From Vallitaleaceae bacterium 9-2 (GTDB lineage: Bacteria > Bacillota > Clostridia > Lachnospirales > Vallitaleaceae): a DNA stretch of 64,000 nt. Below the pieces are notes generated by a model. That model was not told where the DNA came from. It worked only from the letters and a program-made list of their open reading frames with translations, and ran no database searches. Shown here in pieces: positions 1-64,000 of this stretch. The position numbers were made by a program, and so were the translations under genes. The first letter of the stretch is position 1. Each line of letters begins with the position of its first letter. The stretch spans positions 806,001 to 870,000 of the forward strand of contig CP121691.1 of assembly GCA_038396585.1 (NCBI GenBank), given 5' to 3'.

Positions 1-254
1 TTACGCTAGGGTTCTTGAATTTCTTACGTATTATGCTCTTTAGTCAAGATATTAAACTTGCGATTATTGTAGGATTGACATTAATTGGAACGACAACAAT
101 GGCGGCATTGATGGGAGGAATCCTTCCAATTGTGGCTAAAAAAGCAAAATTAGATCCAGCAATTATGGCAAGCCCATTAATAACAACCATAACAGATGCA
201 ACAACACTCTTAATATTTTTTACCATTGCAGCATGGATCTTTTTAGGTATATAA
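1..254 (+). CDS. MgtE-family Mg2+ transporter, C-terminal fragment
   Basis: Only the last 84 or so codons are present; the reading frame is open from the left window edge (codons begin at base 3), so the gene starts outside. The fragment carries three hydrophobic segments. The stretch with 'LMGGILPIVAKKAKLDPA' followed by an S-P-x-I-T-T-I-x-D motif is the typical last part of the MgtE transmembrane channel domain, where the conserved Asp near the end lines the Mg2+ pore. MgtE proteins are dimeric inner-membrane Mg2+ channels gated by cytosolic N and CBS domains; those domains would lie upstream. No clear intrinsic terminator follows the stop. The family call rests on the C-terminal motif alone. 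Confidence 0.8.
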   Translation, partial: TLGFLNFLRIMLFSQDIKLAIIVGLTLIGTTTMAALMGGILPIVAKKAKLDPAIMASPLITTITDATTLLIFFTIAAWIFLGI

Positions 255-273
255 GGCTCGCATCATAAACATA

Positions 274-301
274 TTGTGTAATCTGTATTTTGTGGTATAA
301 T
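274..301 (+). promoter_or_regulatory. Predicted sigma-A promoter for rho
   Basis: TTGTGT (274-279), a 16-bp spacer and TATAAT (296-301), with an extended TG one base before the -10. It would give a leader of about 165 nt before the rho start. Predicted from sequence only. Confidence 0.5.
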
Positions 302-472
302 AAACTTAATGTATAGAAATTAACAATAATGGTTTCATATCTTAGGTAGTACTATCCCAAGTTATCTAAAGTAATATTCAAAGATAATATATCCCTGTGA
401 TTAAAATTGAATTGCGATTTTTCATGCGTTATATTTGTGAAATGAAGTATGGAACTAAATAGGAGGATAAAA

Positions 473-1948
473 TTGAAAACGAACTATTCGAAGATGAAGG
501 TTGCACAGTTGCGTGAAATAGCCACGGAATTAGGTATACTTGATGTTAAAAACTTTAAAAAGGTTGAATTGGTTCAATTATTAGCTGAAATTGAACTGAA
601 AAATGAAGAAAAGAAGGCTAAACGTAAGTCAACAAGAGAATATGAAACGCGTGAATTAAATTATTCAGAGATTTCACAAGCAAACGAAGAGAAAAAGAGC
701 AAAGAAAAAAGAGAAGAAATAAACGAAGAGACCGTACAGGAGCCTGCACAAGAAGCTGCTCCACAAAAATCTGTTCATAAGACGCCGGCAAAATCAAAGT
801 CAAGTAATGCATTAGATAGCGGTGAAGTTGCCCAAGGGATATTAGAAGTACTTCCAGATGGTTTTGGATTTATTCGAAGCGATAACTATATGCCTGGTGA
901 AGATGATGTATATGTGTCTCCGTCTCAAATACGACGCTTTAGTTTAAGAACGGGAGATATTATAGAAGGTAATATTCGTATACCTAAAGAAAAGGAAAAA
1001 TTCAGAGCTCTATTATTTGTTAAGTCAGTTAATGGAGATGACCCTGGGAAAGCAGCTGTACGCCCTAAGTTCGAAGAATTAACGCCTATTTTCCCAAATG
1101 AACGGTTGAATTTAAATACACGTTCCGATGATTATGCACTGCGCCTAATGGATTTTATTGCTCCTATCGGAAAAGGGCAGCGTGGGATGATTGTCTCACC
1201 TCCAAAAGCTGGTAAGACAACACTCATTAAAAAAGTTGCCAATGCGATTACAAAAAATCATCCGGATGTAGGATTGATTGTATTACTTATTGATGAGCGA
1301 CCGGAAGAAGTTACCGATATACGACGCTCTATATTAGGAAAAAATGTTGAGGTTATTCATTCAACATTCGATGAGCTTCCAGAGCACCATAAACGAGTAT
1401 CTGAGATGGTGCTTGCACGAGCAAAGCGAATGGTCGAACAAAAAAAAGACCTTGTGATATTGCTAGATAGCATCACGCGATTGGCGCGAGCGTATAACTT
1501 AATTATTCCACCAAGTGGAAGAACCCTCTCTGGTGGTTTGGATCCTGCAGCGCTTCATATGCCGAAGAAATTTTTTGGCGCAGCTAGAAATATCGAAGAA
1601 GGCGGTTCCCTTACTATTTTAGCAACTGCACTTGTAGAAACCGGAAGTAAAATGGATGATGTTGTTTTTGAAGAGTTTAAAGGAACAGGAAACATGGAAC
1701 TGGTTCTTGATCGAAAACTTCAAGAAAAACGTATTTTCCCAGCTATTGATGTGAGTAAGTCTGGAACACGACGTGAAGACCTATTGTATAGTGAGATGGA
1801 GTTAGAAGCTGTTAATAAGCTTCGAAAAGTTTCTTCAAATATGCGAGCAGAAGATGTTATTGATAGTATGCTAAAAGTTTTTGTTGATACAAATAGTAAT
1901 GAAGAATATGCGCATAAATTATCGAAAAATATATTGAATAATTATTAG
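473..1948 (+). CDS. rho: Transcription termination factor Rho
   Basis: ATP-dependent RNA helicase that terminates transcription at unstructured C-rich transcripts. Domains in order: an N-terminal SAP-like Rho_N helical domain (residues 1-40), a highly charged Lys/Glu-rich linker typical of clostridial Rho (about 45-110), a cold-shock RNA-binding domain (about 115-185, with the F-G-F-I motif), and the RecA-type ATPase with Walker A P243-P-K-A-G-K-T249 and a Walker B '[10 protein letters not shown]'. I chose the TTG at 473, giving 491 residues, because AGGAGG at 461-466 sits six bases upstream of it. An in-frame ATG at 449 lies before that Shine-Dalgarno and has none of its own. The gene heads the rho-rpmE-DUF1385-prmC-prfA block common in Clostridia. 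Confidence 0.97.
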
Positions 1949-1955
1949 ATATATA

Positions 1956-1984
1956 TTGCAATGATGGAGTCAGTATGATATAAT
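1956..1984 (+). promoter_or_regulatory. Strong promoter for rpmE
   Basis: TTGCAA (1956-1961), exactly 17 bp, then TATAAT (1979-1984) with an extended TGA upstream of the -10. It starts eight bases after the rho stop, so rpmE probably has its own transcript with a leader of about 75 nt containing a short inverted repeat (AGAC/GTCT near 2018-2030). Confidence 0.7.
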
Positions 1985-2065
1985 GTGTAGGCTGTCTAGA
2001 TGGACAAGAATTCATCAGACGAGAGTCTAATAGTTTAGAAGTAATGTATGAAAGAGGTGAAAAGA

Positions 2066-2278
2066 ATGAGAGAAGGAATTCATCCAGAATATCATCAAGC
2101 AACTGTAAAATGCAACTGTGGAAATGAATTTGTTACAGGTTCAACAAAAGAAGCAATTCATACAGAAATCTGTTCAAAATGTCATCCGTTCTACACTGGA
2201 CAACAAAAATCTGTTCAAGCGCGTGGACGTATTGATCGATTTAATCGTAAATATGGTATTAAAAATGACAATGAATAA
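2066..2278 (+). CDS. rpmE: Ribosomal protein bL31, zinc-binding form
   Basis: Large-subunit ribosomal protein of 70 residues, the usual length. The start at 2066 is preferred over the in-frame ATG at 2048 because GAGGTG at 2054-2059 is correctly spaced, and bL31 proteins normally begin 'MREGIHPEY'. The Zn2+ ligands are all present as C16-x-C18 and C36-x2-C39, so this is the C+ form that binds zinc and acts as the zinc-replete paralogue in Bacillota; a C- form, if any, is not in the window. It is flanked by its own promoter and a strong terminator, making it a single-gene transcript. Confidence 0.97.
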
Positions 2279-2282
2279 TATT

Positions 2283-2312
2283 AAGTTGAGGGCAACCTCA
2301 ACTTTTTGTTTT
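2283..2312 (+). terminator. Intrinsic terminator of rpmE
   Basis: Perfect 9-bp stem AAGTTGAGG/CCTCAACTT with a GCAA tetraloop (2283-2304), then a T-rich tract. Confidence 0.9.
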
Positions 2313-2418
2313 AATATAAAGAATTTAACTGTATAAGCATAGCTTTATTTTTTTTAGAGTTCGGTATATAATAGAAGAAGTATTCAAATGTTTATTATAT
2401 AGAAATGGAAGTGAAAAT

Positions 2419-3411
2419 ATGAAGGATAAGAAGCCAAGCGTAGGTGGACAAGCAGTCATTGAAGGCGTTATGATGCGAAATGATGACCTCTATGCTGTAG
2501 CTGTTCGCAAGCCGGATAAAGAGATCATCGTAGAAGAGATGCATCATAAAAGCTTTACAAAACGAAACAAGATATTGGGACTTCCTTTTGTTCGAGGGAT
2601 TGTTGCATTTGTTGAATCCCTTGTCATGGGAATGAAGATATTAACTTTTTCAGCCGAATTTTTTGAGGTTGAAGATGAACAGGAAAAAGAGTCAAAATTT
2701 GATCAATGGATTAATAAGGTTTTTAAGGACAAGGCGAATGATGTATTTATCATGATTTCCGTTGTCCTTGCCCTTGTGATGTCCATCGGCTTATTTGTAT
2801 TATTGCCTTTGGGATTATCCCATGTAATGAAACCGATACTTCCTTCGGATCAATGGGTGAATTTTGCAGATGGTATTATTCGCGTTGTGGTCTTGATAAC
2901 ATATATTGTGTTGATATCAAAAATGAAGGATATTCAGAGAGTGTTTCAATATCACGGTGCCGAACATAAATCGATTCATTGTTATGAATGCGGTTTAGAA
3001 TTGACAGTAGAAAATGCGAAGAAGCAGACGCGTTTACATAAGCGATGTGGAACGAGTTTTTTACTTTACATCGTAGTTATTAGTGTTTTTGTGTTAACGG
3101 TTATTAATGCACAGACATTAGCTCATCGACTCGTGGTGCGTTTGGTTATGTTACCCGTTATTGCTGGAATATCATATGAAGTATTAAAGTTTTTAGGAAA
3201 AAGCCAATCAAAGATACTTGATGTCTTTACTAAACCTGGACTTTTACTACAAAAGCTAACAACGGCAGAACCGGATGACAGCCAATTGGAAGTTGCACTT
3301 ATAGCATTAAAAAGCGTATTAAAAAATACAGATGAAGTGAAAGTAGATACGACTGAAAAAAAGATAAAGGATACAAGCATTGAAGATATATCAAGTACAC
3401 CAATTACTTAA
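2419..3411 (+). CDS. DUF1385 family membrane protein
   Basis: A 330-residue integral membrane protein of unknown biochemical role. It opens with the family signature 'GGQAVIEGVMMR', has hydrophobic segments near residues 110-135, 150-175 and 215-260, and carries the conserved H-G-A-E-H-K motif near residue 180 followed by paired Cys residues (H-C-Y-E-C and a later R-C-G), which look like a metal site. DUF1385 genes are regularly found beside prmC and prfA in Clostridia, as here, so a link to translation or membrane biogenesis is often assumed but not shown. The last 32 bases overlap the start of prmC, so the two are translated together. The acidic and Lys-rich C-terminal tail is not conserved in the family. 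Confidence 0.9.
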   Translation: MKDKKPSVGGQAVIEGVMMRNDDLYAVAVRKPDKEIIVEEMHHKSFTKRNKILGLPFVRGIVAFVESLVMGMKILTFSAEFFEVEDEQEKESKFDQWINKVFKDKANDVFIMISVVLALVMSIGLFVLLPLGLSHVMKPILPSDQWVNFADGIIRVVVLITYIVLISKMKDIQRVFQYHGAEHKSIHCYECGLELTVENAKKQTRLHKRCGTSFLLYIVVISVFVLTVINAQTLAHRLVVRLVMLPVIAGISYEVLKFLGKSQSKILDVFTKPGLLLQKLTTAEPDDSQLEVALIALKSVLKNTDEVKVDTTEKKIKDTSIEDISSTPIT

Positions 3412-4264
3412 ATATGGGCAGGAACAATTGGATAATGCGGGAATAGAAAAGATAGAGGCACGATTGCTCCTTGAATATGTTCTTAAAGTTGATTTTACAA
3501 CGTTGGTTTTTAAATACAATGAAACCATTGATGAGGTAACTATACAGACATATTTATCTTATATTCATGAGCGGATAAAAGGTATTCCGTTACAGTATAT
3601 TACCCATGAACAACATTTTATGGAACATAAATTTTATGTGGATTCAGCTGTGCTTATTCCTCGCCCAGAAACAGAAATGCTGGTAGAATTATGTATTAGT
3701 AATATTTTACATGCCATTTATCAAGGGCAAAAAAAAATAAGAGTACTTGATATGTGTACGGGAAGTGGATGTATCATAATAAGTATTGCAGCAGCATTAC
3801 ATAAAAAGTATCCAAAAATTGATTTTGAATGGGTCGGTGTGGATATTCAAGAGGATGCACTTAAGGTGAGCAAAAGAAATGAGCAAAGTATTCTGGGGGA
3901 ATCAATGATTTCTTGGATGCAAAGCGATCTCTATACGCATATTGATGCGGCAAAGTCTTTTGATATTATTGTGTCAAATCCTCCATATATTCCTCATGGT
4001 CAACTGCAAGAGCTTATGACGGAAGTAAGAGAATATGAGCCAATGGTTGCACTTGATGGTGGGCGTGATGGACTTAGCTTTTACCGTCGAATCATAGAGG
4101 ATAGTTTTGTACGTATAAGCAATGGCGGAATGTTGCTTTTTGAAATTGGACATGGACAGATGCAAGCAATAAAGGCAATCATGGAAGCAAATGGATTTCA
4201 GAATATACAAGAAATTAATGATATGGCTGGTCTTGAGAGAATAATTTCAGGTACTAAGAAATAA
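3380..4264 (+). CDS. prmC: Release factor glutamine methyltransferase PrmC
   Basis: N5-glutamine methyltransferase that methylates the GGQ glutamine of peptide chain release factors using S-adenosylmethionine. The 294-residue protein has an N-terminal five-helix release-factor-binding domain (about 1-75), a Rossmann fold with the SAM motif '[11 protein letters not shown]' near 120-130, and the catalytic N200-P-P-Y203 motif that holds the target Gln. The start codon is TTG at 3380 with AAAGGA at 3366-3371, placing the start 32 bases inside the DUF1385 gene. The substrate gene prfA follows after 17 bases, so enzyme and substrate are made from one transcript. Confidence 0.95.
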
Positions 4265-4281
4265 ATTTAAGAGGTGAAAAA

Positions 4282-5352
4282 ATGTTAGATCAATTAGATG
4301 GAATTATTGACAGATACGAATTTTTATCTGCGCAAATTAATGATGCAGATGTTATTGCAGATCAAAAGCAATGGCAACAATATATGAAAGAACACTCGGA
4401 TTTGACGCCTGTGGTTGAAAAATACAAAGCGTATAAGGCAAATGAGGAGACCATTCAAGAATCACTTGAAATGTTAAAAGAGTCAGATCCAGAAATTGTT
4501 GAGTTAGCCAAAGAAGAGTTATCTGCTGCAAGGGAAGAATTAAAAAACAATGAAGCAGAACTTAAAAAGCTATTGTTGCCAAAAGATCCTAATGATGACA
4601 AAAATGTTATTGTTGAAATTCGTGCTGGAGCAGGTGGAGATGAAGCGGCTTTGTTTGCTGCTGAGTTATATCGGATGTACACACGTTTTGCTGAACGAAG
4701 TCGATGGAAAGTGGACCTTATGAACCTCAATGAAAGTGGTGTAGGTGGATTTAAAGAGGTTGTCTTTTCAATTCAAGGGCAAGGTGCATATTCGAAATTA
4801 AAATTTGAAAGTGGTGTACATCGTGTGCAACGTGTGCCGGTGACTGAATCAGGTGGACGAATTCATACATCAACAGTAACAGTTGCGGTGTTACCTGAAG
4901 TTGAAGATGTAGAAGTTGATATCGATCAAAATGATTTGCGAATTGATGTGTTTAGGTCTTCAGGTAATGGAGGACAAAGTGTAAACACAACCGATTCAGC
5001 GGTTCGAATCACCCACTTACCGACAGGACTTGTTGTCTCTTGCCAAGATGGAAAATCACAGCTTAAAAACCGCGATCAAGCGATGAAAGTACTTCGTTCT
5101 CGATTATACGATATGGAACTTGAAAAACAGCAAAGCGAATTGGCAGAAGATCGTCGAAGTCAGGTGGGAACAGGAGATCGTAGCGAAAAAATACGTACAT
5201 ATAATTTTCCTCAAGGACGTGTAACGGATCATCGTATCAAACTAACACTACATAAACTAGATACGATTTTAGATGGAGACATATACGACATTATCGATAG
5301 TTTAAATACAGCAGATCAAGCTGAGAAAATGAAATCAATGGAAAACAATTAA
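4282..5352 (+). CDS. prfA: Peptide chain release factor 1
   Basis: RF1 recognises UAA and UAG stop codons and triggers hydrolysis of peptidyl-tRNA. The 356-residue length is normal. Codon recognition is by the tripeptide P186-V-T188 (the RF1 type PxT rather than the SPF of RF2), and the peptidyl-transferase-centre motif is G230-G-Q232, whose Gln is the expected target of PrmC encoded just upstream. The coiled-coil domain 1 occupies roughly the first 100 residues. The ribosome binding site is GAGGTG. The gene ends at a strong bidirectional terminator. Confidence 0.98.
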
Positions 5353-5407
5353 AAAATAAGCTGTACACTCATTCGAACTATCCGAGTTGGTGTACAGCTT
5401 ATTTTTT
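5351..5407. terminator. Bidirectional terminator between prfA and the GGDEF gene
   Basis: Perfect 18-bp inverted repeat: 5351-5368 pairs with 5390-5407, with GCTGTACAC in the core and A/T tracts at both ends so that it works for both converging genes. Confidence 0.92.
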
Positions 5408-5418
5408 ATTGAAAAGAT

Positions 5419-6396
5419 CTAGTAGCAATCATCATAAACCAAACTGGTTTTAAGTAACTTCTGAGCAGCATATAGCCGCTTGTCCGTTAAGTTAATGATA
5501 TCATATATATTCCCAAGTGGAAGACTCTCGATGAACTGACTTAACCCTACGTTAACTTCTATCTTGGTTTGGTGCTGTGGACCGATTTTAAGCTCGCTAA
5601 GGGCATCAATAAGGGACTTTGTCATAGAGACGCCATTATCGTAAGATGTATCTTCAAATAGAACGGCAAAGCGATCACCGCTGTATCGAAAAGCATGAAG
5701 AGTAGAGCTTTGAAGTGTCTTTAAATATTTCGCAACGGATTGAACAGCACAATCAGCTGAGGCTTGCCCATGCTTGGCATTTATAAGAGCATAATTGCTA
5801 ATGTCAATAATCATAATGCAATGGACAACATCAGGCATATTAATTGTGTTCATTGCTGATTGGTAAAATAAGTTCATAAACTCATAAAAAGATGTTATGT
5901 TGTTCAATTTCGTGAGCGGATCGATTTTAGAAGTGCCTGGGATGTGTTCTTTAAAGTCGCCAAAATGGAGAGCTTTTTGTTTAAGTGTAGGAGAAGTTGA
6001 TGCTGTTGTGGCCACATTAATGGAATGGCCCCATGTGCCGATGACTTGACCGCTGTCATCAAGTAAGGGATACTTTGAAGTAATTACATAGGAAATGTAA
6101 TTATCCTTCCAGGTCTCCTTTTCAATTTTCGCTAAAATGGGTTTTTGGGTCCGTATGATCTCCTGCTCATCATCAAAAGCTTCTTGAGCATGTTCTTTGG
6201 TAAAAAAATCAAAATCTGTTTTGCCAAGAACATCTTCAACAGAATCTAAGCCAAAATAATTGGCGTGATATTGACTTAGAGCTATAAAGCGTGATTGAAG
6301 GTCTTTGACGTAAAAGGATTCGTTTGTATTTGATCTGATTGAATTATAAAGTAAATGTTCAATGTTCGCATGAAGATTTGTTTTACTTTTATCCAT
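5419..6396 (-). CDS. PAS-GGDEF protein with degenerate active site
   Basis: A 325-residue soluble protein: a PAS sensor domain (about residues 15-125, with the PAS-fold 'VLGKTDFDFF' motif) followed by a GGDEF-fold domain entered through D-P-L-T-K-L-N-N (159-166). The signature GG[D/E]EF is replaced by S239-G-D-R-F243, so the catalytic Glu is Arg. That argues against diguanylate cyclase activity and for a binding or regulatory role; I see no allosteric I-site (RxxD) in the usual place either. The start at 6396 is preferred because AAGGAG lies at 6405-6410 on the minus strand; a longer frame to 6435 has no Shine-Dalgarno. It stands alone, converging on prfA. Confidence 0.85.
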   Translation of the reverse strand: MDKSKTNLHANIEHLLYNSIRSNTNESFYVKDLQSRFIALSQYHANYFGLDSVEDVLGKTDFDFFTKEHAQEAFDDEQEIIRTQKPILAKIEKETWKDNYISYVITSKYPLLDDSGQVIGTWGHSINVATTASTSPTLKQKALHFGDFKEHIPGTSKIDPLTKLNNITSFYEFMNLFYQSAMNTINMPDVVHCIMIIDISNYALINAKHGQASADCAVQSVAKYLKTLQSSTLHAFRYSGDRFAVLFEDTSYDNGVSMTKSLIDALSELKIGPQHQTKIEVNVGLSQFIESLPLGNIYDIINLTDKRLYAAQKLLKTSLVYDDCY

Positions 6397-6456
6397 AAAC
6401 GCTACTCCTTTTCGAAGGGTGAAATGATCTTCCAATCATTTGTTAGTATTTACTAT

Positions 6457-6465
6457 ATTATAGCA
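6457..6465 (-). promoter_or_regulatory. Extended -10 promoter for the PAS-GGDEF gene
   Basis: On the minus strand the sequence reads TGCTATAAT (-10 at 6462-6457 with an extended TGC). No good -35 is visible, so this would be an extended -10 promoter. Confidence 0.4.
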
Positions 6466-6523
6466 TAAAACAATAAGGCTTGTTATACATAATAAGTATG
6501 ATAAAAAAATAACGAGAAAAGTA

Positions 6524-6552
6524 TTGCAATTCAGAAAAGGGTGTGGTATTAT
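6524..6552 (+). promoter_or_regulatory. Promoter for adhE
   Basis: TTGCAA (6524-6529), 17 bp, TATTAT (6547-6552) with an extended TGG. The resulting leader is about 130 nt and contains the Rex-like site just before the ribosome binding site. Confidence 0.65.
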
Positions 6553-6657
6553 ATCCCTATATTCATTGAATAACAGGAAAAAGTACCAAAAAACATGCTA
6601 TAAAATTAGTGAAATAGCTTGATAAGAGGTTTTTCTAATTTGAAACTATAATTCAAT

Positions 6658-6675
6658 ATGTTAATTTATTAACGA
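6658..6675 (+). promoter_or_regulatory. Rex-like operator in the adhE leader
   Basis: The 18 bases match the clostridial Rex consensus TTGTTAA-N4-TTAACAA at 12 of 14 defined positions (ATGTTAA-TTTA-TTAACGA), and GTTAAT/ATTAAC form a perfect palindrome. Rex is the NAD+/NADH-sensing repressor known to control adhE in several Clostridia. No rex gene is in the window, so binding is inferred. The site lies downstream of the predicted start point and abuts the ribosome binding site, which would suit a roadblock. Confidence 0.5.
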
Positions 6676-6690
6676 GAAAGAGGTGCAACA

Positions 6691-9294
6691 ATGACAACAG
6701 TTAAAGATATGGAAACATTATTACAACGCATACAAGAGATAAAAGAGGCACAAAAAGAATTTTCATCATACCCACAAGAAAAAGTAGACGAGATTTTTCG
6801 ACAAGCTGCAATGGCAGCAAATAATGCAAGAATAAAATTAGCAAAGATGGCTGTAGAAGAAACAGGCATGGGAATTGTTGAAGATAAGGTAATCAAAAAC
6901 CATTTTGCATCAGAGTATATATACAATCAATACAAAGATGAAAAAACATGTGGGATCATCGAAGAAGATCATGCATTTGGAATCACAAAAGTTGCAGAAC
7001 CGATTGGAATTATTGCAGCAATTGTTCCGACAACAAATCCAACATCGACAGCTATATTTAAAGCGTTAATTGCGCTTAAGACACGTAATGGTATTATTTT
7101 TTCGCCACACCCAAGAGCAAAACAATGTACAATTGAAGCAGCACGAATTGTTCTTGATGCAGCAGTTGAAGCCGGAGCACCTAAGGGAATTATTGGCTGG
7201 ATAGATCAACCAAGTGTTGAACTTTCAGGAGCTGTTATGCAAACCTGTGATTTGACTTTAGCAACAGGTGGTCCAGGCATGGTTAAAGCAGCATATTCTT
7301 CAGGAAAGCCAGCGATTGGTGTTGGAGCTGGAAACACACCGGCGATTATTGATGAAACAGCACATATTAAAATGGCAGTAAGCTCAATCTTACTATCAAA
7401 AAGTTTTGATAATGGTGTAATATGTGCGTCTGAGCAATCGGTGATAGTGTTAAAAGAAGTTTATAACGAAGTTCGCAAGGAATTTGCTGAACGTGGAGCC
7501 TATATATTAAGTAAAAAAGAAGTAGACGCTGTACGTAAGGTTATTTTAATTGATGGACGATTAAATGCTAACATCGTAGGTCAACCGGCAGCAAAAATTG
7601 CTCAAATGGCTGGAATTAAAGTGGATGAAGCGACGAAAGTGCTTATCGGTGAAGTATCTTCAGTAGAACTAGAAGAACCATTCTCACATGAAAAGCTTTC
7701 ACCAGTACTTGCATTATATAAAGCGGATAATTTTGATGCAGCACTAACAAAAGCAGCGCGTTTGGTTGAATTAGGTGGATTGGGACATACATCTGTACTT
7801 TATACAGATCAAAATACGCAAAAAGATCGTATTGAACAATTTGGAGCAAAGATGAAGACCGGACGAACAATTATTAATATGCCATCATCTCAAGGTGCGA
7901 TTGGTGACTTATATAACTTCAAGCTGGCACCGTCACTTACATTAGGATGTGGAACTTGGGGAGGAAACTCTATCTCTGAGAATGTAGGTGTTAAACATCT
8001 GATCAATGTTAAAAGTGTAGCAGAAAGGCGAGAAAATATGTTATGGTATCGAGTTCCAAATCGTGTATACTTTAAATCAGGATGCTTAGACATCGCTTTG
8101 GATGAATTAAAGGACTTAGGCAAGAAAAAAGCATTTATTGTAACAGATAAAGTTCTCTATGACTTAGGATATGCTGAAAAAGTAACGGATAAATTAGACA
8201 GTGTTGGAATTGATACAAAAGTGTTCTTTGATGTTCAACCTGACCCAACTTTAGCAACTGCACGAAAAGGTGCCAAAGAAATGCAAGCCTTTGAGCCAGA
8301 TGTGATCATTGCACTTGGTGGAGGTTCACCAATGGACGCGGCAAAAATTATGTGGGTTATGTATGAACATCCAGAAGTACGATTTGAAGATTTAGCAATG
8401 CGTTTTATGGATATACGTAAACGTGTCTTTAGATTCCCAACAATGGGGCAAAAAGCAATGATGGTTGCAGTTCCTACATCAGCAGGAACGGGTTCAGAAG
8501 TAACGCCATTTGCAGTTATTACAGATGAAAAAACAGATGTTAAATATCCATTAGCAGATTATGAACTCACTCCGAATATGGCCATCGTTGATGCTGAATT
8601 AATGATGAATATGCCAAAAGGATTAACAGCAGCATCAGGTATCGATGCGTTAACACATGCGCTGGAAGCATATGTATCGGTATTAGCATCGGAGTATACG
8701 AATGGACAAGCTCTTGAAGCAATTCGATTAATCTTTAAATATTTGCCTGAGGCATATAATGAAGGTACAACAAATATCAAAGCACGTGAAAAGATGGCAC
8801 ATGCCTCAACGATGGCAGGAATGGCATTTGCCAATGCATTCTTAGGTGTTTGTCACTCGATGGCACATAAGTTAGGTTCTATGCATCATATTGCACACGG
8901 AGTTGCTAATGGACTGCTAATTAATGAAGTAATTCGCTTTAATGCTGTAGATAACCCAAGAAAACAAGCTGCATTCCCTCAATACAAATATCCAAATGCA
9001 AAATGGAGATATGCACGTATTGCTGACTACCTACAATTAGGTGGAACGACAGAGGAAGAAAAAGTTGAAAACTTAATCAAAGCCATCGACGAGTTAAAAG
9101 AAAAAGTAGGTATCCCAAAAACAATCAAAGAGACAGGTATATCTGCGAAGAAGTTCTATGCTACGCTTGATGAAATGAGTGAAAATGCTTTTGATGACCA
9201 GTGTACAGGTGCTAACCCAAGATATCCACTTATCAGCGAGATAAAAGAAATCTATACACGTGTGTTTGAAGGAACTGAAAAAACAGAAAAATAG
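6691..9294 (+). CDS. adhE: Bifunctional acetaldehyde-CoA/alcohol dehydrogenase
   Basis: Two-step enzyme that reduces acetyl-CoA to acetaldehyde and then ethanol with NADH, regenerating NAD+ in fermentation; it forms helical spirosomes. The 867 residues split into an N-terminal aldehyde dehydrogenase (about 1-440) with catalytic Cys245 in 'NGVICASEQ', and a C-terminal iron-dependent alcohol dehydrogenase (about 450-867) with the NAD motif 'ALGGGSPMDAAK' and the Fe ligands in the His-rich segment 'GVCHSMAHKLGSMHHIAHG'. Both halves look intact. Pyruvate:ferredoxin oxidoreductase at 54134 supplies acetyl-CoA. The gene stands alone between its own promoter with a Rex-like site and a strong terminator. 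Confidence 0.97.
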   Translation: MTTVKDMETLLQRIQEIKEAQKEFSSYPQEKVDEIFRQAAMAANNARIKLAKMAVEETGMGIVEDKVIKNHFASEYIYNQYKDEKTCGIIEEDHAFGITKVAEPIGIIAAIVPTTNPTSTAIFKALIALKTRNGIIFSPHPRAKQCTIEAARIVLDAAVEAGAPKGIIGWIDQPSVELSGAVMQTCDLTLATGGPGMVKAAYSSGKPAIGVGAGNTPAIIDETAHIKMAVSSILLSKSFDNGVICASEQSVIVLKEVYNEVRKEFAERGAYILSKKEVDAVRKVILIDGRLNANIVGQPAAKIAQMAGIKVDEATKVLIGEVSSVELEEPFSHEKLSPVLALYKADNFDAALTKAARLVELGGLGHTSVLYTDQNTQKDRIEQFGAKMKTGRTIINMPSSQGAIGDLYNFKLAPSLTLGCGTWGGNSISENVGVKHLINVKSVAERRENMLWYRVPNRVYFKSGCLDIALDELKDLGKKKAFIVTDKVLYDLGYAEKVTDKLDSVGIDTKVFFDVQPDPTLATARKGAKEMQAFEPDVIIALGGGSPMDAAKIMWVMYEHPEVRFEDLAMRFMDIRKRVFRFPTMGQKAMMVAVPTSAGTGSEVTPFAVITDEKTDVKYPLADYELTPNMAIVDAELMMNMPKGLTAASGIDALTHALEAYVSVLASEYTNGQALEAIRLIFKYLPEAYNEGTTNIKAREKMAHASTMAGMAFANAFLGVCHSMAHKLGSMHHIAHGVANGLLINEVIRFNAVDNPRKQAAFPQYKYPNAKWRYARIADYLQLGGTTEEEKVENLIKAIDELKEKVGIPKTIKETGISAKKFYATLDEMSENAFDDQCTGANPRYPLISEIKEIYTRVFEGTEKTEK

Positions 9295-9334
9295 ATGAAT
9301 AGCAAATATTAACAGCATAAATTAAAAGAAAAGA

Positions 9335-9372
9335 CTCCTGCCCATAGCCTATGCTATGGGCAGGGGTTTTTG
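9335..9372 (+). terminator. Intrinsic terminator of adhE
   Basis: Perfect 12-bp GC-rich stem CCTGCCCATAGC/GCTATGGGCAGG (9337-9348 with 9353-9364), loop CTAT, then TTTTT. Confidence 0.93.
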
Positions 9373-9413
9373 CGTATATAGTTTACAGTATTGCATTAAG
9401 TAGTCATCAAGAG

Positions 9414-9442
9414 TTGTCAATTGTTTGCGTATAGGTTATTAT
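9414..9442 (+). promoter_or_regulatory. Promoter for the first Gfo/Idh gene
   Basis: TTGTCA (9414-9419), 17 bp, TATTAT (9437-9442). The leader of about 120 nt to 9571 has no structure I can assign to a known riboswitch. Confidence 0.6.
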
Positions 9443-9570
9443 ATTTTTAAAAGAAGTATATCAAAAAGGGGGACTATCGTAGAGATATTACACCATGAGA
9501 AGCGCTACAATAGCTAAGTGTGCTAAAACAAAAGACGGGGATAAAAAATCGGAGGTAATAGTAAACGCAT

Positions 9571-10551
9571 ATGAAAAAGATAAGATTTGCCGTAATTGGA
9601 ACCAACTTTATAGCTAAAGATTTTCTTCAAGCTGCAAAAACAGATGAGTTTTTTGAGCTGACAGCATTATATACAAGGAATCCAGAAAATGCATCGAAGT
9701 TAGGCCTTGATTCACAGGCCATACAAGTAAGTTGTGATTTTAATGAATTCTTGAACTTAGAGATATATGATGCTGTGTATATCTCAAGTCCCAATGCGCT
9801 ACATGCGCCTCAAAGTATTGCGCTTATGAATAAAGGAAAGCATATTTTATGTGAGAAACCTTTAGCGAGCAATTCAAAAGAAGTAGCATTGATGATTGCA
9901 GCAGCTAAAGATAATCAGGTAATCTTTTTAGAAGCGATGCGACCTATTTTTCATCCTGCGATGGAGCGAGTCAAAGAAGGAATGAAAAAAATCGGGCAAA
10001 TACATTTTGCGGATTTTAGATTTTGCCAGTATTCTTCTCGCTATGACGCATTTAAAGCAGGACAGATTCTTAATGCCTTTAATCCGAAGTTGTCTAATGG
10101 TGCAATTATGGATATCGGTATTTATCCGATAGAAGTCATGCTAGATCTGCTAGGAATACCACGCCAGGTCAATGGTTATGGAAAAGTACTCAAAGACAGC
10201 ATTGATGCCTATGGACACCTTGTGGCTCAATATGAGAATATGTATTGCATGATTACCTATTCAAAAGTTTCCAATTCGTACTTACCGTGTGAGATTCAAG
10301 GCGAGAAAGGGGCTCTTCTTATAGATAAGATTACCAATACTTCTAAAGTATGGATTCGCTGGAAAAGTGGAGAAGAAGAGATTCTGTATGATAAAATAAT
10401 TGAGAAAGATATGAAATTTGAACTTAGATATTTTATGGAAGCGATTTGGGGAACCAAAGAAACGGCGCAGTTAAATAGGATTTCTGTAGAAAGCTTAAAA
10501 ATTGTTGATAACATTCGTAAGGAACTAGGTGTGGTTTTTCCTGCTGATTAA
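9571..10551 (+). CDS. Gfo/Idh/MocA-family NAD(P)-dependent oxidoreductase
   Basis: A 326-residue sugar or polyol dehydrogenase-type protein. The N-terminal Rossmann fold begins 'IRFAVIGTNFIAKDFL', and the family's C-E-K-P-L motif, whose Lys takes part in catalysis, is near residues 94-98. The C-terminal alpha/beta domain holds a D-I-G-x-Y-x-I segment and lies over the substrate. The substrate cannot be read from sequence. It is not part of an obvious pathway here: it has its own promoter, and the next gene is over 400 bases away behind another promoter. A second family member is at 19047; the two share the fold but are clearly divergent. Confidence 0.88.
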   Translation: MKKIRFAVIGTNFIAKDFLQAAKTDEFFELTALYTRNPENASKLGLDSQAIQVSCDFNEFLNLEIYDAVYISSPNALHAPQSIALMNKGKHILCEKPLASNSKEVALMIAAAKDNQVIFLEAMRPIFHPAMERVKEGMKKIGQIHFADFRFCQYSSRYDAFKAGQILNAFNPKLSNGAIMDIGIYPIEVMLDLLGIPRQVNGYGKVLKDSIDAYGHLVAQYENMYCMITYSKVSNSYLPCEIQGEKGALLIDKITNTSKVWIRWKSGEEEILYDKIIEKDMKFELRYFMEAIWGTKETAQLNRISVESLKIVDNIRKELGVVFPAD

Positions 10552-10754
10552 ATAACCTCATCTGATTTATGTGAAGTATGCTTTGAGACAAGAACAAAGA
10601 AAGTACAAAATGACTGTGCTTTTGAGATGTCTATATGCAGAGGGTGGAAAAATGCTTAAATTTTCAGTGGAATGTACATAAAAATTGTGCAAATAGACGA
10701 GGATGAAAAAGTGGTGCTACAAAAAAATGAATAAAAAAACACAAAAAATATTCT
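10552..10754. other. Gene-free AT-rich stretch
   Basis: About 200 bases between the Gfo/Idh stop and the next promoter with no convincing open frame or structure. There is no clear hairpin terminator after the Gfo/Idh gene. Confidence 0.5.
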
Positions 10755-10782
10755 TTGATGTAAAAATATAGTGACATATAAT
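10755..10782 (+). promoter_or_regulatory. Promoter for the DUF2294-antiporter operon
   Basis: TTGATG (10755-10760), 16 bp, TATAAT (10777-10782). Transcription would begin near 10789, giving a leader of about 200 nt that includes a terminator hairpin. Confidence 0.6.
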
Positions 10783-10859
10783 ACAAACTCAAAGATATAG
10801 GATTTCAAATATTATGCGTATCCGTAGATTTGACTTTAGGATTTGAGGAGCATATAATA

Positions 10860-10979
10860 ATGAATGGAATCGAACGATTGGTAAATAAAGTTGAGTGCAT
10901 ACGCAAGCAAAGTTATGGACCAAATATGATACCTAGATTTGGTGTATTCATATTGGTCTTTTTTTGTGCACGATTATGA
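10860..10979 (+). CDS. Possible 39-residue leader peptide
   Basis: An open frame with a good ribosome binding site (GAGGAG at 10845-10850, nine bases before the ATG). The first half is basic and polar, and the last third is hydrophobic because it is encoded by the hairpin and T tract of the terminator. Its TGA overlaps an ATG of the DUF2294 frame. Translation through this region would melt the terminator, so it could be a regulatory peptide. It may equally be a chance frame; there is no family match that I recognise. Confidence 0.25.
   Translation: MNGIERLVNKVECIRKQSYGPNMIPRFGVFILVFFCARL
10918..10965 (+). terminator. Terminator inside the DUF2294 leader
   Basis: Imperfect long stem: GACCAAATATGATACC (10918-10933) with GGTGTATTCATATTGGTC (10941-10958), 7-nt loop, followed by seven or more T. 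It lies between the promoter and the first gene, so it must be read through or suppressed for expression. Confidence 0.75.
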
Positions 10980-10990
10980 TGGAGGCGACA

Positions 10991-11341
10991 ATGGAAAAAG
11001 GACAAATGGAGGCACACATTAGTACAAGCATGATAACGTTCCAACGTAAACAACTGGGACGTGGAGCGGAATCGGCAAAAACATATATTATTGATGATAT
11101 GATTGTCATTCGCCTCAAAGGGGTATTGACAGCGGCAGAAAAAGAGTTGGCGCGTGAGGAAAAAGGAAAAGCGTTAGTTAAAGAGATGCGTTATCAATTA
11201 GAGGAGATTATTCGCCCGAAGCTTGAAGAAATGATTGAAGAGATTACAGGATGTAAAGTTATATCTATTCATAATGATATTAGTACAAAAACCGGAGAAC
11301 GTATGGATGTCATTATTCTTGAAAAATCATTAGGATTTTAA
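10991..11341 (+). CDS. DUF2294 / MpsC-family protein
   Basis: A 116-residue soluble protein of the DUF2294 family, now linked by annotation to MpsC of the staphylococcal membrane-potential-generating (MpsABC) system. Seen here: a conserved 'KGVLTAAEKELA' segment, an amphipathic Lys/Glu-rich helix, and the family end 'KTGERMDVIILEK'. I chose ATG 10991 because GGAGG lies at 10981-10985; in-frame ATGs at 10976 and 10979 have no Shine-Dalgarno. It is 22 bases upstream of a CPA2 cation:proton antiporter rather than mpsA or mpsB genes, which suggests a role in ion or bicarbonate handling with that transporter. The biochemical function is unknown. Confidence 0.8.
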   Translation: MEKGQMEAHISTSMITFQRKQLGRGAESAKTYIIDDMIVIRLKGVLTAAEKELAREEKGKALVKEMRYQLEEIIRPKLEEMIEEITGCKVISIHNDISTKTGERMDVIILEKSLGF

Positions 11342-11363
11342 AAAATATGCATGGAGGATGACG

Positions 11364-12569
11364 ATGTTATCATATGACTTTTTCTTAGACTTAGCGATTA
11401 TACTTTTGAGTACAAAAATTTTTGGTTTGTTGACAAGAAAAGTTCAAATGCCGCAAGTCGTAGGTGCTTTATTGGCAGGGGTACTTTTGGGACCAACTTT
11501 TTTAAATGTATTGCAGGAAACAGAATTCATTGATAAGATGGCAGAACTTGGTGTAATTATGCTGATGTTTACTGCCGGTATGGAAACCGATATCAAGGAA
11601 TTAAAGCAAACAGGTAAGGCTTCATTTATCATTGCAGCGTTTGGTGTTGGAATTCCATTAATTGGAGGCTTTTTAGCAGCAGCTGTTTTTTCAGGTAATA
11701 TTGCATCGATGTCAAAACTGGAATTGTTGCAAAATATTTTTATAGGGGTCATCTTAACGGCCACATCAGTGAGTATAACCGTAGAGACACTTCGGGAAAT
11801 GGGAAAGCTAAAAACAAAGTCAGGAACAGCGATATTGGGAGCCGCTGTTATTGACGATATTATGGGAATTATCATTTTGACATTTATTATAAGTTTTAGA
11901 GATAGTTCGGTGAGTTTGACAAGTATTGTTATGCGCATTATCCTCTTTTTCGTTTTTTCAACAGTATGTGGATTTTTATTTTATAAAGGCTTTGAATATA
12001 TGAGTAAAAAATATGGACGAAAACGGCGAATTCCTATATACAGCTTCATCTTGTGCCTTATTTTAGCTTATATTGCTGAAGAGTATTTTGGAATTGCAGA
12101 TATTACCGGTGCGTATTTGGCGGGTATTATCATTAGTAATTTAAAAAGCAATGAATATGTTGCTGAAAAAGTGGAAATCACATCATATATGCTTTTCTCA
12201 CCTATATTTTTTGCAAGTATAGGGATAAAAACTTCAATTCATACGATGAGTTGGAATATTGTCTTTTTCTCATTGCTTTTGATTGTTGTTGCGATCATGA
12301 CAAAAATTATTGGTTGTGGCATAGGTGCTAGACTTACCGGGTTTAGCAGGGAAGATTCGATAAAAATTGGAATAGGTATGGTTTCACGAGGAGAGGTAGC
12401 ACTTATTGTTGCAAATAAAGGGGCTGCGGTCGGATTAATTCGTGAAGAGTATTTTGCGCCGATTATTATTGTGGTTTTGGTAACGACTTTAATTACTCCA
12501 ATCTTATTAAAACTTGCATATAAAGGAAAAAAAGAAAATATTCAGAATGTTGCTTTGCAACGCTCATAA
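11364..12569 (+). CDS. CPA2-family cation:proton antiporter (KefB/NapA type)
   Basis: Integral membrane exchanger of 401 residues with about twelve hydrophobic segments across its length. Family marks are the paired acidic residues in 'AAVIDDIMGIIIL' of the ion-binding site and the 'SRGEVALIVANKG' motif near the end of the core. It lacks C-terminal TrkA-N or TrkA-C domains, so it is the short form that probably exchanges Na+ or K+ for H+. The start at 11364 is chosen because GGAGG at 11353-11357 is six bases away; the ATG at 11358 is too close. It forms an operon with the DUF2294 gene and shares its attenuated leader. Confidence 0.9.
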   Translation: MLSYDFFLDLAIILLSTKIFGLLTRKVQMPQVVGALLAGVLLGPTFLNVLQETEFIDKMAELGVIMLMFTAGMETDIKELKQTGKASFIIAAFGVGIPLIGGFLAAAVFSGNIASMSKLELLQNIFIGVILTATSVSITVETLREMGKLKTKSGTAILGAAVIDDIMGIIILTFIISFRDSSVSLTSIVMRIILFFVFSTVCGFLFYKGFEYMSKKYGRKRRIPIYSFILCLILAYIAEEYFGIADITGAYLAGIIISNLKSNEYVAEKVEITSYMLFSPIFFASIGIKTSIHTMSWNIVFFSLLLIVVAIMTKIIGCGIGARLTGFSREDSIKIGIGMVSRGEVALIVANKGAAVGLIREEYFAPIIIVVLVTTLITPILLKLAYKGKKENIQNVALQRS

Positions 12570-12570
12570 T

Positions 12571-12602
12571 AAAAATCTCGGACATCTGTTCGAGATTTTT
12601 TT
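12571..12602 (+). terminator. Terminator of the antiporter operon
   Basis: AAAAATCTCGGACA pairs with TGTTCGAGATTTTT (one G-T pair), followed by T residues. Confidence 0.88.
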
Positions 12603-12646
12603 GCAAGAAAGTGTACGTTAAAAACCATCAAGCTGTGATGATGCAA

Positions 12647-12675
12647 TTGATTAAATTGTCATAATGTGGTATATT
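12647..12675 (+). promoter_or_regulatory. Promoter for acnA
   Basis: TTGATT (12647-12652), 17 bp, TATATT (12670-12675) with an extended TGG. The leader would be about 30 nt. Confidence 0.5.
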
Positions 12676-12711
12676 TTAGTATGACTATTCATGCTATAGG
12701 GAGGTAAGAAA

Positions 12712-15414
12712 ATGATCGATTTTAAGAAAAAAGACATAATAGATACGTTTGAATTTAATAATAAAACATATCAATATGTAAACTTAAATAAGCTTCAAGA
12801 ACTTACAGGTGTTAACTTAGAGCGCTTGCCAAAGACCATAAAAATTTTGTTGGAAAACGTGATTCGAAATTACGATGGAAATCTCATTACAAGCGAACAT
12901 ATTAATCAGCTGTTATACTGGGGAGAAACCGATGATGTCAAAGAGGTCGGCTTTATTCCATCCAGAATTGTTTTGCAAGATTTTACAGGTGTGCCAGCAG
13001 TTGTAGACTTGGCAGCCATGCGTAATGCTGTAGCAAGAATGGGAAAAGATCCGAGTGTTATTAATCCGTTGGTTCCTGTAGACTTAGTTATAGACCACTC
13101 TGTCATGGTGGATGCATATGGTAGCCAAGAGGCACTGAAATTTAATGTGGAAAAAGAGTTTGAACGCAATCATGAGCGTTATCGTTTTCTAAAATGGGCG
13201 CAAAATTCCTTTGAAAACTTTAGAGCGGTTCCACCGTCAACAGGTATTATTCATCAGGTGAACTTAGAATACCTGGCGACCGTTGTTGCTGAGCGCGAAG
13301 TGGACGGGGGAACAATGCTTCTTCCAGACACATTGGTTGGAACGGATTCACATACAACAATGATTAATGGAATTGGTATATTAGGCTGGGGCGTTGGAGG
13401 TATCGAAGCTGAAGCAGGAATGCTTGGCCAACCTTTATACTTTGTTACACCCCAAGTTGTGGGCGTACATATGACAGGACAACTTCAAGAAGGGGTTACA
13501 GCAACTGATCTTGCTCTTCGTGTAACAGAACTTCTTCGCCAGAATAATGTGGTTGGTAAGTTCGTTGAATATTTTGGACCGGGAGCACAAACGTTGTCTC
13601 TTCCAGACCGAGCAACAGTATCAAATATGTCGCCTGAATATGGTGCGACGATGGGATATTTTGCGGTGGATGAAGAAACATTAGACTATATGGCATTAAC
13701 AGGACGGGATGAAGAAAAGATTGGGCTGGTACAAGAATATTTATCACGTCAAAATTTATTCGGAATAGATATTGAAACAGAAGTTGAATATAGCCAAGTT
13801 ATAGAACTTGACTTATCAACGTTATCGGCAAGTTTGGCAGGACCAAAACGTCCACAAGACCGTGTGCCGTTAAGTGAACTTAAGAATGCGTTTCAAGAGA
13901 TTGCCATTAAGCCGGTAGCAGATGGCGGGTATGGATTGAATAGAGAGGATTTAGATAAAAAAGTTCTATTAGACGGGTGGAAAGATGCCGATGGACAACC
14001 ATCAGAACTTCGAACGGGGGATGTAGTTTTAGCGGCAATAACAAGTTGTACCAATACCTCGAATCCATCCGTAATGATTGGAGCCGGACTTGTTGCAAAA
14101 AAAGCTGTTGAAGCAGGACTAAGTGTACCTAATTATGTAAAAACCAGCTTGACACCTGGATCCTTGGTGGTAACAGAGTATTTGAAAAAGGCCAATGTCC
14201 TTGAAAGCTTAGAAACACTAGGATTTAATGTGGCAGGTTATGGATGTGCAACCTGTATAGGAAACAGTGGACCTTTGGATGAACCTGTAACAAAAGCCAT
14301 TGTAGATAATGACATGCTTGTCGGTTCTGTACTTAGTGGTAACCGAAACTTTGAAGGACGGATTCATCAGCATATTAAGGCAAACTATTTGGCTTCTCCA
14401 ATGCTTGTGGTGGCATATGCATTGGCAGGGACACTAGATATTGATTTTGATACACAAGCCATTGGAAAAGATAAAGATGGCAATGAAGTCTTCTTAAAAG
14501 ACTTATGGCCATCAAATAGTGAACTTAGTGATGCTGTAAAACAAGCAGTATCTAATGAAATGTTCATTGAACAATATCGAAGTATTTATGAAGCGAACAA
14601 TCAATGGAATGCTATTGATGCACCATCTGGAATGCTCTATGAATGGGAAGAAGATTCAACATATATTCGCGAGCCGGAGTTCTTTAAAAATCTTGAAAAA
14701 ATGGAATCCATTGAAGATATCGTGGGAGCTAAAGTTTTACTATCGTTGGGGGATTCGATTACGACAGACCATATCTCACCGGCAGGAAGTATTACAACAA
14801 AATCGCCGGCGGGCATATATTTAGCAAGTATGGGTGTGGATCGTCTTGATTTTAATTCTTATGGTTCTAGACGTGGTAACCATGAGGTCATGATGCGAGG
14901 AACATTTGCGAATATTCGTATCCGAAACCGTTTAGCAGATGGCGTTGAAGGCGGCTATACAACAATGGAAGAAGGTAGCGAGGTGCTATCCGTCTTTGAT
15001 GCAGCGATGCAATATCAAGCAAAGAACATACCGCTGATTGTTATTGCTGGAAAAGAATATGGAACGGGAAGTTCTAGAGACTGGGCCGCAAAGGGAACAA
15101 ATCTTTTAGGGGTCAAAGCAGTAATTGCTGAGAGTTATGAACGGATTCACAGAAGCAATTTAGTTGGAATGGGCGTATTGCCACTTCAATTTTTACCAGG
15201 AGAATCGGTTGAAGCACTTGGACTGACAGGACGAGAAACTTATCGTATTGAGGGACTTTCCCAAGCAAAACCAATGGATAAAGTTAAGGTGATAGCTGAA
15301 AGTGAAGAGGGTAAAGTGAAAGTCTTTGAAGTACGCATGCGATTAGACAGTACAGTCGACATTGATTATTACTTAAACCAAGGGATACTCCAAAAAGTAC
15401 TTTTAGAAATTTAA
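12712..15414 (+). CDS. acnA: Aconitate hydratase AcnA
   Basis: Converts citrate to isocitrate through cis-aconitate using a [4Fe-4S] cluster. The 900-residue length and domain order (three N-terminal catalytic domains, then the swivel domain 4 from about residue 680) are those of bacterial AcnA/IRP1. Cluster ligands are C446 (in 'ITSCTNTSNPSVM'), C512 and C515 (in 'GCATCIGNSG'). Substrate-binding segments 'GTDSHTTMINGIG' and 'GSSRDWAAKG' are intact. With citrate synthase at 39374 it makes the oxidative TCA branch toward 2-oxoglutarate; isocitrate dehydrogenase is not in the window. A chemoreceptor gene follows after 14 bases with no terminator between. Confidence 0.97.
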   Translation: MIDFKKKDIIDTFEFNNKTYQYVNLNKLQELTGVNLERLPKTIKILLENVIRNYDGNLITSEHINQLLYWGETDDVKEVGFIPSRIVLQDFTGVPAVVDLAAMRNAVARMGKDPSVINPLVPVDLVIDHSVMVDAYGSQEALKFNVEKEFERNHERYRFLKWAQNSFENFRAVPPSTGIIHQVNLEYLATVVAEREVDGGTMLLPDTLVGTDSHTTMINGIGILGWGVGGIEAEAGMLGQPLYFVTPQVVGVHMTGQLQEGVTATDLALRVTELLRQNNVVGKFVEYFGPGAQTLSLPDRATVSNMSPEYGATMGYFAVDEETLDYMALTGRDEEKIGLVQEYLSRQNLFGIDIETEVEYSQVIELDLSTLSASLAGPKRPQDRVPLSELKNAFQEIAIKPVADGGYGLNREDLDKKVLLDGWKDADGQPSELRTGDVVLAAITSCTNTSNPSVMIGAGLVAKKAVEAGLSVPNYVKTSLTPGSLVVTEYLKKANVLESLETLGFNVAGYGCATCIGNSGPLDEPVTKAIVDNDMLVGSVLSGNRNFEGRIHQHIKANYLASPMLVVAYALAGTLDIDFDTQAIGKDKDGNEVFLKDLWPSNSELSDAVKQAVSNEMFIEQYRSIYEANNQWNAIDAPSGMLYEWEEDSTYIREPEFFKNLEKMESIEDIVGAKVLLSLGDSITTDHISPAGSITTKSPAGIYLASMGVDRLDFNSYGSRRGNHEVMMRGTFANIRIRNRLADGVEGGYTTMEEGSEVLSVFDAAMQYQAKNIPLIVIAGKEYGTGSSRDWAAKGTNLLGVKAVIAESYERIHRSNLVGMGVLPLQFLPGESVEALGLTGRETYRIEGLSQAKPMDKVKVIAESEEGKVKVFEVRMRLDSTVDIDYYLNQGILQKVLLEI

Positions 15415-15428
15415 TATAGGGAGGACTT

Positions 15429-17171
15429 ATGCGCAATATCAAGTTAAAATACAAGTTAATCTTGTTAAGCATGATGATGATTCTTGCTTTTATAGCATTG
15501 ATCTTATTTTCAGTATTGCCGACATTTAATCGCACTCTAGAGACCAAGACAGAACAAAAACTCGTTGAATTTGTTGAAATGCCAATGGGAATTATCGCTA
15601 AGTATCATCAAATGTCCATTGAAGGAGACCTTAGTGAAGATGAAGCAAAACAGATGGCTCTAGCAGCTATAAAACAGTTGCGCTATGATGATGGAACGGG
15701 ATATTTTTGGATTAATGATGATACGTTGCCTATTCCTACGATGATAATGCATACCACATCTGCGGAGTTGGATGGTACAGTTCTTGATGATCCAAGCTAT
15801 AATGTTGCCAACGGAACCCAGGAAAATTTTTTCTCGGTGTTTGTTCGTCTGACGAATCAAGATGGTAAGGGGTTTGTCAGGTATTTGTGGCCAAAAGTTT
15901 CTGTAAATGAAACAACTTCAGAACAACCGAAACTATCCTACGTCGAAAAGTACGAACCATGGGGATGGATTGTTGGGACAGGTGTTTATGTCGATGATTT
16001 AAGACAAATAGAAGTATCCATAAGAAATCGTGTGCTAGTCGGTACGGGTATCGTGATTATGATTACGGTGTTACTTGTTATTGCCATTACTGTTCCTCTT
16101 GAAAAAACATTAATTAAAATGTTGTCTGCAACAAAAAAATACCAAGAATACGATTTTAGAGAAGCTATTCAAATAGAGCAATCCGATGAATTTGGCGTCA
16201 TTGCAAAAGCTTTTAATCGTGTGAGCCAAGGCATCAGTCAAATGGTTCAAAAAATAAGTGAGAGTTCAAAATTGATTCATAATAGTTTTCAAGAAATTCG
16301 TACAAGCTTATCTGGTCTTAATCAGGTGACCGATGAGACGGAGCAAAGTACAATTGAAATCGCAAATGTTATGAATCAGACGCGACAAAATTCAGAAGAG
16401 GTAGCGCATATTATTGGCGAAGCACGCAATGCGATTGAGACCATCGCAGAACGAGCGAGCAATGGTTCGGTTATGTCGAGTGAAATTAGCCAAAGGGCTA
16501 TTCAGATGAAAGATGAAGCTGGAGAATCAAAAAAAGATGCAGAACAGATCTATGCGAATGCAAAAGAAAAAATGACCATAGCCATTGAGAGTGCATCAGA
16601 AGTATCAAGAATTAATGAATTGCTGGAATCAATCCTAGACATAACAGACCAAACCAATCTATTGGCATTAAATGCTTCCATTGAAGCGGCACGAGCAGGT
16701 GAGTCTGGACGAGGCTTTTCAATTGTTGCACAAGAAATAAAAAAACTGGCAGAATCATCGTCATCCATGGTGGAAGATATACGTGAAGTGACAGTTCGCA
16801 TTGAAGAGGTGGTAAATTCCTTGGTCAATGATTCACAAGAAATGCTTAGTTTTATTGATACAAAAGTGCTAGAAGATTATGAAAAACTCTCGAGTTTAGG
16901 ACAACAATATAATAAAGACTCCAATGCCTTTAATGATATTATGCTGGATTTAAGTGCCACGTCCCAAGAATTGTTTGGTTCGATGGATACTATACATACA
17001 GCTATGCTCAATGTTGCTGATTCAACCAATATCGGAGCTAAAGGTGTGGAACAGATTCGAGATAATATGCGAATTATTTCCCAAGATGCGGAAAACTTTT
17101 TAAGTATTGCAGATAAAAACATGGCATCCGCTGAAGCGCTTGATGCGATGATACAACAATTTAAAATTTAA
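15429..17171 (+). CDS. Methyl-accepting chemotaxis protein, single-Cache type
   Basis: A 580-residue transmembrane chemoreceptor. It has a first membrane segment at about residues 9-30, an extracellular sCache_2 domain (about 35-195, with D-G-T-G-Y-F-W-I-N and '[15 protein letters not shown]'), a second membrane segment (about 203-225), a HAMP linker, and a long cytoplasmic signalling coiled coil. The hairpin tip motif '[18 protein letters not shown]' binds CheA and CheW. No CheR-tethering pentapeptide ends the protein. It lies 14 bases after acnA with GGGAGG as ribosome binding site and is probably cotranscribed with it. The ligand is unknown; sCache domains often bind small carboxylates. 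Confidence 0.93.
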
Positions 17172-17180
17172 CAACAGAGA

Positions 17181-17228
17181 TAACAAAAGGCTGTAGCACT
17201 ATTTTATTTAGTGTACAGCCTTTTGTTA
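17181..17228 (+). terminator. Terminator after the acnA-chemoreceptor operon
   Basis: TAACAAAAGGCTGTA (17181-17195) pairs perfectly with TACAGCCTTTTGTTA (17214-17228), with additional pairing inside the loop. The sequence can act in both directions. Confidence 0.88.
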
Positions 17229-17230
17229 TA

Positions 17231-17260
17231 AAAAATCCCGAGCACAAGACTCAGGATTTA
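17231..17260 (-). terminator. Terminator of the ABC-F gene
   Basis: On the minus strand AAATCCTGAG pairs with CTCGGGATTT (one mismatch), followed by a T tract. Confidence 0.75.
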
Positions 17261-17296
17261 GTGTGAAATTTGATTATGTCAAGTAACCAAATGTTA

Positions 17297-18922
17297 TTAT
17301 TCTTCGATGACATACATTTCATCAATTTGTGCTTGTAGGGATTCGTTCTCCAAAAACTCATCAAAGTCAGATAGACGATCAACAAGACCTTGTGGTGTAA
17401 TTTCAAACACTCGATTAGCCACAGTTTCTATAAAACGGTGGTCATGAGAGGAGAAGATAACATTTCCTTTAAAACTAATTAATCCATCATTCACAGCTTG
17501 AATGGATTCAAGGTCAAGGTGGTTTGTCGGTTCATCAAGCAAGACAACATTGGCTCCAGATAACATCATTTTAGAAAGCATGCAACGGACTTTTTCTCCA
17601 CCGGAAAGGACAGAGGCTTTTTTAAGCGCTTCATCACCACTAAAGAGCATCTTTCCTAAGAAGCCACGAATAAAGGATTCGTCTTGTTCTTTTGAGTATT
17701 GACGTAACCAATCAACTAAAGATAAATCGGAGCCTTCAAAGTATTCGCTATTGTCTTTTGGGAGATAGGCAGTTGTTACGGTAACGCCCCATGTATATTC
17801 GCCTTCATCCGGCTCCATTTCTCCCATTAGGATTTTGAACAAAGCAGTTCTTGCTTGTTCGTTACGGCTAAGAACAACGATTTTGTCATCCTTGTTGACA
17901 GTGAAACTAATGTTGTTGAGTAATTTGACACCATCGATTGTTTTAGAAATTCCTTCGACACGTAAAATCTCCTTACCAACTTCACGATCTTGAGAAAAAT
18001 TGACAAAAGGATAACGTCGTGAAGAGGGTTTAATATCTTCGATTTTAATTTTATCCAACATCTTCTTACGTGATGTTGCTTGCTTAGCCTTTGAAGCGTT
18101 TGAGCTAAATCGTGCAATAAAGGCTTTTAATTCGTTGATTTTTTCTTCAGCTTTTTTGTTTTGGTCATTAATCATTCGTGACATCAGCTGACTAGATTCA
18201 TACCAGAAATCATAATTACCGATAAAGAGATTGGCTTTCCCAAAATCAATATCAACAATATGTGTACATACATTATTTAAAAAGTGACGGTCATGGGATA
18301 CGACAATAACCGTGTTTGGATATTCAATTAAAAACTCTTCAAGCCAGTTAATGGTTCTAAAATCCAAATGGTTTGTAGGCTCATCAAGTAGTAGAGTGTG
18401 TGGGTTGCCAAAAAGAGCTTGAGCCAACAATACTTTTACTTTCTCAGAACCGTTTAAATCGCCCATCTTTGTCTGATGAAGGGATTTTGGAATACCTAAT
18501 CCAATAAGAAGTTTTTCAGCATCATACTCAGCATCCCAGCCATCTAACTCGGCAAATTCTGCTTCAAGTTCAGCGGACTTAACACCATCTTCTTCGGTGA
18601 AGTCTTCTTTTGCATACAGCGCTTCCTTTTCATGGATAATTTGATATAATCGCTCGTGACCCATGATAACGGTATCGATAATGGTTTCGTGATCGTATTG
18701 GAAATGGTCTTGCTTTAATACAGCGATACGTTCACCAGGAGTTTTACTCACATCTCCGGTATTGGGTTCGATTTCGCCAGATAAAATCTTTAAAAAAGTA
18801 GATTTTCCAGAACCATTAGCCCCAATTACACCATAGCAATTGCCATGATTAAATTGCAGGTTAACATTCTTAAAAAGTTGCTTGTCACTAAAACTTAAAC
18901 TTACATTATTTGCACTTAACAA
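17297..18922 (-). CDS. ABC-F family ATPase (YbiT/YkpA type)
   Basis: Soluble ribosome-associated ATPase with two ABC domains joined by a linker; ABC-F proteins bind the E site and modulate stalled or antibiotic-blocked ribosomes. It is 541 residues from the TTG at 18922, chosen because GGAGG (18933-18929) is six bases upstream; an upstream extension to 19045 is hydrophobic and runs into the neighbouring gene region. Domain 1 has a normal Walker A 'GANGSGKST' and a signature 'LNGSEKVKVLLAQ'. Domain 2 keeps 'LSGGEKVRCML' and 'LLDEPTNHLDL', but its Walker A reads 'SRNEQARTAL', lacking the GK[ST]. No membrane segments. It is divergent from a Gfo/Idh gene. Confidence 0.92.
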   Translation of the reverse strand: MLSANNVSLSFSDKQLFKNVNLQFNHGNCYGVIGANGSGKSTFLKILSGEIEPNTGDVSKTPGERIAVLKQDHFQYDHETIIDTVIMGHERLYQIIHEKEALYAKEDFTEEDGVKSAELEAEFAELDGWDAEYDAEKLLIGLGIPKSLHQTKMGDLNGSEKVKVLLAQALFGNPHTLLLDEPTNHLDFRTINWLEEFLIEYPNTVIVVSHDRHFLNNVCTHIVDIDFGKANLFIGNYDFWYESSQLMSRMINDQNKKAEEKINELKAFIARFSSNASKAKQATSRKKMLDKIKIEDIKPSSRRYPFVNFSQDREVGKEILRVEGISKTIDGVKLLNNISFTVNKDDKIVVLSRNEQARTALFKILMGEMEPDEGEYTWGVTVTTAYLPKDNSEYFEGSDLSLVDWLRQYSKEQDESFIRGFLGKMLFSGDEALKKASVLSGGEKVRCMLSKMMLSGANVVLLDEPTNHLDLESIQAVNDGLISFKGNVIFSSHDHRFIETVANRVFEITPQGLVDRLSDFDEFLENESLQAQIDEMYVIEE

Positions 18923-18955
18923 AATGGACCTCCATACTAGTAAAAATGATATATT

Positions 18956-18972
18956 TAAACTTGATAAGTTTA
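18956..18972. promoter_or_regulatory. 17-bp palindrome between divergent genes
   Basis: TAAACTT-GAT-AAGTTTA is a perfect 7+3+7 inverted repeat in the 124-bp space between the ABC-F gene and the Gfo/Idh gene. A further AAGTTTG half lies 10 bases on. It resembles a dimeric repressor operator; the regulator is not identifiable. Confidence 0.4.
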
Positions 18973-18984
18973 GCATAAATAAGT

Positions 18985-19014
18985 TTGAAAAGCAATAGAT
19001 AACTATGATATGAT
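18985..19014 (+). promoter_or_regulatory. Promoter for the second Gfo/Idh gene
   Basis: TTGAAA (18985-18990), 18 bp, TATGAT (19009-19014) with an extended TGA. Confidence 0.6.
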
Positions 19015-19046
19015 AGGGGTAGCATATAAAAAGGAGTGAATACATT

Positions 19047-20042
19047 ATGAAAAAGTTAAAAATAGGGGCGCTAGGTGTTTCGCGACATTTACTTACACGG
19101 GTGATGCTTCCTTTGAGTCAATCAAACCAAGTAGAGCTTGTCGGCTTGGCATCTCGCAATATAGAAAAAGCAAATCAAGTAGCCAAAACATGGAATATAA
19201 AGAAAACATATGGAGAATATCAACAGTTAATTGAAGATCCTGAGATTGAAGCGGTATATATTCCACTGCCAAATCATATGCATCTAGAATGGATGAAAAA
19301 AGCAATCGATGCCAAGAAACATGTGATTTGTGAAAAGCCACTGACGCTTGATGCTAAAGAAACGGACGATATTATTGCTTATGCCCAAGGAAAAGGTGTT
19401 AAAGTAATGGAAGCGTTTATGTATCGATTCCATCCCAAATGGAAGCAGGTTGTAGAATTGATGAAGGTGTCGGGTATTGGAGAGGTACAGACCATCCATA
19501 CTATTTTCTCCTACAATAATCAAGATGAGAATAATATACGTAATATTAAGGAATATGGTGGAGGAGCCCTTATGGATATCGGTTGCTATGCCATCAATTC
19601 TGCGCGATATATTTTGGGAAAGGACCCAGAGAGTGTTATATCAAAAATGACGTATTCGCCTAGTTTTCAAACGGATATATTGACATCGGGTATGTTAGAC
19701 TTTAAAACGGCACGCGCATTATTTTCTGTGGGTACAGCGATGTATCCAGCACAAGAAGTAAAAATATATGGAACGGGTGGGACGGTTGAAGTTGTCATTC
19801 CATTTAATGACTTATATGATATCAACGGAAAAATTATTGTGACCAACGACTTAGGGCGCCGAGTGATAGAATTTGAACCAACCAATCAATATGGAGAAAT
19901 GTTTGATGCATTTGCTGATGCGATAGCTAAGGATGAAGCGGTCCCACTGTCATTAGAAGACAGTCGAATGAACATGCATATCATAGATCAGCTCGTCAAG
20001 TCCTCCAAAACGCAACAGTGGGAGTCCATAGAATCCAAATAA
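19047..20042 (+). CDS. Gfo/Idh/MocA-family oxidoreductase
   Basis: A 331-residue NAD(P)-dependent dehydrogenase of the glucose-fructose oxidoreductase family. It begins with a Rossmann fold ('KIGALGVSRHLLTRVMLP', an atypical nucleotide loop), has the catalytic 'VICEKPLTLDAKETDD' segment near residue 93, then 'GGGALMDIGCYAINSARYI' of the C-terminal domain. Close relatives act on sugars or scyllo-inositol-type substrates, but nothing nearby indicates which. The ribosome binding site is AAGGAGTGA. Only 53 bases separate it from the XRE-cobalamin regulator, which has its own promoter, and there is no terminator between, so read-through is possible. Confidence 0.9.
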   Translation: MKKLKIGALGVSRHLLTRVMLPLSQSNQVELVGLASRNIEKANQVAKTWNIKKTYGEYQQLIEDPEIEAVYIPLPNHMHLEWMKKAIDAKKHVICEKPLTLDAKETDDIIAYAQGKGVKVMEAFMYRFHPKWKQVVELMKVSGIGEVQTIHTIFSYNNQDENNIRNIKEYGGGALMDIGCYAINSARYILGKDPESVISKMTYSPSFQTDILTSGMLDFKTARALFSVGTAMYPAQEVKIYGTGGTVEVVIPFNDLYDINGKIIVTNDLGRRVIEFEPTNQYGEMFDAFADAIAKDEAVPLSLEDSRMNMHIIDQLVKSSKTQQWESIESK

Positions 20043-20048
20043 AAAGGA

Positions 20049-20078
20049 TGGACATTTAATCACAAAATGTGATAAGAT
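20049..20078 (+). promoter_or_regulatory. Promoter with embedded operator for the XRE-cobalamin/MutS operon
   Basis: TGGACA (20049-20054), 18 bp, TAAGAT (20073-20078) with an extended TGA. Between the two elements lies the perfect palindrome ATCACA-AAA-TGTGAT (20059-20073). An operator in the spacer is the classic position for a repressor, and the first gene encodes a DNA-binding regulator, so autoregulation is likely but inferred. Confidence 0.6.
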
Positions 20079-20095
20079 GTTTTTGAGGTGATTTA

Positions 20096-20956
20096 ATGAA
20101 ATCCTTTGGAGCTATACTCAAAGAAATACGAAAAGCACACCATATGAGTCAAAAGGAATTAGGCAAGCGCTTAGGTGTGGGGCAAACGACAATAGCAAAT
20201 TATGAAAAAGATATTCGTTTTCCAAATCAAGAGACCCTAATGATTATGGCGGATATATTTGATGTATCCGTCGATCAATTACTGGGTCGACAAGAACTTA
20301 AGATAAACAGCGAATGCATGGATGAAATACAATTAAAACAAACGCTTTTAGACCTTTTATTACGAGCAAAAGAGCGCGAAGCGATGGACGTTATTAAAGG
20401 ATATAAAGTAACCCGTGAAGAAATTATTCGTTTGTATGAAGGTGTTTTTCGCGCGTTACTCATAGACGTTGGTGTTCTTTGGGAAGAAGGTAAAATATCC
20501 ATTGCCAAAGAACACTATATCTCTGAGTGTATATGGCGTATGGTAAGCTATATATCTCAAGGTATTGAACGGGGCACATCTTCAAAAGGCAATGTGTTGT
20601 GTATGGCGTTATCAGGTGAGCAGCATACATTAGGCATACGTATGGTTGCGGATTATTTTAATTTACTTGGATATCATCCCTACTATATAGGGGCTAATAT
20701 TCCAACGGGAGAAGTTGTTGAGTTTGTGAAGCAAATCAAGCCCAGATATATAGCCCTATCATTGACAACACAGACCCTTAATGATGCACTGATTAACTTA
20801 ATTAAATGCTTAAAACAAACATGTGAATCCTGCACGATTATTGTTGGCGGTCAAGCATATGAAAAAAACAAAGGAATGATTCCCCAACAAGCAGATGAAT
20901 TCATAGATAGCTTTGAAGCACTTGAGGATTTGTTGAGGAGAACAGATGGAATTTAA
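20096..20956 (+). CDS. XRE-family regulator with CarH-like cobalamin-binding domain
   Basis: A 286-residue fusion of a Cro/C1 (XRE) helix-turn-helix (residues 5-64, 'MSQKELGKRLGVGQTTIANYEK') with a B12-binding cap (about 78-160) and a B12-binding Rossmann domain (about 165-280). The cap has the exact CarH motif W-x9-E-H (W129, E139, H140), and the Rossmann domain has the G-E-x-H motif with H177 as expected lower cobalt ligand. CarH proteins are MerR-type, adenosylcobalamin-dependent light sensors; here the DNA-binding part is a different family. The residue next to the cap Trp, which in Thermus CarH is the His that ligates cobalt after light, is E130. It overlaps the first MutS-like gene by 11 bases. 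Confidence 0.88.
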   Translation: MKSFGAILKEIRKAHHMSQKELGKRLGVGQTTIANYEKDIRFPNQETLMIMADIFDVSVDQLLGRQELKINSECMDEIQLKQTLLDLLLRAKEREAMDVIKGYKVTREEIIRLYEGVFRALLIDVGVLWEEGKISIAKEHYISECIWRMVSYISQGIERGTSSKGNVLCMALSGEQHTLGIRMVADYFNLLGYHPYYIGANIPTGEVVEFVKQIKPRYIALSLTTQTLNDALINLIKCLKQTCESCTIIVGGQAYEKNKGMIPQQADEFIDSFEALEDLLRRTDGI

Positions 20957-22511
20957 CAGTATTTTATGGCTTCATACGAGTGTCAAAAATCAAATTCATC
21001 ATAAAATTATTGAGAATCTCAATTTGGAAGAAGTTTATCAACAACTTCTTACAAATGATGAGATTCTTTATTCTTTATGTATGGATGTTCAAACGATTGA
21101 ATATCGTCAGGCTATTCTTAAGGACTTTATGAGCAATGAAGGACTCTTGGATGAGTTGATGAAGAGCTTAGAAGCTTTTTATCACTTAAAACCCTTGTAT
21201 CATTCAGAACTATATAAAGTATCTAATCTGTATCGTATTATTGATATGCTTATTATTATGGAAAAGGCAATTGACAGTTTAGAACAGCTAGATCAGATAC
21301 TGCGATACTATCGGTTGGAATCATCGGGATTAAAAAAACTATGCGATAGTGTGTATGCGAATATAGGTACCGATGAATATAAGGCAATGAAAAGGGATCT
21401 AAAGGAGATACACTATATATTTAGTTCGATTAAAGGGGCGACGCTATCGGTATCTATGACATCAGGAATGCGCCCCAAATTTGCTCAGGTAACGCAGATT
21501 GATCATCACCGATATCGATACCCTAAAGCCTTTCGACATGTGTCGGATGTCTTAGCGGATGATCAGACCTTTTTGGATCGGCGTATTTCAAGTTATGTTC
21601 CTGTTTTTAAAGTACAAAAAATGAACTATAATATTTTGGAAGAAATTGAGTATGCTTTACGTGAACATAAAGCTAAATTGGAGGCATTTATACAATCTTA
21701 TGAGCGTATTGATATAAAACCGTTTGTGCGGTTATATGAAGAAATTGCGTTTTATAGCTCCAGCTATAAGCTTTTTCACACATTACAAGAAAAAGGGCTT
21801 CCGATTACCAAACCAGAAATTGTAGCCAATGCGACATGCTTAGCGTTTGAGGATGGATATAATATTAATTTGGCTATAAAAGGTACAGTTGCACCGAGTG
21901 CGATTGTTCTAAATGGATTTGAGTTAAACGAAGAGCGAAAGTTTTTTCTGATAACAGGGGCTAATCGTGGAGGAAAGACAACTTATACACAGTGTATTGG
22001 ACAAATACAGCTCCTTGGTCAGCTTGGGTTATATGTACCGGCTAAGTCCGCTAAGATTAGTTTGGTTGATACTATAGAATCGCATTTTCCGGCGTTAGAA
22101 AATGAGTCTGTCGATAAGGGGAAATTTGGAAGAGAATGTGAAGTGTTTGTTGAAAGCTTTAAGCGTGTGACACCGCGTTCGATTATGCTTTTGAATGAAT
22201 CTTTTGCCGGGACAAGTCATCTAGAAAGTTTAAGTATTGCAACACAAGGTGTTGTTGCAATGATGCAAGCAGGTATTCCTTTTATCTTTAATACCCACTT
22301 GCATGAGTTATATGAAGAAGTATTAGCGGAATTGGAGCATAAAGGGTTGAGCACCTTAAAAGAGCACTTAATTAGTTTAACAACAAAGATGGAACAAGTT
22401 GACAGTACCTATGTCATGATTGAACAGGAACCGATGGGAAAAAGCTATGCAAGGGAAATTGCTATTAAATATGGGGTAACATATGAACAACTTATAAAAG
22501 ATATGTCGTAG
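20946..22511 (+). CDS. MutS-like ATPase, first of a tandem pair
   Basis: A 521-residue protein with the MutS core and ATPase regions only. The helical lever or clamp-like part (about 45-290, entered by 'IEYRQAILKDF' as in MutS domain III) leads to the ABC-type ATPase: Walker A G338-A-N-R-G-G-K-T345, Walker B-like 'IMLLNES' near 413-419, and the H-loop 'NTHLHEL' near 449-455. The Walker B Asp is Asn417, followed by the catalytic Glu418. There is no mismatch-recognition domain (no F-x-E) and no Smr nuclease domain, so it is neither MutS1 nor MutS2. Its start overlaps the regulator gene, with GAGGAG as ribosome binding site. Confidence 0.85.
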   Translation: MEFNSILWLHTSVKNQIHHKIIENLNLEEVYQQLLTNDEILYSLCMDVQTIEYRQAILKDFMSNEGLLDELMKSLEAFYHLKPLYHSELYKVSNLYRIIDMLIIMEKAIDSLEQLDQILRYYRLESSGLKKLCDSVYANIGTDEYKAMKRDLKEIHYIFSSIKGATLSVSMTSGMRPKFAQVTQIDHHRYRYPKAFRHVSDVLADDQTFLDRRISSYVPVFKVQKMNYNILEEIEYALREHKAKLEAFIQSYERIDIKPFVRLYEEIAFYSSSYKLFHTLQEKGLPITKPEIVANATCLAFEDGYNINLAIKGTVAPSAIVLNGFELNEERKFFLITGANRGGKTTYTQCIGQIQLLGQLGLYVPAKSAKISLVDTIESHFPALENESVDKGKFGRECEVFVESFKRVTPRSIMLLNESFAGTSHLESLSIATQGVVAMMQAGIPFIFNTHLHELYEEVLAELEHKGLSTLKEHLISLTTKMEQVDSTYVMIEQEPMGKSYAREIAIKYGVTYEQLIKDMS

Positions 22512-22520
22512 GGGTGGATA

Positions 22521-24071
22521 ATGAATAAGTCGTTAATGAGTTTGTTATGGAGTAAGGATTCAAGTAAAAAAACTATGACCCTATCAAAAAAAGATATGGA
22601 TGATATGGGGATTGAATGGTTTGTAGATTTTTTTCAAGGGGAGAAAAAGCAAAGTTTAGACACATTAATTCATGAAATTCCAATTGAAATCCAAGATATT
22701 AAATATCGTCAGAGTATCTTAAAAGACTGTGTGAATAATCCGCTACTGTTTGATAAACTGCTTTCATACGGACAAGATGCCTTCCATCAGATGACATTAA
22801 GCAAATTTGCATTTGAAAAAGAGGCGACTATTTACAACTTAATCAAAAGAGTGGCAGAAGTGGATGGGATTCGAAAAACGCTGGAAGATATTTTGCATAT
22901 GTTTGAACAGGCAACGATCGAGTCACAAGGATTAAAGCAATATCATCAACTTTTACAAGAAATTGTTGATTCCAGGATTTATGATGCGTTTATTCGGGAT
23001 GTTGAAATGATTAAATCGCAAGCGGCGGGTGTTAAAAGTATAAAAATCGGCTTGAATTTGGATGAATATTTGCAACCGATTGAAGCCATTTTACTAGATG
23101 TCAGTGAAGAAGTGTTTAAATATGGACGCTTTGATAAGAAAATGGAATATTATGCAGTAAAAGGCATGAAAGAAGTGATGCTGATTCCACGAAAAATTTT
23201 TGCAAAGGAAACGATTGCACCACCCGAAGCACTTAACAATTTAGAAAAAATTGTTGAGCCGGCCATGCTTCAACTTATTAGCTTTTGTGATCAGTTTACC
23301 CGTAAAATTCTTGAGGTTCTTAGTATTCTTCATGAGGACTTGCCGTATTATAGCGTCGGAGTAACAATGTATCAACAAATTACCGACCAAGGCTATATCA
23401 TGACATTGCCCAAGTGGGGGCAAGATTACAAAGCGAAGGATTTGTATCATCTGCATCTGGCGATGAAGCTCAAGCCAGATGAACTGGTTTTTAATACAAT
23501 AGAGTTAAGCAAAGATAAGCCGATTAATATATTGACAGGAGCTAATCGTGGCGGCAAGACGACAACGACACAAAGCATTATGCAAAGTATATGGATGGGG
23601 CAACTGGGATTTTTTGTAGCGGCAAAAGAAGTAGAGCTTCCTTTAGTTAGTGCGTTGAAGGTCCATTTTCCAAGAGAAGAAAAAGAGACGGTGGATTATG
23701 GACGCTTAGGTGAAGAATGTAACCGCTTTAAAGAAATGTTTGAACAAAGCTCTTCAACGAGTTTCTTCTTTATGAATGAGTCTTTTTCAGGGACGTCCCA
23801 CCATGAAAGCTTGCAAATCTCAGTAGAGATATTACAAGCCATATATCAAAGAGGTAGCTTTGTTTTATTCAATACGCATTTACATGAACTCGTTGAAACA
23901 TTGGAGAAAAAAATACCTCAAAAGAGTATTCAAAGCCTAATTGCGGGAAAAGATATGGATAAATCCCCCTATGTTATTGAACGCGGGCGACCCCTTGGAA
24001 AAAGTTATGGTATAGAAATAGCCAAAAAATATGGGATGAATTATGAGACGCTGATTCGTATACCCCATTAA
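22521..24071 (+). CDS. MutS-like ATPase, second of a tandem pair
   Basis: A 516-residue paralogue of the preceding protein, starting nine bases after it, with the same order: 'IKYRQSILKDC' core segment near residue 62, Walker A 'GANRGGKT' near 339, Walker B-like 'FFFMNES' and H-loop 'NTHLHEL'. As in its partner the Walker B Asp is Asn and the next Glu is kept, and recognition and nuclease domains are absent. Outside the ATPase motifs the two have diverged strongly, which suggests a fixed heterodimer like the eukaryotic MSH pairs; that is inference. The gene ends 15 bases from a convergent ArsR-type gene with no visible terminator. Confidence 0.85.
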   Translation: MNKSLMSLLWSKDSSKKTMTLSKKDMDDMGIEWFVDFFQGEKKQSLDTLIHEIPIEIQDIKYRQSILKDCVNNPLLFDKLLSYGQDAFHQMTLSKFAFEKEATIYNLIKRVAEVDGIRKTLEDILHMFEQATIESQGLKQYHQLLQEIVDSRIYDAFIRDVEMIKSQAAGVKSIKIGLNLDEYLQPIEAILLDVSEEVFKYGRFDKKMEYYAVKGMKEVMLIPRKIFAKETIAPPEALNNLEKIVEPAMLQLISFCDQFTRKILEVLSILHEDLPYYSVGVTMYQQITDQGYIMTLPKWGQDYKAKDLYHLHLAMKLKPDELVFNTIELSKDKPINILTGANRGGKTTTTQSIMQSIWMGQLGFFVAAKEVELPLVSALKVHFPREEKETVDYGRLGEECNRFKEMFEQSSSTSFFFMNESFSGTSHHESLQISVEILQAIYQRGSFVLFNTHLHELVETLEKKIPQKSIQSLIAGKDMDKSPYVIERGRPLGKSYGIEIAKKYGMNYETLIRIPH

Positions 24072-24086
24072 TTGTGTTCGCATGGT

Positions 24087-25139
24087 TTAAAAAGGATCAA
24101 TGTAGAGATAACGTTTTAAGCCATCAAACAACTGATTAAAGCGTTCACTATCGACTTGGTAGTATATACGTTTACCTTCTTGATACTTCATGTGAATAAT
24201 CCCTAGATCAACTAGACGACTAATGTGATAGCTAATGGTAGCTGTTGTAATCCCTAAGTGGTCTGAAATCTCCTTATTATAATGAGGGGCATGCATTAAA
24301 AAGCGAATAAGATTTCGACGAGTATCGTCAGCAAGGGATTTGATTAATTCTTCATAATGCACTTGATGATGGTCAGAGTATAGTTGTTTTTCTGCATCAA
24401 CACCATAGAAAAAATATACTTCATTGTGGTTGCCATAGGCTACGGTGATTTTGTCACCGAAAAAATAACCGACAAAAATGCGGATGGAACTATGCTCATT
24501 GGACAAAGCCTCTTTGCTTTGAAATAAGATGGCATTAATAAAATCATCCGGGTTTTCATCCAATAGTTGTTGATGCTTGGGTTGAATCTTTTGTAGCTGT
24601 TGTGTTAATTGATCTTCGTTTTTTGAAAAAAAGTGTGTATAGAAAAATTCAAAGGAATAAATCAAACGTTCCATAACACCGTCAGGATACTTTTTGAATT
24701 GGTAATAGAGTGTTTTATCCATTCCAAATTCATGGCGAAGATTGGTAAGCTCATCTAAAAGATGATCCAGTGCAGCGCTTTCGGATTCGATGGATACAGG
24801 AATATCAATGCGGTCAATATATAAATCCAGCAACTGACGTGTGGTGAATTTTTTAAGATAGCCAATGAGGTCAAGAGGGTGTGATAAGTTTTCGTGAATA
24901 ATCACATCAAGCAAAACAATATAAAAGCAAGAAAAATCTCTTAAAAAAAGTTCGATATCGTTGATGACTAAAATAGGTAGTTTGGGATAAATTTGTTCGA
25001 CATAGCTGGTGATAAAATGATCAAAACGCTTGGTAGAGAGTGTCTCGTCAGCATTTTGATTAATGGAATAATAAGCGATGCCGGTCAGATTATAAAGAAA
25101 CTCTAGCGATAAATTGGTTTCAATTGTAAGTGATTTCAT
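24087..25139 (-). CDS. ArsR-type winged-helix regulator with long N-terminal domain
   Basis: A 350-residue protein with a winged helix at the C-terminal end (about 260-340; 'NKEISDHLGITTATISYHISRLVDLGII', then the wing 'YQEGKRIYYQV'). The first 250 residues form an alpha-rich domain of unknown function, far longer than in ordinary ArsR/SmtB metal sensors, which are about 100 residues. No Cys-based metal site is visible. ATG 25139 is taken as the start; a GTG at 25151 is in frame but badly spaced from any Shine-Dalgarno. It converges on the MutS-like pair and is divergent from the alpha/beta hydrolase gene, which it may regulate. Confidence 0.8.
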   Translation of the reverse strand: MKSLTIETNLSLEFLYNLTGIAYYSINQNADETLSTKRFDHFITSYVEQIYPKLPILVINDIELFLRDFSCFYIVLLDVIIHENLSHPLDLIGYLKKFTTRQLLDLYIDRIDIPVSIESESAALDHLLDELTNLRHEFGMDKTLYYQFKKYPDGVMERLIYSFEFFYTHFFSKNEDQLTQQLQKIQPKHQQLLDENPDDFINAILFQSKEALSNEHSSIRIFVGYFFGDKITVAYGNHNEVYFFYGVDAEKQLYSDHHQVHYEELIKSLADDTRRNLIRFLMHAPHYNKEISDHLGITTATISYHISRLVDLGIIHMKYQEGKRIYYQVDSERFNQLFDGLKRYLYIDPF

Positions 25140-25304
25140 AGCGTTACCCACTTTCCGTTTGGTATATCGTTATAGACTAGTTTATATTTTATCAAAGTAA
25201 AGCGAAGATTTCCACTCTTTTATTGAGATTGAAAACATTGATGTGATGAAAAACATATGATATAATTCCTTTTAAATGTTTTACTAAGGCATATGGAGGC
25301 TGTT

Positions 25305-26060
25305 ATGAAAAAAAAAGTGGAAAAATATAATATAGAATATACGGTGATGGGAGAAGAGCATGAAAAAGACTTGGTTATTTTTCATGGATGGGGATGTAAC
25401 AAAGAAATGTTTGATTTTATAGTGGAACACTTTAAGACAAAATATCGTGTGTTTGCTTTTGACTTACCAGGATTTGGCGGTTCAAAAGAACCCAAGGAGA
25501 TTATGGGTACAATGGAATATGCCAAACAAATGCGTGATGTTTTTGAGCTCTTGGGTATAAAGACACCGATCGGTATTGGACATTCCTTTGGAGGACGTAT
25601 CTTAATAAAAATGGCAACATTTTATACCTTTGAAAAATTGGTTTTAACAGGGAGTGCAGGTGTAGTCAACAAACGTCCGTTAAAATACTATGTTAAAGTA
25701 TATACATTTAAACTCATGAAGCGTATATACCAACTTAAACCGGTTCAAAAAATGTGTCCGAATATGCTGGAACGTTATAGAAATAAAGCAGGTTCCGCAG
25801 ATTACAATCAGGCAAGTCCAACGATGAAACAAATTCTCTCAAAAGTGGTTAATGAAAATTTGATACATGAGTTTAAACTAGTCAAGGTGCCAACGTTACT
25901 TATTTGGGGAGACAATGATACGGCGACACCGCTTAATGATGGAAAGATTATGGAAAAAGAGTTTGCAGATGCCGGATTAGTTATCTTTGAAGGTGGGACA
26001 CACTATGCGTTTTTGGAACAAGCGCAACGATTTATAAAAGTATTGGATGCATTTATATAA
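25305..26060 (+). CDS. Alpha/beta-fold hydrolase
   Basis: A 251-residue soluble serine hydrolase. Catalytic triad: Ser94 in the nucleophile elbow G-H-S-F-G-G, Asp in 'LLIWGDNDTATPL' and His in 'EGGTHYAFLEQ'. An oxyanion-hole motif 'FHGWGCNKEMF' is near residue 30. The substrate is unknown. ATG 25305 is used because GGAGG lies just before it; an ATG at 25293 precedes that site. The stop overlaps the out-of-frame ATG region of the next gene, and the Mur ligase starts 20 bases on, so they form an operon and may act on the same cell-wall precursor or lipid. Confidence 0.85.
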   Translation: MKKKVEKYNIEYTVMGEEHEKDLVIFHGWGCNKEMFDFIVEHFKTKYRVFAFDLPGFGGSKEPKEIMGTMEYAKQMRDVFELLGIKTPIGIGHSFGGRILIKMATFYTFEKLVLTGSAGVVNKRPLKYYVKVYTFKLMKRIYQLKPVQKMCPNMLERYRNKAGSADYNQASPTMKQILSKVVNENLIHEFKLVKVPTLLIWGDNDTATPLNDGKIMEKEFADAGLVIFEGGTHYAFLEQAQRFIKVLDAFI

Positions 26061-26080
26061 TGCATGCTATGGAGGTAAAA

Positions 26081-27637
26081 ATGGATACTGTAATTTATAT
26101 TGCTTTGTTAATTCTAGGAACGGCATATTTTGTAAAACGTAGCTTATATTATACACATATGTTCCAATTAAATTCCTATCGATACCAACGTTTTTTTCGC
26201 TTTTTACGTAACAACATCAAAAAAATATTATCAATTAAAAATAGCCTGTTTATTATTATAGTATTTGTTTTGGCAGGTTTTGATAATCGATTGGCAGTTA
26301 TAGGAGCATTGGGGATTTATCTGATCTATACGATGCGTCGTAAGCATCAAGTAAAAAAACCTTTGGTTTTGACTGCGCGTGTTAAACGCATGTTGTTTGT
26401 ACAAAATATACTCTATATATTTTTCCTTTGGACAGTATATGCTTTAGAACTTGGAAGCATCGGGTATATATTTATATTTTTTATGAGTATGCCTATTGTG
26501 ATGTTAGCGAATACACTTTTGATTCCATGGGAAAATGCAATGAAAAAATATTATTATACAGATGCTAAAAAACGTTTGAGAGAACATCCAAACTTAAAGA
26601 TTATAGGAATAACAGGAAGTTATGGAAAGACAAGCACCAAATTCATTTTGGAAAAAATATTATCAAAAGAATATAATACGCTAATAACTCCGCATAGTTA
26701 TAATACGACATTAGGAGTAATTCTAACCATTCGTAATATGCTGCGTCGTTCACATGAAGTTTTTGTGGTTGAGATGGGAGCAAAGCAAAAAGGAGATATT
26801 GAAGAAATCTGTCAATTAGTCAAACCGGATTATGGTATAATTACAGCGGTAGGCCCCCAACATCTGGAGACATTTGGAACGGTAGATACAGTAATTGATA
26901 CCAAGTTTGAATTGGCACAAAGTGTGTATCCCCAAGGCATCTGTTATGTCAATGGCGATAATGCTAATGTTCAAAAAGGGATAAAGCGCTACTCAAAGGT
27001 CCAATATGTGACCTATGGAAGTGAACATGGTAATCAGGTTTTGGTTACACATATACGTCAAGATGCATCAGGTTCAGAATTTGAGGTAAGTATCAACCAA
27101 CAGGCATATCGATTCCAAACGAAACTGTTGGGAGAACATAACATGCTCAATATTGCAGGCGCTGTCGCGGTTTCGATGGAACTTAACGTGCCCTATGAAA
27201 AAATATATGCGGCCATAAAAGAATTGAAGCCAGTTGAACACAGACTAGAATTAAAAACGCAAGGTGATTATTATATTTTAGATGATGCGTTTAACTCGAA
27301 TCCGACAGGTGCAAAAAGTGCCTTGGATGTATTGGCACAGTTTGAAACGGGACGCCATATTATTATGACGCCTGGAATGATTGAGTTAGGTGCCATGGAT
27401 AATGAACTGCACACAGTTTTTGGGCAACAAATTGCAGCGGTGTGTGACGAGGTTATTTTAATTGGAGAAACCAAGACAAAGGCAATTGTCAAAGGCTTGC
27501 AAGAAAGTCAATACCCTATGGATCATGTCCATATATGCCAAAGCGTATATGAAGGGTTTAATAAAATTCGTGAGCTAGTACAAGCTGGCGATGTTGTTCT
27601 TATCGAAAATGATTTGCCGGATAATTTTGATGAATAG
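26081..27637 (+). CDS. Membrane-anchored Mur ligase family protein (MurF-like)
   Basis: A 518-residue protein whose first 150 residues hold about four hydrophobic segments (near 3-18, 55-83, 103-125 and 128-150), followed by a Mur ligase module. The ATP loop 'ITGSYGKTST' is near residue 185, 'VEMGAKQKGDIEEI' matches the MurF E-M-G-A-x-x-x-G-E-I block, and the C-terminal domain contains 'DDAFNSNPTGAKSALDVL', also MurF-like. MurF adds D-Ala-D-Ala to UDP-MurNAc-tripeptide in the cytosol and is normally soluble, so a polytopic N-terminus is unusual. It may be a membrane-bound MurF or a ligase for another wall polymer. ATG 26081 follows GGAGG by five bases. Confidence 0.83.
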   Translation: MDTVIYIALLILGTAYFVKRSLYYTHMFQLNSYRYQRFFRFLRNNIKKILSIKNSLFIIIVFVLAGFDNRLAVIGALGIYLIYTMRRKHQVKKPLVLTARVKRMLFVQNILYIFFLWTVYALELGSIGYIFIFFMSMPIVMLANTLLIPWENAMKKYYYTDAKKRLREHPNLKIIGITGSYGKTSTKFILEKILSKEYNTLITPHSYNTTLGVILTIRNMLRRSHEVFVVEMGAKQKGDIEEICQLVKPDYGIITAVGPQHLETFGTVDTVIDTKFELAQSVYPQGICYVNGDNANVQKGIKRYSKVQYVTYGSEHGNQVLVTHIRQDASGSEFEVSINQQAYRFQTKLLGEHNMLNIAGAVAVSMELNVPYEKIYAAIKELKPVEHRLELKTQGDYYILDDAFNSNPTGAKSALDVLAQFETGRHIIMTPGMIELGAMDNELHTVFGQQIAAVCDEVILIGETKTKAIVKGLQESQYPMDHVHICQSVYEGFNKIRELVQAGDVVLIENDLPDNFDE

Positions 27638-27652
27638 TGTGGAGGAAAAATA

Positions 27653-28537
27653 ATGCAGATAATGATAGTAACAGACTCAAGCTCAGATCTACCTTTGTCA
27701 TATGTAAAAAAACATTCAAACAATCTTGAAGTATTAGGAATGCCGGTTATGGTTTCTGGACAAGAATATATAGATGATTTGGGCGAAAAGTTTTCGCATG
27801 ATTTTTTTTATGAGGAAATGGCAAAAGGGACAATGCCAAAGACTTCTCAGATTAATGTCATGACATTTTATGAATGCTTTGAACGATTGGCAAAACAGGA
27901 GAAAGAGATATTATACTTAGGTCTTTCTTCAGGTTTAAGTGGAACGTTTAATAATGCAGTACTTGCAAAAAATATGCTTTTGGAAGAGTATCCAAAGGCT
28001 AAGATAGAGGTAGTTGACTCCGTAGCAGCTTCAATTGGATTAGGGGTGTTAATCTATTGCCTTATTCAAAAAGTGGAGCAAGACAATGCTAATTTGAAAG
28101 AGTTAGTTGAATATCTAGAAAAAGAAAAGCTCAGAGCAAATCATTGGTTTGTTGTCGATGACTTGATTCACTTAAAAAATGGCGGGAGAATTCCGGCAAC
28201 TATGGCCTATGTAGGGACAATGCTAAACGTGAAGCCTTTACTTTCAATGGATTATAGTGGAAAACTCGAAACCTTTGGAAAGGTTCGAGGTAAGACACGC
28301 GCGTGTAAATACATATTGGAAAAAATATCAGAACATCTACAAGATTCACAAGAAATCATTATTATTGGTCATGCGAACGCACCGGAAGATGTAAAATACC
28401 TAGTCGAGGAACTGGAAAAAACCAATAAAAGCAATCCGATTATTCTCACATGTCTGTCGGCAACAATTGCATCGCATGTCGGACCGGGGATGCTTGCTGT
28501 GGCATTTATGGGGGGAAATCCTCGAGAAAGTAAATAA
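27653..28537 (+). CDS. DegV family fatty-acid-binding protein
   Basis: A 294-residue two-domain protein. DegV/FakB proteins bind a fatty acid and present it to the FakA kinase for phosphorylation and phospholipid synthesis. The N-terminal 'VTDSSSDLP' motif, the central 'TSQINVMTFYECF' and 'LGLSSGLSGTFNNA' (which binds the carboxylate) and the late 'GPGMLAVAFMG' are all present. It is 15 bases from the Mur ligase with a GGAGG ribosome binding site, so it is likely the last gene of that operon. No fakA is in the window. Confidence 0.93.
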   Translation: MQIMIVTDSSSDLPLSYVKKHSNNLEVLGMPVMVSGQEYIDDLGEKFSHDFFYEEMAKGTMPKTSQINVMTFYECFERLAKQEKEILYLGLSSGLSGTFNNAVLAKNMLLEEYPKAKIEVVDSVAASIGLGVLIYCLIQKVEQDNANLKELVEYLEKEKLRANHWFVVDDLIHLKNGGRIPATMAYVGTMLNVKPLLSMDYSGKLETFGKVRGKTRACKYILEKISEHLQDSQEIIIIGHANAPEDVKYLVEELEKTNKSNPIILTCLSATIASHVGPGMLAVAFMGGNPRESK

Positions 28538-28631
28538 GATGATGAATTAATGTAGATTCTTTGTGCGCTTATCAGGGTTTTGTGATAAAATATAGATATA
28601 CATAAGATGACTAAAGATGGGAGTTGAAATT

Positions 28632-29915
28632 ATGGTATCTAAAGAAATTGTAGGCCTACTCTTAGCAGGCGGCCAGGGAAGTCGCCTCGGTGTATTGACA
28701 ACAACGACAGCAAAACCATCGGTTCCATATGGAGGGAAGTATAGAATCATTGATTTTCCGTTAAGTAACTGTGTTAATTCCGGCATAGATACAGTAGGTG
28801 TCTTTACACAATATCAACCACTTGAATTAAATGCGCACATAGGGATTGGTAAACCATGGGATTTGGACCGAATCTCAGGAGGAGTAACAATCTTGTCACC
28901 TTATCAAAAAAGTGACAATAGTGCGTGGTTTACAGGTACAGCTAATGCAGTCTATCAAAATATTCACTATATTGACAAAATGAATCCAAAATATGTTATT
29001 ATTCTATCCGGAGACCATATCTATAAAATGGACTATGCGATGATGCTGGCGGCTCACAAGCGCAACAAAGCAGATGCAACGATTTCTGTTTTTGAAGTAC
29101 CGATAGAAGAAGCAAGTCGATTTGGAATTATGAATACCAACGAAGATGGTAGTGTATATGAATTTGAAGAAAAGCCTGCAAAGCCTAAAAACAATCTGGC
29201 CTCAATGGGGGTCTATATTTTTACATGGGAAGTTCTAAGAGCTTATTTGATTGCAGATGAAGCTGATCCTGATTCGTCCAATGACTTTGGTAAAAATATC
29301 ATTCCTAAAATGTTAAAAGATAATAAACGGTTATTTTCTTATGAATTTTCCGGTTACTGGAAAGATGTGGGAACGATTCAGGCATATTGGGAATCGAATA
29401 TGGACCTTGTTAAAAGAATACCTGATTTTAACTTGTTTGATCAAAGCTGGAAGATTTTTACAGTGAATCCGGTGATGCCCGCAAATTATATCGGACCCGA
29501 AGGCGTAGCTAAGCGCTCCATTATTGCAGAAGGCTGTATGATTTATGGGACAGTGATTAATTCAGTTATTTCGCCGGGAGTACAGATAGCTCCAGGAAGT
29601 GTTGTGGAAGATTCGATTATTATGGCCAATACGACTATTGGAGCGAACACAAAAATAAAGAAAGCTATTATTAGCGAAAATGTAACGGTAGGAAATGATG
29701 TTGAGATAGGCTATGGTGAAGATATCGTTAACCTATGTAAGCCGGATTTATATAATAGCGGGATTACAGTCGTTGCAGATTGTGCGACCATACCGGATAC
29801 ATGCAAAATCGGTAAAAATGTTGTTATTGATCGTCATGTAACAGCTCAAGACTATAAAGATTTAGAAGTACCTTCAGGAGAGACTGTTTTAAAAGGGGGT
29901 ATTGTTTATGAATAG
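28632..29915 (+). CDS. glgC: Glucose-1-phosphate adenylyltransferase, catalytic subunit
   Basis: Makes ADP-glucose from glucose-1-phosphate and ATP, the committed step of bacterial glycogen synthesis. The nucleotidyltransferase domain starts '[15 protein letters not shown]' with the glycine-rich loop and catalytic Arg, followed by '[20 protein letters not shown]' and, later, '[10 protein letters not shown]' and '[14 protein letters not shown]'. A C-terminal left-handed beta helix (from about residue 295) carries the hexapeptide repeats. The start at 28632 has GGGAG at 28619-28623; an ATG at 28617 precedes it. A TTATCA/TGATAA inverted repeat (28569-28588) sits in the promoter region. The stop overlaps glgD by eight bases. 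Confidence 0.96.
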
Positions 29916-31029
29916 CACAATAGGAGTTATTATCACAGGTGGAAAAAATGAAAAGCTAAAAGAACTGGCAGCAAAGAGATCGGTTTCGGCCATTCCATAT
30001 GGAGGACGCTATCGCGCCATAGACTTTGTTCTATCGAATATGATTAATTCAGGAATAAATAAAGTTGGCGTCCTAACGCAATATAGTTATCGCTCATTGA
30101 TGGATCATATTGGATCGGGAAAAGAATGGGACCTTGATCGACGCCGTGGCGGTCTGTTTTTATTCCCGCCATACTTATCAGGAGATCATTCGGGTTGGTA
30201 TAAAGGCTCAGCAGATGGGTTGTACCATAATTCAACATTCTTACGTCGAAGTAATGATGAATTCGTTTTAATGACGACGGGCAATTGTATTTATAAAATG
30301 ACTTATGATAAAATGCTTCAAGAACATATTGATACGGGAGCGGACATAACAATTTTATACAGAGATATGAGTGATTTGGATCCTGAAGAGCTTAAACACT
30401 TGGGCATGGTTGCCTTTGATGAAAATAATCGTTTGATACAGATGTATGAAAAGCAATCAAAGCCCAAGGGAACGTTGGCTTCAATGGGCGTATATATACT
30501 TCGACGTGAACTTTTGATAGATCTGTTGGAAGAAAGTGCTTCTCAAGGGTATTATGATTTTGTTCGTGATATTTTAATAAAAAAACTGGATCAACTCGTA
30601 ATCAAGGGATATCGTTTTGATGGATATTGGAGAGCGATGCATTCGATTCCTATGTTCTATAAGGCAAATATGGAACTATTAAATCCCGATATTCGTCAAG
30701 AATTATTCATGAATGATGGACGTGTGTTTACAAAAGTCAAAGATGAAACACCAGCAAAATATAATGAAGAAGCAGAAGTGAAAAATTCAATCATAGCTGA
30801 TGGATGCATTATTGAAGGAACGGTTATTAATAGTGTTCTCTTTAGAGGTGTTAAAGTTAATCAAGGGGCAGTTGTTAAGGATAGTATTATCATGCAAAAT
30901 ACAGAAGTTCTTAATAATGCACAGCTAACAAATGTTGTATTGGATAAAGATGTGGTTGTTGGAGAAGGTAAAGTGCTTATGGGAGAAAAAAGTTATCCCT
31001 TTATCGTTGGAAAAAGAATAAAGATTTGA
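29908..31029 (+). CDS. glgD: ADP-glucose pyrophosphorylase regulatory subunit GlgD
   Basis: A 373-residue GlgC paralogue that in Bacillota forms a hetero-oligomer with GlgC and raises its activity. The fold is kept ('[22 protein letters not shown]' region near residue 30 and a beta-helix end with hexapeptide repeats), but the glycine-rich catalytic loop is changed to '[12 protein letters not shown]', losing the G-x-G-x-R-L pattern, as expected for the non-catalytic subunit. It begins eight bases inside glgC with AAGGGGG as ribosome binding site, which keeps the two in fixed ratio. The operon ends at the following terminator; glgA, glgB and glgP are not in the window. Confidence 0.95.
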
Positions 31030-31033
31030 GGAT

Positions 31034-31068
31034 AATAAGGATGCTTATAAGCATCCTTATTTTTTTTG
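31034..31068 (+). terminator. Terminator of glgCD
   Basis: AATAAGGATGCTT pairs perfectly with AAGCATCCTTATT around a two-base center, in practice a 4-nt loop, followed by a run of T. Confidence 0.92.
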
Positions 31069-31097
31069 TTGAACAAAATAAAAAAATATGTGATAAT
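31069..31097 (+). promoter_or_regulatory. Promoter for cheX-ilvE
   Basis: TTGAAC (31069-31074), 17 bp, GATAAT (31092-31097) with an extended TGT, starting right after the glgD terminator. Confidence 0.55.
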
Positions 31098-31134
31098 GTA
31101 AATAATACTAACTCAAATACGAAGAGGTGTAGCC

Positions 31135-31599
31135 ATGAATGCGGAACATTTGAATCCAATCATAACAGCGTCAAAATTTGTTATCAATCAAACGTGTGGA
31201 ATAGAACTTAAACCTGGAAAGCCTTATGTAACTCAAACAGAGTATTCTGATGACGTTTTTGTCGTGTTGTTAGGCATCACGGGTCAGTTACATGGACAAG
31301 TCATTTTGGCGATGTCAAAAGAAGTTGCCAAGGGGCTAGCCTCAAAGATGATGATGGGCATGCCTGTTCCAGAATTGAATGATATGGCAAAAAGTGCACT
31401 TGGAGAACTTATGAACATGATGATGGGTAATGCAATGACAATTTTTGCAGAAAAAGACATACTGCTTGATATAACCCCGCCGACGATATTTGTCAGTAGA
31501 GATTTATCACTTAACGTTGGGGATAGTCGTATGATAGGTATTCCATTAGAATTTGACGACGGAATGATTGAACTAAATATTGCAATTAAAGAGAAATAA
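31135..31599 (+). CDS. cheX: Chemotaxis protein CheX (CheY-P phosphatase)
   Basis: A 154-residue member of the CheC/CheX/FliY phosphatase family that dephosphorylates CheY-P and so resets the flagellar signal. The catalytic pair is E91-x2-N94 in 'ALGELMNMMMGNAM', once per chain as in dimeric CheX (CheC has two). The alternating beta and alpha pattern with a G-x-x-x-G-Q-V-x-x turn near residue 48 fits the fold. Together with two chemoreceptors in this window it shows the organism is chemotactic. It is followed after 23 bases by ilvE without a terminator, an odd pairing. Confidence 0.92.
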   Translation: MNAEHLNPIITASKFVINQTCGIELKPGKPYVTQTEYSDDVFVVLLGITGQLHGQVILAMSKEVAKGLASKMMMGMPVPELNDMAKSALGELMNMMMGNAMTIFAEKDILLDITPPTIFVSRDLSLNVGDSRMIGIPLEFDDGMIELNIAIKEK

Positions 31600-31622
31600 A
31601 AACATTATAGAAAGGGTATAAC

Positions 31623-32690
31623 ATGATATCAATTGAAATAAATAAATCAAAAGTATTAAAAGAGATACCAAATCCGGATAATTTAGGGTTTGGTACTATT
31701 TTTACGGACCACATGTTTATGATGGACTATTCCAAGCAGAAAGGGTGGCACAATGCTAAAATCGTACCTTACGGACCGATAGCGTTTGACCCTTCAATGA
31801 TGGTGCTGCACTATGGACAGGAAACCTTTGAAGGATTAAAAGCCTATAAAGGAAAAGATGAGGAGATCTATCTGTTTCGCCCAGAGTATAATGCTAAGCG
31901 TCTAAATGCATCGAACAGACGTTTATGTATACCAGAGATTCCGGTCGAAGATTTTATACATAGTATTGAAGCATTAGTGAAAGTAGATCGACGTTGGATT
32001 CCCAATGGTCCGGGAACGGCTTTATATATACGCCCATTTGTATTTGCTACCGATGCATCTTTAAAAGTACATCCAGCGACAACGTATAAGTACATGGTGA
32101 TATTGTCGCCAGTAGGAGCTTATTACAAAGAAGGGCTTAACCCGGTAAAAATTCATGTCGAAGAAGAGTTCGTTCGGGCAAGTGTCGGAGGCGTTGGATT
32201 TGCTAAAACCGGCGGTAACTACGGAGCAGGACTGTTGGCGCAGGAAAAAGCCTCAAGCCAAGGGTGCTCTCAAGTGCTTTGGCTAGATAGTAAAGAACAT
32301 AAATATGTAGAAGAAGTCGGAACAATGAATGTTTTTTTTGTAAAACAGGGTGTATTGATTACACCGGAGTTGAGTGGTAGTATTTTACCTGGGAACACAC
32401 GCGATAGTGTGATTCAAATCGCTAAGAGACTAGGATATTCTATTGAAGAGAGAAAAATCAGTATTGATGAAATTATAAATGCGGCAAAACAAGGACACAT
32501 AACGGAAGCTTTTGGAACAGGGACTGCGGCAGTTATTTCTCCGGTAGGTGCGTTGGTATACCAAGGTAGGGAATATGTATTTAACAATAACCTTATCGGA
32601 GAGGTGTCTCAGAAGCTATATGATTTAGTAACAGGTATACAATTAGGTGAGCTAGAAGATGACTATGGATTTCGTCATATAATCCGTTAA
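31623..32690 (+). CDS. ilvE: Branched-chain amino acid aminotransferase
   Basis: PLP-dependent fold-type IV enzyme that interconverts Leu, Ile and Val with their 2-oxo acids using glutamate/2-oxoglutarate. The 355-residue length is that of the long, eukaryote-like IlvE class (Pfam aminotran_4). Seen: 'LHYGQETFEGLKAY' near residue 60, the PLP Lys in 'GGNYGAGLLAQEKA' and neighbouring segment, then 'EEVGTMNVFFV' and 'GSILPGNTRDSV', all class signatures. There is no T-box or leucine leader upstream, only 23 bases after cheX, so it is not regulated by a local attenuator. Confidence 0.95.
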   Translation: MISIEINKSKVLKEIPNPDNLGFGTIFTDHMFMMDYSKQKGWHNAKIVPYGPIAFDPSMMVLHYGQETFEGLKAYKGKDEEIYLFRPEYNAKRLNASNRRLCIPEIPVEDFIHSIEALVKVDRRWIPNGPGTALYIRPFVFATDASLKVHPATTYKYMVILSPVGAYYKEGLNPVKIHVEEEFVRASVGGVGFAKTGGNYGAGLLAQEKASSQGCSQVLWLDSKEHKYVEEVGTMNVFFVKQGVLITPELSGSILPGNTRDSVIQIAKRLGYSIEERKISIDEIINAAKQGHITEAFGTGTAAVISPVGALVYQGREYVFNNNLIGEVSQKLYDLVTGIQLGELEDDYGFRHIIR

Positions 32691-32696
32691 AAAATA

Positions 32697-32725
32697 TTGA
32701 CGCAACTTTAGTTTCATGATAGAAT
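32697..32725 (+). promoter_or_regulatory. Promoter for asd
   Basis: TTGACG (32697-32702), 17 bp, TAGAAT (32720-32725) with an extended TGA. Confidence 0.68.
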
Positions 32726-32785
32726 ATCCACAGCAGAAAAACAATTGTTTTCACCAAGAAGACAGAGGTAGGAAAGAGGTAGATT

Positions 32786-33868
32786 ATGAGTCAGAAATTA
32801 AAAGTTGGAATTATTGGCGGGACAGGTATGGTAGGGCAACGTTTTGTTACATTATTGCATGATCATGAATGGTTTGAAGTGACAACGATTGCAGCAAGCC
32901 CTCGTTCGGTTGGGAAAACATATAAAGAAGCTGTGGGTAATCGATGGAGTCAATCCATGGAAATACCAGAGCATATTGGAAAAATTATTGTCAAAAATGC
33001 GACGGATATCAAAGGTGTTGCGGAAGAAGTGGATTTTGTCTTTTGTGCGGTGGATATGAATAAAGATGAAATTAAAGCATTGGAAGAGGCGTATGCAAAA
33101 GCGGAAGTGCCGGTTATATCAAATAATTCAGCGCATCGTGGGACGCAAGATGTGCCTATGGTTATTCCAGAGGTAAATAATGCACATATTCAAATTATTG
33201 AGGCGCAAAAAAAACGTTTGGGAACAAAAAGAGGATTTATAGCTGTAAAACCAAATTGTTCAATACAAAGCTATGTACCTGCGCTTAGTGCCTTAAAAGA
33301 GTTTGGACCAAAAGATATTTCTGTATGCACTTATCAAGCAATTAGTGGTGCTGGAAAAACCTTTGATACATGGCCGGAAATGCTGGATAATATCATTCCG
33401 TTTATTGGAGGCGAAGAGGAAAAAAGTGAAAATGAGCCTTTAAAAATTTGGGGAAGCATAATCGACGATAAAATTGTTGATGCTACCCAACCTTTAATCT
33501 CAGCACAGTGTATACGTGTACCTGTTTTAGATGGGCACATGGCAGCTGTATTTGTTAATTTTGATAAAAAGCCAACAAAAGAACAAATCATTGAAAAATG
33601 GAACGCATATTCTGGTCGACCTCAAGAGTTAGAGTTACCTTTGGCTCCAAAACAATTTATAAAATATATGACAGAAGATAACCGTCCGCAGACGCATTTA
33701 GATAGAGACTATGAACGAGGAATGGGTGTGACAGTAGGACGCTTACGCGAAGATCGTCAATATGACTATAAATTTGTTTGTTTATCACATAATACCCTTC
33801 GTGGTGCGGCAGGTGGAGCTGTTCTTATTGCAGAATTATTAAAAGCAGAAGGATATTTAAATAACTAA
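32786..33868 (+). CDS. asd: Aspartate-semialdehyde dehydrogenase, archaeal/fungal type
   Basis: Reduces aspartyl phosphate to aspartate semialdehyde with NADPH, feeding Lys, diaminopimelate, Met and Thr synthesis. The 360-residue protein starts with the NADP loop 'VGIIGGTGMVGQRFV'. The catalytic Cys158 lies in 'VKPNCSIQSYVP' and the active-site His in 'VLDGHMAAVF'. The sequence pattern (N-C-S-I-Q rather than the N-C-S-T-I of the usual bacterial enzyme, and a late 'NTLRGAAGGAVLIAE') is that of the branch found in archaea, fungi and many Clostridia. It has its own promoter and is not joined to other lysine genes. Confidence 0.95.
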   Translation: MSQKLKVGIIGGTGMVGQRFVTLLHDHEWFEVTTIAASPRSVGKTYKEAVGNRWSQSMEIPEHIGKIIVKNATDIKGVAEEVDFVFCAVDMNKDEIKALEEAYAKAEVPVISNNSAHRGTQDVPMVIPEVNNAHIQIIEAQKKRLGTKRGFIAVKPNCSIQSYVPALSALKEFGPKDISVCTYQAISGAGKTFDTWPEMLDNIIPFIGGEEEKSENEPLKIWGSIIDDKIVDATQPLISAQCIRVPVLDGHMAAVFVNFDKKPTKEQIIEKWNAYSGRPQELELPLAPKQFIKYMTEDNRPQTHLDRDYERGMGVTVGRLREDRQYDYKFVCLSHNTLRGAAGGAVLIAELLKAEGYLNN

Positions 33869-33897
33869 CGCTAATTAACAATCATTATCACTTGCTA

Positions 33898-33926
33898 TTG
33901 ACAATTATTAGAAAATAGTGCATACT
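33898..33926 (+). promoter_or_regulatory. Promoter for the DUF3787 gene
   Basis: Perfect -35 TTGACA (33898-33903), 17 bp, weaker -10 CATACT (33921-33926). Confidence 0.5.
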
Positions 33927-33972
33927 GTAGATAGACTATATAATTATAAAATAAATGTAGAGGAGTGATATT

Positions 33973-34125
33973 ATGAAAGACATTGGTAAGGACAAAAACT
34001 TAGGAACAAATAGAACTGAGGCAGTATTAGATGCAGAACGTTATGAAGAAGAGACCCATGTTCATATTCCTCATGAAGAAGCAGTTGAGGATGCAAAAGA
34101 ATGGGTAGACAATAACGAAAAGTAA
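33973..34125 (+). CDS. DUF3787 small protein (spore-surface-protein family)
   Basis: A 50-residue acidic hydrophilic protein. The start follows AGGAG at 33961-33965 by seven bases. The C-terminal block 'VHIPHEEAVEDAKEWVDNNEK' (21 residues split as 'VHIPHEEAVEDAK' and 'EWVDNNEK') matches the DUF3787 pattern of small clostridial proteins in which I-P-x-E-x-x-V-x-x-A-K-E-W-V-D-x-N is conserved; members are annotated as spore surface proteins. No Cys or membrane segment. It is flanked by its own promoter and terminator. If the family annotation holds, it implies that this organism sporulates. Confidence 0.75.
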   Translation: MKDIGKDKNLGTNRTEAVLDAERYEEETHVHIPHEEAVEDAKEWVDNNEK

Positions 34126-34155
34126 TCTGCTTAAGAATATTTAAATATATAAGAT

Positions 34156-34197
34156 GAAGAACTGACATTACCATGTGATGTACAGTTCTTTTTTTTA
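34156..34197 (+). terminator. Terminator of the DUF3787 gene
   Basis: AAGAACTG pairs with CAGTTCTT, with further ACAT/ATGT pairing in the loop, followed by eight T. Confidence 0.88.
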
Positions 34198-34302
34198 TAC
34201 TATATGTTAATAAACTACGAAGAACAAGGACGTGTAAACTCTTTTTTCTAGCATATAGTCAAAAATAAGAGTATAATAAGATATAGACAAGGAGGTATGT
34301 AT

Positions 34303-36072
34303 ATGGGAATTCGAGGCAAATTGACATTATTTACAAATTTACTAATTTTAGGTGTAGTTTCTGTATTGGCCATCGTTTCTTTTTTTGCTTTGCAGCGCAG
34401 TGGGAATGACAATCTTTCAGAACTTGAGACGGTGATGTATTCTCAATATGATGCAATGCTTAGCGAACATGTGGAAATCTTAATAACACAGCTTGATGGT
34501 ATAGTTAATCAAATTGAGGCTGGTGTTATTAGTGAACAAGAAGGAAAACTTATTGCTGCAGATGTGATTCGTAATGCGAAGTATGGACCGGAAGGATACT
34601 TTTGGGTGGATGATCTTGAGGGAAATAATATCGTGTTGCTAGGCGGAGAGTCAGAAGGGACCAATCGGTTAGAATTAGCTGATGCCCATGGAACAAAAAT
34701 GGTTCAGCTTATGATTGAAGCAGCAAAAAATGGAGGCGGATATACAGATTATTATTTTCCGAAGGCAGGATCAGATGTTGCAGAACGTAAGAGAGGATAC
34801 ACACATCTGTTTGAACCCTTTGGTTGGGTCGTAGGAACAGGGAACTATGTTGATGATATTGAATCCTATATTGATGTCAGAAGGCAAAATAATCGCGAAC
34901 AACTTCGAAACAGCTTAGGCGTTGTTGTGGTTATGGCTATAGTGATGCTTGTTGTCGGTTTTGTTGGAGCGACTATTTTTAGTATCACGATAACAAAGCC
35001 TATACGAAAAATGACAAAAAATCTTCAAAAAGTTTCAGATTTAAATTTTGAGATGGATCAAGACACAGCTAAGTTGGCGCGGCGTAAAGATGAAATCGGT
35101 GTGATGGCAGGTTCCTTAGATACGTTGAATTCAAAGTTGCGTGGAGTGGTTCAGGAAATATTGCAGTTTACGTCAAATTTGAATACTTATGTTAAAGACA
35201 TGGCACAAATATCTTCAACTACAAAAGAAAACTCAGTAACCGTAGTTAATGCGGTGGATGAGTTTGCCCAAGGAGCACAAGAACAGGCAGAGGATGCTCA
35301 GGAAAGTGTGACAAGCTTAGAATCTTTGAATGCATATATTGCGCAAAGCAACACGCTGGCGGAGGAAGTGTCAGAATTATCCAACAAAGTATTTAGTCGT
35401 CAAGAAGCAGGAAATGATTCTGTACGTTCTCTTGTTGAAGAATTTAATACAACGTTGGATGTTATTCAAAAGCTCAATGATGATATTGAAAATCTAAGCG
35501 AACATTCGAAAAGCATTAATGATATCATTAGTGTTATCGAAGGGATTGCAGGACAAACCAATCTATTGGCACTAAATGCTTCGATCGAAGCTGCGCGAGC
35601 AGGGGAAGCAGGCAAAGGATTTGCGGTTGTTGCATCAGAGATTCGCTCGTTGGCAGAGCAAACAACAAATTCGACCAAAGAAATCAATACCATTATTCAT
35701 TTGGTTACACAAAGTGTAGAGGCGTCAAAAGAGAATATGGACTATTCAAATCATTCGATTAAGAAGGCTTTTGAAAAAATGAATAATGTAAAGAGTACTT
35801 TTGAAGAAACTTCTGAGATTACGGCGAAGTCCAATGAAAAAGTGAAGTCAGTACAAGTTTCTTTTGAAGGTATCAATAGTGCAAAAGAAGAGGCGCTCCA
35901 TTCCATTCAATCGATATCGGCGGTCACAGAAGAAAATGCGGCGGCCAGTGAAGAAATCAATGCGAGCATGATGACGCAAAAAGAAATTATTTCAGATTTG
36001 GATGCGATAGCCAAGCAAGTATCAGATAATTCTAATCGACTCAATGAGCTTATGAAACGATTTACAATATAA
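34303..36072 (+). CDS. Methyl-accepting chemotaxis protein, single-Cache type
   Basis: A 589-residue chemoreceptor: membrane segment (about 9-30), extracellular sCache_2 domain (about 35-190, with '[15 protein letters not shown]' and '[17 protein letters not shown]'), second membrane segment (about 205-228), HAMP, and cytoplasmic signalling domain with the tip '[20 protein letters not shown]'. ATG 34303 is preferred to ATG 34297 because GGAGG at 34291-34295 is seven bases from it. It has the same layout as the receptor at 15429, but the ligand pocket differs, so the ligand is probably different. It is a single-gene unit. No FliA-type promoter is obvious upstream; a TATAAT is at 34272-34277 without a good -35. 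Confidence 0.93.
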
Positions 36073-36108
36073 GATGACTTATAATATAAGACGATAGAGT
36101 CAATACTA

Positions 36109-36140
36109 GAGGAGGTATTCCATGGAGTACCTCTTTTATA
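36109..36140 (+). terminator. Probable terminator after the chemoreceptor
   Basis: GAGGTA (36112-36117) pairs with TACCTC (36128-36133), with a TCC/GGA inner pairing, followed by TTTTAT. The T tract is short. Confidence 0.55.
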
Positions 36141-36243
36141 TATTTTTAATACTTTTTTTATAAAGGGTATATTTGTACGTGCTAATATAGTAAAATAGGT
36201 ATAAGATATTATTTATACAAATCGATAGATGGATGTGAAATCA

Positions 36244-37413
36244 ATGGAACAAAAAAAAGACAAAGTTGTTCATACAATCCGCATTAGCGGTTTTTTTAAT
36301 ACTCCCCCTAGTGAAAAAGAAATTTATCAGGCGATGCGCGAATTTGAAAGGCTACAACGTATATTGCGCTGGGTGCCTATATTCTTTCTAGCGGTTTTAG
36401 GCGCGATTTTCTTTGCGGTCATGAAACTGTTTGAGCTTAATTTTCCGGCGTTTATTTTAATCACGATTAGTACTGTGATTATCTTAAAAGAAGTCAGTAC
36501 AGTGTTATTTTCTTTACATATGCGTAAACGTTTGATGAAGCCATTAGAAAGACTGAGGGTTGCTGTGGAAGAAATCTCAAAAGGAAATTATGGGTTCACC
36601 GTTGAAGAAGAACAGTTTAACATGGTAGGTGACCTTATCGCTTCTTTTAATCGCATGAGCGTTGAGCTAAAAGAAGCAGAGGAACTAAAAGAACGCTATG
36701 AGCAAAACCGAAAGGAACTAATTGCCGGTATATCTCATGATTTAAAGACACCGATCACATCAATTATAGGCTATGTAGATGCTATTCAATCAGGCGTTGC
36801 AACGACGGATGAAAAGAGAGAAAAATATTTAAGTATTATTGAATCCAATGCGCAGTATACCAATAAACTTATTGATGACTTATTTTTATTCTCAAAACTG
36901 GATATCAATCAAATGCAGTATGAATTTACGCGAATGCCGATTTGTGAATTTTTACAGGATGTTATTATTGAAAAACAATTAGAACTTGAGGAAAATGGTG
37001 TTGAGGTTTCTTATGAAATACATATATCCCAAGATATGCAATTAGCAATTGATGGAAAAATGGTTTATCGTATCATGTCAAACATTATGTCCAATGCAAT
37101 TAAGTATGGTAATAAAGAAACGCCGAAGATTCATATTGATGCTACAGAAATTCCAGATGGGGTTGAAGTCGCCATATCGGATAATGGGCAAGGCATTTCC
37201 CAAGAGAATTTGGAGCAGATTTTTGATGTGTTTTTCCGAGAGGATATTTCGAGAAATAAAGAAATTGGAGGTACGGGCTTAGGATTATCTATAGCAAAAC
37301 AATTAGTTCAAGCACATGGTGGTACAATTTTTGCGTCATCACAAGTCGGTAAAGGTACATCCATAACCTTTACGCTCAAGGACCAAAAGCTACAGGAGGA
37401 TAAAGATGAATAA
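36244..37413 (+). CDS. Intramembrane-sensing histidine kinase
   Basis: A 389-residue sensor kinase. Two membrane segments (about residues 43-62 and 70-92) are joined by under ten residues, so there is no extracellular sensor domain; this layout is typical of intramembrane-sensing kinases. A HAMP-like linker (about 100-150) leads to HisKA with H165 in 'AGISHDLKTPITSI', then HATPase_c with the N box 'NIMSNAIKYG', G1 'DNGQGIS' and G2 'GGTGLGLSI'. ATG 36244 is used because of the upstream GGATGTGA; ATG 36229 has no Shine-Dalgarno. The partner response regulator starts eight bases before its end. Confidence 0.92.
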   Translation: MEQKKDKVVHTIRISGFFNTPPSEKEIYQAMREFERLQRILRWVPIFFLAVLGAIFFAVMKLFELNFPAFILITISTVIILKEVSTVLFSLHMRKRLMKPLERLRVAVEEISKGNYGFTVEEEQFNMVGDLIASFNRMSVELKEAEELKERYEQNRKELIAGISHDLKTPITSIIGYVDAIQSGVATTDEKREKYLSIIESNAQYTNKLIDDLFLFSKLDINQMQYEFTRMPICEFLQDVIIEKQLELEENGVEVSYEIHISQDMQLAIDGKMVYRIMSNIMSNAIKYGNKETPKIHIDATEIPDGVEVAISDNGQGISQENLEQIFDVFFREDISRNKEIGGTGLGLSIAKQLVQAHGGTIFASSQVGKGTSITFTLKDQKLQEDKDE

Positions 37414-38095
37414 AATACTGATTATTGAAGATGATCAACAAATTGCAGCATTAGAAAAAGACTTTTTGGAAATGAACGGGTTTGAAGTCCATATTGAAAC
37501 CGATGGACATAAAGGATTAAAAGAAGCGATGACGGGAGAATATCAACTGATTATTATTGACATAATGCTGCCGAATGTTAATGGATATGATATACTAATG
37601 ATGATACGCGATAAATTAAATATCCCATTTATTGTGGTTTCAGCACGTAGTGATGACATGGATAAAATCAAAGGCATTGAACTTGGGGCGGATGATTACA
37701 TGACCAAACCTTTCAACCCTAACGAGCTTGTTGCACGTGTGAAAAATCAACTTTCCAGGTATGACCGCTTGCTGAATATGAAATCAAAGCAAGGAGAAAT
37801 CGAGTATAATGGGGTTCTGATTAATGAAGAGTCTCGACGTGTGTATGTGAATAAAAAAGAAGTCATTATGACAACCACTGAATTTGATATTCTTCTTTTT
37901 TTCATGAAAAATCCGGATATTGTGCATAGTAAGCAAACGATATTTGAACGTGTATGGGGCGAGGATGAATACGGAGATATAGGAACCGTGCCTGTATATG
38001 TTCAAAAAATCCGAAAGAAAATAGAAAAAGATTATACACGGCCGAAAATTATAGAGACGGTTTGGGGAGTGGGATATCGATTTAATCGATTATAA
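37406..38095 (+). CDS. OmpR-family response regulator
   Basis: A 229-residue regulator with a receiver domain (about 1-115; phospho-acceptor D52 in 'LIIIDIMLPNVNG', acidic pair in 'IIEDDQQ', Lys in 'DDYMTKPFNPNE') and a C-terminal winged-helix DNA-binding domain ('TTTEFDILLFFMKNPDIVHSK', 'GTVPVYVQKIRKK', 'ETVWGVGYRF'). It overlaps the histidine kinase gene by eight bases with AGGAGG as ribosome binding site, so it is the cognate regulator. The HD-GYP gene follows after 20 bases. Confidence 0.95.
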   Translation: MNKILIIEDDQQIAALEKDFLEMNGFEVHIETDGHKGLKEAMTGEYQLIIIDIMLPNVNGYDILMMIRDKLNIPFIVVSARSDDMDKIKGIELGADDYMTKPFNPNELVARVKNQLSRYDRLLNMKSKQGEIEYNGVLINEESRRVYVNKKEVIMTTTEFDILLFFMKNPDIVHSKQTIFERVWGEDEYGDIGTVPVYVQKIRKKIEKDYTRPKIIETVWGVGYRFNRL

Positions 38096-38115
38096 AAAAA
38101 TAAAGAGGTGTATGT

Positions 38116-39252
38116 ATGCGACTAGTGCCTATTGGCTCAATAAAAGAAGGATCGCTATTAGCGAAAAGTATTTACGATGAGGAAGGACGTGTTTTATTAA
38201 ATCATGGCATTGAGCTGACCGAGTCGTTGATTGATAAACTGAAAGTGAACCAAGTATATGCGGTGCATATCGCAGACGATTATAGTGTTGGAGAAATTAA
38301 AGATGTCATACGACCAGAACTTCGTCATTTGGCAGTAAAAGAAATAAAAACTGTTTTTGAAGCGATTCGTAAAGAAGTTGAAAGAACCATTCAAACCCTT
38401 AAATCTGAACAGGCGCAAATGAATCGACGCCTTCGCCTGATGGTTGACCAAAAGTATTTTCAAAGCATAGAGCAGATCATCAATGAGATGATGGGTGACA
38501 TTATACATAACAAAGATGTAATGGTGGGGCTTGTAGATATAAAGAACATGCAGTCATTTGTATATCAGCACTCCATTCAAGTAACTGTTTTGTCCATTCT
38601 GATTGGAATATCAATGAAAATGGATGAAAAGATGCTTAAAGATTTGGCAATTGGTGCCATGATGCATGATATTGGACTTGCTTTTATTGATAAAGAACTC
38701 ATTCACTATCGAACGGACTTTTCAGAAGAACAAAAAGAAAGTTATCGACGCCACTGTAAACTGGGTAATGATTTTTTAAAGGAAAATACGATGCTAAGTG
38801 TTGGTTCGCGAATGGGTGTCTTAGAACATCATGAATGTAACGATGGTAGTGGATATCCTTTAGGTATACGAGAAGAGCAGATTCATATTAATGCACGAAT
38901 TATTCATGTAGCCAATGTATATGATAAAATGACATCCGGACACCTAGGAAAAGTTGTTCCCCCAAACGAAGCTATTGAATACATTATGGGGAATGCGGGA
39001 AATGGGCGGATTTTTGATTTTGAGATTGCCAATCTTTTTGTTCGACGCATTGTTCCTTTCCCTATGGGAACATTGGTTTTACTCTCTAATAGTCAAAAAG
39101 CTGTGGTCACAGGATATAATGCAGATAATCCTTTGCGACCCATTGTAAAAATTATTGAAAAAGGAAAGCGTGTTGAAGATTTGCAACAATTGAACTTGAT
39201 AAATGCAGATACGCTAAATATAACCATCAAAAAAATTATATACGAAATTTAA
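38116..39252 (+). CDS. HD-GYP domain phosphodiesterase
   Basis: A 378-residue cytosolic protein. The N-terminal part (about 1-130) has 'VPIGSIKEGSLLAKSIYDEEG', a leading motif common in this family, and a helical segment. The HD-GYP domain (about 145-320) has H-D-I-G in 'GAMMHDIGLAF', 'LEHHECNDGSGYP' and 'ARIIHVANVYDKMTS', so the metal ligands and the GYP motif are present and the enzyme is likely active in hydrolysing c-di-GMP. It is in line with the kinase-regulator pair (20-base gap, no terminator), which suggests that its level, not its phosphorylation, is under that system's control. Confidence 0.9.
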   Translation: MRLVPIGSIKEGSLLAKSIYDEEGRVLLNHGIELTESLIDKLKVNQVYAVHIADDYSVGEIKDVIRPELRHLAVKEIKTVFEAIRKEVERTIQTLKSEQAQMNRRLRLMVDQKYFQSIEQIINEMMGDIIHNKDVMVGLVDIKNMQSFVYQHSIQVTVLSILIGISMKMDEKMLKDLAIGAMMHDIGLAFIDKELIHYRTDFSEEQKESYRRHCKLGNDFLKENTMLSVGSRMGVLEHHECNDGSGYPLGIREEQIHINARIIHVANVYDKMTSGHLGKVVPPNEAIEYIMGNAGNGRIFDFEIANLFVRRIVPFPMGTLVLLSNSQKAVVTGYNADNPLRPIVKIIEKGKRVEDLQQLNLINADTLNITIKKIIYEI

Positions 39253-39298
39253 TTGCAAATATCAAACAACTTTATAACCCCTGTAACATGCTGAAATA

Positions 39299-39327
39299 TT
39301 GACTTTTGCTTGTAAAAATGCTATTAT
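39299..39327 (+). promoter_or_regulatory. Promoter for citrate synthase
   Basis: TTGACT (39299-39304), 17 bp, TATTAT (39322-39327) with an extended TGC. Confidence 0.7.
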
Positions 39328-39373
39328 AGTTAAGATATGTTAATACTCTAATTAGAGAAAGTCAGGTGTGAAC

Positions 39374-40723
39374 ATGAAAGATTATTCAGACTTAATTGCA
39401 AAATGGAGTGGGCTTGCACAAGAAGCTGATGTGATTGATCAAGGATTATATGGGCGCTATGAAGTAAAAAGAGGTTTGCGAGAATTATCAGGCAAGGGCG
39501 TTCTTGCAGGGTTAACTCGTATTGGTGAAGTTCACTCGTACATTATTGATGAAGGTGAAACTGTGCCCCAACCGGGACAGTTGATTTATCGTGGAATTGA
39601 TATTGATGATTTGGTTAACGGATTCCGAAAGGACCAAAGATTAGGTTTTGAAGAAACAGCATACTTGCTTTTGATGGGAGATCTTCCTTCGAAGGCGGAG
39701 TTGGATAAATTTTCTGAAGTCATTGGTGAATATCGTATATTACCGGAAGGTTTTATTCGTGACATGATTATGGGATTGCCAAGTAAAGATATGATGAATG
39801 TATTGGCACGAAGTGTTCTTGCATTATATACATTTGATGACAATCCAGATGACATTAGTATTGATAATATTATTAAGCAATCATTGCGCTTGATATCTAC
39901 AATGCCGTTATTAGCTGTATATGGATATCAATCATGCCAGTATTATCAAGGAAAAAGTAGTTTGGTTATTCATTCGCCGAGAACGGATTTGAGTACGGCT
40001 GAGAATATCTTGTATATGCTTAGACATAATAATGAATACACACCCCTAGAAGCACAACTTTTAGACTTAGCACTTGTACTCCATGCGGAGCACGGTGGAG
40101 GTAATAACTCGAGCTTTACAACCCATGTAGTCACATCGTCAGGAACAGACACCTATTCAACCATAGCGGCAGCGATAGGCTCATTAAAAGGACCAAGACA
40201 TGGAGGCGCTAATATTAAGGTGGCTGATATGTTAGAAGACCTTAAAACAGAAGTTGCAGATTGGGAAGATGATGCACAGATATCAGACTACATTGAACGT
40301 TTATTAGAAAAGAAAGCGTTTGATAAGCAGGGATTGGTATATGGAATTGGACATGCGGTATATTCTTTGTCTGACCCAAGAGCGGTTATTTTTAAAGAGT
40401 ACGTGGAAGCGTTGGCAAAAGAAAAAGGCTTAACGGATGAATTTAATCTATATAGTCGAGTGGAAGGTCTTGCTCCCAAGATTATCAGTGAGAAAAAGAA
40501 AATGTACAAAGGCGTTAGTGCCAATGTAGACTTTTATTCAGGGTTTGTATATCGAATGTTGGGAATTCCGAGAGAATTGTACACACCGCTGTTTGCCATT
40601 TCTAGAACTGTGGGCTGGTGTGCACATCGGATTGAAGAACTGAATAATGGAAGTAAAATTATTCGACCTGCATATCGATCTGTCGCAAAGAGACGAGAAT
40701 ATACTCCTTTGGATGAACGATAG
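39374..40723 (+). CDS. Citrate synthase
   Basis: Condenses acetyl-CoA and oxaloacetate to citrate. The 449-residue enzyme carries the catalytic set of the citrate synthase family: His in 'ALVLHAEHGGGNNSSF', His in 'GIGHAVYSLSDPRA' and the conserved 'GSLKGPRHGGAN' segment between them. It has an N-terminal extension of about 60 residues relative to short bacterial enzymes, as in many clostridial homologues. The start at 39374 lies five bases after AGGTG; an upstream GTG at 39368 is within the Shine-Dalgarno. With AcnA it gives isocitrate for glutamate synthesis. The gene ends only eight bases from the convergent flippase gene, with no terminator. Confidence 0.95.
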   Translation: MKDYSDLIAKWSGLAQEADVIDQGLYGRYEVKRGLRELSGKGVLAGLTRIGEVHSYIIDEGETVPQPGQLIYRGIDIDDLVNGFRKDQRLGFEETAYLLLMGDLPSKAELDKFSEVIGEYRILPEGFIRDMIMGLPSKDMMNVLARSVLALYTFDDNPDDISIDNIIKQSLRLISTMPLLAVYGYQSCQYYQGKSSLVIHSPRTDLSTAENILYMLRHNNEYTPLEAQLLDLALVLHAEHGGGNNSSFTTHVVTSSGTDTYSTIAAAIGSLKGPRHGGANIKVADMLEDLKTEVADWEDDAQISDYIERLLEKKAFDKQGLVYGIGHAVYSLSDPRAVIFKEYVEALAKEKGLTDEFNLYSRVEGLAPKIISEKKKMYKGVSANVDFYSGFVYRMLGIPRELYTPLFAISRTVGWCAHRIEELNNGSKIIRPAYRSVAKRREYTPLDER

Positions 40724-40731
40724 ATTATATA

Positions 40732-41754
40732 TTAGGCGTAGTTCCTATGACCATGGAAAAATGTATAGGTTATAAAACCGATGATTAAACCAAGGTAATA
40801 AGTGATAAAGCGCCATATTAGAATAACGGATGCGATATGATGGTGTACTAAGAAGGTGCCAAAGATTAAAAAGAAGCCGCCTTCTGCACCACCGGAAGCA
40901 CCAGGTAAAGGAACGATGGATGTAATGAGCATTACATAAGAGCTTGCAAGAATAATTCTAAAAAAGCTGGAGGGATAAATTCCAAGCGAAAGTAGAATAA
41001 AGTAGGCAATAGTGTAAAAGCATATGAGTTTCATCATGTTTAGCAAGATAGTAAAAATAAATAGACGTTTGTTTTTTAATAAGTAATGTATTTCATTGTG
41101 GAAATCAGCAATATGCGATTTCCATTTTTTATGTCGTTTTTTGTGCTTCTCTTCGTTTGAAAAAGGTTTAATCAGTGCAAGGACAAAATTCATGAGACAC
41201 TGGGAAGCGGTTGAGGATAGGGCGATGGTACACAACGCGATAATAATTATAAAATTAAGAATAAACCCAACGATGGTAAACATCCCGGCAGAATTTGTCA
41301 TTGATACTCTTGCATAGCTAAAGTGACCAAAAATCAAAGTGAAAAACCCAAGAAGAACGAGAGCGATTTGATAAACAATAAAGTTATGGGTGGATAGACT
41401 GGTACTGTAGCTTACGTTGAATTTGGGCTCTTTGCTTAAGGCATATATTTGAAAAGGTTGACCGCCAGTAGAAAAAGGGGTGATCCCATTAAAAAACTGA
41501 GTAGAAAGCACCAATTTAAAAACTTTTTTGTAGGCATAATCAGCATCATAAGCTTTTATAAATAAATGCAAAGACTTGGCCTCAAATGCCCAATATAAAA
41601 GAATTAAGAAAAAAGCAACACCAATCCATCCCAGGTTTACAGAGTGTAATTGGGAAAGGATACGTGTATGCTCGTTTTTTAGAAGAATAATTGCGGAAAG
41701 TATGGCAAAACTTACTACGGGGATTATTCTTTTTTTATTCAGTACGTGTTTCAT
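40732..41754 (-). CDS. YbhN/UPF0104-type flippase-like membrane protein
   Basis: A 340-residue integral membrane protein with about eight hydrophobic segments. It belongs to the lysylphosphatidylglycerol-synthase transmembrane family (UPF0104); 'NGITPFSTGGQPFQIYALSK' near residue 93 and 'PLPGASGGAEGGFFLIFG' near residue 285 are its hallmark loops. Without the C-terminal transferase domain of MprF, such proteins are proposed lipid flippases or scaffolds. It overlaps the preceding glycosyltransferase by 20 bases and is the last gene of a three-gene unit, so moving the glycolipid made by its neighbours across the membrane is a reasonable inference. Confidence 0.88.
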   Translation of the reverse strand: MKHVLNKKRIIPVVSFAILSAIILLKNEHTRILSQLHSVNLGWIGVAFFLILLYWAFEAKSLHLFIKAYDADYAYKKVFKLVLSTQFFNGITPFSTGGQPFQIYALSKEPKFNVSYSTSLSTHNFIVYQIALVLLGFFTLIFGHFSYARVSMTNSAGMFTIVGFILNFIIIIALCTIALSSTASQCLMNFVLALIKPFSNEEKHKKRHKKWKSHIADFHNEIHYLLKNKRLFIFTILLNMMKLICFYTIAYFILLSLGIYPSSFFRIILASSYVMLITSIVPLPGASGGAEGGFFLIFGTFLVHHHIASVILIWRFITYYLGLIIGFITYTFFHGHRNYA

Positions 41755-42766
41755 AGCTTACCTCATATAAAATATCAGAATATGTATCAGAAAGAGTACG
41801 ACCTATGGTCTTAAGAGAGCGCTGTTTGGCAACACAATAGGCGGCGCCTAGATCAATAGGTAAAGTACCGTCAAAATAGGAACGAAGCGATTGCTTAAAC
41901 TGTGGTATCGAAGTTGCTTTTTTACAATGCAGTCCATCCTGGAGCCAGTCAGAATATACCGGAATATCTCGCACAATGATGGGTAACTCACAGGCTAAAG
42001 ATTCTAGCATTACAATTCCTTCAGTCTCTTCATAACTAAGCATTAAGAACACATCAGCTTCACAATAAGCTGCAAGCATATTCTCAACATAGCCTAAAAA
42101 GCGTACATTTGTAGGTGCGGATTTTATCGCCTGTTTAACAGCTTTGGTCATGAGTGCTTTTGGAGTAGTACCACACCAGACGAAGGTGTAATCAGGCATC
42201 TGGCGAGCTAGAGCAATAAAATCGAGAATACCTTTTCGCTTAATCTGCAATCCAACGGAGAGAATAAGTTTTTCATCCTCTGAAAACCCATAAGTTTTTC
42301 TAAAACTATAGGATTGATGCTGAAATTGACGACGGCTAAAATGGGTCAAATCGATACCGTTAGAAATATTTACAATTGGCGGTTCTAAATGGTAACTTTG
42401 CAATAGCTTCTTTGAATAAGGGGTTGGTGTAATGATAACATCTCCGGTATTATACATTTTGCGAAGGACATGCTTAAATAAGGGCGCGATACGGTTAGAA
42501 AGAATAAAAGAATTCTTAAAATCTTCCTCTGTGCTGTGCCCGTGAATGACAACCTTTTTTCCTTTATACTTTGCGTACTTTGCAAGAAGATAGCTTTGGA
42601 TTCCGATCGTATTGATATGTACGACATCACAATTATCCAAATCACTAAGTTTTGATGTATGGCTTATATCGTTTAAATCTAAGGCTTTTTTTTGATGCAA
42701 AATGGCGCGACCCACTCCAGAGTGTTTGATGAAATGTAAGCCTTCAGAATATAGTAATATGTTCAT
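41735..42766 (-). CDS. GT4 glycosyltransferase, probably glycolipid second step
   Basis: A 343-residue GT-B retaining glycosyltransferase. The C-terminal domain has the E-x7-E motif in 'SYEETEGIVMLESLACELP' that binds the sugar nucleotide, and 'SVGLQIKRKGILDFIALAR' begins the nucleotide-binding half. It starts eight bases after the upstream glycosyltransferase with AGGAGG. In Bacillota, two such neighbouring enzymes make mono- then diglucosyl-diacylglycerol, the lipoteichoic acid anchor; by position this would be the second. The sugar and acceptor are inferred from context. Confidence 0.85.
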   Translation of the reverse strand: MNILLYSEGLHFIKHSGVGRAILHQKKALDLNDISHTSKLSDLDNCDVVHINTIGIQSYLLAKYAKYKGKKVVIHGHSTEEDFKNSFILSNRIAPLFKHVLRKMYNTGDVIITPTPYSKKLLQSYHLEPPIVNISNGIDLTHFSRRQFQHQSYSFRKTYGFSEDEKLILSVGLQIKRKGILDFIALARQMPDYTFVWCGTTPKALMTKAVKQAIKSAPTNVRFLGYVENMLAAYCEADVFLMLSYEETEGIVMLESLACELPIIVRDIPVYSDWLQDGLHCKKATSIPQFKQSLRSYFDGTLPIDLGAAYCVAKQRSLKTIGRTLSDTYSDILYEVSYETRTE

Positions 42767-42774
42767 AAGTCCTC

Positions 42775-43953
42775 CTATATAGCGGTTAATCTAGGTTGCT
42801 TGATAATAGATGCATATATTTTTTCGATGTTTTTTCCGTAGTTTTCCTTTGAAATCGACTGAACGATGATTTGTGCATTGTGTGTCATAAGGTTACGGAT
42901 AACCGGATTTGACAAGGCATGCTGAATATTTTCTAACAATTGTTTTTCAGTCGTAAACACATAGCCGGTTTTTTTGTGGTATACAATATCTTTGACATGT
43001 GTATCATCATATACTATAACCGGAATATTGCAGGCCATCGCTTCAATAATCGTCAGCCCCTGAGTTTCCGTCTTGGAGCAACTGACAAATAGAGTTGCTA
43101 AATTATAATATAGATGTATTTGATTAAACGGAACTTTTCCGGTAAAAATAACATGATCGCTTACGTGAAGCTTTTGGCAAAGTTTTTCCAGTTTTGCGCG
43201 ATCCGGACCATCGCCTACAAACATAACGCGGATTGAAGAATCTTGTGCAACAAGCTCTGGAAGTTGACGAATAAGCATGTCGTGACTTTTTTCTTCGCTT
43301 AACCGTCCGACGGTTAATAGCAGGTTATGCTCTTGAGTCAATCCGTACTTTTGACGCAAAACCTCCAGTTCAGGGGCATCTTGACTTATAGGAACAAATT
43401 GGCTCAAATCAATTCCGGTAGGCATAACGAAGATAGCGTTACGTACACCATAATGAATAAGAGCGTTACGTGTCTTATTGGAAGGGGCAATGACGCCATC
43501 ATATGTGCGGACATAGAATTTGCTGCCGGTTTTGATGAATTTTTTTATCATGCCGTGTCCATACTTTAAGCGGTTAACATAGTGGGTATAATCTTCATAC
43601 ATTGTGTGGTAGGTGTGAAGATTGGGTATATCAAGAATTTTTGCAATGTGTCGTCCTAATAATCCAATACTAAACTCGGTGTGGGTATGAATAATGTCAA
43701 AATCCATTTGTTTAATTTTGGATACTTTGTGCGCGCTAATGGGAATGGCCACGCGAAATTCTTTCCATCGGTGAAAAGGGATGGATTTGATGCGAATAAC
43801 ATTAGTGCGTTCATCTATGTGACCGGGAACTTCAACGGTGATAATTGTGACATCATGTCCTAATCGTGTTAACTCTTCTTCTAACATTAGGACGGAAGTT
43901 ACAACACCATTGATTTGTGGTAGATAACAATCGGTAAACAGTCCAATTTTCAT
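42775..43953 (-). CDS. GT4 glycosyltransferase, 1,2-diacylglycerol 3-glucosyltransferase-like
   Basis: A 392-residue GT-B enzyme. The opening 'GLFTDCYLPQINGVVTSV', the 'DIIHTHTEFSIGLLGR' and 'HTYHTMYEDYTHY' segments and the C-terminal E-x7-E in 'SKTETQGLTIIEAMACNIP' match monoglucosyldiacylglycerol synthases of Bacillota, which transfer glucose from UDP-glucose to diacylglycerol at the inner membrane face. Basic residues on the N-terminal surface ('YGHGMIKKFIKTGSKFYVR') fit binding to acidic lipids. It is the first gene of a minus-strand unit with a second glycosyltransferase and a flippase-like protein. The ribosome binding site is AAGGAGTGA. Confidence 0.88.
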   Translation of the reverse strand: MKIGLFTDCYLPQINGVVTSVLMLEEELTRLGHDVTIITVEVPGHIDERTNVIRIKSIPFHRWKEFRVAIPISAHKVSKIKQMDFDIIHTHTEFSIGLLGRHIAKILDIPNLHTYHTMYEDYTHYVNRLKYGHGMIKKFIKTGSKFYVRTYDGVIAPSNKTRNALIHYGVRNAIFVMPTGIDLSQFVPISQDAPELEVLRQKYGLTQEHNLLLTVGRLSEEKSHDMLIRQLPELVAQDSSIRVMFVGDGPDRAKLEKLCQKLHVSDHVIFTGKVPFNQIHLYYNLATLFVSCSKTETQGLTIIEAMACNIPVIVYDDTHVKDIVYHKKTGYVFTTEKQLLENIQHALSNPVIRNLMTHNAQIIVQSISKENYGKNIEKIYASIIKQPRLTAI

Positions 43954-44068
43954 AATAAATACTCACTCCTTTAATACTTTTTTAATTTATCTATTAAACA
44001 TATATTAACGGATAAACATTAAAAAATCCTTAGAATTAAGAAAAATTAACGTAAGAACTTTCATAATG

Positions 44069-44096
44069 TTGACTAAATTTTTTATTTCGGTATAAT
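44069..44096 (+). promoter_or_regulatory. Promoter for the long ABC-transporter operon
   Basis: TTGACT (44069-44074), 16 bp, TATAAT (44091-44096). It is the only strong promoter I see before 52343, so it may drive ten genes. Confidence 0.65.
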
Positions 44097-44163
44097 TAAA
44101 AGAGTTATAAATAAAGAGAAACTTGTCAGTATACGTACGTAATATTTAGGAGGAGAATGCGTT

Positions 44164-44985
44164 ATGATAAAGAAAATAAGTGTTTTATTATTAAGTGTGA
44201 TATTATTGGTTGGCTGTGGATCGGATGCAACAAAAGATGCATATGGTGAAAAAGAGTCAACCATGGAAAAAGATGTAATTAAAGTAGGTATGGAACTTCA
44301 ATACCCACCTTTTGAGACAAAAAATGCTGAAGGAGAAGCAGATGGCGTATCTGTTCAGTTGGCATATGCATTAGGAGAATATTTAGGTAAAGACATTGAA
44401 ATTGTAGACACACGATATGCAAGTTTAATTCCTGCATTGGAGACAGGAAGTGTTGATATTATTATTTCTTCAATGACAATTACACCAGAGCGTCTGGAAC
44501 GTGTTGATTTTTCTGATGAATACACATCGGCGCCTTTAATGATTTTGGCGCATGTAGATTCAAAAGTTAACGGTCCAGAGGACTTAAATGATGCAGAAGT
44601 AAAAATCGCTGTAAAATCAGGTACAGTAGCAGAAATTTGGGCTAAAATGAATGCGGCAGATGCTACCCTTGTAAATATTGAAGAGGAAGCAACGGCAGTA
44701 TTAGAAGTGGCTCAAGGAAAAGCCGATGCGTTTATTTATGATCCATTATCCATTATCCGACATAATCAAAATTATCCGGATACAACTAAGGCAATTTTAG
44801 AACCACTTCCAAATACCAAAGGATGGGGAATTGCAATGCGAAAAGGCGAAGATGAACTTAAGAATAAAATCAATGCATTTTTAGAAGAAGCTAAGGTTGA
44901 TGGAACATATGAAAAGATACGTCAAGACTATTTGCAAGAAGAAATTGCAGAATTTGAAGAATATGGATTGGACTTTTTCTTCTAA
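44164..44985 (+). CDS. Amino-acid ABC transporter substrate-binding lipoprotein
   Basis: A 273-residue lipoprotein with a signal peptide ending in the lipobox L-V-G-C18, then a type II periplasmic-binding fold (SBP_bac_3). 'VGMELQYPPFETKNAEGEADGVSV' near residue 41 and 'DIIISSMTITPERLERVDFSDEY' near residue 99 are standard for polar amino-acid binders, including the Arg that holds the substrate carboxylate. The exact amino acid cannot be read. Permease and ATPase genes follow directly, completing the importer. Confidence 0.93.
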   Translation: MIKKISVLLLSVILLVGCGSDATKDAYGEKESTMEKDVIKVGMELQYPPFETKNAEGEADGVSVQLAYALGEYLGKDIEIVDTRYASLIPALETGSVDIIISSMTITPERLERVDFSDEYTSAPLMILAHVDSKVNGPEDLNDAEVKIAVKSGTVAEIWAKMNAADATLVNIEEEATAVLEVAQGKADAFIYDPLSIIRHNQNYPDTTKAILEPLPNTKGWGIAMRKGEDELKNKINAFLEEAKVDGTYEKIRQDYLQEEIAEFEEYGLDFFF

Positions 44986-45015
44986 TTCAATAAAACTCCA
45001 TGAAAGAAGGACTGC

Positions 45016-45768
45016 ATGATAAAAAACAATAAAACAGTAAACTTCATGATAGCTTTATGTCTGTATTTAGGATTGTTTTACTTTGTGACAACACAAACAA
45101 TAGGGGGGAGCCTTGACTTTGCCCCTTACTATACTTATAGAAAAGTAATATTTAGCGGGTGGCTTCGTACCATTGAAGTTAGCGTGCTGGGCGTACTCTT
45201 ATCGTTAATGGTTGGATTGATTTTATATTTTATGAATGAGTCGAATATCTTAGCTATAAAATATGTAGCTGTTATTCATAAGACCATTATCTTTGGAACG
45301 CCTTTACTTGTGATTGCCATTGTATCTTATTATTATATTGGCAATGCGTTTTCGATTGATTCAAAATTGTTTGTAGGCGTTGTAACATTAGGATTATATA
45401 TCGGAGCATATATTTCAGATATTTATAAAGGGGCCATTGAATCTATTCATATTAATCAGTGGCAGACAGCGAAAATGTTTGGGTTTACAAAAGTCCAAAC
45501 TTATCGTTATGTCATTTTTCCACAAGTACTTAAGAGTATATTGCCTCCACTTGCAGGACAATTTGCGCTAACGATAAAAGGGAGTGCGTTATTGTCATAC
45601 ATGGCATTAAATGAATTCTTCAATGAAATAAATGTGGTTCAGTCAAACACATTCCGTTTTGCAGAAGGATTTATTGTTGTATCCATAGGGTATTGGATTA
45701 TAACGGTGCCGTTAATTGTTTTTGTACGTAAATTGGAGGAAAGACTTCACGTGCGAATTATTAAATAG
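45016..45768 (+). CDS. Amino-acid ABC transporter permease
   Basis: A 250-residue membrane protein with about five or six hydrophobic segments. The cytoplasmic EAA loop ('YKGAIESIHINQWQTAKMFG' followed by 'YVIFPQVLKSILPPLAGQ') that contacts the ATPase identifies it as a HisM/GlnP-type permease. It is the sole permease in the cluster, so a homodimer is likely. It lies 30 bases after the binding protein. Confidence 0.92.
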   Translation: MIKNNKTVNFMIALCLYLGLFYFVTTQTIGGSLDFAPYYTYRKVIFSGWLRTIEVSVLGVLLSLMVGLILYFMNESNILAIKYVAVIHKTIIFGTPLLVIAIVSYYYIGNAFSIDSKLFVGVVTLGLYIGAYISDIYKGAIESIHINQWQTAKMFGFTKVQTYRYVIFPQVLKSILPPLAGQFALTIKGSALLSYMALNEFFNEINVVQSNTFRFAEGFIVVSIGYWIITVPLIVFVRKLEERLHVRIIK

Positions 45769-45789
45769 CAGAGAGGTATTGGTGAAAGC

Positions 45790-46515
45790 ATGAAATTAAA
45801 ACTCGATCATGTGAATAAGTTTTATGATAATGTAAAAATCTTGGATAACCTTGAATTATCCATGGACGATATAAAGGTGCTTGCACTCATTGGACCTTCA
45901 GGCAGTGGAAAGTCGACACTGCTACGTTTGATTGCTGGACTAGAAACCTTTGAAGGTGGCAATATAGAATTAAATAATCAGTCAATTGGTACGGTGAATT
46001 TAGAAGAATATCGTAAACATATTGGTTTTGTATTTCAAGACCATAATTTGTTTAATCATTTATCGGTCATTGACAACATTTGTCTGGTGATGGAAAAAGT
46101 CCATCGCCGCAAACCTTCAGAAGCAAAAAAAGAAGTCGAAGTTCTATTGGATAGATTTGGTTTGATTGATCATAAGGATAAGCATCCGCATCAAATCAGC
46201 GGGGGACAATCCCAACGTGTATCTATTGTTAGAGCACTGGCTATACAACCAGAAGTTATCTTATTAGATGAACCGACATCAAGTCTGGACCCGGTACTTA
46301 CATATGAAGTTTTACAGTCGATAGAGACGTTGGTTCAAGACAATAAAGATGTGATTTTAGTTACCCATGAGATTGGATTTGCTAAAGAAATAGCCGATTA
46401 TATTATCTATATGGAAGAGGGACATATTATTGAGCATGGCAATGCTAATATTCTAGAAAAGCCCCAGTCTCAAGAACTTAAAGTTTTTTTAGATAAGGTA
46501 CTCACATTTCATTAA
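45790..46515 (+). CDS. Amino-acid ABC transporter ATP-binding protein
   Basis: A 241-residue ATPase of the GlnQ/HisP type. Walker A 'GPSGSGKST' (residues 37-45), Q loop 'VFQDHNLFNHLSVIDN', signature 'ISGGQSQRVSI', Walker B 'VILLDEPTSSLDP' and the H-loop His in 'LVTHEIGFA' are all intact. It energises import through the permease just upstream (21-base gap). Confidence 0.94.
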   Translation: MKLKLDHVNKFYDNVKILDNLELSMDDIKVLALIGPSGSGKSTLLRLIAGLETFEGGNIELNNQSIGTVNLEEYRKHIGFVFQDHNLFNHLSVIDNICLVMEKVHRRKPSEAKKEVEVLLDRFGLIDHKDKHPHQISGGQSQRVSIVRALAIQPEVILLDEPTSSLDPVLTYEVLQSIETLVQDNKDVILVTHEIGFAKEIADYIIYMEEGHIIEHGNANILEKPQSQELKVFLDKVLTFH

Positions 46516-46528
46516 GGAGGTTATACAT

Positions 46529-46936
46529 ATGTCATTTAGTAAAATGGATTTAGAAGACCGAAAACGCCCTCAAGGACGTAATGCGATACTCGTCTATGGT
46601 TATGACCAACAAGGTGTGGAGGCGTTAGATACAATTCGTGAACATGCAGGAATTGATGAATTGATTTATATCGATCAATCAAAAGCAGAGCAGCATATAG
46701 AAGAAATTATAGCAGTAGAAGAAGAGACTTGTGAGCATAAGCTTATGGCTCATGAGGACCAGGTGATTGTGTTTAACAGCACAAGCCAATATGAAATTAA
46801 TGCCTTTATTACAAAACTATTTAAAGAGGCACCTGCTAGACCCATTGTAGCTATGGTAACGCCAACAAGCATCAAATGGCGTTTTGCTGATTTGGTTGAA
46901 GAATTAAAACGGGAAAAAGAGGCGTTGAAGTCATGA
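46529..46936 (+). CDS. DUF3783 domain protein
   Basis: A 135-residue soluble protein of unknown function. The core 'AILVYGYDQQGVEAL' and the ending 'PIVAMVTPTSIKWRFADLVEELKREKE' match the DUF3783 family of clostridial proteins. The acidic middle includes one Cys. It starts 13 bases after the ABC ATPase with AAGGAGG, and its stop overlaps the next ATG (ATGA), so it is translated with the UPF0316 protein. Confidence 0.8.
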   Translation: MSFSKMDLEDRKRPQGRNAILVYGYDQQGVEALDTIREHAGIDELIYIDQSKAEQHIEEIIAVEEETCEHKLMAHEDQVIVFNSTSQYEINAFITKLFKEAPARPIVAMVTPTSIKWRFADLVEELKREKEALKS

Positions 46937-47466
46937 ATATATTGAGTGAACCTATTTATGTGTATTTACTGATTTTTGTAGTTAAGATTATTGAAGTAAC
47001 GATGGCAACGATACGAATCGTTCTTGTTACCAAAGGAGAACGAATAAAAGGAGCCATGATTGGACTTATTGAAGTTGTTATTTGGGCATTGCTTGTGTCC
47101 AAAGTTTTAGATAATTTAACGGAAGATCCTTTTAAATTAGTAGTGTATGCATTAGGGTTTGCTATTGGAACGTTTTCAGGTTCGTTTTTTGAACAAAAAC
47201 TCGGATTTGGAAGCGTTCGAATTGAAGTTATTGTTAAAGAAACTTCAGGGAAAACACTGGCTAAAGCCTTGCGTTCAAAAGGATTTGCGGTGACAGAACT
47301 TGTGGGTCAAGGTATGAACCACTCGCGATCGGTCTTGGTTATGCATATTAAACGTAAGCGATCGGCAGAGGCCATCGAAGTTATTAAAGCATTGGAATAT
47401 AATGCAGTCATTACAGTGAATGATGTTAAGCCCGTCTATGGAGGCTATGGACTCCTCAAAAAATAA
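46933..47466 (+). CDS. UPF0316/DUF2179 family membrane protein
   Basis: A 177-residue protein with three hydrophobic segments (about 8-28, 40-58 and 66-86) and a soluble C-terminal DUF2179-type domain of about 80 residues ending 'DVKPVYGGYGLLKK'. The early motif 'EVTMATIRIVLVTKGERIKGA' is the DUF5698 signature. DUF2179 domains are thought to bind a small ligand, possibly a nucleotide; the role is unknown. Its ATG overlaps the DUF3783 stop by four bases. Confidence 0.88.
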   Translation: MNILSEPIYVYLLIFVVKIIEVTMATIRIVLVTKGERIKGAMIGLIEVVIWALLVSKVLDNLTEDPFKLVVYALGFAIGTFSGSFFEQKLGFGSVRIEVIVKETSGKTLAKALRSKGFAVTELVGQGMNHSRSVLVMHIKRKRSAEAIEVIKALEYNAVITVNDVKPVYGGYGLLKK

Positions 47467-47482
47467 ACAAAGGAGTAGTTGA

Positions 47483-48112
47483 ATGACGTATGATATACAG
47501 TTTGAAGATCTAAAAATTCAGTTTGGTGAGAGAATTGTTGTTGAAGCTTTTGACCTCAAGGTAAAAAGTGGAGAAAAAATATTGATCACCGGAAAATCAG
47601 GTACAGGTAAATCTAGCTTAATTAAGGCATTGCTAGGATTTATTGAGTATCAAGGCGGAAAAATATTTGTACAAGGGCATGCCATTGAAGGTAAAGACTT
47701 TAGAGAAGTGCGCAATCAATTTGCCTATGTTAATCAAGATGTGACCTTACGTAAGGGAAAAGTAAAAGACTATTTGCTTGCGATGGGGAATTATCGCCAC
47801 AATACACTGGATTTTTCAGGAGAATATCTGTTAGATCAAGAGCTGATGGAGTACTTTGAGTTCGACCCGCACTATATCTATAAAAATACAGAAGAACTGT
47901 CCGGTGGAGAACGTCAGCGGTTGGGAATCATATTGGCGATTATGTTAAAACGCCCGATATTCCTACTCGATGAAGTGACGTCGGGCTTGGATAAACAATT
48001 AAAGAAAAAGACAGTAGAATTCTTTATGAAGTGCCCTGAAACGGTTTTGGCGATTAGCCATGATCAAATTTGGGAAGAACAAGCAACGTTTAGAAAGGTG
48101 GCGTGGAAATAA
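47483..48112 (+). CDS. FetA-like ABC transporter ATP-binding protein
   Basis: A 209-residue ATPase with Walker A 'GKSGTGKSS' (about 35-43), signature 'LSGGERQRLGI', Walker B 'IFLLDEVTSGLDK' and His in 'AISHDQ'. Its short length and pairing with a UPF0014 permease match the FetA-FetB (YbbL-YbbM) exporter family, which in E. coli is reported to export iron and protect against oxidative stress. The gene stop overlaps the permease ATG (TAATG). Confidence 0.87.
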   Translation: MTYDIQFEDLKIQFGERIVVEAFDLKVKSGEKILITGKSGTGKSSLIKALLGFIEYQGGKIFVQGHAIEGKDFREVRNQFAYVNQDVTLRKGKVKDYLLAMGNYRHNTLDFSGEYLLDQELMEYFEFDPHYIYKNTEELSGGERQRLGIILAIMLKRPIFLLDEVTSGLDKQLKKKTVEFFMKCPETVLAISHDQIWEEQATFRKVAWK

Positions 48113-48912
48113 TGGGGGTTGCATCCATTGAAGTATTGAATTTAGCCTTTCTCATTATTTTGGTTGTCCCAATTTTTATGATTAATCGAACGATTGGCAT
48201 AGTTCAAACAAAAAAAATAGTTATTGCAATTATGCGCATGGTCATTCAACTATCTATTGTTGGTATATATTTACAATACATTTTTGACCTAAATAATATT
48301 GGGTTGAATATTGCCTATATTGTTGTTATGATGGTAGTGGCAACAATCTCTATTGGGGGTTCTATTCCAATTAAACGCTCGATATCTTTTGTTCCGGTTT
48401 TGGTGTCATTATTTATACCGAATATATTTATGTTGCTTTTTTTTAATGGTGTTGTTATACAGATTAATCAAATCTTTGACGCCAAGTACATTATTACGAT
48501 TGGTGGCATGTTATTAGGTAACGGTCTTAGTGGCAATATTATAGGGCTGTCGACATTTTACAATGGATTAATAAAAAATGAAGATGTCTATCAATATGAC
48601 CTCATGCTGGGTGCGACAAAGTTTGAAGCATTAAAGCCCTATTTTAAGGAAGCGGTTTTAGTGTCGATTAATCCGACAATTGCATCGATTGCAACGATTG
48701 GTTTAGTTTCTTTGCCGGGGATGATGACGGGTCAAATTCTTGGAGGAACCATACCCATTGAAGCAATCCGATATCAAATCGCCATTATGGTAGCTATTTT
48801 TATTACAAAATATTTTAATATATATTTAGCCATTATTTTGTCGGCAAAGAATATGTTTAACAGCAAGTGTCAATTAAAAAAACAATTTTTAAAAGAGGAG
48901 GTACAATCGTGA
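48112..48912 (+). CDS. FetB-like (UPF0014) ABC transporter permease
   Basis: A membrane protein of about 266 residues with around seven hydrophobic segments. The family motif 'YDLMLGATKFEALKPYFKEAVLVSINP' (27 residues; key parts L-G-A-T and the Pro near the end) is the loop that contacts the ATPase, and 'LVSLPGMMTGQILGG' is a UPF0014 hallmark. The start is taken as ATG 48112, translationally coupled to the ATPase stop; GTG 48103 is a possible longer start. The substrate may be iron or another metal by analogy. Confidence 0.87.
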   Translation: MGVASIEVLNLAFLIILVVPIFMINRTIGIVQTKKIVIAIMRMVIQLSIVGIYLQYIFDLNNIGLNIAYIVVMMVVATISIGGSIPIKRSISFVPVLVSLFIPNIFMLLFFNGVVIQINQIFDAKYIITIGGMLLGNGLSGNIIGLSTFYNGLIKNEDVYQYDLMLGATKFEALKPYFKEAVLVSINPTIASIATIGLVSLPGMMTGQILGGTIPIEAIRYQIAIMVAIFITKYFNIYLAIILSAKNMFNSKCQLKKQFLKEEVQS

Positions 48913-49724
48913 AAAAAGTGATAATCGTTATGGGGCTTATGGTACTTCTTGCAGGATGTACCTTGGAATCCGTTGAAATCAAAGATGAAAAAGATGAAGA
49001 GGCCCAGCAAGAAACCGTAGTTGAACCTGTTTTCGAGCCAAGAACAGTATCCGCAAGTTATATTAACGTTGAAGCACAACGCTTAAATGTTCGAAGTGAT
49101 GCCGACGTAGAAAGTTCGCAAGTTGGAGCCGTTTATGAAAATGATAAATTTCAGGTTATAGACCAAAAAGAAGATTCCCAAAAACGTATATGGTATTTGA
49201 TCGAATATGAGCCCAATAAAGAAGGGTATGTGGCAGGATGGTTTTGTGCACAAACAGAGATTACGATTCGTGTAGAAGAAGATACAACAGAAATAGTAGA
49301 TATTGAAGTCATGCCAATACCAAAATATATTGATAATCCATTTAAACCTAATGATATAAAAGTGGGAGATCAAATTGTTGGAATGTTGGTTAAAGAGATT
49401 AGTCAAATCGATGATTTGAGTAAAATTGTGTTTAATGGAGAAGTTGAATTGACAGGAACTTTTTACCATGAGACGTCAAGATTATCGTTTGGCACGGTTG
49501 TTCGTTTTGTTCCAGATGAAGCTTCGAGTGTATTGCTGCCTCGAATGTCAAATGATATTGATGATGTATGGTTTATCTTTAGTGATTATAATCAAGTGGC
49601 AAATAAGTTTGGTGAAGTCGGAACACAAGGGTTTGCCACAGTGAAAATTAAAGACTATACGATTAGCTATGGCGTTGCTGATGCGTATAATCAAGCGGCA
49701 CTTGTATCGGTAACGATAGAATAG
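48909..49724 (+). CDS. SH3b-domain lipoprotein
   Basis: A 271-residue secreted lipoprotein starting at GTG 48909, four bases inside the FetB gene, with AGAGGAGG upstream. The signal peptide ends in the lipobox L-A-G-C17. After an acidic spacer, an SH3b (SH3_3) domain occupies about residues 55-120 ('NVRSDADVESSQVGAVYENDKF', 'GYVAGWFC'), a fold that often binds peptidoglycan peptides. The rest (about 140-271) is a beta-rich domain that I do not recognise. It may sense or bind the wall near the transporters coded upstream. Confidence 0.85.
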   Translation: MKKVIIVMGLMVLLAGCTLESVEIKDEKDEEAQQETVVEPVFEPRTVSASYINVEAQRLNVRSDADVESSQVGAVYENDKFQVIDQKEDSQKRIWYLIEYEPNKEGYVAGWFCAQTEITIRVEEDTTEIVDIEVMPIPKYIDNPFKPNDIKVGDQIVGMLVKEISQIDDLSKIVFNGEVELTGTFYHETSRLSFGTVVRFVPDEASSVLLPRMSNDIDDVWFIFSDYNQVANKFGEVGTQGFATVKIKDYTISYGVADAYNQAALVSVTIE

Positions 49725-49732
49725 GGGGCTCT

Positions 49733-51607
49733 ATGCAGCAGACCGACCAATATATAAAACTCGTGAATGCGATTGAATTTTTTTCGCAGCGTTTTTCGCT
49801 AGAAAACATGTTAGAGTATATCTATGATTTTTCGATGGAGTTGATACATCCTTCGTCATGTGTGCTTATTGTTGAAAGTCAAGGTACGTATAAAGTCGTA
49901 AAAAATACAGAGGGTTACAATCCGCACATTTCTTTTCCTAAACAGGCGCATCACGATGAACTGGTTTACTTTCATGCAGGGTTGGTGGATGAAGAACGTT
50001 TAGGAGACTATATCCCTACAGAGTTGTTTTTAGAAGAAAAACCTAAGTATGCTATTCCTCTTATTATGGACAAGAGCTTACTTGGGTTTGTGGTGTTTAA
50101 TAAAGAACGTGTATTGGATGCGGATTTGATTATTGCCAATGCCCTTATGAATCTTTTTAGTCTATCACTGTCCCATTATGATTCCTATAATGCATTAGAA
50201 CAGGTGAAGAAAAAACTTGATGCCAAAGTATTTAATCTTTTTGCGATTAATCAAGCGTCAAAAGCGCTGCTAAGCGAGTTGAATGTACGCAGGGTTGTAC
50301 AAATGACCAATAGTGTGTTTTCGGAGCTGACTCAAAGTCGAATTACATCGATTTATATTTATGATACGATTGGACAGCGCTATGAATGTATGGGAATGAT
50401 TGATGTATATAATAAAGTCAGTTTTAGGCCATCAAGCATCCAAAGCAAAGAGGTGAAGAATCTACAGGGAAAAATGGTCATTGATTATGAAGATTTAGAG
50501 GATCAACAGCTGTTTAAACGGTATTTTTCATCTTCCATTCATGCCCTCGATACGCATGAACCCAAGTACATTATCAATCTAGTGAATGATGGATATTTAC
50601 TTGGATTTGTAACATTAAGTAAGAAAATCAATAATACGGAGTATGACCGGGAAATTTTTGAATTGATTGAAAGTTTAGCCTCGGCAACATATATAGCAGT
50701 TATCAATGCGAGGAATGTAGAGACACTTAAAGCACATCGACAATCCTTAGATGAAAAAATTACGCGATTACAAGTGATGAACACGCTAGTTAAAAATTTG
50801 AATCTTGCGCAAGATATTGATGCATTAGGTGAACTTGCATTAGAGACATTAAAGGTGGCTTTTGGATATAAGACGAGCTGTCTAGCGCTGTATAATCCAG
50901 AGAGTAATGCGTTTTCTATTCGTAACAGCGTGGGATTTCATACGGATGAAACAACGTTTTTCTTGAATCAGGATATGGAAGCTTTGCAAAATGGGCGAGT
51001 GGTTATAAAATATTCAGCGGATGATGTTGCCGATGCTTTTGCACAAATCTATACAGATGAATTATATGATATTGTTCAAGGAGCCATCATTGTACCGATG
51101 CATATTGACTATATTGTACCGGAGTTAATTGGTGTCGTATGCTTGTTTTCAATAGAAAATGGGGTGATGTTTTCCCAAGAAAATCTATTGACACTTGAAA
51201 CGATTTCAAACCATATTGCACCTATGATTAAGCAGCTTAATGAAGTTGAGAACGTCAAAGCACATTTTCTTCGGGATGAAGCCAAGGACTTTAAGAACAT
51301 GGTTGCTGAACTTATTGATAATATGCAATATAGTACGGAGGCGTTTTATGTTATTATTGCATCCGCAAAAGATAAGTCCCTATTTTCTCGCAAAGATATA
51401 AGCCATATTAAGGAGCAAAACAAGTATTGTTTTTGGCTTGATAAAAATACTTTGGCTATTTTAGTATATACCGACCATATGCGCGAACAGCTTTGTAGCT
51501 CTTTGGAACAAGACTATGTATATGAGGTTTTACTGGTTGAAGATGGACAAGGGCTTGAGAAGGTTTTGAGCCAGGTTGAAAAAACGGTTTTTTCAGATAA
51601 AAAGTAG
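49733..51607 (+). CDS. Multi-GAF sensor protein with unassigned C-terminus
   Basis: A 624-residue soluble protein with three GAF-like domains (about 15-150, 175-325 and 350-500), linked by helices. GAF domains bind small ligands or chromophores. No kinase, HD, EAL or canonical GGDEF motif is found. The last 110 residues ('FYVIIASAKDKSLFSRKD', 'KYCFWLDKNTLAILVYTD') have an alternating alpha/beta pattern that may be a decayed GGDEF fold, which is a guess. It is eight bases after the lipoprotein gene and 15 bases before a Crp/Fnr gene, so it may signal to that regulator. Confidence 0.75.
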   Translation: MQQTDQYIKLVNAIEFFSQRFSLENMLEYIYDFSMELIHPSSCVLIVESQGTYKVVKNTEGYNPHISFPKQAHHDELVYFHAGLVDEERLGDYIPTELFLEEKPKYAIPLIMDKSLLGFVVFNKERVLDADLIIANALMNLFSLSLSHYDSYNALEQVKKKLDAKVFNLFAINQASKALLSELNVRRVVQMTNSVFSELTQSRITSIYIYDTIGQRYECMGMIDVYNKVSFRPSSIQSKEVKNLQGKMVIDYEDLEDQQLFKRYFSSSIHALDTHEPKYIINLVNDGYLLGFVTLSKKINNTEYDREIFELIESLASATYIAVINARNVETLKAHRQSLDEKITRLQVMNTLVKNLNLAQDIDALGELALETLKVAFGYKTSCLALYNPESNAFSIRNSVGFHTDETTFFLNQDMEALQNGRVVIKYSADDVADAFAQIYTDELYDIVQGAIIVPMHIDYIVPELIGVVCLFSIENGVMFSQENLLTLETISNHIAPMIKQLNEVENVKAHFLRDEAKDFKNMVAELIDNMQYSTEAFYVIIASAKDKSLFSRKDISHIKEQNKYCFWLDKNTLAILVYTDHMREQLCSSLEQDYVYEVLLVEDGQGLEKVLSQVEKTVFSDKK

Positions 51608-51622
51608 AGAGAAGGGGTTTTT

Positions 51623-52324
51623 TTGGAACGAAAATATATTGAAAATTTTTTGGAGATACCCTTATTTGCAAATATTGATATCAAAGAACTGGAATATGTA
51701 TTGAATTGTTTGCAGCCTTCAAGACAGCGCTATCAAGCCAATGATTTGATCACTCTAGAAGGGCATCCTTTTACCGGAATTGGGGTTGTGCTTGAAGGGG
51801 AGGTAAAAGTGACAAAAACGAATGAGGCTGGTGAACGGATTATGATGAGCATTCTTGGAGTGGGCAGCATCTTCGGTGAGATGGTAGCTTTTTCGTCTAT
51901 CAACCAATGGCCGGCAACGGTTATGGCTAATACAGAGACCAATGTGCTTTTTATTAAGCCGGAAGTTATTGTTAGTCAATGTAGCCATATGTGTCAAGGT
52001 CATCGTCAACTTACAATCAATCTGTTGCATCTGATTTCAGACAAGGCCTTGGCATTAAACCGTAAAGTAAGTTACCTATCGATTAAAAGTATGCGGGGAA
52101 AATTAGCGAAATTTTTGATGGAAGAGCATCAGCGTCAACAAAAACAAACGTTTGACATACGGTTTAATCGTAATGAGTTGGCAGAATTTTTGAATGTGTC
52201 CAGACCTTCAATGTCAAGAGAATTATCTCGGATGAAAGAGGAAGGTCTGTTGGATTATTATCAAAATACGTTTCGATTATTGGATATTAATACGATTGGA
52301 AAATATGCAAGCTATCTTAACTAA
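51623..52324 (+). CDS. Crp/Fnr-family transcription regulator
   Basis: A 233-residue regulator starting at TTG 51623 with AAGGGG upstream. A cyclic-nucleotide-binding-type beta-roll (about 15-135, 'GIGVVLEGEVKV' and 'GSIFGEMVAFSS') is followed by a dimer helix and a winged helix with recognition segment 'RNELAEFLNVSRPSMSRELSRMKEEGLL'. The N-terminal four-Cys cluster of FNR is absent, so it is not an oxygen-sensing [4Fe-4S] type. A pair of Cys (S-Q-C-S-H-M-C) sits just before the dimer helix and could be redox active or bind heme. It is the last gene of the long operon. Confidence 0.92.
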   Translation: MERKYIENFLEIPLFANIDIKELEYVLNCLQPSRQRYQANDLITLEGHPFTGIGVVLEGEVKVTKTNEAGERIMMSILGVGSIFGEMVAFSSINQWPATVMANTETNVLFIKPEVIVSQCSHMCQGHRQLTINLLHLISDKALALNRKVSYLSIKSMRGKLAKFLMEEHQRQQKQTFDIRFNRNELAEFLNVSRPSMSRELSRMKEEGLLDYYQNTFRLLDINTIGKYASYLN

Positions 52325-52342
52325 AAAAGTTTTTAATGCACC

Positions 52343-52371
52343 TTGTATACAATAAACATAAATGATATAAT
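52343..52371 (+). promoter_or_regulatory. Promoter for the DUF47-PiT operon
   Basis: TTGTAT (52343-52348), 17 bp, TATAAT (52366-52371) with an extended TGA. Confidence 0.65.
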
Positions 52372-52394
52372 AGAGAGTGATTGGTGGTGAAGTT

Positions 52395-53054
52395 GTGTTT
52401 TTTTCCAAAGCAAATAAGATAATTGAACAGTTAGAACTGCATTCAAGCCTTGTTTTAAAGTGTTTTGAAACATATCAAATGTGTCTTGAACAGATTCAAG
52501 AGACGTCACAACACGACACACATAAAGCGTTGTCAGCAATGGTAGAAGGAATAAGTCAGCTTGAAAATCAGGCAGACCAAGTTCGCCATGAAGTGATTCG
52601 CTATCTTTTAAATGGTGGGTTTCTTGTAGATAATCGAAAGTCAACAATGCGATTAATTGAAGGCCTTGACTATGTGGCTGATTTGGCGGAAGATATTGTG
52701 CAGATGATGGTCTATGAACAAATACAGCTACCTAAATGGTTGATTCAATATATTATAGAAATCAACACAATCACACATCAACAATTAAATATATACATTG
52801 ATTTGATGCATAAAATTGTATCGGACTATAATTTGGAGGATGTCTTATCCGACTTGGCGCACATAGAAAAGCTTGAGTCACAAGTTGATGCAATAGAAAA
52901 TGCAGTCATCCGACAGATTTTTGAACTATCATCCGTAGAACTAGCCTATAAAAATCAATTAAAAGCCTTAATCAATCTAGTAGCAAAAGTCTCAGACAAT
53001 ATTGAGGACTTATCCGATGAAGTTGAGATTATTTTAGCGGCTAGGAGGATTTAA
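52395..53054 (+). CDS. DUF47 / PhoU-like phosphate transport regulator
   Basis: A 219-residue all-alpha protein of the TIGR00153 family, related to PhoU, that partners PiT phosphate carriers. The start is GTG 52395, preceded by GGTGGTGA; the first residues 'MFFSKANKIIEQLELH' are typical. Repeated helix pairs carry acidic E-x-x-x-D motifs ('LENQADQVRHEV', 'LESQVDAIENAV') that bind metal in PhoU. The stop overlaps the PiT start by one base (TAATG). Confidence 0.9.
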   Translation: MFFSKANKIIEQLELHSSLVLKCFETYQMCLEQIQETSQHDTHKALSAMVEGISQLENQADQVRHEVIRYLLNGGFLVDNRKSTMRLIEGLDYVADLAEDIVQMMVYEQIQLPKWLIQYIIEINTITHQQLNIYIDLMHKIVSDYNLEDVLSDLAHIEKLESQVDAIENAVIRQIFELSSVELAYKNQLKALINLVAKVSDNIEDLSDEVEIILAARRI

Positions 53055-54007
53055 TGAGTATTTTATCATTATTATCCGGTGTTTTTCTTGGCTGGGGTTT
53101 AGGAGCGAACGATTCAGCCAATATTTTTGGTACGGCTGTTTATAGTCGTGTTGTTTCTTACCGCCTTGCAATTGTTTTGACTGCGATATTTGTAACATTA
53201 GGTGCAGTGTTAGAAGGCAATAACGGCATTGAAAAAGTCAGTGCATTTTCAAGGGTAAATGGAATCTCTACAATGTATGTTGCGGCAATAGTCATGTTTG
53301 CTGCAGGGATAACGGTGCTTTTAATGACGAAGCTTCGATTGCCGGTATCCACGAGCCAGGCGGTTATTGGAGCTATCATGGGGCATGGATTGCTCATGGG
53401 TCAAGGAGCGTTTGATCAGACTAAAGCGTTTGTAGGGGCTTGGATTTTTACGCCGATTGGCGGAATGGTTTTTGCCATGCTTTTGTATGGCATTGTAAAA
53501 AAGTATTTTGAAGAACGCTTGACCAAATTTCGTTTTTTTCAGTCATTTATTTGGTTTGGATATATATTTGCAGGGATTTTTGGAGCGTATAGTTTGGGAG
53601 CAAACAATGTAGCGAATGTATTTGGCGTTGTTTCGTCAGTGTCAAGCGAAGCTTTTCGAACATATGCAGGACTTTTAGGGGGCTTAGCCATTGCAATAGG
53701 TGTATTAACCTATTCAAAGCCGGTGATGAAAACTGTAGGCAATGGGATTGTTCCTTTGTCAAATGTGACAGGATTTTTAGTGGTTATTGCTTCGGGTATT
53801 ACCGTTTATTTGTATGCACGCATCGGGATACCGGTTTCGACAAGTCAAGCTGTTGTCGGTGCGCTTATAGGGATTGGATTAATAAAAGATTATCGAATCA
53901 TCAACTTTAGATTATTAAGACGTATTTTGATAGGATGGTTGATGACGCCTGGAATTTCTAGCGTGCTCAGTTATTTTGTTCTTGGAGTGTTCTATAGTTT
54001 ACTTTAA
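53054..54007 (+). CDS. PiT-family inorganic phosphate transporter
   Basis: A 317-residue membrane protein with about nine hydrophobic segments. The two inverted repeats each hold a signature: 'GANDSANIFGTAV' near residue 19 and 'GANNVANVFGVV' near residue 183, with 'PVSTSQAVIGAIMG' and 'PVSTSQAVVGALIG' as matching partners. This is the low-affinity H+- or Na+-coupled phosphate carrier, translationally coupled to the DUF47 regulator. The -35 element of the next promoter overlaps its end. Confidence 0.93.
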   Translation: MSILSLLSGVFLGWGLGANDSANIFGTAVYSRVVSYRLAIVLTAIFVTLGAVLEGNNGIEKVSAFSRVNGISTMYVAAIVMFAAGITVLLMTKLRLPVSTSQAVIGAIMGHGLLMGQGAFDQTKAFVGAWIFTPIGGMVFAMLLYGIVKKYFEERLTKFRFFQSFIWFGYIFAGIFGAYSLGANNVANVFGVVSSVSSEAFRTYAGLLGGLAIAIGVLTYSKPVMKTVGNGIVPLSNVTGFLVVIASGITVYLYARIGIPVSTSQAVVGALIGIGLIKDYRIINFRLLRRILIGWLMTPGISSVLSYFVLGVFYSLL

Positions 54008-54026
54008 AACATGAAACTGATATAAT
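53998..54026 (+). promoter_or_regulatory. Promoter for pyruvate:ferredoxin oxidoreductase
   Basis: TTTACT (53998-54003), 17 bp, TATAAT (54021-54026) with an extended TGA. The leader to 54134 is about 100 nt. Confidence 0.6.
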
Positions 54027-54034
54027 GACTTTAT

Positions 54035-54090
54035 GCTTAAAGACCTTGTTTAAGCGTAGAGTTTATATATATGGTAGACTGCTTAGCAGT
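54035..54090 (+). promoter_or_regulatory. Two hairpins in the oxidoreductase leader
   Basis: GCTTAAA (54035-54041) pairs with TTTAAGC (54049-54055), and ACTGC (54078-54082) with GCAGT (54086-54090). They could stabilise the transcript of this highly expressed gene or serve as binding sites; no known class fits. Confidence 0.35.
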
Positions 54091-54133
54091 TGACCCAAAA
54101 ACATATTTTTTTAAATTTCAAGGAGGTATAATA

Positions 54134-57100
54134 ATGTCTAACAAAAAAGTTATGAAGACGATGGACGGTAACCAAGCCGCTGCATATGTATCTTATGCAT
54201 TTACAGACGTAGCAGCTATCTATCCTATTACTCCATCTTCTCCAATGGCTGAGAATGTTGACGAGTGGGCTGCCCATGGTCAAAAAAACATTTTCGGACA
54301 AGAAGTTAGTGTAACAGAATTACAATCTGAAGGTGGAGCATCAGGTGCTGTTCACGGTTCTCTTCAAGCAGGAGCATTAACAACAACGTATACAGCTTCT
54401 CAAGGATTACTTTTGATGATTCCTAACATGTACAAAATCGCTGGTGAATTATTACCATGTGTATTCCATGTTAGTGCTCGTGCACTTGCAGGTCATGCAT
54501 TATCAATTTTTGGTGACCATTCTGACGTAATGGCTGCAAGACAAACTGGTTTTGCTATGTTAGCATCTGGTAGTGTTCAAGAAGTTATGGACTTAGGTGG
54601 TGTAGCTCACCTTGCAACGATTAAGTCACGTGTACCTTTTGTACATTTCTTTGATGGATTTAGAACATCTCATGAAGTACAAAAAATTGAAATGATCGAT
54701 TATGATGACTTCAAACAACTTGTAGATATGGATGCTGTAAGAGCATTTAGAAATAACGGACTTAATCCTGAGCGTCCTGTTACTCGTGGTACAGCTCAAA
54801 ACCCTGATATTTTCTTCCAAGCAAAAGAATCATCAAACAATTTCTACGAAGCAGTTCCAGCAATTGTTGAAGATTACATGAAGAAAATCAGTAAAGTCGT
54901 TGGTCGTGAGTACAACTTATTTGATTACGTAGGTGCTGCTGATGCTACAAAAGTGATTATTGCAATGGGATCAGTAACAGATACAATTGAAGAGACAGTT
55001 GAATACTTAATGAACAAAGGCGAAAAAGTCGGAGTACTTAAAGTACGTTTATACCGTCCTTTCTCAACAAAGCATTTCTTAGAAGCTTTACCAAAAACTG
55101 TAGAAAAAATTGCTGTGCTTGACCGTACAAAAGAGCCAGGTGCAACTGGAGAACCATTATACTTAGACGTTCGTTCAGTATTCTACAACTCAGACAGAAC
55201 ACCTGTTGTTGTTGGTGGACGCTATGGTCTTGGATCAAAAGACACAACTCCTTCACAAATACTTGCAGTATACAAAAACTTAGATGCAGCTGCGCCTAAG
55301 AATAACTTCACATTAGGTATTAATGATGACGTTACAAACCTTTCATTAGTTGAAGATGAAAGAATTGTAACTGAAAAAGAAGGAACACGTCGTTGTAAGT
55401 TCTGGGGTCTTGGATCTGACGGTACTGTTGGAGCGAACAAGAACACAATCAAAATCATTGGAGATAAAACAGACTTATATGCTCAAGGTTACTTCAGCTA
55501 TGACTCTAAAAAATCCGGTGGTATTACTGTTTCTCACTTACGTTTTGGTAAAGAGAGAATCCAATCAACATACTTACTTGATGAAGTTGACTTTGTAGCA
55601 TGTCATAATCAATCCTATGTGGATAAATATGACTTGTTAAAAGGTTTAGTTCAAGGTGGTACATTTGTACTTAATACACAATGGACTGCTGAAGAGCTTA
55701 ACGAGCACCTTCCAGGTGAATTAAAGCGCGAAATCGCTGAAAAAGACGTTAACCTATATATTATCGATGCTGTTGACTTAGCACAAAAAATTGGCTTAGG
55801 AAATCGTATCAACACAATTATGCAATCTGCATTCTTCAAGTTAGCGAATGTAATTCCAGCAGAAGATGCTGTGAAGTTCATGAAAGAATATGCTGAAAAA
55901 GCATATGGCAAAAAAGGTGAAAAGATTGTTAAGTTAAACTATGATGCAATTGACGCAGGTCAAGATGCATTAATCAAAGTAGAAGTTCCAGCTGACTGGG
56001 CAAATGCTGAAGATACAATCGAAGCAGATGCTAATGTACCAGAATTCGTTAAAAACATTCTTCGTCCTGTAAATGCACAAAAAGGTGATGATCTTCCTGT
56101 TTCTGCATTTGTTGGCGCAGAAGACGGTACATTCCCACAAGGTACTGCAGCATATGAAAAACGTGGTATTGCTGTTAACGTTCCTGAGTGGATGCCAGAA
56201 AACTGTATCCAATGTAACCAATGTTCATTCGTATGTCCACATGCATCTATTCGTCCATTCTTATTAGATGGTGATGAAAAAGCAAATGCACCTGAAGGTC
56301 TTATCACTGTTGGACCAAAAGGAAAAGGATTCGATGGACTTGAGTATGTAATGCAAGTAGACGTTCTTGACTGTCAAGGTTGTGGAAACTGTGCTGATAT
56401 TTGTCCTGCAAAGAACAAAGCACTTGTTATGAAGCCAATCGAAACACAAGAAAAAGAAATCGAAAACTGGGATTATGTATCTGAAAATGTATCTTACAAA
56501 GATACATATGTAAGTACAGGTACAGTAAAAGGAAGTCAGTTTGCACAACCATTAATGGAGTTCTCAGGAGCTTGTGCAGGTTGTGGAGAGACTCCATACC
56601 TAAAAGATATTACACAATTATACGGAGACCGTATGTTGGTTGCCAACGCAACTGGATGTTCTTCAATTTGGGGTGGTTCTGCACCTTCAACAGTTTATAC
56701 AACCAATGCAGAAGGCAAAGGTCCAGCTTGGGCGAACTCATTATTTGAAGATAACGCTGAGTATGGATATGGTATGGCTATGGGTGTTAAACAAGTTCGT
56801 AACCAACTTCTTGTTCAAATGCAAGGTATCCTAGCTCTTGATGTAAGTGATGACGTTAAAGCAACACTTCAAGAGTGGATTGACGGCATGAATGATGCAG
56901 ACCAATCAAAAGCTGCTACGAAGAAAGTAGAAGCATTGTTTGGAACAGATCTTGGAAGCGCAGAAGCAAACCAACTTCTTGCTGATATTGAAACAAACAA
57001 AGATTACCTTGTTAAAAAATCCGTATGGATTGTTGGTGGTGACGGATGGGCGTATGACATCGGTTACGGCGGTCTTGACCACGTTCTTGCAAGTGGTGAA

Positions 57101-57676
57101 AACGTTAACGTTCTTGTATTTGATACAGAAGTATACTCAAATACAGGTGGACAATCTTCAAAAGCAACACCAACAGCTGCAGTTGCTAAATTTGCTGCTT
57201 CAGGTAAAAAAGTTAAGAAAAAAGACCTTGGTATGATTGCAACAACATATGGCTATGTATATGTTGCTCAATGTGCTATGGGTGCTAACCAAAACCAATT
57301 TATGAAAGCTTTACAAGAAGCTGAAAGTTATGATGGACCATCACTACTTATCGTTTATGCTCCATGTATCAACCATGGAATTAAAGTAGGTATGGGTAAA
57401 TCACAAGAAAGAATGAAAAAAGCAGTTGAAGCTGGATACTGGCACTTATGGAGATTTAATCCATTACTTGCTGAAGATGGTAAGAATCCATTTGTTCTTG
57501 ATTCAAAAGAGCCTACAGCTGATTTCCAAGAATTCTTACAAGGTGAAGTACGTTACACTTCATTAATGAATCAATTCCCAGAAATCGCTGAAGATATGTT
57601 CAAGCAAGCTGAACAAAACGCAAAAGAGCGTTATGATAGCTATGTGAGAATGGCGAACATGGATTATACTGTATAA
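54134..57676 (+). CDS. nifJ: Pyruvate:ferredoxin (flavodoxin) oxidoreductase
   Basis: Single-chain enzyme of 1180 residues that oxidises pyruvate to acetyl-CoA and CO2 and reduces ferredoxin. It uses thiamine pyrophosphate and three [4Fe-4S] clusters. Seen in order: the N-terminal domain ('YPITPSSPMAENVDEW'), a two-cluster ferredoxin insert ('CIQCNQCSFVCPHA' and 'CQGCGNCADICPAKNKA'), the proximal cluster Cys pair 'CAGCGETPY', and the TPP/Mg2+ segment 'GGDGWAYDIGYGGLDHVLASG'. The start at 54134 follows AGGAGG by seven bases; a longer frame to 54071 lies in the leader. Codon use is visibly biased to a few preferred codons, as in highly expressed genes. It links pyruvate to AdhE. Confidence 0.98.
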   Translation: MSNKKVMKTMDGNQAAAYVSYAFTDVAAIYPITPSSPMAENVDEWAAHGQKNIFGQEVSVTELQSEGGASGAVHGSLQAGALTTTYTASQGLLLMIPNMYKIAGELLPCVFHVSARALAGHALSIFGDHSDVMAARQTGFAMLASGSVQEVMDLGGVAHLATIKSRVPFVHFFDGFRTSHEVQKIEMIDYDDFKQLVDMDAVRAFRNNGLNPERPVTRGTAQNPDIFFQAKESSNNFYEAVPAIVEDYMKKISKVVGREYNLFDYVGAADATKVIIAMGSVTDTIEETVEYLMNKGEKVGVLKVRLYRPFSTKHFLEALPKTVEKIAVLDRTKEPGATGEPLYLDVRSVFYNSDRTPVVVGGRYGLGSKDTTPSQILAVYKNLDAAAPKNNFTLGINDDVTNLSLVEDERIVTEKEGTRRCKFWGLGSDGTVGANKNTIKIIGDKTDLYAQGYFSYDSKKSGGITVSHLRFGKERIQSTYLLDEVDFVACHNQSYVDKYDLLKGLVQGGTFVLNTQWTAEELNEHLPGELKREIAEKDVNLYIIDAVDLAQKIGLGNRINTIMQSAFFKLANVIPAEDAVKFMKEYAEKAYGKKGEKIVKLNYDAIDAGQDALIKVEVPADWANAEDTIEADANVPEFVKNILRPVNAQKGDDLPVSAFVGAEDGTFPQGTAAYEKRGIAVNVPEWMPENCIQCNQCSFVCPHASIRPFLLDGDEKANAPEGLITVGPKGKGFDGLEYVMQVDVLDCQGCGNCADICPAKNKALVMKPIETQEKEIENWDYVSENVSYKDTYVSTGTVKGSQFAQPLMEFSGACAGCGETPYLKDITQLYGDRMLVANATGCSSIWGGSAPSTVYTTNAEGKGPAWANSLFEDNAEYGYGMAMGVKQVRNQLLVQMQGILALDVSDDVKATLQEWIDGMNDADQSKAATKKVEALFGTDLGSAEANQLLADIETNKDYLVKKSVWIVGGDGWAYDIGYGGLDHVLASGENVNVLVFDTEVYSNTGGQSSKATPTAAVAKFAASGKKVKKKDLGMIATTYGYVYVAQCAMGANQNQFMKALQEAESYDGPSLLIVYAPCINHGIKVGMGKSQERMKKAVEAGYWHLWRFNPLLAEDGKNPFVLDSKEPTADFQEFLQGEVRYTSLMNQFPEIAEDMFKQAEQNAKERYDSYVRMANMDYTV

Positions 57677-57712
57677 TCAAAAGACATTATTATACACATA
57701 ATATATATGTAT

Positions 57713-57758
57713 AAAAGCTGCAGCGCTAACAAATTGTTAGTGCTGTAGCTTTTTTTTC
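57713..57758 (+). terminator. Terminator of the oxidoreductase gene
   Basis: Long stem AAAAGCTGCAGCGCTAACA with TGTTAGTGCTGTAGCTTTT (two G-T or mismatch positions), followed by eight T. Confidence 0.9.
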
Positions 57759-57800
57759 TAACAAAACATGATATAATATAAATGAAAGGATATGATTGAA

Positions 57801-58718
57801 ATGATGAAAGTAAAAACTATTCAAAGGCTGAATGAATGCTATAAAAAAGCACAAACCATTGAATTTGATGATAGTGATCGTATTATTTTTTTTAGTGACA
57901 TTCATCGTGGAGACAACAGTATGTCCGATGAATTTGCTCACAACCAAAACATATATTATCATGCCTTAGAAAAATACTATGAAGAAGGGTATGAATACTA
58001 TGAATTAGGTGATGGGGACGAGCTATGGGAGCATGCTGATTTTAGAGTTATCATGAGTGCACACAGTGATGTATTTATGTTGCTAAGAAAGTTTTTTCGA
58101 TCGAATCGCTTAAAAATGGTATATGGAAACCACAATATATACTTAAAAAGCAATGCATGGGTTAGAAAATATCTATATCATTTTGAGGATGAGTATTTGG
58201 ATCAAAGCAAAGATTTATTTGATCGAATATCTGTACCTGAAAGTATAATACTTAAGTATAAAAAAACAGGTCAAGAAATGTTATTAGTACATGGGCATCA
58301 GGGAGATTTATTCAATGATAAATTATGGCCGATATCCATGCTTTCTTTACGATATTTTTGGAGATTTTTGCATATACTTGGATTTCATAATCCCTCAAGT
58401 CCTTCAAAAAATCGTGTAAAACGTCATAAGATTGAACTGAATTTTACTAAGTGGATTAACCGAAAAAAGGTAGCTATTATTTGTGGACATACCCACCGAC
58501 CTAAGCTCGCTAAAAAAAATGAAGCGCCGTATTTTAACTGCGGCTGTTGTATTCATCCGCGAGGAATTAACGGTATCGAGATTGCCCAAGGTAAGATTAT
58601 GTTGATTGACTGGAGAGTGCGACCAGATGAAGAAGGCAACCTTAAAATATCAAAAAAAATCATACGAGGACCTTATGATATCAGCAGTTACTACAAGTTA
58701 AAGCGACAAGAAGAATAA
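57801..58718 (+). CDS. Calcineurin-like metallophosphoesterase
   Basis: A soluble protein of about 305 residues with the complete dinuclear metal motif set: 'FFSDIHRGD' (D-x-H), '[10 protein letters not shown]' (G-D), 'VYGNHN' (G-N-H), 'LVHGHQGD' and 'ICGHTHRP' (G-H-x-H). Late Cys residues ('[11 protein letters not shown]') are not part of the standard site. The substrate is unknown. ATG 57801 gives a spacing of ten from AAAGGA (57785-57790); ATG 57792 is too close to it. It is followed after 11 bases by yjbQ. Confidence 0.88.
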
Positions 58719-58729
58719 GGAGGGAGACT

Positions 58730-59146
58730 ATGAAAACATATCGAGAGGAGTTAGTTTTTAAAACAAGTCACCGCAGGGATTTGATTAACATTACGTCAGA
58801 TGTACAAGTGGCATTAATTGACAGTGGAATCAAGGAAGGATTACTCTTGTGTAATGCCATGCATATTACCAGCAGTGTCTTTATCAATGATGATGAGATT
58901 GGTCTGCATAAAGACTTTGAAAAGTGGCTAGAGACATTGGCACCTGAAAAACCCTATGACCGTTATAATCACAACGGATTTGAAGACAATGCCGATGCAC
59001 ACCTTAAACGAACCATTATGGGACGGGAAGTGGTTGTAGCTATTACAGATGGTAAGCTTGATTTTGGGCCATGGGAACAGATTTTTTATGGAGAATTTGA
59101 TGGAAAAAGAGAAAAACGGGTATTAGTAAAGATTATTGGAGAATAG
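58730..59146 (+). CDS. YjbQ/UPF0047 family protein
   Basis: A 138-residue protein of the UPF0047 family, reported to have weak thiamine-phosphate synthase activity; the true role is uncertain. The family block '[18 protein letters not shown]' (His, Asn and Asp around a likely metal site) and the later '[19 protein letters not shown]' are clear. The ribosome binding site is AAGGAGGG. It lies between the phosphoesterase and a small acidic protein in one direction. Confidence 0.9.
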
Positions 59147-59177
59147 CCAAAGTAAAAGGCAGAAAGAGGTAAATTGA

Positions 59178-59447
59178 ATGTTTACATTAGATAAAGTGGA
59201 TTTTATAGAAGAAATAAAAGCGGAAATGGCAGGATATGAGGAGATAACAAAGGAGCATATTGATGATTGGGTTGAGAAGTTTGAGGAATATGTCAAAAAA
59301 CAAAAAAACAAAAAATTAATTAAACAAGGACAGAAGGTTCAAGTTAACTTGGATGATGAAGCAGAACTGTTTAAAATTGTTGATCGTTATCTTGTAGCCA
59401 TTGAAAATGAAGAAATCGATGCATATTGGCAAGACTGGAAGCTATAA
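59178..59447 (+). CDS. Small acidic protein of unknown function
   Basis: An 89-residue protein, rich in Glu, Asp and Lys, mostly predicted helix, with no signal peptide, Cys or membrane segment. A helical N-half ending in a Lys-rich stretch ('KKQKNKKLIKQGQK') is followed by a second acidic half. I recognise no family. A good ribosome binding site (AGAGGT) and its place 32 bases before addB support it as a real gene, perhaps cotranscribed. Confidence 0.6.
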   Translation: MFTLDKVDFIEEIKAEMAGYEEITKEHIDDWVEKFEEYVKKQKNKKLIKQGQKVQVNLDDEAELFKIVDRYLVAIENEEIDAYWQDWKL

Positions 59448-59479
59448 ACATATATTATAGAGGTGTATAAAGGAGAGGC

Positions 59480-62400
59480 ATGAGTTTTCAATTTGTATTA
59501 GGAGCCACAGGGACTGGAAAAACAGAATATGTGATTAAAAAGATGCATCAAGACCAAGGACCTGTGATATATATTGTTCCTGAACAATATACGTTGCAAG
59601 CACAAGAAGATGTGATTAAGCTATCCAAGGCTAAAGGGATCTTAGACATTGAAGTATTAAGTTTTAATCGTTTAGTTTATCGGTACTTTGACGAACTAGG
59701 ATTAGCGGATACGGCAATGATTCATGACACGGGCAAGAGCATGTTGATACGTAAAATTCTTGAAAATACTACCCAAGAATTGACGTGGATACAAAAGCAT
59801 CGTAAAAAGCAAGGATATATGGAAGAGCTGAATAAGCTGCTAAAAGAGTGCCATCAATATAATGTAGATGTAGACACATTAGATGCATATATTCAAAAGC
59901 TGTCACCTGGACTATTGCAAGATAAGTTGAAAGATTTAAAAGTGCTTTTGCATGAGTTTAATGCATTAATGGATAAGCGCTACTTAACGTCTGAACATGC
60001 GAGTTTAAAATTGATTGAACAAGTACCTAAGATAACGACGCTTAAAAAGACGAGGATATATATTGATGGATTTTATGGGTTTACCCCCTTACAGTATGCG
60101 TTTATTGAACAGCTGATGAACTATTGTCAAGAGATTATCTTCGTCGTTACGTTGCCGACGGATGCTTTAGTACAAGATCTAAAAAATGAAGCAGAAATAT
60201 ACTATGAATCAAAAAAGATGGTCAGTCGCCTTCGAGAAATTGGGGAGCGTATAGGTATCCTTGAACAAGAAGCTATATGGCAAGAGACAATTTATCGAAC
60301 GTCAAAAGCCTCGCTTAAGCATCTGATTAACCATCTCTACCAATATCCGGTAAAACCCTATACGCTAGATAATACAGCGATTCGCTTGATGGAAGCGGCA
60401 ACAATTGAAGTAGAGGTGGAAGCTGTTGTATGCCGTATACATCAATTAATTGTAGAACAAGGGGTACGTTATCGGGATATCATGATATTAACCTCAGATT
60501 TAAGCTTGTATAAGACAACGATGAAAAATATATGCGAAAATTATGAAATACCTGTATTTTTGGACCAAAAGGATACAATTGATTCTCATCCGTTGGTTCA
60601 ATTTATATTATCGGCTATGTTATCCATACATTATAATTTTAAATACGAATATATATTTTATCATTTAAAATCCTTATACTATGCCCATGCAGAAGAAGAT
60701 ATTCATAAAATAGAGAATTATGTTTTGGCCCATGGAATCAAAAGGAAAAGTCAATGGGAAAAACCTTGGGATGAATATGAAGAAACAAAAGTCGAGTTGA
60801 TTCAGCCGTTTATGGAGTTTGCAAATCAATTTAAGTCATCAAGAACAATCCATGAACGTACGCAGGCATTATATACGTATTTGCTCCAATTAGGGATTTA
60901 TGATAAAAACCTGGAGATGAGCAAGCAATTTGAAGAACAACACCAATTACAACGTGCCAACAGCTATGTCCGTGTATATCAACTGGTGATAGAACTTTTT
61001 GACGAAATGGTTGAATTGATTGGCGAAGAAAAAATTACAATTAAAGATTATGTTAGTCTAATTGAAACGGGACTGACACAAATAAAAATGGGACAAACGC
61101 CTCCAAGTGTAGATCAAATTATTGTGGGGGACTTAAGTCGAACCCGCTTTAGAGAAGTTGATTATGTATTTGTTCTAGGGGTTAATGAAGGCAAGGTGCC
61201 ACTCGTTCGTGCATCGAATAGACTTCTTACCGATCATGAGCGAAGTACGCTGTTTGATTTAGGTTTAGAGCTGGCACCCAACCAACAAAAAAGTTTATTC
61301 AAAGAGCAGATGAATATCTATATGGGACTTACACGTGGACGTAAGCTCTTGCACGTATCTTATGCACGCGTGTTGGAAGAGAAGTCAGAACGCCCGGCAA
61401 CACTTGTCTTTTTGCTGCGTAAAATGTTTCCAACAATTGAAACCCAATTGGCAGAAGATATTATTAAAAATTATGATAAGCCGACACGATGCTATGCACT
61501 GTTTAATCGCTTGGTACGTTTATCGGGCAGCCATGAATTTAGAGATTATGAAGAAGAAATCCAGAAATTGTACATTTTCTTTAATAAGGCGTATAATAGA
61601 CAACATACGATTGGGATTAATCCGCATCAGTTTATTGAAGGGATTGATTATACAAACAAACCGGTCCAGTTAGAAGTGATGGGACATGATACACAATCCA
61701 GTGTTTCTCAATTTGAAACTTATGCAGGCTGTAGCTATAAACACTTTTTAACCTATCGATTAGGGGTTAAAGAACGTGGAGAATATGTTATTCGTATGCC
61801 CGACATCGGCATACTATTTCATAGATGCCTAGAATTGTACATGAAGAAGTGCTTCATGCGCCAAATTGATATTCATGAGGTTAGTGTGTCACTGCGAAAT
61901 CAATTAATAGAAGAATCGATCCAAGAAGCATTAGATATCGACCATCTTACAATATTTACAAGTTCCCATCGTAATCGTTATCTTATCGTTAAGTTGACAC
62001 GGATATTAAAAAGAGCAATCTGGGGAATTGAAGAACAGCTTAAACGAAGCAAGTTCAAGCCAAAAGAAGCGGAGTATAGTTTTAATGGACGGGAATATCC
62101 ACTAGATAGCCTTACATTAAAAGTTTCCGATCAACATAAGGCGTATTTATCAGGTGTTGTTGATAGAGTGGATGAATATGAAACGGATGATGCGTTATAT
62201 TTTAGCATTGTTGACTATAAGTCCGGTTCAAAGGATTTAGATTATAATCTTGTCAAAGAGGGAATTCAGCTTCAGCTGATTATTTATATGAATGTAATTG
62301 AGGAAATAAAAGCCCATAAAGTCAAGAAAAAAGTCATTCCTTGTGGGATGTATTATTACAAAATCCAAGACCCTATGCTAAATATTTCAGACATTGATAC

Positions 62401-62824
62401 AAAAGATATTGAAAAGGAACGCTTAAAAAGTTTAAAACTGCGAGGTATACTTCTCCATGATGAGCAAATTCTTCGTTACTTTGATGAAACCATGGAGCAA
62501 TCTTCATTAGTTATTCCGGCATTTATCAATAAAAGCGGTTCAATATCCAAAAAGTCCAGTACGATTGAAGAGGAGCATTTAGCGACATTAAAAAAATTCG
62601 TTCAAAATAAAGCCAAAGAGATTGCATCAAATATTTATAATGGACAGTTATCAATTGAACCTTACCGTTATAAGGAAGAAACAGGATGCGATTATTGCCA
62701 ATATAAAAGTATATGTCGATTTGATCCGACAAATCATTCAGAACATTTTCGTCAAATTAGACCGGAGACCAAAGAAAATGTTTTTGAAACAATGAAAGGA
62801 GACCACAATGGAAGAAGTCATTAA
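59480..62824 (+). CDS. addB: AddB, helicase-nuclease subunit of AddAB
   Basis: A 1114-residue subunit of the AddAB recombination enzyme that resects double-strand breaks at Chi sites. The N-terminal ATP loop is 'GATGTGKTEYV' (about residues 8-18). The C-terminal RecB-type nuclease has the 'GVVDRVDEYE' and 'IVDYKSGSKDL' motifs. The iron-sulfur staple is intact as C751, C1070, C1073 and C1079, spaced 319, 3 and 6, close to the 320, 3 and 6 of Bacillus AddB. The partner addA, usually next door, is not here. Instead the stop lies 17 bases inside the first V-ATPase gene. Confidence 0.95.
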   Translation: MSFQFVLGATGTGKTEYVIKKMHQDQGPVIYIVPEQYTLQAQEDVIKLSKAKGILDIEVLSFNRLVYRYFDELGLADTAMIHDTGKSMLIRKILENTTQELTWIQKHRKKQGYMEELNKLLKECHQYNVDVDTLDAYIQKLSPGLLQDKLKDLKVLLHEFNALMDKRYLTSEHASLKLIEQVPKITTLKKTRIYIDGFYGFTPLQYAFIEQLMNYCQEIIFVVTLPTDALVQDLKNEAEIYYESKKMVSRLREIGERIGILEQEAIWQETIYRTSKASLKHLINHLYQYPVKPYTLDNTAIRLMEAATIEVEVEAVVCRIHQLIVEQGVRYRDIMILTSDLSLYKTTMKNICENYEIPVFLDQKDTIDSHPLVQFILSAMLSIHYNFKYEYIFYHLKSLYYAHAEEDIHKIENYVLAHGIKRKSQWEKPWDEYEETKVELIQPFMEFANQFKSSRTIHERTQALYTYLLQLGIYDKNLEMSKQFEEQHQLQRANSYVRVYQLVIELFDEMVELIGEEKITIKDYVSLIETGLTQIKMGQTPPSVDQIIVGDLSRTRFREVDYVFVLGVNEGKVPLVRASNRLLTDHERSTLFDLGLELAPNQQKSLFKEQMNIYMGLTRGRKLLHVSYARVLEEKSERPATLVFLLRKMFPTIETQLAEDIIKNYDKPTRCYALFNRLVRLSGSHEFRDYEEEIQKLYIFFNKAYNRQHTIGINPHQFIEGIDYTNKPVQLEVMGHDTQSSVSQFETYAGCSYKHFLTYRLGVKERGEYVIRMPDIGILFHRCLELYMKKCFMRQIDIHEVSVSLRNQLIEESIQEALDIDHLTIFTSSHRNRYLIVKLTRILKRAIWGIEEQLKRSKFKPKEAEYSFNGREYPLDSLTLKVSDQHKAYLSGVVDRVDEYETDDALYFSIVDYKSGSKDLDYNLVKEGIQLQLIIYMNVIEEIKAHKVKKKVIPCGMYYYKIQDPMLNISDIDTKDIEKERLKSLKLRGILLHDEQILRYFDETMEQSSLVIPAFINKSGSISKKSSTIEEEHLATLKKFVQNKAKEIASNIYNGQLSIEPYRYKEETGCDYCQYKSICRFDPTNHSEHFRQIRPETKENVFETMKGDHNGRSH

Positions 62825-63116
62825 AAAAATCATTGAGATTGAAGAAAAAGCCCAATCGGTTATTAATGAGACATTAAAGGAAAAAGAACGAAAAGAAAAA
62901 GAGCATGAAGCTAAGGTTCAAAATTTGGAAGAGACGATTATTAGCAATGCCCATCGTAAAGTTGAGCAGATACGTGAGCGTGAATTTGCAGAGGTTAATG
63001 GGAAGAGACAGGCGATGGAAAAAGAATGTGAGGATCGGCTTGATCGAATGCAATCATATGCAAATGAAAAGATGGATCAATGGGTGGATGAACTCGTTCG
63101 TCGTGTATTAGACTAG
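62808..63116 (+). CDS. V-type ATPase subunit G/H-like coiled-coil protein
   Basis: A 102-residue, highly charged helical protein with heptad-like Lys/Glu repeats from end to end, as in the peripheral-stalk G/H subunit of V/A-type ATPases. On sequence alone the call is weak because coiled coils are low in information, but it lies directly before a subunit C gene (ten-base gap), which makes it convincing. It starts 17 bases inside addB with AAAGGAG upstream. Confidence 0.75.
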   Translation: MEEVIKKIIEIEEKAQSVINETLKEKERKEKEHEAKVQNLEETIISNAHRKVEQIREREFAEVNGKRQAMEKECEDRLDRMQSYANEKMDQWVDELVRRVLD

Positions 63117-63126
63117 GAGTGTTGTT

Positions 63127-64000
63127 ATGATTGGGTTATTTAAATATGGAGATTTGTCGACGAAGATTCGAGCAATGACAGGAAAAATGCTGACTAAAGA
63201 TGATTATGAACAAATGATGAATAAGCCAAATGTCAAAGAAGTTGCCTTGTACCTAAAAAATAATACGTATTATAAAGAGGCGCTTAAAGATTTAAACGAA
63301 AGCGATATTCATCGTGGAAAACTTGAAGTTATGTTATATCGAGCTGTGGTGAGTGATGCGTTAAAAATAGCTAAACATCTTAGTGGGACAGAAAAGAAAA
63401 TTTATCGCTATATTTATCGTAAATTAGAGATTGAAGACTTGAAAAAAATGCTAAGAACATTAGCTTCGGGCAAATCACTTGAGACACTAGATAGAGCAGG
63501 CTTGTTTGTTAGTAGATACAGCCGTATTGATTTTGATAAATCCCTAGCAGCCAAAAATGTTAGTGAACTTGTGGATAGCTTAGAGGGAACGAATTTTTAT
63601 GGATTGCTGCATCCACTTATTACACCCAAAGGGGAAATGGACACGTTTATTGCTGAGATGATACTTGACTTATACTATTTTCAAAAAACTGCAAAACAAG
63701 TAAAAAAAGCAGAGTCAAGAACCGATCAACTTTTATTAGAACAGTTGCTTGGTGTGGAAGCGGACTTTAAGAATATCTTTTGGATTTATCGTGCAAAAAA
63801 ATATTATCACATGAATCGTGAAATGATTTTTAGATATTTGATACCACACACGTATAAACTGAACAAAAAAACGCTGTCTGAAATGATTGATGCCAATTCA
63901 ATTGATGGATTCATAAGCCGAGTGGAAAAAACCTATTATGGGCAGATTATTGATTTTACCCATGAGCGCGTTGAATTGCAATCGATGAGTTTTATCTACG
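63127..64000 (+). CDS. V-type ATPase subunit C (AC39-like), 3' end cut
   Basis: The first 291 codons of an open frame that runs off the right edge. 'TKIRAMTGKMLTKDDYEQMM' and the later 'GTNFYGLLHPL' fit the V0D/AC39 (NtpC) family, the central-stalk adaptor that seats the rotor on the membrane ring. The usual length is about 330 residues, so about 40 codons are missing. AGGAG lies seven bases before ATG 63127. Other subunits (I, K, E, A, B and D) are expected downstream, outside the window. Bacterial V-ATPases of this type often couple to Na+. Confidence 0.85.
   Translation, partial: MIGLFKYGDLSTKIRAMTGKMLTKDDYEQMMNKPNVKEVALYLKNNTYYKEALKDLNESDIHRGKLEVMLYRAVVSDALKIAKHLSGTEKKIYRYIYRKLEIEDLKKMLRTLASGKSLETLDRAGLFVSRYSRIDFDKSLAAKNVSELVDSLEGTNFYGLLHPLITPKGEMDTFIAEMILDLYYFQKTAKQVKKAESRTDQLLLEQLLGVEADFKNIFWIYRAKKYYHMNREMIFRYLIPHTYKLNKKTLSEMIDANSIDGFISRVEKTYYGQIIDFTHERVELQSMSFIY

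Follow-up and report, generated by a model that had tools for sequence, protein, structure and literature searches.

The locus lies in a 64-kb stretch of the genome of an anaerobic bacterium, hereafter the window, and consists of three genes on the + strand, which we call REG, MUTA and MUTB. REG (20096..20956) encodes a protein of 286 aa with an XRE (HTH_3) and a cobalamin-binding domain, a predicted AdoCbl photoreceptor repressor. MUTA (20946..22511) encodes a MutS-like lever/clamp/ATPase protein of 521 aa with Walker A GANRGGKTT and Walker B LLNES, and MUTB (22521..24071) encodes a paralogous MutS-like ATPase of 516 aa. REG overlaps MUTA by 11 bases and a gap of 9 bases separates MUTA from MUTB; with all three on one strand, they form a single operon, as the initial annotation proposed. 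Starting from the 5′ side, the promoter region holds a −35-like TGGACA (20049..20054, +), the predicted operator ATCACAAAATGTGAT, a 15-base perfect palindrome (20059..20073), a −10-like TAAGAT (20073..20078, +) and the ribosome-binding site GAGGTG (20085..20090, +), so that the operator sits between the −35 and −10 elements. The congener G010 keeps TGGACA at the equivalent place and has TAAAAT in the −10 register, where other members of the regulator family have TATAAT. Gene order and operator are retained in this congener at 70–80% protein identity, and dN/dS values of 0.11 (REG), 0.06 (MUTA) and 0.07 (MUTB) indicate purifying selection. No riboswitch or other RNA was found in the 64-kb window.

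REG contains the Pfam domains HTH_3 (residues 8–62), B12-binding_2 (82–152) and B12-binding (167–259). A motif scan places GxxWx9EH at residue 126 (GVLWEEGKISIAKEH) and GEQH at 174, which together with the Pfam domains bears out the first reading of REG, a CarH-type B12 domain combined with an XRE domain for DNA binding. A longer motif, D/ExHx2G/P-x41-SxT/V-x22-27-GG, starts at E175 in the form ExHx2G-x41-SxT-x26-GG. In CarH, Wx9EH, part of the four-helix bundle, contacts the Ado group and the histidine of the longer motif is the lower cobalt ligand (PMC9304148). Furthermore, the set GxxW, EH, GxxH and GxxxP, by which a study with experimental tests recognizes light-responsive cobalamin domains (PMC11796333), is complete in REG (G126/W129, E139/H140, G174/H177 and G199/P203). 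Wx9EH is absent from four other B12-domain proteins of the same genome, namely two methyltransferase corrinoid proteins, MetH and a B12 radical-SAM protein. The best solved-structure matches of REG are the cobalamin-binding proteins 8j2w and 8j2x, which we take to be photocobilin; CarH entries match too, as does 8jbs. The last of these is CtMerR (PMC11796333). An alignment-free structure prediction for REG was of low quality (pLDDT 53) and was left out of the analysis. The NCBIfam CarH model gives REG 48.8 bits against a cut-off of 400. On sequence grounds, REG joins a CarH-like sensor to another kind of DNA-binding domain and is not CarH as a whole protein. It very probably senses light through B12, and we infer both cobalamin binding and a light response from its signature; the sensor half of our reading is well supported at this level.

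Whole-genome searches recovered colinear XRE-B12 proteins elsewhere in Bacillota, those of G500, G742, G822, G827, G836 and G838 coming from other classes than that of the window; the families of the neighbouring genes were checked by model. A UvsE UV endonuclease gene lies directly 3′ of the XRE-B12 gene in G385, genes for CofG and CofH (deazaflavin synthase) and a DICT protein lie beside it in G500 and G836, a DICT gene in G838 and G827, and a CrtI-family carotenoid desaturase gene in G822. The deazaflavin FO is a known antenna of photolyases. Other members adjoin chemotaxis operons (G742 and G003), a MacB-type ABC pair (G005) or type IV pilus genes (G006–G009); the pilus and ABC neighbours have no evident tie to light and count against the light reading. 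Control of pilT by XRE-B12 in G006–G009 was considered and rejected, the operator lying before the regulator gene alone. By motif scan, some members keep the whole light signature and others part of it: ER replaces EH in G827 and in G822, the member next to crtI, the glycine of GxxH is missing in several, and two further members (G500b and G416) have lost Wx9EH. In the literature outside subscription journals we met no description of XRE-B12 photoreceptors, a weak sign of novelty.

Two further groups of sequences touch on the extent of such sensors. A plasmid of Skermanella rosea (Alphaproteobacteria) encodes an XRE-B12-like ‘cobalamin-dependent protein’ (L355:8806-9858, +), which suggests that the architecture extends beyond Bacillota. 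Cobalamin-domain proteins of about 320–385 aa without an HTH (L157–L164 and L349:6002-8054) probably form another light-sensing family; most of their genes are tightly paired with a sensor-like gene that comes next.

The promoters of XRE-B12 genes share a candidate operator, ATCACA-N3-TGTGAT. An exact match to ATCACANNNTGTGAT occurs once in the 3.8-Mb genome, at the window operator (20059-20073), and the exact reverse complement of ATCACAAAATGTGAT lies 5′ of the XRE-B12 gene of G838, a member of another class. Sites with at most two mismatches to ATCACANNNTGTGAT are found within 200 bases upstream of 13 of 17 XRE-B12 genes. Leaving out G385, with 37 bases upstream on its contig, and G500b and G416, with degenerate B12 motifs, the operator is present at 13 of the 14 genes that have usable upstream DNA and an intact domain, compared with 6 of 236 control upstream regions, a set that includes regions retrieved for matching the operator; the exception, G836, has three mismatches. 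Counted per genus, the figure is 9/10 (Fisher p ~ 6e-12, a descriptive value, as the motif was first noticed within this same gene set). Because distant members share the operator, kinship of intergenic DNA is not the explanation. TATAAT directly follows the site in several loci, and divergent neighbours have operator copies of their own (the DICT gene in G827 and cheY in G003). The predicted operator suggests repression by REG because it is placed between the −35 and −10 elements.

One-mismatch operator sites in the same genome lie mostly within genes. One, placed as a promoter element would be, sits between TTTACA and TATAAT, 50 bases 5′ of an HlyD-like gene that opens an operon of HlyD, FtsX/MacB permease and ATPase genes (G000:C1:2122984-2126153 = L354:8984-12153, − strand). 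In G005, homologues of the two (40% identity for the permease, 53% for the ATPase) lie downstream of the XRE-B12 gene and in one operon with it (L346); in G351 and G154 (L165 and L166), homologous permease/ATPase genes lie 3′ of genes for free cobalamin-domain proteins. This linkage provides independent support for the operator and points to a likely second regulon member, and the exporter operon is probably co-regulated with REG. The initial suggestion of a switch by light is well supported by the complete light signature of REG, by what lies beside the genes of its relatives and by the shared operator.

MutS_V is the one Pfam domain above cut-off in MUTA and MUTB, and neither protein matches the MutS domain I model or Smr, in agreement with the earlier description of MutS-type ATPases that lack the mismatch-recognition and Smr domains. 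The mutS1 model scores 76 bits for MUTA and 62 bits for MUTB against a cut-off of 641.7, and the MutS2 model scores 49.8 and 56.9 bits against 400; the closest specific NCBIfam model is KamC, with 71.1 and 82.5 bits against an equivalog cut-off of 300. Walker A and the H-loop are kept in both proteins, and Walker B reads NE for DE. The predicted structure of MUTA (pLDDT 82, with low confidence in clamp region 194–227) aligns with the MSH2 core (Z 33.8, 375 residues, rmsd 3.2) and with MutS2 (Z 31.6 for 9a5o and 29.1 for 7qv3, a disome complex). As modelled, MUTA has the lever–clamp–ATPase fold of the MutS superfamily, the clamp part being poorly predicted. MUTA is found in 9/22 genomes of the host family, and MUTB adjoins it in all nine. 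In a quick, midpoint-rooted tree, MUTA and MUTB form two fully supported clades that are sisters, so the pair arose by duplication. The same tree puts other MutS-like pairs, including an archaeal one, in separate clades and groups KamC with MutS2.

Several other MutS-like arrangements were seen in the course of these searches. In one relative (L209:4038-7388, +), two MutS-like cores are fused head to tail in a chain of 1116 residues, an arrangement that fits a working dimer for such pairs. Clostridia and an archaeon share another pair of short MutS-like genes, which does not resemble MUTA/MUTB (L043:303-3355, −; L085:606-3673, +). In three genomes of one genus (L037:6363-7685, L038:10220-11572 and L041:10104-12686), the MutS pair comes after a rubredoxin/NADH oxidoreductase, which in one case is fused to a flavodiiron protein, and has GDT1-type exporters next to it; these neighbours may point to oxidative stress. 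Where short MutS-like genes occur singly, in rumen Clostridia, the genes around them offered no hint of function, and our search of the literature outside subscription journals found no classification of short MutS families. A defence system was also considered and rejected, as PADLOC returned no match of note for MUTA or MUTB.

The idea of a conserved three-gene system, put forward in the initial annotation, fails by that annotation’s own criterion, which was that related clusters should not seldom have all three genes side by side. Six genomes of the host family from other genera carry the pair without the regulator and without the operator, no operator lies 5′ of MUTA outside the window’s genus, and XRE-B12 genes elsewhere adjoin other genes. 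Linkage of REG to the pair is seen in one genus only, and in G003 and G005 the XRE-B12 gene and the MutS pair occupy separate loci. The best reading is that, in the window’s genus, the regulator was recently put in charge of the MutS pair and that the linkage is local; the idea of a light-regulated operon survives the fall of the conserved system.

The occurrence of the pair without REG in those six genomes would also fit an autoregulated regulator that inserted neutrally 5′ of an unrelated pair, with light control of little weight. Because the flanking genes are common to G010, synteny alone may explain why the genes adjoin within the genus. However, the 11-base overlap and 9-base gap leave no space for a separate promoter between the genes, and the arrangement and operator are retained at 70–80% protein identity; we consider this explanation unlikely.

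MutS-like ATPases are not bound to DNA work, as KamC and MutS2 exemplify, and B. subtilis MutS2 acts on collided disomes. Light control could then be right and MUTA/MUTB could act on ribosomes, rescuing translation on photodamaged RNA in the manner of MutS2. MUTA fits MutS2 almost as well as MSH2 and, like its partner, has no mismatch domain, but MutS folds are all alike, the Smr part is missing from both proteins and MutS2 joins KamC in the tree, which leaves a ribosomal role quite improbable. Least probable, and in our view very unlikely, is that REG senses AdoCbl supply or redox and that MUTA/MUTB reactivate a B12 enzyme as a chaperone like KamC, the reactivase ATPase for lysine 5,6-aminomutase: KamC is the closest specific NCBIfam model (71 and 82 bits), but these scores are far under the cut-off of 300, true KamC loci (n = 4, L350–L353) score far higher and hold one MutS-like gene with a P-loop KamB-like gene and aminomutase genes, the window ORFs next to MUTA/MUTB include neither KamB nor aminomutase genes, KamC lies with MutS2 outside the MUTA/MUTB clade, the genome has no further PF02310 protein fit to be KamE or an aminomutase B12 subunit, and the neighbours of REG relatives are not B12 genes. 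A KamBC-type reactivase was rejected accordingly, on gene order, tree and scores.

On balance, we think it probable that a light-released AdoCbl XRE repressor controls a heterodimeric MutS-like clamp in photo-stress. In the dark, AdoCbl-loaded REG would occupy the palindrome in the −35/−10 spacer of its own promoter and block transcription; light would break the Co–C bond, REG would leave the DNA, and REG, MUTA and MUTB would be produced. The HlyD–MacB-type exporter operon, with its matching promoter operator, would probably be under the same control. The likeliest product of MUTA and MUTB is an obligate heterodimer, a clamp ATPase of the MSH2 kind that lacks a domain for reading mismatches; in photo-stress it may survey or remodel nucleic acid, DNA being a likelier substrate than ribosomes. 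Among the supports that favour the light reading is a DNA photolyase gene of the phr2 type in the same genome (L348:6654-8048, +; G000:C1 ~1085653-1087047). MutY-like glycosylase and exonuclease III-like genes lie close to it.

Similar to REG, CarH/LitR, the MerR-type AdoCbl photoreceptor repressor, has a B12 domain with GxxWx9EH, GxxH and GxxxP and an operator over promoter elements (predicted for REG), and in both families relatives lie near genes for a carotenoid desaturase and for UV repair. The DNA-binding domain is MerR in CarH and XRE (HTH_3) in REG, and the CarH operator consists of tandem 11-bp direct repeats with TnnACA, as opposed to the one 15-bp palindrome predicted for REG. The HTH-CBD and photocobilin proteins of SignatureFinder also join a light-responsive cobalamin domain to an output domain, with HTH named among the outputs, whereas that text (PMC11796333) gives no description of the XRE type, the operator or the neighbour genes. 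MUTA/MUTB share the lever, clamp region and ATPase fold of the MutS/MSH2 core (domains III–V), a dimer-forming family, but have no mismatch-recognition domain I and no connector, and the Walker B Asp is Asn (NES). MutS2 likewise has no domain I and a similar core, and differs in its Smr nuclease domain and separate tree branch. KamC is a MutS-like ATPase of similar length, but is a single gene with KamB and KamDE, and MUTA/MUTB fall under its cut-off.

More tentatively, and with rather less confidence than we place in the reading of this operon, XRE-B12 proteins may be a second, independent family of AdoCbl photoreceptor repressors in anaerobic Bacillota, acting through one conserved palindromic operator over UV-repair, deazaflavin, carotenoid and chemotaxis genes, with a MutS-like clamp captured here as a light-induced machine for nucleic-acid surveillance. 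If true, light sensing by B12 would reach past MerR-type CarH to XRE regulators of anaerobes, the predicted operator could be used for regulon mapping, and an XRE-type green-light switch would be of use in optogenetics. Light would also be the first condition under which to seek a function for the widespread, unstudied short MutS-like proteins.
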